Source: Tomocerus qinae
Lineage: Eukaryota; Arthropoda; Collembola; Entomobryomorpha; Tomoceridae
Length of the DNA stretch: 64,000 bases
NCBI GenBank assembly: GCA_020055645.1
Contig: CM034548.1
Coordinates: forward strand, 37,874,296-37,938,295
Direction of reading: 5' to 3'
Position numbers and translations under genes: made by a program. Positions 1 through 64,000 of the stretch are shown here, one piece after another; positions within the stretch are counted from its first letter, which is position 1; each line of letters opens with the position of its first letter. The notes beneath the pieces were generated by a model. The model saw only the letters and a program-made list of their open reading frames with translations, was not told where the DNA came from and did not search any database.

Positions 1-349
1 TTTATTGGGTGAAATAATTTGAAAAGAAAATTCTAGGCAGTATTAGCTCTCATTTTCAATACCAACCCAACAATGCTTTTCAAAGGGGTTAAGGTGGCTT
101 TGACTTGAGGCTGGAACTTACTTTAGCTTTGTTTTGGCATATTTTCGCCTTGAAATGCAAATTGTAAAGTAATGAGTGTCTCCATATTTTGCACATACGG
201 TATGCTTGGAGAGAAAGAATTTTAGAGTTCCGCATTCGTGTCACTTTTGTTTTTTATTAGTTTTTTGTTCCTTGATATTTTATGGCGTCTATTTGAAGGT
301 GAAAAGGAGAGACGATGGCGCATTTGCTACTTTGGCAGCATCGTTAACC

Positions 350-2067
350 ATGGACTCTCTTTTGAACTTCGGTAAGCCGTTCAGTGACGAGGAAATCTCG
401 ACTACATTTCAAGATATCCTGGGATCAGATCCAGGAGCTGGATTGTCATTTAGTGGATTGGGATTGCCTCCTGGCGTGACTACATTCGCAGCTATTCCGA
501 AAGGATTTCCAAACTTTACGCCCGCACCCCCTCCACCTGGACCGGACGAGATGTTGGTGTGCATGAAGTGCAAGTAAGTCATGATTTTACTTATTCAGTT
601 GTAAATGGAATTTAATTCCAATAATCTTAAATGAATATTATTTTACAAAGAAGTGTTAACATAAGCTAATGAATGTTACAGGAGAGATGGTTCTGTGCGA
701 CCACTGATTGAGTGCAATGATTGCAAGAAACGGTACCATTTGAGTTGCCATCGCCCTGCTGTTACCGATGTGGAGTTGACGGATCCTATGGGAATCTGGC
801 TCTGTGCTGAGTGCTCCTTGGCAAAGAAGATCGCTGCTGTAAGTTTATATACACTGTATTTAATGTGAAACTTATCGTAGAGGTATTCTGATGTACTTTT
901 GCTCCCCAGCCTCTCCCCAAGAGTGAGGAGAAGGAATCCTTGAAGATGACCTTCTGCAAGTACACTTCAGGGGTGCCATTGAAAAATGAAAAGGAGATCT
1001 GGAGGACCCAGAGGCGTGAACCGCTGAAATCTCCGGAAGAGCTGTTTCCATCTTTGATGTCTGCTGCGGCTGCTATTGAGCCTATGGCTTTTCAAAAGAA
1101 GCCTACCGATACGATTCGGCTTGACCGTCGGAAAACAACTGCAACTGGTCAACCTGCTGGACTTGCTGCATGGGCAGCCAAATGTAAAGCTGCAAAAATG
1201 GCAAAAAAGGGTAAGTCAAAGCCCGCTGAAACTATTACACGGGCTCCAGACGAGTCGTCTGAAAACCCTTCACCGGATTCCACTGTTGACTCCTCCCCTG
1301 AAGATAACGAGGTGAAAGGTGAGTTAATATTTAGTTTTCTTTTTTCTAATTAATATTAAACGATGTTTACTAAGATGACAAAAATGTATTTCAGTGACCA
1401 AGGTGGTGATCAGAGGAAAACGATTCGACAAAAGGTTGGCAGATTTGCTGAGAGAAGCCAAACATGTCATCGGGGATTCTTTGCCTCAGTACGAGGGGAG
1501 GCGCACTCGCTCTCAAACTGCGATCTACACTCTCCACGCAGCATTTGTCAAAATTGAGCAATTGGAATATATTTACACTGGAGATGAGGACATGGAGATG
1601 CCCGAGCTACACTCTCAAGTTACACTTCCTGCTTTCATTCCAGATGTTCCAGGTATACATAAATGATACCTTTACTCTAACTATTTGAGCATGCATACTT
1701 TTTTTACGTATTATAGCAATTAGTATTTGTAAGGGCACTATAATTTAACTGTAATAATTTTGTTCATTTTTCAGCCAAGCGAAGCCGAATGGCTTCTCGG
1801 GGTGGATCTGCCAAGAAGCAGTTGAAGCTAACAATCAACTTGGCTAAGGAGAGGGTCTCCTACAAGGAAAAGGACGGAGAGCGCAAATTGAAGAAGCCAA
1901 AGAAGGGCAAAAGGAAGTCCGAGAAACGTTCTTCTCGACGCAAGGACAAGGAAAGAGTTTCTTGCATTCCCGTTCTGAAATACTTGGACAAGTCATCTGA
2001 CGAGGAGGATTTCGAGCCACCTCAACCATTGATGCGCATTCCTGGATTGACCTTATTGAGCGAGTAA
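350..2067 (+). CDS. INTS12: INTS12-like PHD-finger protein (Integrator complex subunit 12 homologue)
   Basis: Five exons: 350-573, 682-838, 910-1318, 1395-1652, 1775-2067; all introns are GT-AG and all junctions keep phase, giving 446 aa. A C4HC3 PHD finger is spelled by C71, C74, C86, C89, H94, C97, C116 and C119. The spacing and the VTDxEL-DP stretch before the W-x-C-x2-C end resemble the INTS12 PHD finger. A GLAAWAAK block near residue 211 resembles the conserved GLTGWAAFAAK block of INTS12 (family knowledge). INTS12 belongs to the nuclear Integrator complex, which cleaves snRNA 3' ends and attenuates transcription. The start at 350 has an ACCATGG context; an in-frame upstream ATG-less extension to 176 is less likely. 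Residues about 265-445, including a lysine/arginine-rich tract and an acidic SSDEEDFE patch, do not resemble vertebrate INTS12 and may be lineage-specific. Another PHD-finger family remains possible. Confidence 0.72.
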
Positions 2068-2092
2068 TTCCAGATGCCCAATCTTCCTTCGC

Positions 2093-2098
2093 AATAAA
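2093..2098 (+). terminator. Poly(A) signal of the INTS12-like gene
   Basis: Canonical AATAAA 26 bases after the stop codon, placed well for a short 3' UTR. Confidence 0.6.
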
Positions 2099-2742
2099 GA
2101 TTCATAAATCGACATCTGACCATGTAATGCTTGATTTCATCAGTAGGTACAAGAATTGAAAAATCTCAAATGGTTGAGTTATTTAAAGCGAATGGAAGTA
2201 ACCATAAAAACATCTGGGGGGAGGGGAGTTAGTGGATTCAAATCTAATTGTATGTAACTGTTCTGTACTGTGTTGACAGCTGTCCCCAAATCCCAATAGA
2301 TATTCCCCACTTTCCCCCTGTAAACATTGGCAATCCAATCCAACTTTAAAATATCCCTTGTACCGTTGTACCGTGACTCTCTTTCCATTAATTAGATGGA
2401 TTGTTATTTTTGATGTTCCTGCGATGTCTGATTGTGGTAAATGTTATCTCGTTAGTAAGTAAATTGGATCTGCGTGAACATAAGTATTGTAGTGTGTAGT
2501 CAGTATTACTTTTAATTTTAGTAGGAAAGTAGGCTGGCAATGAGGAAATCATGTATTTTCTAAGATACATACATGCAAAGATATTAAATGTAGATCTGTT
2601 GAGTTGCACGATGATCTGATCCATAGGTGAAAATTGCATACGCAATAAAATATCCTTCTCTGAAAAATATAGCGTGTGCACCTTCTACATGACTTTGTAT
2701 GTTTGATAAAACTAGGATTCAATCAGAAGGATAAATGGGCAA
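2099..2742. other. Intergenic stretch between INTS12-like gene and DIRS element
   Basis: No coding exon, RNA gene or clear repeat is visible. The short open frames here on the minus strand have no recognisable content. Confidence 0.5.
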
Positions 2743-2923
2743 TTAAACAATTAAACGAACACATGATGTTCGATTGTAATTCTATGAGGACGACTTATGG
2801 GAAGGGGTTATATTATATTACTAAGTAGTAGACCTCTACTTTCCGCGATAGACCACACTATTTCAAAGAAAGAAAAGACGCGCCATTGCGCTTCCAATAC
2901 AGCCTCTATCCACTCTAGAACGC
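2743..2923. repeat. Right inverted terminal repeat of the DIRS-like element, with 36-bp extension
   Basis: Positions 2779-2923 match the reverse complement of 6543-6687 almost throughout; differences are concentrated in the outer 30 bp. The outermost 36 bp (2743-2778) are absent from the left repeat, like the right-end extension of DIRS1. The outer block 2743-2812 is exactly complementary to 3001-3070 in the internal complementary region. Confidence 0.85.
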
Positions 2924-3000
2924 CATTAATTTCAAAGATGTTTGCATGAAAAAAGGGGTTGTATTTCTTTTAAAAAATACTTTTTGATGGGCAGGGTGGG

Positions 3001-3119
3001 TATAACCCCTTCCCATAAGTCGTCCTCATAGAATTACAATCGAACATCATGTGTTCGTTTAATTGTTTAATTCTATTTCGGACGACTTATGTTCGGGGTT
3101 ATATTATATTACTAAGTAG
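3001..3119. repeat. Internal complementary region (ICR) of the DIRS-like element
   Basis: Positions 3001-3070 are the reverse complement of the right terminus 2743-2812, and 3069-3119 copy the left terminus (reverse complement of about 6637-6687). The two ends are thus fused head to head. In the DIRS1 model the ICR templates completion of the termini and forms the circle junction. The end-specific differences (GAGGACGACTTATGGGAAG versus TTCGGACGACTTATGTTCG) are each reproduced in the correct half. Confidence 0.88.
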
Positions 3120-3239
3120 ATGTTCAAATAACATGCAAACAATATTACACGAGTTCCAAAAATGGTAGCATTATTGTATATTATTCTATGAATGTTATAC
3201 TTGACATGAGCTATACAGTAGAAAGTAACACCGATTGTG

Positions 3240-4219
3240 CAAAGTCAGTATTGTAGGCTATAGGCCGATTGTAGAACTTTGCGAACACCATTGAATTCGG
3301 TGTCCAACCGGCAGTCTTCCGAATGACGTTCAAATCTACGCCGTTTTCGACGCCGTAGATGTGGCGACATGGCGTGTGCTATGTGCTGAGAATATTGAAA
3401 TGTCAACTCCACATAAACCCAAAGCGTGCTTTATCCATCGAGAGATAGTTTGTGACGAAACAGCTTTATGTGGCTTCTTCAGACCTATTAACACATTTGA
3501 GACATTTCCTCTGATATTTTCTGTTCTCAACAGGTATTCTTGTAGGGTTGTGGCAACACAAAGTTCAGGATGGGACGTAAAACGTGGCAGGCAGAGGCAG
3601 GGCTGCGGTCTGCCAATGCCCGAGGTTTTGATTCGATCAGTAATCAAAATATCGATGCCATTTGGTGTTTCTTTAATGTTTTCTAATTTCATTAAGGCAA
3701 ATGACTGGACTCTATGGGCGGTAGCCAAAGCGAGTAATAAAGAAAGTTTATAAGAAAGCTTCTCTAAGGAAATTGTGTTCAGAGGATACCAAGCAGTAAT
3801 TTCCTTGATAACTACCGCTGGGTCCCACAAGGTTTGATACCGTGATTGTGGAGGCCTAATCTTAGAAGCCGCTTTTAACAATCTTTTTATTCGGAGATCT
3901 TCACCAAATGGTTGGTTATTTGTAGTTGGTAGAATAAGAGACAGCGCAGAGCGAGTTGTGTTTAAGGTAGCATAGCTACAACCACCATCTAATTTTTTCT
4001 TCAGAAAAGTGATGACATCTGAAAAGTCAGGATAAAAAACGAGTGGTTCTTTTCCACTGTTATACTCCACCAACCTTTTAGAGCTGAAGAGTACTGCTTT
4101 AGCGATGAACTTGACAAAGACTCGATCATTATTCTAGCACTATCGATAGGAACTTGTTTCCTTATAAATGCTTGTAGGATAACTTCACTGCCACCAGGGA
4201 AAGTTGGTCCGCTATTCAA
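3240..4219 (-). pseudogene. Broken tyrosine recombinase ORF of the DIRS-like element
   Basis: Three consecutive pieces in different frames. Piece 1 (4219 to about 4070) has the N-terminal SLSSSSLKQYSSALKGWW core-binding motif typical of DIRS recombinases. Piece 2 (4073-3336, 245 codons) carries the AHRVQ arginine box and the HSTRHVA box (HxxR). Piece 3 lies after a stop caused by a one-base slip in an A-run near 3350; in the shifted frame is the KFYNRP segment whose tyrosine codon (3273-3271) is the likely catalytic nucleophile. Functionally the enzyme would integrate the circular DNA copy. Two frameshifts make it inactive as it stands. Confidence 0.8.
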
Positions 4220-5055
4220 TGTCTTGTGCTAAATGGAGATAATAAAAGATCTTCACTTGATGAAAATATTAACCATCTGTCTTTTGCTAACTTAGCAAAA
4301 AGAGGATACCAATGCTGTGATGGCCACTAGGATGTGATGCCATTACGAACAGCTCCCCATCCGGAATGTGAGCATCCGTAAAAATTACCCATTGAAAACA
4401 GTCGTTTCTAATAGGGCCGATACCAAATTCCAATTCAAATCCTACTTAGATTGGCCACTTTATTTTATGACAGTGTCGAAATCGTTATCAGACTTTCGCA
4501 AAGCATCGCATTTTCTTTTCCAAAATTTTTAGTATACAATATACAAAAAGAAAAGGCATAGCGGACTGAAATAAGTTGGCCTATCAGTTGCGCAAAATCT
4601 CTTATTGTGCAACATGTGCTATTAATAAAACGTTCTACGTTCTTCGCAATCTCTTTCCTTTTTCCTGTGGTGATACTGATCTCGTAACATTTTGAATTAA
4701 TTACGTAAACGAGATATTAAAAAATAGGCATCTTGAAGGTCGGTAGTTGCCATATAGCCCTTCTCACTAGTTGCATTGCAGATGGAACATCTGTCAACTT
4801 AAAGTGAGGAGGGTCAATGAAATTATTAAGATTTTTTAGGTTTATTATAAACCTAGAGTTTCCGTTTTTCTTGGGAACAAGAAAGTAGTAAGAAATAATT
4901 TCATTGTTAGAAATAATTTCATTCATAGAGCATAATTCAATAGCCCCTTTTGAGAGAAGATCATTGATAGACGCTTGCATCTTCGTCGTTTCTGTAGGAC
5001 TTAATTCTGGCTCACCAGAGACATAAATTTGTTTAGGCTGACTGTTAACCGGCAC
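4220..5055 (-). pseudogene. Remnants of reverse transcriptase, RNase H and downstream region of the DIRS-like element
   Basis: From 5055 down, the frame shows a DIRS/Ty3-type RT N-terminus (LLSKGAIE, then FLVPKKNGNSRFIINLKNLN) to about 4740. A frame change there moves RT motif A (ATTDLQDAYF) to another frame at about 4740-4710, after which the RT ends abruptly; the YxDD catalytic block is not found. On the same strand near 4386-4340 a CSHSGWGAVRNG stretch resembles the RNase H segment of DIRS elements, followed by a WPSQHWYPLFAKLAK-type stretch that usually lies just before the recombinase. The interior therefore lost most of the RT palm and has several stops. Confidence 0.72.
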
Positions 5056-5122
5056 CCTGTACCCTTGTAACCGACCTAAAACTACTGGAGTAGCCTTCTT
5101 GGAATTATTACCTGATCTGAAG

Positions 5123-6277
5123 CTATTTGCGATAGCTTGTTTTCTTCTGCCCGCCGTACTGACGATAGGGTTTCGGCTGCGACGGGCGTTTGAAGTTTAA
5201 AGACTCCGAATTTGCTGTTGTGGATGTGCGAGGATTTTTCGATCCACTATTGTTGCTTGTTCTGGTGTTAGGTTTAGATTTCTCCTGTAAATCCAAAGCC
5301 GATTTTTCGATCTCTTTTGCTGTTTTAATACGTTGAGTAAGATCAGCTCCAAAGAGATACTCATCTACTAGCCCAGATTCCGCTGCTTTTCTCATACCTT
5401 GCTTTAAGCTTGGTAACAAAGCTGAACGTCGCTTAAAGGACAAATTGTGATGTAGGTCACAAAGTAAACGTCCTGAATCGCCCAAGGAGCGATAAATGTC
5501 TTTAAAATCTTTTTGATTTTGAAGGGCTAGCATTAAATTCAAACCAGAACCTAAAGCTGAAACCGCTATTGAGACTTGTGAATGAATTTGGGCCATTTGA
5601 TCATCCTTCTTCTTGGAATCGTTTTGAAGAAAGCCATCAAACTCTACGTTTAGCTTTGGTACGGAGAGAAATTTTGAGTTTTCCGGGACCGGATATTTCT
5701 TGGAAATATTTGCACGGTCATCGGCCATTAGGCCGTCCTCAACAATCGGTTTCCAACGAGATAAGATCTCGGAATGCAGCGGGGTGCCGTACTCTATTTT
5801 CTTCTCTGGAGCACTTCCCAATGATTCCAATATCTCGTCATCCACAGAGATATGTAGCTCCAGACTATCATTGTCGATAGCAGATTTGTCGGTAGCAGGA
5901 ACACCGTGTCGCGAAGCGATACTGTGTAATGACGAATCGTCAGATTCGGCACTGCTTGCTCTGTCTCTCGTCAAAGTACCCTTGTCCGTCTCGAAGAGAT
6001 GGACGGGCTTTGAATTCGACTCGACGAGTTGAATTCGTTTTTCGGTCTCCAGTTTTTCCAATCTACTGAGTATTTCCCTATAAATACCAGTGGATGAGGA
6101 TTCACTTCTTGAATAGGTTGACCGATGACGAGACCGACTTCGAGTAGGGCTCCTGCTGCGAGATCGTCGAGTAGAACGCGATGAGCGATCAGTTTCGGAA
6201 TGACGATCTCGATGACGACGGTTATGACTTCTTTCTTCATAATGACGATGTTTTCTATCTCGATGTCTTCCGCTCAT
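5123..6277 (-). CDS. gag: Gag-like ORF of the DIRS-like element
   Basis: Open for 384 codons from ATG at 6277 (MSGRHRDRKHRHYEERSH). The frame is open upstream to 6358, but 6277 is the better start. Residues 1-70 are an arginine/serine-rich basic tract, followed by a predicted coiled coil (YREILSRLEKLETEK), an acidic serine-rich linker, an alpha-helical middle (about 190-300) and a basic, serine/proline-rich C-terminus. This layout suits a nucleic-acid-binding structural protein in the gag position of a DIRS element; there is no zinc knuckle. It is the only intact frame of the element, and no frameshift or stop is seen. Confidence 0.7.
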   Translation of the reverse strand: MSGRHRDRKHRHYEERSHNRRHRDRHSETDRSSRSTRRSRSRSPTRSRSRHRSTYSRSESSSTGIYREILSRLEKLETEKRIQLVESNSKPVHLFETDKGTLTRDRASSAESDDSSLHSIASRHGVPATDKSAIDNDSLELHISVDDEILESLGSAPEKKIEYGTPLHSEILSRWKPIVEDGLMADDRANISKKYPVPENSKFLSVPKLNVEFDGFLQNDSKKKDDQMAQIHSQVSIAVSALGSGLNLMLALQNQKDFKDIYRSLGDSGRLLCDLHHNLSFKRRSALLPSLKQGMRKAAESGLVDEYLFGADLTQRIKTAKEIEKSALDLQEKSKPNTRTSNNSGSKNPRTSTTANSESLNFKRPSQPKPYRQYGGQKKTSYRK

Positions 6278-6542
6278 GTCTGTAGGGATTCTAATAAATG
6301 TCAATATTAATTCTGATGAATGACAAAATATCCTTACTACTACCACGTGTAATATCAATATTATTTACAAGAGTAAAGGATAATACAAATATCACATTTT
6401 CATACAATTGCAAATATTTATGAGAAAAACATACCACCCCACCGAATTTACCGATATATCTTCGTAAAAACTGAAAACTGAAGATTTTTCAGGAGGGATA
6501 ATTAGGCTGCGTGTGGTTGCTATCACACAAAGAGAAGTAATA

Positions 6543-6687
6543 GCGTTCTAGAGTGGATAGAGGCTGTATTGGAAGCGCAATGGCGCGTCTTTTCTTTCTT
6601 TGAAATAGTGTGGTCTATCGCGGAAAGTAGAGGTCTACTACTTAGTAATATAATATAACCCCGAACATAAGTCGTCCGAAATAGAAT
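6543..6687. repeat. Left inverted terminal repeat of the DIRS-like element
   Basis: 145 bp, inverted relative to 2779-2923. Near-identical inside; the outer part carries the left-specific TTC variants that are also found in the ICR. Confidence 0.85.
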
Positions 6688-9600
6688 CGCAGTTAACCGT
6701 GATAATGATAATATTGGGAATGAAGAAATTTCTGGTGCAAACTAAGTCTAATCAGTTTTCCTTTAATAAGCACTGCAAAATGTAAGGTATTGTAACATTC
6801 GTGCTAAATGGATAGTCCACGAAAGTAAGTAAAATGTGCAGCTTTATAGGAGAGAATGCTTTTCAAAACCATTAATTATCTTTTCTCCTTGAGATACAGA
6901 TATTTGGAACGTTTGTGATACATATTATATGGAAACTGATATATGATGCAGCTGAGAAGCTCGTTCTATAAGGTCATTAGAATCAAAGAGGTCGTATAGT
7001 TATAGTCTTAATACCCAAGTAGTTTTATTTCATTAGTTTCCCCATTAGAGAATTTGTATTAGTTACCATAACTCTAGAGGACAGATTTTATTAATTGTCT
7101 ATATCTCCATATCTCATCTGTTTAAAATATCCATAGCATAGAATTTTAATTCTAAAGTATTAATGGATTCTAACGTTACCATCGAAGAGCTCTAAATCAA
7201 ATCTCAGTTAGAATGTAGAGTAGTTATTAAAATGTATATTAGTAATTATAGATCTGTTAAGTATTTGTTAGATGCCGTCACACTAATGTTACCTGTAGCT
7301 CTAATTAATTTGTGTTTTGTTATATATTTTTATCTTCAGATCATTCAGTAAGCACAAAGAGTTTTTCCCACTGGGCAATACCAAACCTGCTAATTAAATA
7401 TAAAAATGCTATATTTATGTACATCATCACCAAGTAAGAGTTTCTCATAGTATTTTGCTAGATGCAAATTTTTCTGGCTGCGTCACACCTGTAATTACGC
7501 TACCAAGTTGCATCTGCCAAGAGATTCTAATCTTCTGTTTAGTTTGCTAGTCTAGTCGTAAGATTAAAATGTGCCAAAAAGCAAATTACTGATACTGCAA
7601 CACGCTGAGCACTGTACAAAGGAGTGAGGGATTTTTGCCCTAAATGTTGACAAGATGTGATGTAAAGGTGAAGGAAAATTTAATCTTGAGTGAAAACAAT
7701 TTATTCAGCATTTTTGTAGTGCACATGCTAAAAACCAAAAGTAATAACAACGGACTGAATGCAGTTTATAGGCTCTATATTCAGAAATTGTTTGCAGAAA
7801 TTTGAATTAAAAATCATTTTTACCTTTTTCATTTAATGTCTTCCTCCACCTATTCAAACAGACTTGACTTGCATACAAAGATGTATTTTTCAAACGTGAG
7901 AAACTCAGTTTCATACAAGACTAAATCTGAAAAGATATTCGAAAGTTTTGCGACGTGTTTAAAGTTTTATTACTACAGTTCTTTCTTTTCGGTGGAAAAG
8001 TTAAAGTTCCTTAATATTGATTAAGATGTTGACTTGTTTAACGTATTTTTGTTATAGCATGAAATTCAGTCTATTTGAAGAAAATATATTTTCAGTCTGT
8101 CGAATGTGTTTTATGTATATATGCAGGAAAAAATTCTAGTTATTTCTCAATAGGTGAATTGCGGCACAAGGTAATTTATTATTCTAAATATTATTTTGCT
8201 TGCCGGTTATTAACAGAAGGAAGCTATTTACCAGATTACCACCAACTCTAAATAATCCACATAAATATTGCATTTTTAAACAACACGATCGATCGAAAAG
8301 ATAAGCTACACGTGTAAAAGTAAAAAAGTTTGGTAAAAATGAAATTATTAGATCTACTGTAGTATATGTTCTAATGTCTAATATGTATTGTAACGCTCTT
8401 TATCCATTAAATAGATTGCTTCATGATGTCATTCTAAATGTATTTAGCGGTATGGATATAAATAAGTTAAATAAAAATTTAAGGATTTGATGTTTAAAAA
8501 AATTAAGATAAATGTCTGGTTGTAGCCAAGCTTTGCTTCCTAATTATTATGTGGTGTCTCTATATTATAACTTATGTATAATTTTGATTTGAATGACCGG
8601 TTCACCTAAAGAAGTTAGTCCTTCTCTCTGGGTGGCAATTACTATGGTAATTTTCTGACTGGACAATGACATCTTTCCATGGATCATGTCATAAGCCATA
8701 GCCAACAGGACTGAACATGTCATTCAGATAATTTTCTGAAATGTACTCTTTTATTAAACCTTTTGCTAATGATAAGTAACAATCTAAATGTATGTAGGTA
8801 GGATGTAATTGCTTAATTAACTCTAAATGGACACGTAGTATTAACCCCGGTTTAAAATAATAATTTGGATGTTAAGTTCTGTCATTTTAATAATGATGAT
8901 GGTTGATGGCTAATTGTAACTTCGTGGAAACTTAATCTTCTCTCTGTTAGATTAAATGTCTACACATTGTCTATGTACTTACTAATACTGTTACGGATAA
9001 TGAGAAATTGTAGGATGCTTTTCAAATGCTTTGATGTATTTAACAGTAATTTGTGTAGACATTAAGCTCTGTCGCTAAATATCAATAAGTAGTGTAAATT
9101 GTATCTTCGACAACCCATTGTAATCAATGGGAAAGGTAGCAACAGGAAAGACTAGATCAATGCCAATGGTTGTGTATTGTATGTACTACTAAATATACAG
9201 CATTGTCATCAAAGATCTGTAATCAGTAACTTATACTGTTACGTACTTACATACAACTAGGTGTGTACTGTATTCTGTATAGTGTGTAGTCAAGTAGAAT
9301 AAGATAATGAGGTGCTCTTAACATTTTGTCATCTCAAGTCAAGTAAACCCTGTCGTCCAACTCAAAAAAGAAACTGGAGCAAACATCATCAGTGATTTAA
9401 ATCTATAACATCATTCTGAAGCAAAACCATGAATTTTTAAAGGCAGGTTTACAGGGCTAAAAGTTGTCTCATTGATTGTCAATGTAGTGTATCTCTGCAG
9501 AATTGCAACAATTAATATTGAATGCTTACTATATAGCCGTGTAAACCTAATAGACATGTAGCTACCTAATAGTTATGCAACTATCATCCTAATTATATTA

Positions 9601-12600
9601 TATTTACTTTTAGAAATGAATCAATCTCTGTGTGCGACTATCTGTATTTACTAAACCAGCAAGCAATCATCAGTGTTTAAGGATAATCATATTAATAAAG
9701 TAAAATTCTAATTAGGTGAAATTAATCAATCAGTGTAATGCAGCTTTATGTGTATATCACCTAATATAAAACATTATTTAGGATTAACGGCTTTTTAATT
9801 GTAGAAATGCCAGCTTCTTGTTCCAAATTTTGTTTAATGCATAGAATAAAAAAAATTGGTTTAAAAAGGAAAAATTGATTTAATTGCAGAATCATTACGT
9901 GCATTTTATTGACTCATAATTACTATTCTTTCTTATCAATAATATTAACACATTATTTAACACGTTCTATATTTCTTTGTCTCTGGCGGATTGTGTCCTA
10001 TGCGTCCACTATCCTTGTAACCCAAGAGATATACCTGTATTCACGCAACTCTCATTTAAACAATTTTTCATAGAAATAGGAAATAAATATTCAATTGAAG
10101 TCTGACCTGAAGATGTCTTAATTGCGAACAACAAAAAAGTCCACAAGTTTCATTTAATTGCATATTATGCTTATAATATATTTACTTACAATTAAAATTG
10201 TTGTCTTAATTCTTTGCAGAAATTAAAAGGCAACTAATCACTTCTTGTATGCATATAGTGTCTTCTAACAATTCATGTGTGATTTACGAAGACAATGTGA
10301 GATTATTAATAATAACAATTAACACATTTGTAACCCACATCATGTCGGTTTACGTAACAACCGAGCTCCGTCGCATTAATTGATAAATTTATGTCTTATA
10401 TGAATGTTGTGCCAATTTAAGTAACTATCATAAATAATATCAAAACAAATACGAACACACAAAAGGTAGCAATGGTACCATTGCAGTTCTATACACAATT
10501 AATACAATCGATTTATCACTAATATTTTGTTACATTATTATTTGACATTGAAATACATACACAGACAGATGTACAATTTTAGATTTACACTAGTATCTAT
10601 TTTACAAATAACCAACAGATTTGTTTCCTAGTGAAACAAATAAGATAATCAATGATTTTTACCTATAAGGTACATTTAATTCTAAATTATAGATGACTAA
10701 TAATTACATTCACTATACGTTATGATTTACTTAAGTTTTAATCTTGCTAATTCAATAGTAAATATTACCTATATTTACACCTTATAATTAACCAGTAACC
10801 ATTGTCAGACAGTACAGTGTAGGAAGTAAGGAACATTGTGACATGCGACGAAAGATACTTAAAATTTATTGCATTTGCCAGACTTAATACTAATTTATTC
10901 AAAGTTTGTGTTTCCTGTAATAAATAAGTTAGCGCATTAAGATGCCTACTAAGAGGACTTATACTATTAGGTACTTATAAACGCATGTACTAATTAAGAT
11001 AGGGCATTACAGCCTTGGTTATTTGGTTTCCGACGAACCATAAGAAAATGCGTGATATCCTGATATCTTGTATTGCTATTGCTTATATATTTTCATATGT
11101 ATGTAAAGTGTACTTCATAATTCAGTTTGTATATTTTATCGTCAGAAATCGAGACGAGAATATTTAGTTATTTACACGTACTTACAAACACTGGCATGAA
11201 TTCATCTCTTGACAACAACGTTTACTAATTAACAGTACATATCGTAATGTTATAATAAATAAACTTTTTAAAGAGTTGCCGTACAACTCAACAACACTGT
11301 AAAATTTATATTCGTACATTCCAATACGATTGACATGACAACCTAGTAGATGAGATGGACGTCCTTAAGTTTTCCTTACCATACTTAATTAACAAGTCTT
11401 TATACCGCATACCGGAGCAAAAAATTGCATACTAAGTAGTTACTTATGTGTACTGTGTCACCAATTAATACCGATAGTTTAATTTTACACTGCAAACTAC
11501 AATACTGTAGAACGTCGTACTCTATTAATTTTATGTAAATGAGATTAACAATTGATATGATAAGTCTATTGAGCGTGCACTAAATATCTATACTTAACCT
11601 ACGAACTACAAGTGTAAAAATTATTATTAGACTAGTTTCTAGTACAATGTACAGAATCCTACATTATAAATTAAAGTTTTAATATGCTTGATATTATAAT
11701 AGGAAACCTAGTATACCATTATTGGGGCCGAGTTTCAGAAAACATTGTGTAAAAAACATTTACGGGGATAAATGCCTTAAAACTTCATACACTGCTAAAG
11801 TTTGATTTTACTACAACTTATTAATAGTTAACTAAACAAGGGTTATGACTTACGGGATTCTGCTAACACAATAAATAATTTACAAAATTATCATAGAACA
11901 GTTGTGCTTGACATTGAGTTTAATGTTGGCAGGTTAAATTTTTCAATGTCGCCAAATTATCAACTAAATATTGGATACAATTATGTAGATTCTGTGCTAT
12001 CTCTTTAGTTTTAACTGTCATTAATTACAATAATGACATATTATAGCTGCTGTTCTTAAATTACTAAATGCTCTTTGTTCTGTGCTGTCCACTGAATTTT
12101 ACACAGACTAGACTACTATTATAGTAGTACATATACATCTTCCGTAAGGGCTAGAATATTAAATTTAATGACCAGTGGTAGCTCGGACAAATATTATATC
12201 AAACATTATACTCATTAGAAATTAGTTAGAAAAAGATAGAAATACTGGCATATCATAGTGTTAGTTTTGATATTGCTAATAAATGCATTCCGTCCATCGA
12301 TAATACAGAGATAAGTTCAATTTCAATATTTAAAGCCTGCGTACTTACATAATTAACACTTTTAATTATTAGTTTCTTAAACAGTTGATGTACCATAAGG
12401 TGTAGGCAGGTTATATACAATTTCATCCAGTACAGTTAAGGGTATATTTTAATAGGTACTAGTAGCCATTGCTATATCTTGATTGTGTGTTTATAATAGT
12501 TTTTCTAGTTTTCTAAGGCGGAATGTTACGTAACGGAAAAACTCCGAATTATAACGCTGATACACAGTAATGTATAATTACAATATCATAGGAATATAAT

Positions 12601-13383
12601 TACCATAGTATCGCGTGGAGTTATAATTATATCTACAATGATAATATCCATAATCATTTAGAACAAAATCCAAAGAGGACTGGTTGCTAGTTTCTTTAGG
12701 CCGACTTTCAAAAGGGGCCAAGTTTAACTTGGGAATATAGGCCGTCAATCCGTAATTAACTTGACTTGATCTGATAACTTTCGATAACGAATAGCAGTAC
12801 CACTAATTGAAGGAAAAAAGAATCAGATCGCGAACACACACTACATACGGCTCAGCAATTATGCATAAAAAGTTTCCACATAAAACGGAAAATCACGGAC
12901 TTTGAATAAAATATATTATTAATTCAAGTTCAAGAGAAATATTGAAAACTAGAGGTATTTACCAATACGGAAGTTGCTATCACAATCTTAAAAACCGATT
13001 CCCAAACAGTAAATTAAAAACTTCTAAATATTTTATCGTAAATACTGATGGCAATTTTTATGATGTTAGAAGAAAATACTTAGCTTATTATGCCTTTCTT
13101 TTAAAAGCAGGGTTAATACCATACATTTGAAAGAGTAGCACACAATTCATTTCTTCTAGATCATAAATGATATTGACAGTAAGAACGATTTTCACAGATG
13201 TATAGTAAGTTAACCATAGATGCACACTTATATTTGACACACTTTCACAATCCACTTTGTAATTGTAACTCACGCCCCTTCAATTATGCAAATATCATAC
13301 ATACAGAATTATCTACTTGTAGTTCTAACGTGGAAACTGGAAAACTTGAAAAATACGTAATTAATTGTAAAAAACTATCACTA

Positions 13384-13630
13384 ATTAGAGCAAGACAAAA
13401 TTCACGAAGCCACGTCATACATTAAGCAATTAAACAAATATTATTTGAGCAAAGATATTTCATACTCCTATTACTATCTAGATCAAGGCAAAATTCATGT
13501 CACAAATCATGTTATTTGAAAAACGCTATTTCACTCGTGTTACTATTTAGATCAAGACAAAAGTGACAAGGTCGCGTCATTCACTTAAACTATTAAACAA
13601 ATATTATTTAAGCACAGATACTACTTAGTT
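13384..13630. repeat. Degenerate tandem repeat, about three units of 70-95 bp
   Basis: The phrase TAGATCAAGACAAAA (or close variants) recurs at about 13384, 13480 and 13549. The phrase TTAAACAAATATTATTT recurs at about 13429 and 13591, each time followed by an AGCA-AGATA segment. Units differ in length and sequence, so this is an old duplication. Confidence 0.5.
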
Positions 13631-14307
13631 CAGCAACAGTCTGGCACTGTGGTACGATTGAGTACCGTCCAGGCACTTATCAGAGGTTCAAGGGCACTAT
13701 ATTTTCAATCAATCTTATAAAATGTATATTGGAGGCTGAATAGCTGCATTTGTGAAAATGCACAAATTAAAATACGAATTCAAATAAATGTTCAATGGCA
13801 GTGTATAATAATAAACGGAACTTGCACACAAATAAATATGTGCACAGTATAATATACATGATCAAGTAATGTTTTCTAACAGGTACAATGAATAATATTA
13901 AATACAGAAGGGATTATATTGGTAACATGATTACGAAATTAAACAGATGAACAGTTAAAACTTGCAAATATGTTGTAGAGTATTAAGATATTTGTCAATA
14001 ATAATATGTGCTTCACAAAACTTTTCAGTCGCCCAATTGTAAGATAAACGTCAATAATGTGATAAGTAAAGATACATAAGTGTATACCTGTCATGTACAA
14101 GAACCTCGCTAATTAAATAGGGAATGTCTTGACATATCTCTGCTATTGTTCGTCTTCTGAGTCCAAGCCTCAAAAGATGTGAGGTCTAAAGATATAACGA
14201 TCACTTCACTAAAGTACTTTAAATAACTCATTCAATTCTCGATTGGGTCAGTTACCCACTCGAACTTTGTTGGTAAATATTATATATTAAGCAACCTTCT
14301 CCTGATT

Positions 14308-14313
14308 TTTATT
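14308..14313 (-). terminator. Candidate poly(A) signal of the PH-domain gene
   Basis: AATAAA on the minus strand about 122 nt after the TGA at 14435. Chance occurrence is possible in such AT-rich DNA. Confidence 0.3.
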
Positions 14314-14434
14314 GGCGCACACATTATAACGACTGCCGTAACGTATCAATAAAGTACGTCGGTGCACAATATCATTTTTAAAATACTTACACTACAGATA
14401 ACAATATATTAGTGTGCAAAGCTTTAAACAATTA

Positions 14435-16606
14435 TCATTTATTTTGGGATATAGACGCATTAGAGCCATAAAGTTTAGATGTGTTACTATTGCTTTCGTG
14501 TAAATTGTTCCCACTATTACTATTTCCATTTCCTCCGTTGCTACCTGACAAAGACGGCTTTTGAAAAGATCCGAAAGCAGAAGAACTGGGACCAATGGGT
14601 GTCCCGGTTGTTGACGCGGGAGAGGAATAACTTGTGGGCCAATTTGAATTAGAACTGTTTCCGATGGTTAGTTGTTGTTGAGAGTGCTGATGATGCATAA
14701 CAGGATTTTGCTGGGAATTGTAATGAGGGAGTACCAATGGAATTTCACCCCTTGAAGCGATTGACTCTCGGCCGACGGTTTCCGTTTTTACTGAGGCACG
14801 TTGCTGCAGCTGAAGAGCGTAGAGACATTCTTCTAAACATCCAAGTGTTGCTTGAGATGTTGCCTTTAGCACCAATAGTTCTGGATCTGTGCTTTTGTGT
14901 CCCGAGCCTGTACATTAAAACGTATTTCAATTTATGGTTATACAATTAGCAAAATCCCAAACCAAAAATAAATTCGTGACTCGATATTAACGATAAAAAT
15001 AATCTCATAATGCTCAGAGAATAATAAAAAAAATAGATAGCGAGGAAAATATAATAAGGTTTACAAGTATCAAAACTAAATTGGTTTGTAGCTACAAGTA
15101 CTTGTAATAATTATTTATTTACCTGAGATAGGAAATCTGTCCACAGATTGGCCTAAATCTTGACAACAATTTTCTGCTTTTTGTAGCCACTCTTGCACAT
15201 GGGCAAAAGCATCTAAAATCGACAAATTTGTAGGGACCATTTTGGCTGACGATGATCCATGTTCTCTCGACACCAAAGGACTATTTGTCTGCAAAAAATT
15301 AAAAAGGCGAAATGATATACTATTATCTGTACACAAATGATACAATCTTTAATAACACATGGGACTACTAGACTATGTTTTTTCAAATCTTAACTTTGTC
15401 TTAGCTTTACAGAAATAAAGATGTTATGTATACTGTCTAGTTATATAGGTAAAAGGTAATTCATTCAATGGAACCACAAAACGTCCTTTAATAATTCATT
15501 AACATATGTCAACCTATACGATTGCAAATTATACACCATGGCAGGGTTGCCATTGTTTGTTATTGTAACCATTTTTAATTACCTGTGCTAAAGCCTGGGA
15601 ATGTAATTCAGCTACTACTCTTAGTCGGGTGATCCATTCTTGTCGCTCTTTAGCATCGACTGCTCTGAGTTTGTAGACGTCCCCAGATGCAGAATTAACC
15701 ACGAATGTATGAGAATCTTCTTCACTGGGAGAAATTACTGCACCAGCTAAATGCAAGGCCCCTCTTGGTTGCTTTTGGACTTTCATTTCAGCTTCCGACT
15801 AATAAATATAAGATAAATCGCAATAGAATCCTTGATTAATTAATTTATTAAAAGTTGTTTTGTCTCTCTCTGGGTTGCCTTTATTAAAAATTGAAATTAT
15901 GCACCTCTATAGTCATGAATTGAAGCAAATTAAAACAATTACTAAGCAGTTTGATCCTACTGTTATATAAGTGTGCTTATTGTGTACCCTTTATTTGTGT
16001 TCAATCTATTTCACATCTCATTTCACTAATTGTGTAATTCCAACTTAAGCAGTTCAAAATATTCCACTATATATTGGAATATGAAAAATTGAAAGTGTGC
16101 ACATCTTTGTCCCTCTACTTAGTTAAAATTAAATAGTTGTTATTGAAAAGCAAGAATTTTTTCCATTCTAAGTGAAAAGTTGTTTAAATTGTATATTTAT
16201 TTAAAATTATGAGACAGAGGCAGACGAATTATGAAAATAAGACGTTGGAGAGAATTCATTTTAAACGAGTTGCAGCGTTAAGAACGAAATAAAATAGAGT
16301 CAGGGAAATATAAAGTTAAATGATGTATATAGTTATCCATTATGTACTAATTCAAAAATGAATTATTTGGATTTAAAATAGTCTAAACCTATCGCTATAT
16401 GTCAGTAGTCACTATACAACATAGCAAAATTATTTTTGTAAAGTAATAATGTCAAATATATTAATACTTACGACATGATATTCTAGGATGCCTTTGTCAG
16501 GATTGAGTACCAACCAGCGGTACTGCCACCCCTTCATCACATTTGTGTATTTATTAAGCGGACCTTCGAAGTGCTGCCGAAGTTTTAGGTTTCCTCCTTG
16601 CTGCAT
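14435..16606 (-). CDS. OSBP-related (ORP10/ORP11-type) PH-domain protein without a lipid-transfer domain
   Basis: Four exons on the minus strand: 16606-16472, 15798-15583, 15288-15123, 14907-14435; phases agree and the product is 329 aa. Residues about 10-112 form a PH domain opening [20 protein letters not shown] and closing with [19 protein letters not shown]. The internal block [20 protein letters not shown] is a hallmark of OSBPL10/OSBPL11. Residues about 175-206 ([20 protein letters not shown]) match the helical segment that follows the PH domain in ORP11. After that comes a Ser/Asn/Gly/Gln-rich tail and a stop. ORPs normally continue with a C-terminal lipid-exchange domain of about 380 residues; it is absent here. 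PH domains of this group bind phosphoinositides at Golgi or endosomes. Possible explanations are a short isoform, a truncated paralogue, or an unseen alternative splice (a CAG-GTAGCA site near 14540 is one candidate donor). Confidence 0.85.
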
Positions 16607-19418
16607 TTTAATGAGTTAATTAAATTGAAACCTTAACTAATTCTACGTACTCCAACGTAGTTCACGTGTACCACTTAATCAATTCCTCAAATCACTCCGT
16701 TTTGAATTTTCAAAATATCCTCGAGAAAACAATACAATTTTAATTTAATAGAACTAGCTGAAACAGAGCCCCAATGCACACAGAATGAGAAACACCAGCC
16801 CTAGTGAAAATAATTTTTCTGAAATCATATCCTTTCAAATTTCGTGTACGAATCCATCCCAAGAGCGGATTTTAGTGTACACTACAATGCTATTATTAAT
16901 AGTTCTTCCTCTTTAACTTCACTAGTTTCACTATAACTACGTTGTTAGATTTGCAACAAAGGAATGCAGATAAGATTACAGCGATAAGAACTAATTGGCT
17001 TTTTACTATTGTGTTGTGTCTCCTAATCCCTATTTAATTTTTCTCGACAATCAACTATTCTAGAGCTGGGCCACGCTTATCTCGCTTCTTTTTTGATATA
17101 TTTTGTGGGTATAATAGTAATGTGTAAGATACAGATTCCATGGGAGAGCGTGTAGTGTAATTTTGAAAATAGCGAAAACATCAAATGTATTAATATTTAC
17201 TTTGTAGGCTACACACATAGGCTGTCTTAAGGATGCACCATATGTATATTACCGTATTCATCTCATTTTTTATCAAATTATTTCGCCTTTTGTTCTTTCC
17301 TGGCTAAGTAGTGAGCTGTGAAGGAAACCTGCCTGATTGATTCTATTGATTTTCACACACGCTTTTTTCATAGCTAACTGCTTCGCCACAGCATCAACAA
17401 AAGACCAATTATTCAGAGAAGTATATCTTCTCTGTATGTGTTTTCGCGGATACCCGGTATAAACATTAATTTTTATTAATTGCTTGAATATTGGTATAGT
17501 TATTTGGTTTTCAATGTGACTCAAAGGTGAATATTGAATTTTTGTTCAATTGCGAATTTAAATGCTTTCGAATAATATTGTCACTGGACTATGTATGATG
17601 AGGAAGATATAGAATGACCAAATCACCTAATATGTTCATAAATGATTCCGCCAATATTTGATCTAAGCGTCTCCTGCAATAACATCATTGTACCCATTCA
17701 AAAACGTGGGTAAAAAATTGATGAACAATTCATATGAAAGCCATAGAACTGGTATTTCCTGTACAGTCATGAGCCCTGAGATTTCCAACTTTAATTGGCA
17801 TTAGTACCAGAGGACATTATTTTTGGATACCAATTTCATCATGAATGTCCTCGCCAGTTTGCAAATGCAAGCCTTCCCTGGTACCTCGGATGTATGGCTT
17901 GTGTTGCCTGTTGACTGTGCTGCCAAAATATTTTCACTAATTATTTTCAATGACGGAGGCCTTTTATATAATATCATTGGCACCAGTCCAGCAACTTCGG
18001 TCAACTTCGCAAAGCCCCTTGAGAGGTCGCTTCTAAAACTGAGCTAAAACTTAGGACAGTGGAAGGGGATGAATTCACGGAGATAGTAACCAAGGATAAA
18101 AAACCCATTAATTAAAATTTTTAAAGAGGGCTTGTTGAACAAGGATGCCTACGAAGCGGTGTTTTGGATATTGATAAAACATGAGTTTTCTACAGCTCGC
18201 AATGCAATGGAAAGAAACAAAGGACATACTGAGGGGGGAGCTGTAAGGGCTGAAGCCCCCTCCCCCTGAAATCCAATAAAAAAGAAATAGCAAAAAGTTT
18301 CAGAATTTTTTAGATTTTTAGGCTATTTTGACTCATTTTTGTCAAAAAATGCAAAATGTTTTCGCAGTATCTATATGAAATGTTAGCCCCCAGAAATTCA
18401 GTTCTGTATTCATGTTTGGAAACTATCATAAATTGTAAATTCAGTAATCAGTCACCGAAAATTTCTTGGTTGTAGTTACACCAATCGAATCAATAAAAAC
18501 TTAATTTAAACACTTAAACTTAATTTAAATTCATATATAACCTAAATTAAGTGTCATTGTTCATGTTTGTTTGTGAGCTAGTTGTGCTTACAAAGCTTAG
18601 ATAATGTAATAGGATAAATATGCAGATATTTAGAAATCAAACTATTTCTGAATGTGTTCTTACTAAGAGGTTATTGGGATGTAATTGATTAAAATGATCA
18701 GAACGCAATAGCCATACTATAATTGTAGCCAATATTACGGATTCAGTTGCAGATAGTGGCTTTTAGCCCTAATGTGACAAGTGTGACAGACTTCACTGTG
18801 TACGTAAACAGAATCCACTCTGTTCAATAAGCATATAATATACAAGAAAATATAATACCAAAAGCATTCATTTAACTCTATACCCTTCGTCTTCTGCCTC
18901 CTCCCCTTCGTCTTATAAGTATATGCAGGAGACCCTCTTTCTTTTGGAAAAGGAGTTTACCTATGTGAAAGGAACTAGTGCAAACTACAATGACAGATTC
19001 GACATACACTTGTTTCCGCGCAACCGGAAATTACGTCAGAGCTGCAAAAATCGTTACTAATTCCATTTTATTCCACCCCATATTATCTACCTTTTGGCTA
19101 TGTAAAATTCAATGGTCTAAGTTAATCTCGGGGAAATAATACTTACTTTTCTGCACTGCTACCAATAATTGCTGATTTTCAACCCAGTCTCATTATACCT
19201 CTCTCATTATGCTTCTAAGCGAACTATAGGGCTCCCTTGCTCTCACCAATCCCAAGTGAAATATAATATTTAATATTATCCATTATTCTGGTATTTTTTT
19301 GTCTACATTTTCACGAGAAGAGAAACAGCAAGCTGAACAGACTGTTTCTTAACAGCAGCTTCTACAAAATTACAAACAGGATTTAAAGATCTTTTCGCAG
19401 CTATTTTCCAAATTCATC
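16607..19418. other. Divergent intergenic region between PH-domain gene and F-box/LRR gene
   Basis: Presumably holds both 5' ends. No exon with family resemblance is seen. Short overlapping open frames at 17801-18047 lack support. A G-rich/C-rich foldback around 18225-18270 looks like repeat debris. Confidence 0.4.
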
Positions 19419-21374
19419 ATGCAGCAGGAAAAAAATCCATTTCAAATCTCTCTTGTAAATTGAAATAAATTAAAGTTTCTTTAGTTTTAAGAATTTTATG
19501 AGTGCAAAATTATCGTTTTCGTTTTTTATAGGTATTGAGCAACGTTTTCAGTTATTGCGGCTTAGAAGAATTAAAAAGATGCAGACTGGTTTGTCATTTA
19601 TGGAAAGAAGAATGTCAACCTTACATTCGCAGACGTGCCAAAACAAATTTCAACTCCGACGACTTGACTAGAAAAAGAAAATTTACCATGCTAATGAAAA
19701 ACGCGGATTATTTGCCAATGTCAAGTTTCCACTTCGTAGGAAAACGAGCTGTAGATCAAGTTGAACAATTTTCCCAAGATTTTGATCCCTCAGTAAATAA
19801 CCTTCGTTTGAATTGCTTGAATACAGAGGTAGAACCAATTTATTTATTCAGTTTGTTCGGAAAATTTAGTAATCTCAAGAAACTAGAGCTAAAACGTCTT
19901 CCCCCTTCATTTCATACGACAGAGAGGATTTTTTCTACAGAAGCAGAAATTACACTTTTGCAAACTGTGGAAAAAGTTACTTTGGCCCAAGAATGCAGTT
20001 TGGGCATTACTTTAGATTTACTTAAAATGTGTCCAAACATGGATACATTTAAATTCGGTTCGTTCAATAACGTCAGCAACCAAATCAAGGCCCTTAAGTC
20101 CCTTGATTCCAGTCGTCATTCTAAAATCAAAAAGATAAAAATTAAAAGAGTGGATTTCGAGTTTGAAACAGCACTAGAAATTTTTTCTCTTCTCACTCAA
20201 TCAAAATTTGAACTGCAAAAACTAATGTTCTCCCATTGTGCAGTAAAAGAAGACCCAAACAACCAACTGGGAGAACTAATTTCTCAACTTCTCCAACAAC
20301 AATCTGCAACTTTGCAAAAGTTAGAGTTGCCGTCTGCGCCTTTTTGGGCGTTGGGAAATTCTTCAGGAAGCTTAGCAATAACATTTCCACAAATGGACAC
20401 TCTAAAAAGAATAATTTACCCTGATTTTACATTCCATTACTCTTTCCCTTCTATATCGAATTATTTTCCAAATCTTAGAGTTCTGGACTTGAAAAATGTT
20501 AAAATCTATTCTATTATTTTAATTGAAGAATTTCCACTGAATAGGGACAATAATATCAATGTCCCAACTAATTCCCCCTTTAATCTTCATAGATTACTAC
20601 TACCTGACAATCTGAAACCTTGTCAACATGATTTCGTCGTCAGTTTAGCCAGAGTATTTCCACTAGTTGAAAATATTACATTATTATATGAAGAACCGGA
20701 TATACTAGAATACATTTGGGAGTCTTGGCCCAATGTCATCGGTCTTGATATTTCTGGGAACAACTGTTTTATAAATCCCAATATTCCCAATTACTACGAG
20801 CATAATGCAATATACTTAGGACTAGATAGAAACGACTTCAATATCGAATCGCAGGTAATTCAAGAAGACTATCGTCGACCTGATTTCACTGTCAATTTTA
20901 CCAAACCATCTATCAGGAATTTAAAAGGTAATCAATTCAAACTAGGATACACTTTTTGTATGTTTTTATTGATAAAGTACTATAGCAGTTTATCTATTTA
21001 ATTTCTATTATTTTATTTTAGAACTCAGAACACTAAAAATTTCATCAGCAGGCTTGACGGATATTACTTTCTACTGGGGAATTTCTGAGCTTCATAAATT
21101 AATACACCTGGAGCTAAAATGTCCGAATGTAAGTGAAAAGTATTTTTCATGCATTTTACAGTAGAACTTTTACTACTGTAAGTATTTTTATTACGAGTTT
21201 TTTATTTTATAAAACTTACCGGTCATTTTTTAAATAACAAAATAATAGATAACACAACAATGTTTGGACGACCTTGTCCAAAAGCTACCCTCGTTAATCA
21301 GTTGGTCAAATGATAATCACGAAGATGGAATAAAATCGTTTCATACAGACTTTGCGATTGTTTTCTCGTTTTGA
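19419..21374 (+). CDS. F-box and leucine-rich-repeat protein
   Basis: Four exons: 19419-19454, 19532-20927, 21022-21128, 21249-21374; all junctions keep frame, total 554 aa. The tiny first exon (ATG at 19419, MQQEKNPFQISL) is followed by an F-box core VLSNVFSYCGLEELKRCRLV at about residues 13-32, with CHLWKEE completing it. The rest is a series of irregular LRRs: LRLNCLN, LKKLELKRL, LQKLMFSHC, LRVLDLKN, VIGLDISGN, LRTLKISS, LIHLELKCPN. F-box/LRR proteins act as substrate receptors of SCF (Skp1-Cul1) ubiquitin ligases; the substrate cannot be inferred. Exon 1 is the least certain part because its F-box start lacks the usual LPxE. Confidence 0.8.
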
Positions 21375-21376
21375 CG

Positions 21377-21453
21377 AACTAAGGAATATTTTGGTAATTA
21401 AAGAATATTTTGAGTAATTAAGGAATGTTTTTGGTAATTAAGGAATATAAACT
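21377..21453. repeat. 20-bp minisatellite directly after the F-box/LRR stop codon
   Basis: Nearly four units of the type AATTAAGGAATATTTTGGT, beginning at about 21377, 21396, 21416 and 21436, with few substitutions. It starts 3 bases after the TGA at 21372-21374, so it should lie in the 3' UTR. Confidence 0.75.
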
Positions 21454-24213
21454 TAAAATGCCACGTAACTTTATTTCTTTTCATGGTAGGTCCTGTAATA
21501 TATTAACTTAGGTATTCGACTTTATTTCTGAGGGGGCAGCAATATGATGTCATTTGACCATCCATATGAAAAATTTAGTAATTCGCTTTTGTCGAAAATG
21601 AATCAAAACTTGCCTATAAATAACATAATCTCACAAAACGTTAAATTCTGTGGCTTAGTATAAAAATAATTATAGGGCTTCGGCCAGCTAATTATGACAA
21701 TGGTTGTACAAAGACCAAGGGACCGATGTATTTAGGCACTGTTGCAAAATAATTATTTAATCAAAACTGATTATTAGTGTTTTCAAGTTTGAATGCCCTA
21801 TAGATTTCACCCCACGTCGTTTTCATAGAATTCAGTTTCAATCTAAAAAATATCTGTGCATAACTTAGGTAGTTTCAACCTATAATATATACTGGAAAAT
21901 GTATTTATATTCTACACAATATGAACATATATAGGCAAATGGGAATTATTTACAGTTCATGATAATTTTTTATTGTAATATATTTATGAGATAAAAAATT
22001 AGTTTTACTGCCATCATTGGTGACACTGGTTTTATTTTTTTAAACACGTAGACTAGGTTTACAACTTTATAGGTATTGAGTTGTGCAAATTCCTAATTTT
22101 AAGCAGTTCAATCATAGCACTCTCGGATAACGAGTAAAATGACGGCAGAAATGAATAACATATTACTTATACAAAGCATTGAACTTTTAAATGTTGAGAC
22201 TTGTTAACAATAATAGTGGTATAAATAAAAGTTTAAGTTACCACCCATACTAGCTACTACTATAGTTAATTAATCAACTTTTCAACTTTATCATTGAACT
22301 AGTATATATTATAATAAACATTCCTGTTTCATTTACAGAAAACAAATCAACAAATAATTCAGTCTAACTGCGATTACAATAACTAGGTATGACTAGGTAA
22401 AACATAGCAAAGGCCATGAATATCTACGCTTTCTTTAAATGTCATCAACACAGCTAAAATTGATAACATTTTAATTAGACACCATTGCATTCAGTTAACA
22501 TTTAACAAGTTAACAATTTTGTTGCTTTATCAACGACATTGAGCCTTTATGCACCATATTTACGGAAACCGACTAATAACTCATTTCTGTCCTGTAGTCT
22601 AATTTTACTCACACAAAAACACTAACGAATGAGATTTTCAAAACAAAAAACACATTTACGTGAAAATTAAACAAAATACAATTATTAGTCATTCAAAATC
22701 AGTGAACGTATCACTTAGATTTTAAATTATGATTGTCAAAAGTATTTGTACATCAATTGAAAACTCTATTCCTAACATTTATCTAAAGGAAAATAACATT
22801 TAAACTAGTGTAAATCTTAATGAAGTAACAATAAAAAATTGACTAGGAATTGTATCTTGTTCCATTGAATGCTAATGCTAATCTATATAGTAAATCTTTT
22901 TACATTGATGCATATTATTTATATAAGTACGAGTATATCAGTTATTTTTACAAACATAGAAAAATTTCATAATAGAAATAGATATCCAGAAGACGCGCAT
23001 GTACCTTGTGATCGCGGTTATAATACTTAGAGATATTATGACGCTGATCGTACAAAATTATACTGCGGAGTACACAAGTATATTCGTCACTCCTACTGTC
23101 GGAAAAGGTATTGATAAAATGAAATTGTGTCCGAATTTCGAATAGCAACACAGAAAACCGTTTTTCCATGCTAAATACAATTTCAATCCCATATCACAAA
23201 AATCTAATGTGACTTACCTAATTGTATTATACATTAAGGTTGTCGTAATCTCTATGTATCTCCTGCTTGCTATTATATTAGGGTTTTCAACAACAATTAT
23301 GATTGTGCTACTTTGTAAGATTTGGCTAACAGTTTATACTTATAGGTATCGTAACTTGTAACATCGATGTGTATTGCTAGAGTATGTTATATACATACTA
23401 CATAAAATGTAGCAGTGGCCAGTGGCATATCAGTATATTTATATGTAATTGGCAGATTTATTGCTTTGAAATCATAAATAATTCAATTTTCAAGTTTTTT
23501 TTATAACACTACTAATGATGATCACGAGATAAAGTATGTTATAATGTTCGGTTCAGCGTCAGTAGAGTAAGTTATATCGCCCACAAAATCATAATGTTGT
23601 AATAGCTGATGTTTTCTTTTTTTGCAATTTGTTTTGTGGCGAGGTGTTAATATCAATCATGAAAAATGAAAAATTTAATAAATATTTTTGTTTCGTTCAA
23701 GATTTAGTCATTTCTTGTTTCAGAGATCAAGTGAAGAGATAATTCTGAAAATTAATTTTTCTGCACAGTTCAACTGTGTTAGTCTATTATTATAATCACC
23801 TAGCTATAGAAAAGCTTTCTTCGATTGATCAATCATCCAAAGTTTTAAGTATCCATACGAATTATATAAAACTAGTACAGAAATTGCAAATTGTTGCAAA
23901 TGTTCTGTCCATATTTTAGCATCATGATTTAATTTATCCTCATATCATTAAGCTTTGACTTGGGTTCTTTTTAATTTGCGTATTAAAAATTTTACAGAAA
24001 AAGCGAGTCTCGTTCTCCTTCAATTTGGTGTAATTAACAACATGCAATTTCCAAGTCATTAATAATGTACAGTAATCTCAAAAGTTCAAGATTTTACGTC
24101 TTCTTTCCAATACAAACTTGTAAATGCATGTTGGCAGTGGATTAAAAGCAACCTTAAATTAAACAGCAAATATTTGTTATTTTCAAATGAACCTGTCCTA
24201 TCACCTGTGACAC
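21454..24213. other. Gene-free AT-rich intergenic region
   Basis: No exon, RNA gene or strong repeat was recognised on either strand. Confidence 0.45.
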
Positions 24214-24219
24214 TTTATT
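24214..24219 (-). terminator. Candidate poly(A) signal of the membrane-protein gene
   Basis: AATAAA on the minus strand about 90 nt after the stop codon at 24310. Confidence 0.4.
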
Positions 24220-24309
24220 TCTTGCAGAGTCACAATATTGCCATAATATTTGTAACTTTGGCTGCAGCACCTGTGTAATTTGTTCGACTTTCAATATCCC
24301 AGTAGAAAA

Positions 24310-25949
24310 TTAAGGAAATATTAGTACACATAAATACATTATCATTGACGTAAAGAAAATAGTCATAGCATTATTTTTCTGAGAAATTGTTACCCAAATA
24401 GTTTGGCCTTTCTTTTTTGAATAGATACCGATTTCGTATAAAGAAATTCCTGCATGAATCAAATCTGTGGACATCAGAACTACATCTCGCAATACCTGCA
24501 AACCATAATTAACATTGATCAGTTAAACGATTATTAAAATAATTAAAAAGTTCATCGCTGTTATACATCTGTAAGCATTTATTTATGAGTACGTACGACG
24601 TAATACATACAAATAAATACTCTATGAAAAAGTTCGAATATAAACAGATAGCATATAAAACGCCCAACTCTAACATTTCTTTGAAGCAGAAAGATTGAGT
24701 TATGACATGACCACTTACTTGGTGTAAATGCCCTTTCCCTTGCACAACCGTGTAGAAGAATTGATCCCAACCACTGGACAAGATATGAAACGCTGAAATG
24801 TTGGCAATAATTATAATTTGCAAGGGATTTGTTGATTTTCTTTTATCCAGATTAGCAATGACTAAAATAGAAGATACTATTTCCGTGACAGTAAAGAAGA
24901 TTTGATGATACCACAATTCGTAGAAGTCATCATTCCAATAGTTCCAATGCGCCCACCAAGCGTAGTAGTGAGAGTGCAACGAACTTAGGAACAATATTGC
25001 CATGCTATACCGTAATTTTCGAAGAAACATAAGAAGAAACACTCGGCTGAAACATTCATAGAGGAAGATAACTCCCAAGACGGTTATCGTCCACATTTTG
25101 AAAGTGTTCCACGTTCCGTTGAAGTAGATGTGTTTGTAACTTGCAATCCCAGATTCATATGGCCCTTCAGAGAACAAATCCACATCAAAAAATGTAATAA
25201 ATTAACTTAAGAATTTGATGCAAAGTTATTTGTATTCATAATTTATTATTGCTTTCCTGGTATCTCTAGGGTAAACGTCCTATAAAATTCCCCAATAAAG
25301 AAATTGTGTCTGTGTGAAAAAATTGTGCAAATTTTCTCAACATAATTTGCTATCATAATAATTAATAAATCTTCATAATGAATTATGGATTTCCAACTAT
25401 ACAAATTGAATTTGGAAAATAAAGGGAGGGTTACTGTATGGACAAATCGATAAGTAGCAGAAAGGTTTTAAGTCATAATGATGCTGTATAATGTAATCAT
25501 ATAGCCAAATCTATCATTTAGCCTAATCAGAAAGTTTGGACAACCATTCTGTTTGCTAAAGGCAGAGCGTAGATAAATATCTATCCCATTCATCGTAGAA
25601 TACAGAACCAAGATAAAGATTTATTGATTGTAATTTGGTAAAGTGATTGCTAAAAAATCGCGTGTCGGAATTGGGTACGTGTACATATCTTTTGTTAAAT
25701 ACCACCCGTGAATATTTCAGAGTATAAAAACTGAAAGTCACCTTTGAAAACTGTATCCCAGCAAGAGCATGTACATGTTTTCGGGTCCACGGGGTTGTTC
25801 ATGTTACCCCACAGGTGGTTAAAGATTGCAATATGCAAAAGTGGAAAAGATATTGGTATGAGCATTGCAAAAACCGAAGAGAAGCTATTCCCCATCGTCA
25901 TTGGAGAGGATTTGAGAAGCCGACTTTCGATATCTTTTTCATGCTCCAT
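24310..25949 (-). CDS. Multi-pass membrane protein of unknown function
   Basis: Three exons: 25949-25742, 25164-24719, 24495-24310; phases agree and the product is 279 aa. The start is the ATG at 25949 (MEHEKDIESR); an open stretch upstream has no better ATG. Visible features are a first membrane helix at about residues 24-46, a luminal or extracellular CTCSCWDTVFKG motif with C59, C61 and C63, and four or five further hydrophobic helices. A histidine/tryptophan-rich stretch (HSHYYAWWAHWNYWND) sits between helices, and GWDQFFYTVVQGKGHLHQ lies in a loop; the C-terminus ends in a helix. The exon-intron structure and polar motifs argue that it is a real, conserved gene. I cannot assign a family, and there is no signal peptide other than the first helix. 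Confidence 0.72.
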
Positions 25950-26086
25950 CTTGCTAAATGCCAATTATCACTTGTTTCCTTGTTCAGATTGATGTACCGA
26001 AAATGGCTTTGGACTGTTTCACATGTCGTTTTTCTTCTAAAGAGGAAAATAGTAGATTACTTTTCGTAATTGATTGATTGACTCAT

Positions 26087-26135
26087 ACTAACATTGCTTT
26101 CCTAGACGAAATTCGTCTAGGAAAGTAATATTAGT
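26087..26135. repeat. Near-perfect 49-bp palindrome upstream of the membrane-protein gene
   Basis: The core CTTTCCTAGACGAA is followed after one base by its exact reverse complement, and the outer 10 bp per side match with two mismatches. It begins about 138 bp upstream of the ATG at 25949, so it may lie in that gene's promoter or 5' UTR. It could be a small foldback element or a regulatory site. Confidence 0.6.
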
Positions 26136-26971
26136 GTAGAAAAAATAAATTATTGTATTATATTGTCGTGATGTCAGTAGCATTTTCCCTTTAGTGGTAT
26201 TTCCCAGTCGAAACCTTGCATATGGCACAAAGAAATCTAACATTGTTCTTCTGTAGTCTGCCTGCTCTTAACCCAATCCTTTTCGCTTTGGTAGTTTTAA
26301 AATGGCAAGACTTTTAAGTACATCCTTACTTATTATTATTTAATTTATGACTGAATTTATGAAATAAAAGTAGCAAAAATGGAGACGATATTTTGGTATT
26401 GGAGTTGCATTGTAAAATCAAATTCTGGGCCAACTTAAGACAGATCTAAAATGTTAGATGGTGGATTGAGGATGAGATCAGAATAAAGTTAATAGACAAT
26501 ATATCAATATCAATGGTTAAATTATTAGATGTTAGAATTTTGGGAAGTCAAAAGCTCGTCTTGATAACGCGCGTCACTACGTCATTCCTTTAGTGTTTTT
26601 TTTACATTTCTCACAATTTCTCATTCTCAAGTATAGCTCAGCTCAGGTTGTTTAAGATACTTATTTTGACTAATATATCATTATTTTTCCATTTGATCAA
26701 TAATTTTTATAAGTCAGGAAACACAAGAAGAGCATTGTTGTGGGACATATTATTCTTTACGATCGACTTTCAATTTATAAGCCTGGCGTTACAGGAATAT
26801 TACTTATCGAATAAAACAGAATATAATATACAGAGGTATAATTTATTATTAGAAATAGAATCTAAGAATAAGAAGACATAAAATAGTTAAGTAAAATGAC
26901 CAAAAATTACTCGTTTTCAAAATTGCATAATGTTACCTCAATAACGAAATAACTACAGACAGTTATGCATT

Positions 26972-27143
26972 ACCTAACAAGGTATGATTATAGTGGAGAC
27001 TGATATTCACTCAGAACCACTTACGGGGGAAACGTACAGGCGTCCTCATGCCATTGAGTAATACTCTATGGCTTCTTCTCCTTTGATCCCATTTAGTGGT
27101 TCTGAGAAATGTTTTAAAAAACTATAAGCATACCTTGTTAGGT
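26972..27143. mobile_element. 172-bp MITE-like element with 23-bp terminal inverted repeats
   Basis: It starts ACCTAACAAGGTATG and ends CATACCTTGTTAGGT. The 23-bp inverted ends (26972-26994 and 27121-27143) differ at one position. A second inverted pair, CAGAACCACT and AGTGGTTCTG, lies inside. There is no coding capacity and no obvious target duplication. Confidence 0.7.
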
Positions 27144-29427
27144 CGCCATGTTATTTAAATTACCTTGCATTATACAGTACAGAATACAAAACTACCCAAC
27201 TCATGCCCCAAAAGAAGCCTTATATATAACCCTACAATATTTTTAACTATTGAGCAAGGGTTGAAAACCATTCTTTGGATTTAACGTAAACCCAATATTA
27301 ACCTTTCCGTTTCAACTGAAATCAGACAATATTAATTTTATTATTTTACTGAAAAGGAATTTTATATTACTTACCGTCATGTCAGTAGCACTTGCAAAAT
27401 TGGCATCGTATTATCATACAGCATATAATAATTAGTGCTGTAGAAGACGTTTTTAGGTCTATAAATGTGTATCTAAACTCTGAAAAAGTAATTTCGTTAC
27501 ACCTTATACTAAATGGTAGTTTACGTCGACCTAAAACAATTTTTATATCAAGGCGTAAATTGCTCTGAATTTTGCTTCTCTAACTAGGTTGGATCCCACT
27601 AATGTGGAGAAATGCATTTTCTATCTACATTCTTGAATTTTAATAACCCAGAGAGCTGTTTGCGTTAAATGTAGAATGTAAGACGTAATAATTTAGAATT
27701 ATAACGCCAATTTCTTATAGCAATTAATTCCTACACTGATCTATCATCCTATCTCGTAACAAAATGAAAAGAAAATGTAAAGAATATTTTGTGCCTTTTG
27801 CTAATTCGCCAATTGCGTCACACTGTGGTTTGTTTTCAGCCCTAAGTCTTTGCTGTAGAAACTCAAAATAAAATGATAGAAATCTTTTAGAAAATAATTT
27901 TGTGTAATGTACTTTGCAGTCAATAATCGGAAAGTATTTTCAGAAAAACAGCCTGAAAGCTTAGCCTGTTAAGTGCTATCTACATACTGCTTCAGATGTT
28001 GAGTTGGGTTTAGAAGGCAGAGGTTCTTCTAAATCTTATTGCGAAGAAATACGAAACAGAAAAATAAGTAAATAAACAGACAAGTTACATAGTACCCGGT
28101 GCAGACAAGTAGCAAACTACAAATACCCAGGTATGAACGACCCAGTATATACCAAATATTGCTTGCTTATTATAAGCAAGTGAGGAAATAATATTGAGTT
28201 TTATAGCACAGTGGATACAGACAGATCTATTCCCGTTCCAGTATTATGGAACTCCCAAAAACGCAAAATCAGAAATTTGGGGTGGTTTGCGAGCCCCGAA
28301 ACCACCCTGAAAACATTAATATAAAATTCACTCAAAACACATGTTGAAAGAATATATTTGAATTATGTTTTACGAAAGTAATGATACAAACAAAACATCT
28401 TGTCCAATTCTAAATTCTGTCATTGCATGCACTATATAATTCCATCACCTACAGATATAACGAACTAAAATGATTGCATAAGTATGTAATTTAGTAGATA
28501 TCAAAGTTATCATGACTAAATAGGCCCAGGAAAACATTAAATACTTAATTAAAGCCTACCCCTCATCTTAGCCTATCTAAATCTACGCCACTGCTATTTG
28601 ACAAGGAACAGGCTTTCGTATTGATTTGCTCTTGCTTCGGTTCAGTCATGTATTTTGGTGTAGTTTGGCAATATAAGAGCAAGACACATGCACTGGAGCT
28701 GGAGTCGGCGCTTTGGAAATACTCCGAGTTCCGGAAAAAGACTTCTATATGATCATAATCTACAGGGAGCGAAGAGTAAATGTTCGAGTTGCTTTATTTA
28801 TACGTTATCAGTCGAGCAAGCGAAAAAATGGATCATATTCTGCTGAATACTTGAATGCTGACTAAATATAGTCCAGCACCTGCACTCGTCAATAATATTA
28901 TCAACTTCCGTTGGAAGGATTATGGCATTTATCATCTATATGACTATGACTTATAAGCTATTTGCCGTAATTGAAAGTAGTAATAAGGGAAATTTATTTT
29001 CCAAGTTGCAATTAGAAGCTAATATGAGACTTGAATGACGGCGGATGTAATTATGACATGTAATAAAATTCCTCGTTAACTTCTGATCGATTCACGAGTA
29101 TACACATTGTCGTCAAAATAGTTTCATTGAGTCGTCTTAAAGATTTTACTGAATTCAGGGTTCATTATCATATTACCCTGGTTGAAAATTAAAATGATTT
29201 TAAATTGTTTCTCTTAACACAGAAAAATGAATGAAATTACGTATATTGGAACCATCAAGTAACATTTATTTATATCAAATAAAAAGGATCATCGGATTTA
29301 CAATGAGGACATTATTTAGAATAGTTGTAAACTTGTGTTGCTAAATGAAAGCATATTGATCTTAATGATATTATGAGTCTTTTATTACGACAATCATCTT
29401 TCTTCTTCAATTTTGTGTGCTGTAGGT

Positions 29428-29602
29428 CAGGCACGTAACCAGGAATTTGACCAAGGGGGGGGGGCACCAAAATATATTGGTAAAACGAAGACATTCGCGC
29501 GAATTTTTTTTGGATCTTTAACCTTTTTTGACAAAAAAATTGTCTTTTTCTGGAAACTTAGGGGGACCGGGCAGCCCCGCCCCCCCTCTGGATACGTGCT
29601 TG
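29428..29602. mobile_element. hAT-like MITE, 175 bp, with 8-bp target-site duplication
   Basis: Left end CAGGCACGTAACCAGG; the right end read in reverse is CAAGCACGTATCCAGAGG. Flanking 8-mers are CTGTAGGT (29420-29427) and CTGTAAGT (29603-29610), a duplication with one change. Inside are a G-run next to the left end and a C-run next to the right end, so it folds back. It is related at its ends to the element at 38049-38164. Confidence 0.7.
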
Positions 29603-31018
29603 CTGTAAGTTATAGTAAGGTTTTCGAAACTTTAAATCTATAAAGGATTAAAATGTAAATCCTATATTAAAAAATGTAAAGCAAATACAGTCAGTAGAAA
29701 TGTGACGCCAAGCGGAAATTCACAGTCCATCTACATATATTTTATTATACCCACGCTGTAACCAAATGCTCAAGAAAATATGCCTTGAAATATTACAACA
29801 AAGGAAGCATCACCAATTGTAAAGTAAAAATATTATCCATTAATAAATCAGAAAATCAGAGCTATATAGATATAGCATTTCAAGGACACACTAGCAGCAC
29901 GTGGCAATGACTATGTGTATAGATATCTATCTTGGCAGGGTCACCAAAGAGAAATAAAGGTTCTATTACGATTTATGGGTATGTGTGGCATGTGTGTTCT
30001 ACAGAAAAATTATTTTTACGCCAATAAGGACTTTTTTCGTAATTAGTAAGATATTTTCGCGAACAGTGAATAATTTAGGTGCCAAAGATTTTTCGCAAAA
30101 AAGCACAGAGATTTATGCATGATGATGACCTTATTTTAAAGCAAGCTGGAATTAAATCTTGAGCTTTTGGAAAATATTTTAAAGTAAAATAATTTGTATT
30201 AAAATTAAATAATCTCTAATAGCGCGTACTTGTGGCTTTCAGTTGGCTTTGATTTGACATGATCTTTCATACTAATGGCAAAGCAAAGTTCTCTCTCTCA
30301 ATTTCCGAAATGTGTTGCTTGTGTGTGATTGCGTGATGCCAACTGCCAACTTAAAGAGTACGTTCCCAATTTATAGCATGGATATGTATACTCTATAATG
30401 TATTTGGATAGAAAATCTCCCTGCTCGGAGATAATCATTTTGGGTAAACGCACAGATGCAGGAAGGAAGTAGCGTATTCGCCCTGGGAAAGTACTAGGGT
30501 ACTAATATAATGGCTTCATCAAACACACAATTCTTAAGTTGTTCCAATGACCCGTTTACTGCGCAGCAAATTTCGGAAAGGCCCCCTTAATACAAGCATT
30601 TTCATATCAGGTGGTCGTGATTTACAGGACCTTTTGTCATGCCATACACTTTTTGGGAAATAGTAGAATTTCTTTGACATGATATTGCTAGTTATAAATT
30701 TTATGTAATAAGTATTCATTATCTAATGATTTTAGCCAAACACATCAATTCCTAAATTGTCATTTTGTCACGAACAGACTTTACCACGGACTTTTACCGA
30801 ATCTTGATTAAACTACTACTTCAACTTGCAGTCTTGACTCCTGGAACAAACAGCAAGTTTTCCTCTTCATTCTTTTGCTGGAATTTCATACGAAATACCC
30901 TGTACACTGTACACTACGAGTTTAATGTGGGAAACTATAACTTTGACATTTTATCAGATTGTGTCATCCAGGTGTGTAGCTGAACGAAATTTAGGCAGCT
31001 GTACATCGTTGCCACAGT

Positions 31019-31390
31019 TGTCACCGTTTCCATCGCTACCACATCACCTGTTGCCACTGCCGTTGCCACGAATTGGTCACTTACCTCTATCCATATTCTG
31101 TTAAAACCATGTTTTAACATTGAGAAGATAACGAAACCCATCACTATTTTTGACTCTATTTGTACCTAAAGAGCCAAATAAAAAATGAAGACAATAATTG
31201 TTGGACTTTTAAAATAATTATTAGATTAGGTCAAATAAAAAGGCAAAATAATGATAGGTGACTAAAAAGTGACCACATTTCTGAAAAATGAAGTCAGTTT
31301 TGTGACGACGGTGGCTACAGAACCGATTGCAGGTAAAGTGGCCTATTCGTGACAATGGTAGTGACAACGCATGATGTGGTAACGGTGACA
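31019..31390. repeat. Imperfect inverted repeat upstream of the Sgf11-like gene
   Basis: The segment 31019-31086 (rich in TTGCCAC and CACATCACC) is complementary, with scattered mismatches and a gap, to 31332-31390 (GTGATGTGGTA-like, GACAATGGTAGTGACAAC). The spacer is about 245 bp. It ends about 330 bp upstream of the Sgf11-like ATG. Probably an old foldback element. Confidence 0.45.
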
Positions 31391-31716
31391 GGTACTGCTA
31401 ACTAAAACCAACCTAAGTGTTTGTTTTAAACCAGAGAACAATCATTCTGGCCGTTTGTGTCGCTTCTATAGTGCAGGGTTGTGAATTTGTGCATCTCTAA
31501 TATATTTTCACTTTCATTTCCCTTTATTGCTACTGCTTCTTCAAGACAGTTTTTTATGTGAAGGGACGTCGGAAGGAATAGCAAACCTCTCTGAAATTGA
31601 CACATTTTACAATTTAGAGCGATACAGTGAAATGCGAATCTACATAAGTACGAAACTACACCAGTTTAATATGTCATTTTAACTTTCACTTGGAACCAAA
31701 ATTCTCTTCGAAGAGA

Positions 31717-32167
31717 ATGGACACGAGAAGAGGCAAATTTCATCCGGTTAGTTTTTCAATGATTATGAGACTATAAAATTATGCAGACAATTCTATGTCT
31801 TCGAACGCAAACAGTATATTAATCCTTTTATGAATTATAGGATGTATTGGATGCCGCTATCCGTCAAATTGTAAATTTTTATATTGACAAAGACATATTT
31901 AACGTTGGACGAGAAGTGGGAAGACAATTAAGAACAGGAGAGTTGGACGCTTTGGGAGTTCTTAATGATGTCCCTGAAATTCCAATTGTTGATGCCCCTG
32001 GTGTCGATATATTCAGACAGCCACAAAACAGGATGTTGCCTTTTCAGGCCGACTGTACCCGTTGTCCTAGAACTGTAGGAGCCAGACGCTATACAATTCA
32101 TTTAGCGAGCTGTATGAGAATGGGTCGACGTAGGGTTTCCAGTAAGAGATTGTCCGCTTCTATCTAG
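31717..32167 (+). CDS. Sgf11: SAGA-associated factor 11 (Sgf11/ATXN7L3-type) zinc-finger protein
   Basis: Two exons: 31717-31746 (MDTRRGKFHP) and 31841-32167, joined in phase 0, 118 aa. The C-terminus has the Sgf11-type zinc finger: C82-x2-C85, then RYTIHLASCMRMGR giving H97 and C101, followed by a basic RRRVSSKRLS tail. Family members read CPxC, then RFAPHLEKCMGMGR, then NSSRxAS. The N-terminal helix (AIRQIVNFYIDKDIFNVGREVG) resembles the Sgf11 helix that packs against ENY2/Sus1. In the SAGA deubiquitinase module this protein bridges the ubiquitin protease to ENY2 and contacts nucleosomes, in the nucleus. The length sits between yeast (99 aa) and fly proteins. The first exon is short and thus less certain. 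Confidence 0.82.
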
Positions 32168-33744
32168 CTCTCAGGTATGTATAAACATTTTGGATTTAGC
32201 CAATATTTAAGTCTGATTCTCATGCTTGTCATTTAAAATTGTAGTGATTATTTGTACACATTATACGGAACATCTCTTATAAAGCAAAATATTTACATAC
32301 ATTAGTTTCTATTCCTGCATCACAGAATATCTACAATCTACATGAAGGCATTGAAGTTGGGATAGGGCATTGCAATTAATTTGTTATTAATTTAGGCAAA
32401 GGATTGATGTTGTATACAAATACAATTTACAATTAAAAGCCATTTCTCCTTTTATTTCATTTTAAACATTATTTTTTAGCCTACCTTTCATATACTTGTT
32501 TATAGAATAGCTTAAAAATGACATTACATTATGTTATTACTATTTTCTCATATTTTATTATTACTTCGAGCGAAACTTTGATTAGCGACTGTTTTACTAC
32601 TATTTCATATTACCATAGCTGAGGTACTACATAGTATATTTTATGCATTACAATTAAAAACGGCACGTGTTGTTGATACAAACTAGTCAACGTTGATATC
32701 CAATATTTTCAAATGCGTTAAGAACTGTCAAAAATTATTCAATATGTGGTCAAACGTGACATTTTTCTGACAGATTTGATTATGCAAAATCCGTTTAAAA
32801 ATATTTTGTCTAATGTCTTGCTGTTTCAAAAGAAATCAGTTGTAGATGTTTCTATCCAATGTTTTAGTATTATGGTTTATAGATTTAATTTAGTCATTCA
32901 GCAAATTAGTAGACTGTGTTTATTAAATTATTCGCATAAACCTGACAGTTCATGTCAAAGTAGATTGTTGAATGGACTAATTTATCAACACAATTAGACG
33001 TGTCATATTTTTTACCATAATAATATTATACTATTGACTACTTACTGATGATGCCGCTATCACTGACTAACCTGAATGAGACGATGAGAGTGATGAGAAG
33101 AGTGAGACGACCCAGGTCTAGTTACTTACAATTTATTACGCGTTTAGTTAGTTAGAGATGCTGCTTATTTTCAATCTCTAAATGCTGAGAACAACATTAT
33201 TGTACCGTGCGAAATTTAATAATAATAACTTACTGATTATTCTCCATGCAAGCATTCGGACAACTGTTAATTGCTAAGTTCTAACTGTATTAAGTGGTAA
33301 CTGGAGTCGAACATTGAGACATTTTAAATAATAACCATTATTAATTGTTCACGTTACGCTCAGCTTTTGTGTTTTAGAATTTAGAGTGTTAGCGCTTGTT
33401 TTTGACACACAGTCATAGTCATAATAATACTTGATACTTATTGCCCTGTCCTATTTTTTTAAATCGAGTTTGGTACATTAGTTGTTGCAAATTATAGTTT
33501 TGATTCGAAATTTTGTTGTCAGTTGTTGTTATATAGTGCTAACTGGACATTTGTTATTTATAAACTTTCGTTTAAGAAATCCAGGTCGGAGTTTATTTGT
33601 TCTTACTTTAGTTTAGTTGTTTTGCGATGTGTCATTTTAGAATGTATTGTTTGAGCGTACAGTATTTACCGTTAACTGCAGTTTTCAAAATATTTATATT
33701 AACCCCTTAAAATAATTTGGATTTGAATTTTTTAGTGTGGTGCC
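32168..33744. other. Intergenic region between Sgf11-like and SPOUT1 genes
   Basis: Contains the Sgf11-like 3' UTR and presumably the SPOUT1 promoter. No exon or repeat was recognised. Confidence 0.45.
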
Positions 33745-35156
33745 ATGGGATCAACCTCAAAAGCCGATGATTCTGATTCACATGGAAAAAATACTAAAGG
33801 AGACCATTTAAAAGAAAAATTAAAACTGAAGAAGCAAGAGAGAAAACAATTAAAAAAGCAACTGAAGGAAGAAAACACATTAAAAAAATATAAACCAAAG
33901 GATTCTGAAGCAGAAAAAAAGCACACGACCAATATAAATAGAGTGGAGGATGACAATGTTAGCGAGACAGAATGCAGTGCACAAGATGATAAAACAGAAG
34001 GTCAAGGAAGACATTACACTGTCAGCATTGCAGTTTCCGGCTCCATCGTGGACAATGCCCAATCTCCAGTTCTGAAAGCATACCTTGCAGGTCAGATTGC
34101 TAGATCTGCGGCTATTTTCAATGTAGACGAAATAATTGTGTTTGACGACACCGGAGGTCACGGGAAAAAAGCTTGCGAACATATGGCCAGGATCCTACAA
34201 TTTTTAGAATGCCCTCAATATTTAAGAAAGACGCTGTTTCCCTTACACCCTGATCTGCAATATACCGGAGTTATCAGCCCATTAGACCTTCCTCATCATC
34301 TTCGCCGAGACGAGGCCCTACCCTACCGGTAATTAAAATAAAAACTTCTTGATTGTAAATTGTATTCTAATTTTGTAGTGTTGATCATTGGTGGCCTATA
34401 CCTACACCTTAAATCACATTGTTTCAACACTTAATCATTCTGATTCTTAATCACTGTATTATCTTCTATATCGAAGATATCTAACTTTAAATTAAAATCA
34501 CTTTAATAGCCTCGGAAATTTGTCAATTCTTGTCATTTGTGAATTCATCTAGGTTGTCTGTAAAATTGTATTTTTGTAATGTTAATAGAGAAGGTGTTGT
34601 GTCCAATCGTCCAACAAAAGAAGGAACAGATGTCTCCTACATTTATGTTGGCCTAGAAAAAGACTGTCAAGTTCAGAAAAGTCTACCCGACGGTTTGAGA
34701 GTGACAGTAAAATTCAACAACCCTTCAACAGAATACATTTTGAGCCAGAGAGGAAAATTGAAAGGAGAAATCGTGTCCCCACAGTCCCCTAGAGCAGAAC
34801 GTGGCTTGTACTGGGGCTACAGTGTCAGAGTAGCCGACTCGTTGTCGAAGATTTTTTCTCAATCTACGTTTAAAGAAGGATACGATGTTACTATTGGAAC
34901 TTCCGAAAAAGGTTCATCAGTAGACAGTTTAAAAATCTCGGAATCTGCGAAACACATCTTAATAGTTTTTGGTGGGGTTGAAGGACTGGAATACGCTTTA
35001 GAGAATGATGAAGCTGTCAAGGAAGACGAAGTTCAGGCTCTGTTTGATTATTATGTAAATACTTGTCCTCATCAAGGTTCCAGAACTATCAGAACTGAAG
35101 AAGCTATTTTGATATCTATGGCCGCAATCAGTTCAAAATTCAAATGTATATACTGA
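33745..35156 (+). CDS. SPOUT1: SPOUT1 (C9orf114 family) putative RNA methyltransferase
   Basis: Two exons: 33745-34328 and 34589-35156, joined inside an arginine codon (LPYR-EGVV), 383 aa, close to the length of the human protein. The start has a GCCATGG context. Residues 1-70 are very lysine-rich, likely a nucleolar or RNA-binding tail and partly coiled coil. The SPOUT fold begins with HYTVSIAVSGSIVDNAQS; typical family blocks follow (YLAGQIARSAAIFNVDEIIV, LQYTGVISPLDLPHHLR, EGTDVSYIYVGLEKD, RGLYWGYSVRVADSLS). The knot segment ILIVFGGVEGLE and the end TEEAILISMAAI form the AdoMet-binding trefoil region. Human SPOUT1 associates with kinetochores and spindle poles and was reported to act on miRNA/rRNA; that role is family knowledge. 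Confidence 0.93.
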
Positions 35157-35183
35157 TGATATTTTATAATTTTTTCTTTTAAA

Positions 35184-35590
35184 TTCTACTTATAAAGATG
35201 TACGTTTAAACTGATAAAATATCCATAGTATAGTCATAGGCTATAGTATAAGTAATCTAAATATCTATAATATATAATCTAAATATCCGTAATCAATAAG
35301 TAATAATCTACAGCATAGCATTTGAGAATTTATAATCATTCTGTTATATGTTTGTTATCTAAGTTATTAGTTATTGTATTGTATTATTTATTCTACTTAT
35401 AAAGATGTACGTTTAAATTGATAAAATATCCTTAGTATAGTCATAGTCTATAGTATAAGTAATCTAAATATCTATAATCAGTAATCTAAATATCCGTAAT
35501 CTATAAGTAATAATCTATAGTATAGCATTTGAGAATTTATAATCATTCTGTTATGTTTGTTACCTAAGTTATTTTATTGTATTATTTATT
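35184..35590. repeat. 207-bp tandem duplication in the SPOUT1 3' UTR
   Basis: The segment starting TTCTACTTATAAAGATGTAC at 35184 recurs at 35391, giving a period of 207 bp over two units with a handful of substitutions and small indels. Internally there are shorter echoes (AATCTAAATAT repeated). It lies between the SPOUT1 stop and its poly(A) signal, so both copies would be in the mRNA. Confidence 0.85.
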
Positions 35591-35619
35591 TATGTAACAA
35601 AACCTTCAATTGTGCAGAG

Positions 35620-35625
35620 AATAAA
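35620..35625 (+). terminator. Poly(A) signal of SPOUT1
   Basis: AATAAA after the duplicated 3' UTR block, 464 nt past the stop codon. Confidence 0.5.
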
Positions 35626-35689
35626 CTTCTTTAAATTAGTGTATGCCCAAAGATGCAGAATTATCTATCACCACCATTTCTCTTAAACT

Positions 35690-35695
35690 TTTATT
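35690..35695 (-). terminator. Poly(A) signal of ribulose-phosphate 3-epimerase
   Basis: AATAAA on the minus strand about 120 nt after the stop at 35816. It faces the SPOUT1 signal with only about 65 bp between them, so the two transcripts converge tightly. Confidence 0.45.
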
Positions 35696-35815
35696 AGGGT
35701 ACCATCTCACTTCATGCACTAATACAAACAAGATTGCATGATTTTAGGTATCTTTTAAAAATATATTTTATGTTTGACATTGGATTAGAACAGAATAAAA
35801 TGAAAATCTTATCAT

Positions 35816-36799
35816 TTATCTTTCCAAGTGTACTTTGTTCAAAACATTAAACACTGTATCTTTCATGGTAGATATAACATAGGCTTGATTTTCAGCTCCC
35901 ACAATAGCCGACCCAGAGACAATCATGTTAGCTCCTGCCTAGTAACCATAAATAAAATTATACATTTGAATATAAAATAAATCCAAAATATTTTCTCGTT
36001 TTCCTATACCTCAGCACATGCTTGAATATTTGACAATCCAACTCCTCCATCAACTTCGATGTCTAATTCAGGATAATTTCTGCGGAGGAATTCGACTTTA
36101 GACAGCATATCAGACATAAAACTTTGCCCTCCAAATCCCGGCTCTACAGTCATTATCAAAATCATATCAGCCAAATCAATATGTGGCAAGACTTCATCCA
36201 CCAGTGTGTTTGGTTTGATTCCTATCCCGACCTAAATATAAAACCATTTTCATTTCTTACAATCTGCTTGATAAATAGGATAAACCATATTCACAACAAA
36301 ACATTTTCACTTATCTATTAATGAAATCAAAATTTTTCAATTTTAGAATCATGTTGGGTATTACCTTCATGCCACTCTCTCTTATTTTTCGACAGAGCCC
36401 AGGAACATCTCTAGTAGCCTCAATATGAAATGTATATTGATCAGCTCCAGCATCACTCATTGGTTGAACCCACTTTAATAGATTTTAATTTTAAATAAGT
36501 ATCATTATTTTAATTCATCTGCGTTATTATCGGTTTATAAAATTATAGTTATTAATTAGATTACATACCTGCTCTGGAGAAGCTACCATCATGTGCATAT
36601 CGAAAAAAGCTTCAGGAACCTTCGAACGGAGACATTTCACTACAGGATGTCCGAAAGTGAGATTAGGGACAAAGTGACCATCCATTACATCTAAATGAAG
36701 GTAGTCTGCTCCATTGTTAAGCAGTTTAGTGGACTCGCTGAGAATCTGAGACAAGTCGGCGTTTAGGATTGATGGACCAATTTTACAGGTTGGACCCAT
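35816..36799 (-). CDS. RPE: Ribulose-phosphate 3-epimerase
   Basis: Four exons: 36799-36569, 36472-36365, 36231-36010, 35938-35816; all junctions are in phase and the product is 227 aa, the usual length. It interconverts D-ribulose 5-phosphate and D-xylulose 5-phosphate in the cytosolic pentose phosphate pathway. It is a TIM barrel with recognisable blocks: [27 protein letters not shown] (H35 and D37 as metal ligand/catalytic residues), FFDMHMMV (H69), [19 protein letters not shown] (D174, second catalytic aspartate) and the phosphate-binding SGSAIVG. All expected active-site residues are present. It is convergent with SPOUT1, and a foldback element lies just upstream of its start. Confidence 0.97.
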
Positions 36800-36846
36800 A
36801 TTCTGTTGGGATAGACAAAATTATTTATAAGTTTGACATATTTTGC

Positions 36847-37028
36847 AATTCCTCACATATTTTATTTGCAGCATGCCGTAAATGTCATGACACATGATAG
36901 TTTATGTCATTTACTCCGCTGCTGTTAAAAACTTATCGGGTACCGATCCCAGCCAGCAAAGCTAGCCCAAGAGGATCGGTGGTACATTTACTATTATTTT
37001 ATGGCATGCCGCAAATAAAAAGGAATTC
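36847..37028. mobile_element. Foldback/MITE-like element just upstream of RPE
   Basis: The left arm contains TTTATTTGCAGCATGCCGTA (36861-36880). The right arm, read in reverse, is TTTATTTGCGGCATGCCATA (37020-37001), and outer AATTCCT/AGGAATT ends extend the pair. An inner pair, GGGTACCGATCC and GGATCGGTGGTAC, is also inverted. About 180 bp, no coding capacity; it lies 48 bp upstream of the RPE ATG. Confidence 0.65.
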
Positions 37029-39083
37029 ACGCCATACCGGCTTCATACTTTGCTTCCGATGTTAGGGATAACAATATATATTCCATCTTATAATATGTTC
37101 TGTTCTATGTTATGTGTGTTTATACTTATTAGCGCTTACAACTCATACAGTTCATTAGTTCTAGGTGGTAGGACTAATTACTATTGCATTTTCGGCAACA
37201 AATTGCTACCAATAAAAATGGAAGAAGCTTTAATGGGCCACATCACACTGTAAAGTAATTTACTGTCAAATAATTACGTCGTAGCTATTGTTGATTGCTT
37301 GTATTAACTTTCTTTGTCAACAGAAACAAGGTAAAAGTACAACCATCAAAAATCCCAATCTGATATGTTGTATTTATTCTCTACTATTTTTGTGACGTTT
37401 TACTCCAGTTGTCGGGTTACTTTATTGTAATCATTGTAATTAAAATAATTACCGTTTAATCAGTATGTTGAGGTGCAGTGACTCTTCTTGACTTGGCGAC
37501 GTTGATGGTCCAAAAGACTTTTGACTTCTACTTCGTTCAAGTTTGTTTATACATCTATCAATGCACACACATCTGATACTCTGATACATTCAATTTTCCT
37601 ACTTTGTCCGTAAGTCGCACAACTTTCTTATACACTAACAAGATGTGCTCTTCTTCGAATCGGAGTTTGTATTGTATGAATCTGTCTGTAGTCTCTGTAG
37701 TATAGTCCGTGTATTTGTATGTGATTGTACAAATTGTACCCAGGTTCAAACTCCTAGTAGTCTTTTGTATGGCATACTTATATACCTACCCTACGTCTAC
37801 GGCTTCAGCATCCCATCTCCTGAACTGAAGGCATCCGACGTACGATCTTGGTCAATTTCATTTTATAATTAAGGTGAGTTGTTCTCGGTAAATGATAAAT
37901 GTTAGATATTTCAAAAAACCAAGTCGATGGTGAAAATCGGTTTAAAATAGATATGTTAGGTGAGCAAATCATGAAAGCCACTTAGCCACTCTTTCTCTGC
38001 ATGTAATGGTACGAAATAAATAATTTGCATTTGCATTGTACCCTTTTTCAAGCACGTATACAGAACTGAGATTGGGAGGGGGGCTAAGACTTCTAATATC
38101 TTTGGCATTTTTTATTTGGGGGCGGGGGGTTGACTTCAAAAGCCCATCCCTCTATGTGTCCTTGCCCTTTTTGGTCTAGGTACGGTACAAGAAGCGAATC
38201 AAAAAGTTATTTTCTACATACGAATAAGGAAGATTTGACAGAATAATTAGTTTTAGCAGATTTTAAGAGCTATAATTATACGTTTAATTAAATCAAATTA
38301 AAGCGTTTTATGCTGTGTTTAAATTTATTTTTGAGTCCATTTTTGCTTTTTCCTGCTAGAAATCCAAAACATTTTAGTGTATGTATTTGAAATAGGGCCT
38401 CTTATTATGTAGGCAAAAATGAGAGTCAAAACCAATTTGGAGATGGTCGGCAACTTTCTAGGCTTTAATCTGGTTGAAACAAATCTCAAATTCGGTAAAA
38501 GATATGTTAATTTAGGGTAACCAAAAGGCCAGTGTTATGACCCTTGTCTTAAGTTATGAGGGCTTCTCAAGTCGCCCAAAATACGTTGAAATCGAAAACT
38601 GTGCTGACGAAAATATTAAAGCATTTATTGAGTTATTTTTTATAATAATTTAAATGTAGAACAATAGTGTCATCCATTAAGATAATCAGTTTTGAACTAG
38701 TGACTCAATTAGTTCTCTTTCTATAGAGTACTACATTTAAAAAATGATAGAGTACCACTTAATGTTAAACAATCTAAGCACAAAACTCATAGTCATGTCA
38801 TATTAATTGGCTAGATTCACAACATTAACATGGTGGAAGTATTGTAGTTAATATTATCTACGCTAAACGCATGTAATAAAGATAAAGATGGTATACAAAT
38901 ATATATTATATTTACATTATCAACAATATAGAATCATGAAAAAACTACATTTGTATTTTTTCAAGCGCTAATTATTAAAATCGTGATCAGAGGTATTCTA
39001 AGGTTATAATAACACTAACATATCCATTTAGCAATAAAAATATGAATATCCCTTACAATTGCATATTATTACGCCTTAGTTTT
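37029..39083. other. Intergenic region upstream of RPE and downstream of ENY2
   Basis: No supported gene; holds the hAT-like MITE at 38049-38164. The RPE promoter may extend into its left part. Confidence 0.4.
38049..38164. mobile_element. hAT-like MITE, 116 bp, with exact 8-bp target-site duplication
   Basis: The flanks are the identical 8-mer CCCTTTTT at 38041-38048 and 38165-38172. The left end is CAAGCACGTATACAG and the reversed right end CAAGGACACATAGAG. As in the 29428-29602 copy, G-runs fill the interior. Same end motif CARGCACGTA, so probably the same family. Confidence 0.65.
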
Positions 39084-40679
39084 TTAATCATTGACTTCCG
39101 ATCCAGACTTGACAATATTTTCGACTTCGTTGTGAACTGCTGTTTGAATTTTGTGAAGTAATTCTTTCTTTATTGCATCAGGAACTTTTTCTGCAATTTT
39201 ACAAAAGTATTAACAGAGTGTTACTGCAATGGGTACAAACAAAGTACAATATTGTATTTCCAATTACCATCCTGTAATTTTTACCCCTTCCGAAAGAAAA
39301 CAGCCTACAACATTGATATTGATTCACCTTTACACTTTCTAATCTTTATTTTACGGGTTAATAGAAAAAAGCCGCAATCGGGTTGATTGGGGTGCGAACG
39401 CAGGACGCTATGCCAAACTAGTACTACTAACTGGGGATGAATATTATTAGCACTTAAATGAATATGATCCACTAAGGAACTTCCAGACGGGTCGTAAATT
39501 CGGCTGGTTCGGTATGGTAAATGAATGTCAATTAATGACAATGAGATGTGGTGGTTGTTGAGGTTGAGTGACTTGGTGTCACAATGAGGATGGCTGATTA
39601 GACTAGGCAGGCTTCGGTCAATTCCAGTTCGGCTGGTCAACTTTGCTAGCTAGCTAAGTGTGTGTACTTTATTGAAACTGTGTTTACTAAATAAAGCACT
39701 GAAAACGGTAGTTATTTACTAACTACTAATTAATTTATTTAATTATAAAAGAAGTGTGACAAGTGAAGTAGTAACTTGCACGTTGTCACAGGAGAGAATT
39801 ACAAAGATGCTTTCGGGAAGCAAGAATGAGAGTGATTGCTCGTTGAGCGTCTAGAATCCAATATATGGAATATTTTGACAGGAATAGCTTAGAATATAGC
39901 TTAATAATTACAACTTCATTGAGTGGAATTAAAATAGGATAAAAATGCACTTCTGAGTGCGTGGTCTGGAAAAATGATCAAAGTTACCACGAGAGGTCTC
40001 GTACACGGGTTTAGCAAAGCATTGATGATTTTTTAATGTTGTAAAAACGAGACTGCGACTGTGGGATGAAAATGAAAATAATATTTTATTTCAAAACACA
40101 AACTAAATTGTAGAGCGGCGAATGAACCAGTTTAACAATTATGTAACAAAAAAATTCATGGAAAGGTGGAGATTGGCGAATCAGGAGAAGAATCTCATAC
40201 CCTCAAAATGATCTAAAGATTGCCGTGTTAACATTTTTGTAGATCTTAAAAATTTGAAATGGAATTTACCTCGGGCAAGAGGTGTAATTTCATCTACCAA
40301 ATGTCGTACATCAATGTTTTCAACCCCGTTCTCACGAATAATCCGGCCGGCAGCAATGCGTAACTCATCGGTCCATCCGCATTCATGAAGTCTTGCTTTT
40401 AATAACGCTTTCAATCTACGAACGCAGTAAAAAAAACCTTTGAGAAATTTTCATACATATTACCCACAAACTGAAATAAATTATGTCATGTAGATAAAAA
40501 AAGTTTTTGGAAATGTACTGACAAAATCAAAAAATTAGTCGGATTTTGAATGATCTAAGAAAACGTGTTTAGTGTTCAATAATTACAAAAATTTTAAGTA
40601 CACACCTGTCAGTTTCTCCGTTGTTTATGAGTGCTTGTTCTAAAATCCGTCTCAGTTCGTTCATTTGATTCTGGTCCAT
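39084..40679 (-). CDS. ENY2: ENY2 (enhancer of yellow 2 / Sus1), SAGA and TREX-2 subunit
   Basis: Three exons: 40679-40606, 40415-40270, 39190-39084; phases agree and the product is 108 aa (human 101). The protein reads as an all-helical ENY2: MDQNQMNELRRILEQALINN, then ETDRLKALLKARLHECGW, IIRENGVENIDVRHLVDEIT and EKVPDAIKKELLHKIQT, each aligning with a conserved helix of the family (LKELLRAKLIECGW and VPDSVKKELLQRIRTFL in vertebrates). ENY2 wraps around Sgf11 in the SAGA deubiquitinase module and around the TREX-2 scaffold for mRNA export at nuclear pores. The second intron (39191-40269) contains unassigned repeat-like sequence. The C-terminal extension NEVENIVKSGSEVND is longer than in vertebrates. 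Confidence 0.96.
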
Positions 40680-42700
40680 CTTTTACATAAGGGTTTCAAT
40701 GTCAGTAAGGATTCAAATTCCTAATCAAATTCGGACTTTCAACTTTTGTCTACCACTGTGTGCAGGGTATAATAACAGCTAACAGTTATTGTAAAGTTTA
40801 CAGTTTACGGCACTATTTGATTGATTAAGTATTAATTAAGTATTAAATGATTGTAAATAATCATAAATCTCAAGTAATCAGAGGAACGACTGTCGAACAT
40901 CAGGAGATCTGTGAGTCTGTTTTCCTAGCAGTTTGCTTTCCCGCAAAAAATCCCTTCTGCCTCAAAACAACTCAGAATTTATTCTCGCGTTTGAATACTG
41001 AGACAATACAATAGTAAAAGCAAATAATAAATCATCAAAGTAGGCGTCGAACAACTAACTGACCGCTAAACTGCCTTCACGCAAGCGTCGGCCAACTTCG
41101 CGACGGATTCGACTGATTTTATTCATTTTCTGACTGAGATTAGCTACCGATTAGCTAGCCAGAAGGCCAGATACACCTCAAGATTATTGTGTGGCTCGGC
41201 TCCCTATCCCTAACTGCAATTCTGTTTGCTGTCATAAAAATTTGTACACCATGTCATATCACGTTGTCATTTAGGTAGAAGTACTGTTAAACATTCCTTA
41301 TTTCACAAACATGTGTTTGTGACTTTGGAAGTGGATAAATTATTCTTTTTACGAACGTGAGAACAGCCGTTCAGGAACAAATTTTTTGAGAATGTAGTTG
41401 CGGTCTGTGTAGAACAACGCGATGTTTGCTCAGAGTTACTTAGTAAGCGGTGAAAATCTGAAAATTCGATAGTTAATAAAAACAGTTAAACTAATGTCGT
41501 TGTGATATACAATAGATGACAGATCGTGTATTGTATATTATCATAACAGGCCACCAATCAGCTGGTGGATATTCTCCAGGTATTATTCATTCTACACGTG
41601 AAATTGACTGCCAACTGGCTAAAAGGTGAAACTTGACTGACAAAATCATTTTACTTTCTGTGCCAAAGTTAGCAGCATTGAATTATGTTTTAAATGCAAA
41701 AAGTACGCTAAATGATCTTATTACCAATTTGAGTATTAATCATGGCCAACCAACAGTTAACAGTGGTAGAATCACTGTGATGAAAACTGATTAAGATTGA
41801 TTACTATAAACTATACATAGACCCTTCAAAATTCTGTCAGTAGGAATCGTCTTTCAAATTGTGAGATATATAGGTAAGTGCATTTTACAATGCAATCAAT
41901 GCCAAAAGTCAATTGTCAAGAATGGTGAATGAAATTTTATGAGTTAATTATTGATTATTTAGTCTTTACATATAATGGCTATATTTGTTGGACATTGATT
42001 GCTATATAGTTATTACATATCAAAACACATACCCACGACGTTTTCAAACAGATACTACTTTCTTACCTTTATTAATAAATATGTGTAACGAACACGTACG
42101 TTGTACGTGGCCTAACTTGGATTAGTCAATTGGATTGGATGTCGTTAGTCCGGTTTCAGCAAACAGGGTTATCCAGTAATTGACTATAAATCTTCAAATT
42201 GATTTTGTATATGAAATTTAAAATATGATATGTTACTATAAAGCAATGAAATAAATTCCTGTTACTGCTGCTGCGTCGTGATATACTAGTATCATTGTTT
42301 TGGTGTTTTGAATAGCAATGTAAATTGATTAGTCGTCCCAATAAATGTTAATTATAAATTAGAAAGTGACTAAAGTTTTGCCATCGGTTCATTATCAGTT
42401 ATATTATAGAGTGATGTGTAAACTAAAAGTTCTTAAGTATGTATTCAAGTATATAAAAATCCACTCAAATTGCAGTGAACCGACTTAATCTTTAAAAAAG
42501 TGACCATATTCTGTCCAATAATTCTAATTTATACCTACTTATAGCAGTATTAGTTCAGTTAAGTGTAAATAGTTCTAATTACCAACTTTTCCGTTAACAA
42601 CTTTAATTTAAATGGTTTATTTTCATTATAGAAATTCGAGAGGAGTGACAAGACATACTAAGACTCATGAAACTCCACAACTTTACATAAACACTATAAA
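40680..42700. other. Divergent promoter region between ENY2 and the KIAA2013-like gene
   Basis: About 2 kb separating two divergently transcribed genes. No exon, RNA gene or clear repeat was recognised. Confidence 0.45.
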
Positions 42701-45700
42701 ATGGATAATACTGAGTGGGGAAGACGCTTGAAGCGGTACCTAGATGTCAACTACTCGTAAGCAAACCATAAACTGTTAATGCATTGCCTAATTGTAACCC
42801 TATATAATTACATTACGTGGTTTAAAATATTGAATAATTTTGTGCATACATTCATGCATTAAAAAATCACAGCACAACAATTTTATATGTTTATGACTCA
42901 CCTCAAAGTGTTGTTTCAATTTCAATACTTTCAATACCCGATTCTTTAATTTTTCTTTAATTTTACCAACTATTCTACATGTCTGTTCTGTCTACAACAT
43001 GCAACAGCGATTTCGCCATTTCTAATATAATATTAATATAATTTATGTTTCTATTGAATGCAGGTACAGGCGGCTTTTTATCTTGGCGGTATGTATTTTT
43101 GGCCTCGTTTGGTTATTTGGTTTCCGATTCCTACCATCCGAACATATAACAAATCCAGGTAACTACAAAAATGAGATAATTGTAATAAACTCTGATTCGA
43201 AAGATAAACGCTGACTTGAAAGAAATAATTAGTATCCTAGTCCAAGTATATTGTTTCCTATATTCGATTAAAGTTATATTGCTTACAAAATGAAAGCATT
43301 CTCAAAAATAAGGCATAAGTTTAAATTTCATATATTATTGACGTTTTCAAGTAGATTATTCCATGAAATCATTTTTTTGACTCGTCTCTTTGCAGAACCT
43401 GTAGAGACTTGTCTACAAAGGAAGCTATCAAAAGCTCAAGCCGAAGTTCTTAACATGGATACCAATATCGTTCATATTCCAGCACTGCTCGAAGAAAATA
43501 ATTTTTTACCATATGTTGGAAATGGTTACATTGGAAGCGCTCTATACGAAGAAGCCAATATTAATATTAAAAGCAAAGTAATTTTGTATTTCTTGTATTA
43601 TTTACACAATCTGGATCGATTGTGCTTAGTTTGTTGAAGAAGTATTTACATTGATGTCAGCATGACTAGACTGAGCTACAGCGGCTAGGAGCAAACATTA
43701 GATTGCTATGGCTATAAGCAAATAGCATTTAATCTAGCAATAATAATATTGTGTGCTATATAAGGGATATTAACTAACACTATCAACTCATACTTATGTT
43801 TATAGAATGGGCGAACTTTGTCAGTTCCTCTGCCTTTCCGACCTGTAGTTCGCGTATCTGTTACAGACGAAGATTCAAGACGAGAAGCCATGGTTTCGCA
43901 GTATCATAAAGGAATTGTTCAAAGAATCTCATGCATAGAAAGGGGAGATAGTAATTCCGTGGAAGTTATTAATACATTTTATGCGCATCGTACCCACCCA
44001 TCCATATTTGAACAAGATATTTCCGTTCGAAATCACGCGGCATCAAGTGTTATTGTTGAATTCGATCAGTTGGGGTGGACAGGAGATCCTCCTTTTAAGT
44101 CTGATATCAAAAAGTATGGTTTTTGTTTGTACTTTTAGTATCGGATATATTTATTATCATCATTTTTTACTATCATATCTTTGTTAATTAGGATTCAGCA
44201 AGGTGATGGGGAACTAAGTTACGTTTTGGGAAGTGGAATAATTGAAGTTGATAATCGTCCCATTGCAGTTGCTGTGGCTTATAAGAAAGTTTTGAATGCC
44301 TATGAGGTAATTTACAAATTAATTCAGTTTTAAATAAATCTTTAAATAGGTGGTATAATATTATTGTATTTAATAATACCATCTCTAATCTATTTTACCT
44401 GTCTGATTTTGTTAAATAATATGTGTGATTTATTCTTTTCTATCTTTTAGTTGGAACCAAATTCAGTTCATCCATTTCGCTTCATTACAGTTGTAAATTA
44501 TATACATATGGCCTCAAGAAAAGACTTCGATTCAGTAAGAGATCAATTGATTGACAAATCTGAAAAGGTAATTTTACAGTTTTGCTTTTTTCAGTATCGA
44601 TGTGGGGTACTCTATTTATTTGTGTTGCTTTTGTGTCTTTTCAGGAGTTAAAGAAGGCTTTAGGGCAAAATGTCCATAACTTTCAAGAACTTCATCGAAA
44701 CGCCTGGAGCGATTTGTGGACTACAGGATTTTACCTCAGCCCGTCTCGTGCAACGGGTGCTCTGAATGGTGATAAGATAAATGCAACGATGAGTTACGTG
44801 TTGTCACAAGTTCGTGCCCCTCTTCATGAAGTCAATGTTTCCCCTGTTCAAGTTACGGAAGCAAATGCCGTTCTGTCCTATGCTGAAGGTTGTTATGGCG
44901 GTCATCATACTTTGTAAGCTTTCAAAACATTTTACATAAAAAAACTATAATGTATTGCAACAATATCATTCAATCGATTTTGATATAAAGGCAAGCCCCT
45001 AGTTTGTGGTCGTCTTTGCAAACAGAATCGGAAATACTGGCTGTTTCAAATTTATGGCTGCTTACGCTTCAAAAATTGGTAAGTTTCAGTTGTCGAATTG
45101 TGGAATTAATCGATTATTATTTAAAACTGTCTAGCTAACCTTGTCTTGAATATAGGGCTGTCATAAGTTACTTCGTGCTGGTGCTAGTGGTGTGATGCAA
45201 GGAATGGTTCTTAGTTTTGGAGGAATGAAGTTTAGCAATCATCATTTGGAGTTTAATACGGAGCCGAAGGATCTCCATCGTGATTATCATTTCAGGTTCC
45301 TAAATCTTGTGGTCACTTTTTCTGCTATATTTTAACTGTTAAGATTAAACTGGATTTATTAGAATATATCGTGATGATGTTACACAATAACAGTCAAATA
45401 AATTGAATTAATTAAATAAAATTGTAAAAATTAAATGCAATGCAGCATGATTTTCCAGTTAATCAGTGCTTACTTTATTTTGCAGACGAATAGCATATGG
45501 CAATTCGACGCACGTGAATATTAGTGTATCTGTTGGAGCGGACAATAAGGCGACTTTGCATGCCGCTCTGGATAGAAGTGATAAAGACTATTACGCTTGT
45601 GATGCTGGATGCCTAGATCCGCCTGTACAACTCGGCCCTCAAAAGAAACAGTTTCCTGTTAAATTGACTGACCCTGTTACTTCTATTTTGTACATTACCT

Positions 45701-46032
45701 CAGATAGAATTCATGTTGAAGAGTTACGTTTGTCAATTCATGTTAAAGAGATATTAGAAGGTAAGCCCTAATTCATTAAAGCTTTGTTTGTTATTTGGAA
45801 AGTAATTAACGACGACTATGCCTTTTTTACAGCTCCCGCCCACGAACATCACGTAATTTCTATGCACAAACATGGAAGTGGCTACGGGGCCATGTCTACT
45901 ATGTTTTGGGTTTCAATCTCTTTGCTGATAATCGTTTTTCATCTCTTCTTATTTCATCTGGTGTACACAGAGTATTTTGGAACTTCGCAAGAAAAATTCC
46001 GTTCTAGGTACGTCTATAAGTATAAACCCTAA
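42701..46032 (+). CDS. KIAA2013: KIAA2013-type membrane glycoprotein
   Basis: Eleven exons: 42701-42756, 43064-43158, 43396-43577, 43806-44113, 44192-44306, 44451-44567, 44645-44913, 44991-45078, 45156-45295, 45486-45760, 45833-46032. All borders are GT-AG and every phase agrees; 614 aa (human about 634). An N-terminal signal anchor (about residues 22-42) follows a basic cytosolic tail. A long luminal region holds glycosylation sequons, and a C-terminal helix (SISLLIIVFHLFLFHLVYTEY) precedes a short basic tail ending KYKP. Diagnostic blocks are GCHKLLRAGASGVMQGMVLS, FGGMKFSNHHLEF, YYACDAGCLDPPVQL and LYITSDRIHVEELR, which parallel the human protein. The family is conserved in animals; its biochemical role is not settled. 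The first two exons are assigned by splice signals and hydrophobicity rather than similarity. Confidence 0.93.
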
Positions 46033-49000
46033 CATTTAGTTTGCTTCAAGATGTTCTATTTTTGATACCAATTTTATCTTGGCCCTATGTTAGGAAAAGT
46101 CAATACTTGCCTGTTTTGTAAAATATTAATTGGGTTGTGGTTGTAGCTATCTAGCTATTAAATTATATTGTTTTAAAGTCAGTGAAATCAAAGCGTTGAG
46201 TTTAAATGAAATATATATTTGAAAAAGCGTGATTATTCTTACTTTATTCTGTCCTGTTTCCTAAAGATAATATCTCCGTTTTTCACATTTAATTCCAAAC
46301 TTCAGTAAGTTCTGTATTTACGATTAAAATAGCATATTACTTGGGGTAGACTGTCCTTACATTGCTTTCATGAATTCAGAGTAAAATATTTATAAATGGG
46401 CATTGTTTACAATTCAAAAAGGCTTAGATGAGGCAATACAAGGTATTACAATACAATAGTACTTCAAAGAAAAATATGCACTACTGTAGTAGCACAATAA
46501 ATCTAGTCAATATTACGATAGAGAAGACTATAGCAGAAATTATCTCATGTATATTTTCTATTAAAGTATTAGTTTGATTTAAAAACAATATTTAAAAAAA
46601 AATGAATGAGGCCTTAATTTCTCAAATGCATCTAATGCTATCAACATTTATTTTATTAGCATACCGTATTCTATTTTGTCAATCCAACCAACCCACGCGT
46701 TCGTAGGGTGCAATAATGATCATCCAAATAGCGCCGCTAATAAGTATCTGTATTTGCACTTTTCAGGATTGGCAATTTTAAGCATACTTGAGCACTTTTA
46801 TATTTATTATGCATAAGTATAATAAATAATATGAAGATGACATTTGAAATGAATTCCACCACGTACTGTAATACTATTTATTATTTGCAGGTAGGATAAA
46901 AGCCAATATTCGGTGGAGGAAAGTGGAAAGAGAATTAGTACAAGATTGGTCCAGATATTCTTTCAGACTTATGTATACCCGTTACTTATTAAATGGATAA
47001 AAAACTCCTTTGTTCTTCAAGTATTAAATCTTTGTTCCAAATTTTTGATTATAATGAAGTGGAATTTTTTCTTAGTAAACAGTAACGCAAATGCCAAGTT
47101 TTTGGAGAATATCTGGTTTAGTTTATCGTCTTTATAAACAACAAATTCGACAAAAATAATTGACCCAATTTAGTTGTTATTTATTAAACCGTCACTTTTA
47201 TTCTATAATTTGGCAGTAGAACAATAGGCGTAAAATTTAGAAATATTAAATGCTCCCACGTTAGTGCTACGTATTCTTCACAAAATGCTTTTTTTCGAGT
47301 AAGCCCAAGTCGTTTTGATTATTTTGCTAGTTGCAAAGATTATTAATAACATGTAATAAATAACACTCGTATTCTTCTACTGGCAATATTGCTTATTTTT
47401 TGATAAAGGCCGAATTTGCACAAATTAGTTTTGAAAAGGGATAAAAAGTTTAAAAGTTGAAATTTGGAACAATATACTATTATTATTATATAATTCGCCT
47501 TTTCGGTGTAAATAAAATATTACATAAATATATAGATTGAGTGAAACATGTAGAGAGTAGATTAGCCTTTTGTAATTCATAAGATGTGTAAATTTAATAA
47601 TAATGTTTGCAATTATTTTGTATTGTACAAGTAATGCAATTTCCGTGAAACTCGATAAATGATGCCAGGGGGAGGTATGCAGTAAATTAATTCCAATTTT
47701 ATACAGTGTTGTCTAAGCCATTGTGAAACAGTAGCTTAGCGAAATGAATCATTGGTTTTATACGCGTTAAATAAGCGCAGAAAAGTCAAAAGGTTTTTGT
47801 TAAATGTTAAATTATTTTTTCTTTGCTTTAGTTTTTCGTCCAAAAAATATTTTCCTTTTGTAAGGATAGTCTATGGACACAATGAAGAAAACGAAAAGGA
47901 ACCTATATAGCTGAACTTTAAGGGATGTATCTCGACCTAGTCATTCACGCAAGCTTCGTTGACTAATGATTACTGATTTTGGATATCCTTACGCATGTTG
48001 GATAAAAATAGATATCGCTGCGTCAGTGTACTTTAATTGAAGTGCTTTAAATTGTTAGTATTCATTAAACTTTAGATGAGGTACAGCTTATTTATTTAAA
48101 ACCATAACATATCCAAATTAAGGTTGTTACATTTTAAAAGGATTATAATTATTTTACAATTTGTTTATATTGTTTGTGATCCTGCACATTAACATATATT
48201 ATTATATACTTTATGCTGCAAACTACTAGAAATGTGAATTTCATTCCTAAAAATAAGCAGCTGCAAAGAATATTAGTAAAAAGGGAAATTGACTTAGAAG
48301 AACTCTTCTTAGCAAATGATTTTAGCTTTTAAAGACTAATCGTAGAAATCCCTAGTACAAATAACGTATATGTTAATGTGTGGGTAGTAAGTAGGCGATT
48401 GTTACTTTACGGCCAGTGGTAGTAATTAGTCACTTGTATCCAGCTTGTCGATAAAAAAGAAAATTGTCTACAATGAACTACGTATGATCTGTCCAAACGC
48501 TTTCCGTGCAATACATTCCTAGTTTCATTTTCAACTGATAACTTTTTCTCATCACTTAGTCACTTAATATTAATAAATTGCGCTAGTGTAGTTTAGCTGA
48601 TGTAGCTATCAAGCTTTTTCAATTAATATAATTTTTATTGCAGAAAAATATCCGACTTTTGAGTGACTCCCTTCGTACCTCAACAAATGCCTCTTACTAT
48701 TTACTCACCGTTCGCTCAGTAAACTTCACATCAGGCAGCATCATGATCAAAGCACATTTTAAATTACCCCTATTATTTTTATTAGAACATAGTGATACAA
48801 GTAACTGAGTATTTGTTGTTATAATTATTATAACTCTGCTAATGTGTATATGGTGCCAACGGTTCTAGTTTAACAAATTCCGTAAACTTTTTGAAGAAAA
48901 GCGTCAAACAAAAATAAATAATGTTTAGAATATATAGAACTTTGTTTTGAATATTGGGGTGACTAGTAAATAACATTTTATGTATTTTCAGTTACTCTCT

Positions 49001-51021
49001 TAAACATGTTATGCAAAAAATTAGAAATATTTCTCTCTATATTATCGCTAGTTAGTTCGATAATCATGATTACAAAGATATTTAACTTGAGTAGTTTTCT
49101 ACCACTAACAAAGCTGTCTCTTTAATTTTGCTATTTGAAATTATCTGCGCTAATATTAAAATGCAGTGCTTATAATTATAGTTGTGTTGTTTGTAACGTA
49201 TGCATTGCAAGCAACAGATTGTATAACTGCAGTTATACTATTCACGATAAATTTATTCTTGTTATGTATATTTTATGGGCAATATTGGATATAGAATTAA
49301 CTAATTCATTTTTGGTATATCGCAAAGAAATGCAAAAGTACACACTAATTTCACTATTCTCCAAATTAGTATTTTATAACTATATAACATTTGTGGAGGC
49401 ATAGTCATTTAAAGGAAGTACGGACTAGACGGTCTGGAGTCTTTATTATTGTAATTGTACCCACTACCAATTACCTGATTTGGAGAAGGGAAATTATTTA
49501 ATGTATTGAGGCAGACTGCTTATTATTACAAATATTATCACGAATGTATCTCTTAACGTATTCTATCTTTTACTAAATATAAATCCAAGTATGTCTGTCC
49601 AAATTCTAGTCAAAAACAAAAAGCTTATAACTGCTAATAATATATTTGTTATGCTTATAAACATCAGCTGGAGTAGTTATTGTCGAAATGTTGCTTGTCA
49701 ATACAATGGATCATATTTTACTTAAAAGTTGATTATAGTAACCCAATCATCGACTTGCACTCAAACATCGACACATTTTTTGAGAACTCCTTTACCTGAA
49801 GTCCGTAAAGAACGTAGAGATGAATATTTAAATTCCACAGTTACTATTTACTACGGGAGTTAGAAAGTTATACAAATATAGTAGGTACTTAATGCTATAA
49901 ACCTAATTTAAAACAGTGTGAATAGCATTCAAAATAAATATTATTTACTGCTGACAGTGTACTTCTATTCATATCGACAATATGTGTACCTACTGTTAAA
50001 TATGTTTAGCCATTTTCACCATAAATCAACACTGCGTGAAATTCAAAATATATTATAAAATCATGAAAGTTTTGGCAACTAAAACGGATTAATAAAATCC
50101 ATGCTGATAGAGACAGCTGATTGTTCAATTCAGATGTCCATAAATTCTGAAATGAGATTTAAGGTATGTTAAAACTTCCAAACGAACTAGGCAGTAGTGA
50201 CATTGACTAACGTGTGAAGATGGCTTGACATACCAATGGCAAAATAACAATATCTGTATTATAAATTCATATATACGACTAACCTCGGAAGGTATAACTA
50301 TTGATTTGTATAAAATAAAATAATGTTTACATAGCGTTGTGTATTTTCATTGTATATATAGGATTGTGTTACACTAGTATCGTATACATTTCAAATTCAA
50401 ATGACTGTCAATGTCCATATGACACTAACACTTATTATGTTTTCTTTAGTACCATATGTATATTGTTCATCAAAGAGGTAAAATAGTTGTAGTTGTAGAG
50501 CACTGAACGTTTTCTATTAGTACCGTTAGAATGACAAGATCATCTTGCAAATAATTTTCCTAAAAGGAGATTTATGGTCGTTTTTACTGCTAAATTATTT
50601 AACTATTGTTGTTTTCTATGAAATTCGACAATTATTTGACTATTATTTACCTATAGCAACATTTGGGGGTCTCATATATTGTATTTCTGAAAAATAACAA
50701 GCAAAATATACAAATTACTTACATTACTGAATCTACTTTTTAATTATTCAGAGGATTTTCATGCATTTTAATAAAATATTTACATAAAAGAGGCTTACAT
50801 CACATTTTACAAAGTAAATGTGCAACCATATAGCAATTATGGACTATTCGAGGTATACTAAGGGTTTCTGAGATATACTAAAATTTGATACAGTTCATAT
50901 TTTAATTACATTTTAATTAAGTTGCAATCATATTTCAATTAAGTACATAGATGATATCTACTAATAAAGTTGCGAAAAAGCAATAATATCTAATAAGGTA
51001 CAAATGACCTCTACCACTATG
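46033..51021. other. 5-kb gene-poor region
   Basis: AT-rich DNA between the ends of two convergent genes. Short open frames at 46913-47137 and 49135-49404 have no family resemblance. Part may be 3' UTR of the KIAA2013-like gene; no poly(A) signal stands out. Confidence 0.45.
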
Positions 51022-51027
51022 TTTATT
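51022..51027 (-). terminator. Candidate poly(A) signal of the PPP4R1-like gene
   Basis: AATAAA on the minus strand about 95 nt past the stop at 51121. Confidence 0.4.
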
Positions 51028-51120
51028 TTTAAACCTAAGCCAAACTAAGCTACAAAAGGAATTCTTACATAATACCATCTAATCAAACTATTTTGATGGA
51101 ACTTCTGATTTTGTTGCCCC

Positions 51121-53201
51121 TCAAGTTTCTTCTTCATTTTCTCTTGCTAATAAGCCTGTACTGAAAAACCGCACATCTTCGTCTGGATCGTTGTGAAGCT
51201 TCCGCAGTGTGCGCATTAAAGTTTCCTTTGCAGGATTGTTAGAATCACAGTAGTATTCTGTTCACAAAAATGATACCGATTATACAACTATAGTTATTAG
51301 TAGACATCACAAGTTTAAAAAATATATTTTCTCAAGCATTTACCCTTGGCTGAGACATATTTCTGCATCGTTTTGGCGACTACGAGACGAACATTAGGAA
51401 CGCGGTCAAAACTGAGATCAATTAAGTAAGGTAAAACTTGAATATTGAATTGATTGGGCGATAGAGCACTTAATTCCAAAAATTGACCGGAAAGGCTAGC
51501 GTAGGTCTGTCGCTTGAACCATTTGTCGCTGTCGCATAGTTTTTTAACCAGTTCCAGAAGTAATTCTTCAACTACACTCGTTTTTCCTCCTTCAGAGTTA
51601 CTCTTACTAAATCCGTTCAACTGTTTAATGAAGTAAGCAACCTAAATATCCCAAAAAATGGACATTAATTAGTACCTATAATTTATTTAATGGACTAGGA
51701 CAATAGTACAGGATTTCTTACCACTTCAACGGCTTTTATGCGAACTTCCGCCACATTATCCAAAACCAAATTTAAAGAAATGGGCCAAAGATGTGTAACT
51801 ACGTCTTCAGGCTCAAATATTTCACTTAATAGTTGAAGTTGATCTGCCAAATCCAATCGGAAGCGCCAACCGAGTTTATTCTCCATTTGTAAAAAATTTG
51901 GAAGCGTGTGGAGACATTTTTCACGGTCTTCCTTCCCCAGAACCTGCAGACCCAATAATTTTGTTACATACTTTCTCCAACTGTCCCTTCTTAAGCATAT
52001 TATGTAGTATTTCTTACCTTGACAAACATTGATAAGTTTTTAAGTATCCCAACTCGGACTTCGTCAAGGTCATTTGTAAGGGTTATATAAAACGGTAGCA
52101 AATCTCTTCCTGCTAACTCGGGGCCTACAACTCTAGCTATTTCGTGCAAACTGGCAGCCAAAGTGTACCTAAATGTGCTCTGAAATTTAAAAATGTCAAC
52201 TGTACTGTTAGTTATCAGTCATACATTTATTTATACACAACGATTGAAAGGCATATATTATATTTTATATTATATTATTATCATATCATATTTACCTCCT
52301 CACTACGTATCAAGCCTCCGTAACAATCTAGAAGCATGGACCACTTCTGTGGGTCAAGTCTATTGGCCGGGCCCATGTCACCTGTCCCATCATCATGTTT
52401 TGACGTATTGTACAAATACAAGTGGCTTAGAGTAGATACAAAATCCAGTATTTCGTCATCAGACACAAGCTGTGGAGAAGTTAAAGACTCTGTCGAAACA
52501 TTCTTATGAAGTTCGCCATCCTCGTTTAAGAAATACTCCCAATTGATTTCTTCGATGTTCTGAAAATTGCTATTCTTTGCTAGTGAAGCATCGAGTGGAC
52601 GTTTCGCCCTTAATTCGATGAGTAATTCTTGAACTGGAAGACACCAGTAAGTTAAATCATTGAAGACAACTTCGCAGTTCGTTTCTTTCACATTCTGTAA
52701 ATTATTATTGCTTTCTTGTGAAGCATCGGCTGGACATTCCATATGGGGATCCGCATTTAATTCGATGAGTAATTCTTTAACCGGGAGACACCAATAGCTA
52801 AAATCATTGAAGACAATTTCGCAATTTTTTTCTCTGATATTCTTTTTATTATTAGTTTTTGTTTGTGAATCATCTTCTGGACATTTCATAGGGAGATTCG
52901 CCTTTACTTCGATGGCAAAATCTTGAACCGGAAGACGCCAATAGGCAAAGTCATAGTACTCATTTTCACAGATTATTTCTTTGACATTCGGTATATTATT
53001 ATTATTTCCAAGAGAAGCATCGGCTTGATTTGGAGGGCGATTTGTATTTAATTCGATGAGTAATTCTGGAACCGGTAGACGCCAAAAGTTCAAATCATAC
53101 CCAGAAAATGAACTTATATCTCTATTAGCATTCCCTGCCTCCATCTTAGTATCATCTTCGTGAATAAGACTGGGCTTTGGCTGGCTGTCAATGGTGGTCA
53201 T
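51121..53201 (-). CDS. PPP4R1-like protein (C-terminal half only) with four W-x-L-P-V repeats
   Basis: Five exons: 53201-52296, 52179-52018, 51943-51722, 51641-51344, 51257-51121; phases agree, 574 aa. Residues about 305-570 are HEAT repeats resembling the C-terminal half of PPP4R1 (PP4 regulatory subunit 1): LAASLHEIARVVGPELAGRD, FYITLTNDLDEVRVGILKNL, GWRFRLDLADQLQLLSEIF, DRVPNVRLVVAKTMQKYV. Residues 38-190 hold four tandem units of about 49 aa built around FWRLPVPELLIEL, YWRLPVQDF, YWCLPVKELLIEL and YWCLPVQELLIEL (tryptophans at 40, 88, 137, 186). Vertebrate PPP4R1 has a related single FWRTPLPEIDLDIEL-type motif. The N-terminal HEAT array of PPP4R1 (roughly 400 residues) is missing and no exon for it is seen up to 54105. 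It may be a PP4 regulator or a truncated paralogue. Confidence 0.82.
52541..53111 (-). repeat. Four-fold 147-bp coding tandem repeat in the PPP4R1-like gene
   Basis: Within the first exon, units of about 147 bp recur in frame, each with a Y/F-W-x-L-P-V core, an (E)LLIEL stretch, an ADAS-like and Asn-rich spacer, and an NVKE-x-x-CE ending. Units 3 and 4 are the most alike, so the last duplication was probably theirs. Confidence 0.8.
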
Positions 53202-54077
53202 ATCGAATATTCTCCCAATTTCGGGAAGTTGAAAGAAGCCTGACTAACAAATTCACTACTGATGAAAATCACTATTACAGCTGCTTTTTCGAACGAATAA
53301 TTATCAAAATACACTAAAATTCAAAATTATTATGTTTATTAAACAAACACGCTTTTTCCTTCCCAATGGCTCGACCACATCCACGCTCAGATTGAAATAT
53401 TTCGCGTTTTGAAGTGTAGGTACATACTTTAGTCTAGCGCAGTGCAGTTATAAACATATTGTGTTGTGCCTGTTTGTTTCCAATTTCCAAGCCTTCCGAA
53501 CATTAATCGTGCTAATCAAGTCAACTAAGTCAAGTCAACAGAAATACGCATTTATTATTATGTCAATTGCATTTTACATTCATCATTACCCTACACAACC
53601 ACCTGTGTATTGATATTTTAAATGTTTTTATAATATTTTAGATTACATTACACATTAATAAATCACTTTTCGTTAAGGTTTGAAACGGTCGATTTTGCCA
53701 AAAATGACGAAAGATGCAAGAATGTTGCTGTAGATTGATATTAATATTCAAAAACTGGAAATAACTGTAAAGATACTTCATATTTCTTTGTTCATATCAA
53801 ACGAAAACGAAATATTTATTATAATTTAAACAAAGTCAAAAGTCTCAAACAGTTGTTCATAAATTGAATGATAATAAGTATTAATATTTGAAACAAAGGA
53901 AATTACTTAGCTAATAAACATTAACTAATGAAAGCTATGCATAGTGATGACTATTTATATGGTAGACACAATTATAGCTTCATTCGTTTTATCCATGTGT
54001 ACAATGTAAATTGTAAATAACATAAGTTGATGATGTCAATACATTCAAGTATTAATGAATTATTTTATAAATTTTCA
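53202..54077. other. Intergenic region upstream of the PPP4R1-like gene
   Basis: Presumed promoter of the PPP4R1-like gene. No HEAT-repeat exon or other coding sequence was recognised. Confidence 0.45.
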
Positions 54078-54083
54078 CTTTAT
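54078..54083 (-). terminator. Candidate poly(A) signal of the LRR gene
   Basis: AATAAA on the minus strand about 23 nt past the stop at 54106. Confidence 0.45.
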
Positions 54084-54105
54084 TGGTGTCATTCAGGTAC
54101 TAAAT

Positions 54106-57100
54106 TTACGGGAACCATTCAAGATAAACATCTTGATTAGTTTTCCTTATCCTTTCCCTTGCAGAATTATAAATGGCTTGCGTTATTATGGGACAACTCC
54201 AAACTCTTATGGTGCCAAGTAGATTTTCCATACTTAGGAGGCAATCAAGAATTTCTTCGTCCATGCTTTGACACTCGTCAATGGTGATTCGACAAAGATG
54301 TTTCATAGGATTTGTCTGAAAGTTAAAATAGCAATTATTATTTGAAGCGGCTGCATGCATATATGCACGTTTTCCTCTGCTAGGTTTTGAGTGTCACTTT
54401 CCCCTTGACTTCGCGCAGAAATAGGACCATTCAATTACTAAAATACAAAATCCCCTCACCTGGGGCAACGGGAACGTTTTATTTATGAATGCTCTTTGCA
54501 CGTGAAGTGAAAAGGAAGTGAGACTCTATACGGGGTATTATTCATAATGACAGGTGTGCAACGGTAAATGAAAGATCATTACCACCCAGATTTGTCGGAG
54601 CAAAGTGCCACTAAAAGCGTCGCATTTCTTCACCAGGAGATTTTTAAGATTGACAGAGCTGCAGAGAAGTTGGGCAAGAGCATTCCAAGAGAGAAATTCG
54701 GTTCTGTCGTCGCACCAAAGTTCTAAAGCAGAGAGACATTTGAAAAGAGATTCTTCAGGATGGCTGCAAGTAGACTGGAAAACTCCAATGTTGCACAAAG
54801 CCAATTTCTGGAGACGAGGACAGGAACGACCCAAACCTTTATTTTGTCAAAACAAAGCAATAAGTGTCATACTATACACGGGGAATCCTGCGTCTGTATA
54901 TCCCATTTCAAAGAGTTATGAGAGAAAACCCCGTGAAATGGATACAATAAAGAGTTGATTTGAAATACAAAAGGATTTTATTGCACAATTAGTGGTTTGT
55001 TTGTTTTTGCAAAGAGTAAAAGGTAAAGTGACAGTGATATTCTTAGCTTGGCAAACGCCCAAGAAATACTATGGATGAAATGTTATGTATGAAAAATAAA
55101 ACACAGAAAAAGAAAGGAAAGTGGCATGAAAGAGAAAACAGAATTGAAAAGGAGGATTTAGAATTGACATGATATAAGAAGACATTCATATACAAACGAA
55201 AGAAATATAGTTCGCTGTATTGGAATATGTATTGTTAGATGTACTTATGAGATCCACATTGACGAACTTGTTGAGTATCAAGTTTTCTAAGGCTGGTCCA
55301 ACTACTTGCATTAATGGCAGAATTCCCTCATCATAGTCTAGAGTCAGCCCATCATTATTTACAATTGTCAGACTTTTCAAATTTTCAAACTGCATGAATT
55401 TGTACAGGGTATCATTGTCTATCCAGGCGTTCATTACCGATAGCATCTAACAAAATCCGAATTTTTATGTGCAAATCCCAAAAATTTATGACAGAGCACA
55501 CAAACTCAATTTTTTAATAATTACTTCGGTATTAGGACACAGAGTGGCCGCCGCATCTATACTTTCAGGACGAATACACGGAGAAACCGAATTTAGAGTC
55601 CTTAGTTTCAAAACCGGGTGTTCTTCAGAATCCACCACAGAATTTGGGTCAAGATGTTCAAAGACCTAGTTGTCAAAAGCTATCTGTATCTGTTGTATAC
55701 TACTTACAAAACAGTTCTAGTACAGTTACCACTTTTACCTGAAATATCTTGTTGAAATCAAAGTCAACAAGGTTTGGCAAGTTACGTAAGGCGCACAATG
55801 CCCCTACCGCAGTTACCCTAGTTTCCGTTATTATAAGTCTCTGCAGCTTCTGACTTCTTTTGATTCCGTCGCCATAGTAGGCTCCACACAACTTAAGAAT
55901 TCCATCGTCTGTTATCATCGTGGAAGTGAGATTGATCTCACGAAGATTGGGACAGTAATAGCCAATCATATCCAACATCTACACAATTGACACTGATTCA
56001 ATGCATGTCTTTGTAAAATGAAATGTGCACCAGAGTAGTGGGATATACACACAAACCGCATCAATGGCACATGTCATTTCCAAGTCGAGGGACACCATGC
56101 ATGTCAAATTGGGAATGATAGACATTATTAACATCGGCTCGACGTGACGCATGTAAGACAAACTCAAATCCCGGAGTCTCTGAAACAGTTCACAATCATT
56201 TCGTACTTTTATAATGCATTGAGTTCAAAAATCAATACTAAATTAAACCACAATGAAGTTTAGTAAGATATTTATGAATAATATACCGTTTTAATAGTTT
56301 AAATCTCATCCATATCGAGTTGGAATATAGAGAATCCCATTTCAAATGAATTTTCACTTTGTTCACAATGAGCAATGTTAAGCACTTATTATTTTACTTT
56401 TAAATTCTTAGTTTTCAGTTCTGAATGAATTTGATTATCGATTAAGAAGTGTTTAATGCGGTACATTAATAAAATCTGTTTTGCTGGAGGCAGCGAATAA
56501 AAATTCGACAAAAAAGTTTTACTATACAGCAAGAGCGATGTAGATATGTTGTAAACAATTTAATATTTCTGCCCGTAACATTGAAGTAAAAGAACACCAA
56601 TTTTACGTGTACTAAAAATTTTCGGTGAAAGCAGAGAAAGCATGCCTCTTTCAATTACATTTTGATAGCTATGTAAAAAAACTGTTCTTACTAACGATTC
56701 CAAAGAGGAGCTGCTTCTAAAAGGCTTTACAAGTAAAGGTCTCTTAAAACCAAATGCTTCCGAAATCGAACTACTTGTATCCTTGTGTGTTAATGTTGTA
56801 ACTAAAAGTTTAGTCTTTATTGCAATTCTTTACTATCCTCACGCATTTATGGAATTTATGCAATTTTTTATTATTAAATGTTAACCTACGTTTAATGCGA
56901 GAATTCCCATATCCCGATGTCCGAATTTAGTATTTAGTTAGTATTAGGATACATTTGGGTGCAATTCCTTTTAGGAATGATTCCCTTTTATAACGTATTA
57001 ATTCCTGACTCTCAATACATATTTATTCCTAATGCAAAACAATATGACAATATCCTTTCTTTGTTTATATATCTACTACAGAATAACTACCGGAATGTAT

Positions 57101-57363
57101 ATTATTTTAACATACTACATTCCGCTACTGCTCCTTGTATAACTTGTATAGTTAAGTCAGTCAATCAAAATACTAATATCACAAATGACATGCTTTTACC
57201 TTGCATCTCGGGAGAAATCGAAAGGCTTGATGTATTTCGCCTGTAACACTCAATCCCAAATTAAGGCTTTGCAATTGTTCCTTCATGAGTAGATGGAGAT
57301 ATTTGCGACTCAGAGATCGTTTAGAACTGACGCCTTCCATCAAATCTTCCAAAATTTGAGATG
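54106..57363 (-). CDS. Leucine-rich-repeat protein, probably F-box/LRR type; 5' end not found
   Basis: Seven exons on the minus strand: 57363-57200, 56179-56057, 55978-55739, 55665-55525, 55446-55245, 54836-54583, 54315-54106; all phases agree, about 444 residues visible. LRR units are clear: LRDLSLSYMRHVEP, MVSLDLEMT, LREINLTSTMITDDGILKL, LQRLIITETRVT, LKSLTIVNNDGLT, LENLILNKF, LQKLALCNIG, LSALELWC, LKNLLVKKCDAFSG, LCRITIDECQSMDEEI. The protein ends DVYLEWFP. The first visible exon begins with two bases of a split codon, so at least one more 5' exon exists; the expected F-box was not found. The family would act as an SCF ubiquitin-ligase substrate receptor. The junction 55245/54836 uses a weak acceptor (AAAG). 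Confidence 0.75.
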
Positions 57364-60331
57364 CTGAAAAGAAACGGATATTGAAAAGGAAGGAAATGGC
57401 ATGTGAAAATGTTTCTTTCACAACGACTAATCGACTTTCTTTAGTCTAAGGATTTTTCATTAAGTCTGTCACATTTTCTTTGATAAAAATGGTTTTTGAA
57501 GAGACATTAAAGGTGACAATGGCATCAATGACGACAAACTGTCTTCTTTCCATTCTTTTACTAAGATTACTCTAGTATTATTCTAGTCCTAGGTATCAAC
57601 TGAAATTGTGCTACAAAGAAAATATTGAATTCATACTATTTTGCATCGATTTCAGTAAAACAAATCTGTTTATACATACGTATCTAGTCACTAGTGTAAA
57701 ATGGTTTTACTTGTTTTAGCAACGAATTATTTTAGCTTCCTCTAAAGATTTATCCATAAAATAGATCAAAGTCGCTTCCTTCAGTCAAGTGCTAGTTTCA
57801 TCTCGTCAAAATTCAAATAAATATTACATATCCATTTTGGCTAAACAAGGTTACGATGTCACTGTAAATGACAATGACAAGACTGCCGTATTTAATCCAA
57901 TGACATGGATTGACGTGGTAGCAGCCAAATACTCTCCGTTGCCATGTATATAACCATAATCTTAATACAAGATACAATAAACTATACTGCTATCAAATTC
58001 GAAGTAGAATTAACAAATGACAGCATGTGGTAACAGTTAATTGTCTCTGTATCTCCTAGTACTCATTTCTGAGTTAAATTGCTTTCCGCAACAAATCTTC
58101 AAAGGTAAAGTATTCTTGTAAGTAGACATTTATTTTGAAATTGAAATACCTCTGCCTGCATGCATATTATATCTCACAGCCTCTTCCTTGCATAGAAAGA
58201 TTTTAATGCTTTCCGACGTAATAAAATTATTTTAAATAAAATTATGTAGGGTGCTTAGAGCGACGGAATAGTAACTCAAACAAAAATACAATTTGAGATA
58301 CCTGAGTGCTTATACTACATACCGGAAACAGCCTGTTAAAAAGCTTTTCCAGCAAAAGCTTTTTAAAAGCATTGTAAAATATACAAACTATGAAACATCC
58401 AGCAGTAAAGTAAATATGTATCTGCTTATTATGACTGTTACAATTTCTCAGGCATTTTTTGAATCAGGTTAATTTATAGCAAATAATTTAAGCAGAATGA
58501 AGTGGCTTAAAGTAGTAGCCAATATTACAATTGTTTTGACTGTTTGTTCCTATTAAGTTAAGCATGGTTGAGATAAATAGTTTTAAATTTTATTGTTCGA
58601 CATTGAATGAAATTGTGAAGCAGTGCTTTACATGAAGTCTGAAAATGAGTTCATGGACTGATTTAAATATTGCAAGATTGAATGTCTACAAAATCGACAT
58701 TTTACTAATTTGTACAGCTACTACATAGAAATCAAAGCACAGAAATGAACTAGCAATTTTCAACTTTCGGATTGGTTCATTATTTGACTTTCGTTAAATC
58801 ATGATTACTAATATAACAACTTAATAATAACTACACAAAATTTTCGTATGCTATTTGTTTATGAAGAACTGATGATTATAACTCATTAATGAACTGGATT
58901 TGACGAAAATTGACATAAAGCATCTTGTTTGACAGAAAGCCAAAATTACTATATACAAATATAATGACAGTCTTGGTAGAGCAATTTAATCTGTGTAGTA
59001 GAGTGAATGGTGGGTAGGTTCAAGGACTTAGATGTAATAGTTAGATCAAATAAGGTAAAACTAAATACAAAATGCGCAGGTCTATTTCTGGGCTTTTTTC
59101 AAGTTCGTTTAAATCTAAGTTTGTCCAAATTGGTCTAAGTTTACCCAAATTGGTCTAAGTTTGTCTAAATTGATCTAAATTGGTCTGAATTTATCTGAAT
59201 TGATCTAAATTGACCTAAGTTGCTCTGAATTGTGCTAAGTGTGAAAATGCAGACGTCCTTAGATACATGCATACCTAAATTCCTGAATCACCACAATACC
59301 CAAGACGCATGATTACGGTGGATGCCTACCTTTCGAAATTGAGTCACGCATACTGGGGGTTACAAGTCATTACTGTAGTATAAACGTGAGTCACACATGC
59401 GCACTGAATTTTGTATGTATGTATCAATGTTGGTATGTATACCAGGCATCAAAAATTTTTGGAAACCTGGTTGGTGTGGAGCCAATGAAATCGCAGCATA
59501 ATAATATAAAGCTAATAATGTAAAAAGAACAGGAACAGCATGGTAGGAATAATGTGATGTACTATTACATTAAATCAGTCTAACAAGAAGTCAAACATTT
59601 TGTGCAGTGTGCACTAATTTTATTAAAGATAAGCATCGCAATGTCAGTATAGCTTAATGCACTGTACCTAATTGTACAATTGCATGATACAAAAGTCATA
59701 CAATCATATTGCAATTAGCTGCTAATGATGCTTAACAAGGCTCAGCTTGGCTATAGGTGCTTTCTGGTCAGGCTCAACTGGTCAGCTAAGCTTCTAGTGG
59801 TAGCTTAGATTTATACAAATGTCTTGTTAGTCTGTAAACCGTACAACGAATTGAGACAATTCATTCAAAATTACATTTCGTAATATTGAGATATATTTTT
59901 AAAATAAAGTCTACCGGAAATCTAAGGAAATCATCTAATATTTATTAGCAAAACGTGAAGGGAAGTTCCCTTGCTGTTTCCCAAATATCTCCTTTGCAAT
60001 TGTTTATTATTACTTTCAACTTATTTGTTAAGTATCTACTTCATAAATTGTATTTGTTGTTTTCGGACCTACTATTATTTTACGTTTCAACACAATCGAA
60101 AACGAAAATAACTTCACACTTTTTGCAAAGCAAAATTCATTCGACATGAGAATTTATGGACAAACTATGTATACACATGTGTATAATCAGTAATAAGCAA
60201 TTTTTATTATGAAAATTGGTCATGCAGATTAAAAAGGTCGAATTACATCATCATTCGGTCAGAAAGTACTTTAATTGTAGTTAAATATTTTTCGGAAGAC
60301 ATAAAGCAATTCAATATGAATGGTCCCATTA
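57364..60331. other. Intergenic region, including the unresolved 5' part of the LRR gene
   Basis: A short open stretch on the minus strand near 57540-57440 starting with ATG could be a first exon, but no donor fits the required phase. Beyond it only a tandem repeat near 59.1 kb stands out. Confidence 0.4.
59112..59243. repeat. Short tandem repeat of TCTAAATTGG/TCTAAGTTTG units
   Basis: About twelve imperfect copies of an 11-bp unit, partly organised as a 22-bp double unit (TCTAAGTTTGTCCAAATTGG and variants). Degeneracy rises toward the right end. Confidence 0.75.
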
Positions 60332-60517
60332 TCATTGAATCCATTTTTCTTTTTTATCTTCATGAAACCACAAAAGGTCTCTGAACTGTAACATTTTACT
60401 AAAAGTAATCTTGCCAGATTTAAACCCCTGTAGACCGTAAATTACAAATTCTAATTTCCGGATATTTCCCTGAGGATTGGCATTTAGGTAACTGGCGTAT
60501 GTTCTTTTATCCGCCAA
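60332..60517 (-). CDS. Possible terminal exon of an LRR-type gene
   Basis: Open for 61 codons and ending TGA, with an LRR-like stretch (NIRKLEFVIYGLQG) and a charged end (WFHEDKKEKWIQ). No convincing splice acceptor precedes it and its link to the exons at 62201-62836 is not in phase by eye. It could be a real exon, a relic, or chance. Confidence 0.22.
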   Translation of the reverse strand: MADKRTYASYLNANPQGNIRKLEFVIYGLQGFKSGKITFSKMLQFRDLLWFHEDKKEKWIQ

Positions 60518-61586
60518 GTACCAAATATTAATTGATTTTCAATTTAGTATAGAGTGCGTAGTAGCAGTTCATGATAGGTAAATTGAAATACCCAAATGAC
60601 AAGTTCAAGGTAGTCCTTTTCCGTTCATCGTCTTTTTCTGCTGTGGTTTAATCGAAATGTGGTAGATACATATAATAATAATGTACTACGCGTAGTGTCG
60701 TTGCCCTTACTTTTTCCATTCGCTGTATCCTATCCCTTTTTATCTATCTTGGAAGTTGGTTGGATGGAATTGTGCAGTAGTGCTGAGATATGCTAAAACT
60801 ACAACTTCTTGTCATGTCTCCACAGTCTGACAGTCTCCAGCAGTCTCTGCTTTGTGGGATTATCATACAGCTCCGCAACACGTCTCATACCCATGAGCAT
60901 TAGCAAGAGCTTTTGACATTTTTTCATATTAAACACCTTTATATAAGATAATATTATAAATCTACGGATATACATACTTAGTACGTATTAGTTAGCTACC
61001 CTTACACCTCAGCTCAACAATAGTGAAAATGTAGCTATGCACCTGTCTTTTGCAAAGAAAATGACTATGACTGACTGTAGTGCGCCTTAATACAGATACA
61101 AGGTGTACCTATCAAACAATTATTATACCATTTCACACAACAAACCATGACACAAGGGATTGGAAATCAGCCACTGTAGTTTTTTTATTATTTGTAGCAA
61201 ACGCCTCAAAAAATTGTTGGGTATAATATACAAAGTAAAAGTGGTAATTAAACTTAGCAACCACAAATTCCCCCGGATTTACTATTATCGGGTTTTGTTA
61301 AAAAATAATGTAAATTAAACTTAAACGCAACCCTTTATGGCAAATATAAGTTAATCACTCTATATTAGGATCATAAAGGAATAAATAAATGAACGCCAAA
61401 TATTGGCTCATTTGTGTTAATATTCGGAACATTACGGGAAAAGCTGATCCGTGTAAACAGTAGATATAAATTTATTTGTGATCATAATGAAGCAACATAA
61501 AAATGACATTGTGAGCTTATATCTATAAAATCTAATACAAATATGCTAATTGTGTTATGCAATGTACACGACAAAACAAAGAACAG
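60518..61586. other. Unassigned sequence
   Basis: No exon, RNA gene or repeat recognised. Confidence 0.4.
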
Positions 61587-61970
61587 TTAAGGTTGGGATA
61601 AGTTGGAGGTTAATACATTGAAATGTCTGTACAAAAATCTCGAGTACTGTTGAATGGAAGTGAAAAGTGTTAATGGAAATTTAAAGTACGGATCTAGACC
61701 TCGGACCCAAGGCTCTTACATTTTCAAAATGTGGCTTGGTGACCGAAAAATCGGCACCGACATTTTCGCGCGGTTTTTTTTAATGGCGCGAAAATTACGA
61801 TCCCGATTTCTCGGTCACCAAGCCACATTTTGAAAATGTAAGAGCCTTGAGTCCGAGGTCTAGATCCGTACTTTAAATATCAAACAAAACCTTTCATTTC
61901 AATTCAGCCGTACTCGAAATTTTTGTACAGACATTTCAATGTAAAAGAGTACAACTTATCCCAACCTTAA
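61587..61970. mobile_element. 384-bp long-hairpin MITE bounded by TTAA
   Basis: The whole element is a near-palindrome. Left end TTAAGGTTGGGATAAGTTG; right end CAACTTATCCCAACCTTAA. Further in, ACATTGAAATGTCTGTAC pairs with GTACAGACATTTCAATGT, and TTAAAGTACGGATCTAGACC pairs with its complement near 61858-61877. The CTTGGTGACCGA blocks also pair, leaving a small central loop around 61775-61790 with GCGCG motifs. Both ends carry TTAA, which would be the target duplication of a piggyBac-type mover if the element proper starts at GGTTGGG. Confidence 0.85.
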
Positions 61971-62200
61971 TATAAATATGTAGGTTTTTTGGAATAGTTA
62001 AGCACGTCACTACACTACATTTATACTCCGCAAGTGGTTTGTCCTAATTTATGACAATGTACAATAGCAGCGTTTGGACTATTCTATTTTTAATAGGTAA
62101 TGTATGGTATATTTCAGTTACGATAGACAATGAAGCTCTAAATTGGCCCGTCGACTCGGGCTTCCAGCAAATCATTTAAAGCAATTAATTTTATAACTAC

Positions 62201-62836
62201 CTACTACGACTGCACTGGTGAAAAACATTTTCAGATGTTGACACTCGCCAAAATTGCCAATGATAATGCAATACACTCCTTCGCTTATGGCTTGGCTTTG
62301 TGGGAGAACGTGGGGCACTGACTTTAATACAAAGAGCTGCATGGACTGCCACGCGAAATTAATTTTTGAGAACAGTAGATCCAATGATTGTGTTTCTAAA
62401 TTAATCTGTTCGGACACGAAATAAAATGGAACCTATGAAAATATTTTCTTGATCTTTGTACAATTAAAAAGAGAAGTTTTTCTTATTGGGGTTCAACCGA
62501 ATATTAAAAATACATTTAAGATGATCATTTTCATTAGCTTTTCCTGATTCTTAATTTGTTTGTACTAAGACAGTTATTGGATAAAAATAACTTAAATCAC
62601 GTTTTTATTTTGTCAGTCCATATCAATTAATACTTAAGGGATTATTATGGAAAACAACTTACGCATATTATCAAACGGCCCTACGACCTTCAGGTAGTCT
62701 TCTGTTTCAAGAAGCAACTGCATTTGCTTTGTGTTGGAGCATGAATAGCAGATCAAGTCCCAGTTATAAGCCAAAGTTATCACACAGGCTTTCTGCAGTG
62801 TTTTTGGCAACACTTGCTTTGGCATTGCTTCTGTTT
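62201..62836 (-). CDS. Two exons of an LRR-like gene
   Basis: Exon A 62836-62663 has TTTCTCTGCAG before it and GTAAGT after it. Exon B 62395-62201 has ATTAATTTAG before it and GTAGTT after it. The A-B junction keeps frame. Exon A encodes LPKTLQKACVITLAYNW and MQLLLETEDYLKVVGPFD. Exon B encodes SMQLFVLKSVPHVLPQSQ and CIIIGNFGECQHLKMFF, with leucine spacing like the variable LRRs of the two F-box/LRR genes in this window. Neither the 5' nor the 3' partner exons are settled. Confidence 0.42.
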
Positions 62837-63779
62837 CTGCAGAGAAAAGGATTCAAATGCTAATGTAAAGTAGTATTTGTATGTACTAACAATATACGAC
62901 AAGACAACAATCCACTCAAGTTGATTCACCTTTTCCTTCCTTGTAAATTCTGAAAACAAAATTTCAATAACCTTTAAAGACCTACATTAAAAGATAATAT
63001 TTTGTTCCCAATACCTCCATAAAATTTTGCTATTCTACTATACTCTTGTCTACAGAGTTACAGAACTTGAATGCATGTGCATGAACAGATTTTAAATAGT
63101 AATATACACGCATTATGGGCACATTGCCAAACTTCCGTAGTTCCATGTAAATATTTCTACGTCGATTACTACTATGACTACACAAATATCCACATCCCAG
63201 AAAATTAGCTCAATTTTTATTTGTACAATAGCGAATTGCAATTAGAAACTAAACTTTTAGGATCTAATAAATACTAAATAGCCACGAATCGCATTTTCGC
63301 AAAATTAACACTATTTCCTATGTGTTTTTGTTAATCTAAAGATTTTATCTGGCCAAATGTTCTAGGTTTAATTTTTGAAATAAAAAAAATGTTTAGAATA
63401 ATGTGAGCCTTGTTTCCATTGAAGTTAAAGCACATAATACTAGTGAGAGTTTACAGTTAAAAATATTTTTGTTAGATGAAAGGAAGAGATTACCAGATAA
63501 TTAGGTGTTGATTTGTATTATTACTAGTAAAAACTGTCACTAGGCACGTTATATTTTTCAACACCAGTCACAATGTATCTAGAAATATATTTGGAAATTT
63601 GCAATATATAATCTTCATCTATCTTTTGAATAAATGCATAATGAAAATTAAAATAAACAGTTTTAACTGAGACTTTTACATTTAAAATCCACGGAAAATT
63701 ACCTAGTAACAACGGTAGCCCTTATTTTCAGTGAAACACGTAAATAGTAGTAATTCTAGAATTTCTGTGGTTTAAGTGA
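62837..63779. other. Unassigned sequence at the right end
   Basis: AT-rich; no exon or repeat could be supported. Confidence 0.4.
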
Positions 63780-63960
63780 TAGTCTAGAAGCTGTTTTTGG
63801 AAATCCAGGTGCCAATGTATGTACGAAACTGTGTTTATCACTGGAAAGAGCTTGCACAAATATCGCGTCAAACATTTGCAGCAGATTCAGTACGTATTTG
63901 CGAATTGCGATGGTCCTCATGAAGCAGAAAACACTACAGAGCACATATTTTAGCTTGCCA
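63780..63960 (-). pseudogene. Possible degraded F-box exon
   Basis: One minus-strand frame reads FLLHEDHRNSQIRTESAANV, then a TGA at 63870-63868, then RDICASSFQ and two more stops. The pattern recalls the second half of an F-box (RxVCRxWRDIC), with the stop sitting where the family has a tryptophan codon TGG. This is a weak resemblance. It would fit a decayed F-box/LRR gene with the exons at 62201-62836. Confidence 0.22.
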
Positions 63961-64000
63961 AACGAGCTCTATTTGCATTATTTGGCAAAACATCGCAGCA

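Follow-up and report, generated by a model that had tools for sequence, protein, structure and literature searches.

The stretch of DNA analysed, a 64-kb window of the Tomocerus qinae genome, carries a copy of what is very probably a DIRS1-like retrotransposon of the tyrosine-recombinase type, its pol and recombinase genes being defective. The element is an ordinary further DIRS1-like member of a well described superfamily. It has a length of 3947 bp and its coding sense is on the minus strand. The inverted termini (ITRs) with differences specific to each end, and the internal complementary region (ICR) in which complements of both ends are fused, were confirmed. The assignment to the DIRS type is supported as well, the terminal features matching the DIRS1-like anatomy given in PMC3266345.

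Terminal anatomy and internal complementary region

The following structural features were delineated (positions in the window):

2741..6687, minus strand: whole DIRS1-like element, bounded AAT...AAT (ATT...ATT in coding sense)
2741..2778, minus strand: right extension (rE), the coding-right terminus, 38 bp; complementary to the ICR, not to the other terminus
2779..2803, minus strand: right ITR, divergent part, 25 bp
2804..2923, minus strand: right ITR, conserved part; 120/120 complementary to 6543-6662 and 126/128 when extended to 2931
3001..3072, minus strand: right half of the ICR (rICR); 72/72 complementary to 2741-2812
3070..3072, no strand: circular junction, 3 bp (term as in PMC3266345), the overlap of the ICR halves; ATT on the plus strand, AAT in coding sense
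3070..3119, minus strand: left half of the ICR (lICR); 50/50 complementary to 6638-6687
6543..6662, minus strand: left ITR, conserved part, 120 bp
6663..6687, minus strand: left ITR, divergent part, 25 bp; 5' end of the element

Both ends of the element carry AAT (2741-2743 and 6685-6687), a trinucleotide complementary to the circular junction. The original prediction had set the bounds at 2743 and 6687; the latter was retained and the former was corrected to 2741. With respect to a target-site duplication, the flanks of this single copy have nothing in common beyond AAT. In the inverted ends (2779-2923 and 6543-6687), the inner 120 bp are identical and the outer 25 bp differ. The termini do differ in their outermost part as predicted, over 25 bp and not 30 bp. 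For another 8 bp beyond the conserved part (to 2931 and 6535, respectively) the ends match with two differences, at 2924 and 2929, and the likeness stops there. The 12-mer GGACGACTTATG is common to both divergent parts with an offset of 1 bp. It occurs four times on the two strands of the window, once per terminus and once per ICR half; for DIRS1-like elements, 10 nt or more have been reported to be common to the two ITRs and the two ICRs (PMC3266345). The longest exact inverted match of the element is 120 nt. In 200 first-order Markov simulations of this 4-kb stretch none exceeded 20 nt; hence, the match is not due to chance. A blastn search of 2701-6750 against the window (E ≤ 1e-3) gave matches within the element only.

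The ICR is located near the 3' end of the element and comprises 3001-3119, where the complement of the right end is fused to that of the left end as proposed. The reverse complement of 2741-2812 (72/72) is joined to that of 6638-6687 (50/50), and the two halves overlap at 3070-3072 by ATT, the same trinucleotide that bounds the element. An extension of the right end had been described which recurs in the ICR. Its presence there holds, its length is 38 bp instead of 36 bp, and it is a right extension only in the coding (minus) sense, since by window numbering it is found on the left.

Coding regions

Five segments of the minus strand were assigned to coding regions:

5123..6277, minus strand: gag-like ORF, open, 384 aa when read from its ATG (6277), start rich in Arg/Ser
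4700..5139, minus strand: probable reverse transcriptase, motif-like N-terminal remnant
4290..4716, minus strand: probable RNase H region, spread over several frames and interrupted by stops; no Pfam hit
3336..4073, minus strand: putative tyrosine recombinase ORF, 245 aa, HSTR motif; frame broken before the probable catalytic tyrosine
3214..3372, minus strand: open segment in another frame with FYNRP, probably the C-terminus of the tyrosine recombinase; no Pfam hit

LAP2alpha is derived from a DIRS1-like gag. The gag-like ORF matched this Pfam family weakly (E = 0.16, below the cut-off) and had no match in the PDB. For the recombinase ORF, the matches to Phage_integrase in Pfam (E = 5e-4, under the curated cut-off) and to the PHROG_1 integrase (E = 3.5e-4) are weak but concordant and, together with the HSTR motif, point to a tyrosine recombinase gene. 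No match to this ORF was obtained in NCBIfam or the PDB, and AlphaFold2 without an alignment gave no usable fold (mean pLDDT 37). Pattern searches with the ORF gave 12 stretches in a viral and 53 in a prokaryote contig collection, with no relatives among them, and the viral collection contained no exact match to a 40-mer of the ITR/ICR. Neither collection is well suited to finding elements of eukaryotes, so these negative results say little.

FYNRP in 3214-3372 is a motif which we take to mark the probable C-terminal end of the tyrosine recombinase. Likewise by motifs recognised by eye only, 4290-4716 is presumed to be RNase H and 4700-5139 to be reverse transcriptase. YxDD and FxDD are absent from every minus frame of 3100-5140. 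Eight pieces of the pol/recombinase region were scanned with Pfam at E ≤ 10, and these gave no support for a reverse transcriptase, an RNase H or a methyltransferase; where the latter was searched for, the copy is broken. The RT-like piece had no support in NCBIfam. Its eight matches in the PDB (E 0.14-1.4) were taken as chance, as were DHU1_N (E 0.027) and HigB-like_toxin (E 0.13) in the Pfam scan. Across 3214-5139, the three frames contain 26, 27 and 45 stops, and the recognised segments lie in alternating frames.

Replication model and history of the copy

According to the published model, the transcript would lack the outer parts of the element ends. During cDNA synthesis, the ICR, in which the complements of the right and the left end are joined via the 3-bp junction, would serve as template for the missing bases, whereby each end would regain its own variant. 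Joining of the ends would then give a circle, whose AAT junction the recombinase would cross with a genomic AAT; the inserted element would be bounded by AAT on both sides, and the target would not be duplicated. For the copy described here, templating by the ICR, circle formation and the chemistry of integration are inferred. A review of 2017 calls the replication model of DIRS elements 'experimentally not fully proven' (PMC5633606). The arrangement had been presented as direct sequence evidence for the DIRS1 replication model. This was overstated, since a single copy is consistent with the ICR model, which predicts such an arrangement, but cannot serve as proof.

The pol/recombinase region is fragmented while the ends are nearly unchanged, hence the genes may have been damaged before the element was last copied. 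The element would then be non-autonomous, already broken at that time and supplied with its proteins in trans, with the ITRs and the ICR, perhaps together with gag, being sufficient in cis; we consider this tentatively, at slightly below an even chance. That another copy provided the recombinase and the reverse transcriptase for the last round has about an even chance of being correct. Alternatively, an autonomous copy may have inserted fairly recently and decayed in place, its termini being alike by chance or through gene conversion. Such a course fits with the open state of the gag-like ORF and of most of the recombinase ORF, and it too is judged possible at just under evens. Decay after insertion was evaluated in 25 settings of lesion count and indel/substitution ratio. 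When the ITR is cut at the first difference, no difference is found in 239 terminal comparisons (72+47+120), whereas 3214-5139 is in fragments. The best joint probability is then 4.4e-2 (3 lesions, ratio 0.3), it falls to 7e-7 (7 lesions, ratio 0.05), and it is below 0.05 in 25/25 settings, which argues for breakage before the last copying.

However, the argument for trans-mobilisation is weakened when the final 8 bp of the ITR, with their two differences, are counted. With the ITR taken to 2931, two of 247 comparisons differ. The best joint probability then reaches 0.24 where lesions are few and the indel ratio is high (3 lesions, ratio 0.3), which is not small. It amounts to 1.7e-2 for 6 lesions at a ratio of 0.2 and to 1.8e-5 for 7 lesions at a ratio of 0.05, and 19/25 settings still remain below 0.05, against decay in place. 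Furthermore, the comparisons have 37 bases in common and are not fully independent, the lesion count depends on motifs recognised by eye and on assumed indel ratios, one of the frame changes (pol to recombinase) may be natural, and the arms could be kept alike by gene conversion. A description of DIRS elements as non-autonomous, TRIM-like or defective did not turn up in the literature searched, which lacks most papers of subscription journals; the idea may nevertheless have been published.

The single copy adds one DIRS1-like element to a well described superfamily. In a young family whose enzymes are broken but whose ends match, a comparison of copies could test what is required in cis and whether ICR and end variants are inherited together. 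If sister copies had the lesions in common and their end variants co-varied with the ICR, such a family would provide a natural test of whether the ICR templates the ends.

Comparison with DIRS1-like elements and other groups

Piednoël 2011 (PMC3266345, Table 3) already lists sizes of the same terminal and internal parts for 27 of the 28 DIRS1-like elements annotated there, and the termini and ICR found here fit this anatomy; hence, the copy is placed with a known kind. The tabulated ranges are 8-36 bp for the divergent ITR (25 here), 31-304 bp for the conserved ITR (120 here) and 9-75 bp for the rE (38 here), and the ICR halves of 50-72 bp are within the sizes given. The set ATT/ATT/AAT is listed in 10/28 rows, an HSTR motif as seen here is present in 13/28 elements, and the ICR of DIRS1-like elements is near the 3' end in that survey also. 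Its pipeline demanded reverse transcriptase, recombinase and methyltransferase domains, a screen which the present copy would fail. In an earlier decapod study, elements were assigned by the methyltransferase; a Xenopus study states that DIRS-like elements 'can present' a methyltransferase, seen in 38 of the families evaluated.

Two other classifications were weighed against a DIRS1-like element. As the original prediction allowed, 2741-3072 might be a foldback MITE in its own right that sits nested in the end of another element: its perfect inverted arms of 72 bp are separated by 188 bp, and strong folding is predicted for 2741-3119 as single-stranded DNA (z -18). However, the left arm continues as the ITR of the element to 2923, identical to the far end (6543-6662), and the right arm abuts the reverse complement of 6638-6687 with precisely the 3-bp overlap that also bounds the element. 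By eye, no duplication flanks 2741-3072, and blastn found no other copy within the window, so that a nested MITE appears highly improbable. Equally little credence is given to a PAT- or Ngaro-like element with split direct repeats or to a Crypton. These have the tyrosine recombinase in common with the copy; no methyltransferase was seen in the pieces scanned with Pfam, as in Ngaro; and blastn reported a gapped direct match of 81% between 2753-2828 and 3038-3119. This match is expected from a partly self-complementary extension beside the ICR, the repeats actually present are inverted ITRs and an ICR, and a gag-like ORF and an RT-like remnant (the latter by motifs recognised by eye) were found. 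Ungapped direct repeats of at least 16 nt in 2500-7000 fall into three families of 25, 18 and 16 nt. No split direct repeats were recognised among these candidates, as the 25-mer and the gapped 81% match follow from the layout of ITRs and ICR.

Within the DIRS1-like elements, the nearest by tabulated sizes, which were compared instead of sequence, is DpuDIRS3 of Daphnia pulex (PMC3266345, Table 3). Both have ATT/ATT/AAT, a right extension only and ICR halves meeting on a 3-bp junction, with a divergent/conserved ITR of 24/170 bp in DpuDIRS3 and 25/120 bp here. In contrast to DpuDIRS3 (5195 bp), the copy has 3947 bp, its pol is fragmented and no methyltransferase was found. DIRS-1 of Dictyostelium discoideum, as described in PMC5633606, likewise has ITRs, an ICR complementary to both ends, a right extension and a tyrosine recombinase. 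It differs by its TTA/TTA/TAA ends, a conserved ITR of 304 bp, an rE of 24 bp, ICR halves of 26-59 bp and a long ORF overlap (PMC5633606, PMC3266345). The length given for the DIRS1-2 row of this species in Table 3 of PMC3266345, 3793 bp, is similar to that of the copy in Tomocerus qinae.

Termini and internal complementary region

The self-alignment called for by the original prediction was performed on positions 2701-6750 together with a repeat finder, and inverted pairs were then checked base by base. Three were recovered:

2804-2931 with 6535-6662, inverted pair, 128 nt, 98%
2741-2812 with 3001-3072, inverted pair, 72/72
3070-3119 with 6638-6687, inverted pair, 50/50

The first pair is exact over 120 nt (2804-2923/6543-6662), carries two mismatches in the following 8 nt, after which the similarity is lost; the exact match stops at 2741/3072 in the second and at 6687/3070 in the third. 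The longest exact inverted match (120 nt) compares with a maximum of 20 nt in 200 first-order Markov simulations. AAT (+ strand) stands at both element ends, 2741-2743 and 6685-6687; of the predicted bounds, 2743-6687, the end was retained and the start moved to 2741. Coding is on the minus strand, which makes the window-left end the right terminus of the element. The inverted terminal repeats (ITRs), in coding sense, are arranged as follows:

Left terminus: divergent ITR, 25 bp (6687-6663), then conserved ITR, 120 bp
Right terminus: conserved ITR, 120 bp, divergent ITR, 25 bp, extension, 38 bp (2778-2741)

As predicted, the outer parts differ and the right extension recurs in the internal complementary region (ICR, 3001-3119), but base by base the divergent part is 25 bp, not 30 bp, and the extension (2741-2778) 38 bp, not 36 bp. 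The 12-mer GGACGACTTATG is common to both divergent parts, offset by 1 bp; counting both strands, the 64-kb window contains four copies of it, one per terminus and one per ICR half. By eye, the extension contains a direct repeat, AATTAAACAATTAAAC, and, near the element end, the inverted repeat CGAACA-CATGA-TGTTCG; both are possibly recombinase sites.

The two ICR halves share 3 bp, ATT at positions 3070-3072, which is the trinucleotide found at the element ends (AAT on the + strand). Read on the + strand, 3001-3119 runs outwards through the right terminus as far as the final base and continues, across the shared ATT, from the outermost base of the left terminus inwards, both termini being in coding sense. 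Each half is identical to its own terminus throughout (72/72 and 50/50), including positions where the termini differ, which bears out the predicted fusion with end-specific variants. Judged from its sequence, 3001-3119 is the end junction of a would-be element circle, reversed in the coding strand.

Comparison with DIRS1-like elements

According to a survey of DIRS1-like elements (PMC3266345), ITRs comprise a divergent and a conserved part, the anatomy includes a right extension, left and right ICR share a 3-bp circular junction, and the elements integrate at an identical trinucleotide, leaving no duplication of the target. Of the 28 rows in Table 3 of that survey, 10 list ATT/ATT/AAT, and the sizes found here (25, 120, 38 and 50-72) lie inside the tabulated ranges, which rest on 27 rows with sizes. 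Because parts and sizes agree with this anatomy, the element at 2741-6687 very probably belongs to the already described DIRS1-like type. Against the assignment counts the methyltransferase, which the survey pipeline required (PMC3266345), whereas none was found in the pieces of this element scanned against Pfam. This objection is not decisive, since the pol region is broken in this copy and, of the DIRS-like families evaluated in a Xenopus study, 38 showed the domain.

The published model is most likely the mechanism here: the ICR would supply end sequences missing from the transcript, an element circle would then form, and the recombinase would act at AAT. The original prediction saw direct evidence for this model; the sequence agrees with it, but a single copy is insufficient as demonstration. 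In a 2017 review the model is described as 'experimentally not fully proven' (PMC5633606).

Coding remnants

6277 to 5123, minus strand, gag-like ORF, 384 aa, open throughout
3336-4073, minus strand, recombinase ORF with Phage_integrase and PHROG_1 matches and HSTR

The sole Pfam match of the gag-like ORF at E ≤ 1 is LAP2alpha (E = 0.16, below cut-off). The recombinase ORF matches Pfam Phage_integrase (E = 5e-4, 20.3 bits, under the cut-off of 27.1) and PHROG_1 integrase (E = 3.5e-4), with no match in NCBIfam or PDB; its probable catalytic tyrosine, judged from the surrounding motif, sits in another frame. Between gag and recombinase, presumed RT-like and RNase H-like motifs alternate between frames with stops, a reading for which scans against Pfam, PDB and NCBIfam gave no support. 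Stops number 26, 27 and 45 in the three frames of 3214-5139, and YxDD or FxDD is absent from the minus frames of 3100-5140.

Timing of the damage

With the ITR cut at the first difference, 239/239 terminal comparisons (72+47+120) are identical, limiting change since the last copying to ~0.63% per copy (95%); with the ITR taken to 2931, two differences in 247 comparisons give ~1.3%, both limits being approximate since the comparisons share 37 bases. The joint probability of few terminal changes and of pol lesions all arising after insertion, calculated for 25 settings, was at best 4.4e-2 to 7e-7 with the shorter ITR and 0.24 to 1.8e-5 with the longer (> 0.05 in 6/25), values that depend on the assumed indel ratios, the reference-free lesion count and the chosen ITR boundary. 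Because these probabilities are mostly low, it is tentatively proposed, at somewhat less than an even chance, that the damage preceded the last copying and that proteins came from another copy. Gene conversion between the arms could also keep the termini alike.

Other features of the window

A foldback element at 61587-61970 (185-nt inverted arms, 88%, 14 nt apart) starts with TTAAGGTTGGGATAAGTTG and ends with its exact complement, CAACTTATCCCAACCTTAA; it resembles a MITE, both ends being TTAA. An apparently interrupted gene at 33745-35156 carries two successive Methyltrn_RNA_3 parts and, like the DIRS1-like element, suggests a eukaryotic host; directly downstream of the RNA methyltransferase gene lies a tandem duplication (35164-35590, ~207 bp, 91% identity over 184 nt). 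The ORF 52281-53201 (minus strand, 306 aa) contains a repeated motif resembling 'YWCLPVKELLIELNA' and has no Pfam family at E ≤ 0.01. A 49-bp palindrome is located at 26087-26135, its arms 92% complementary around a centre of 1 nt.
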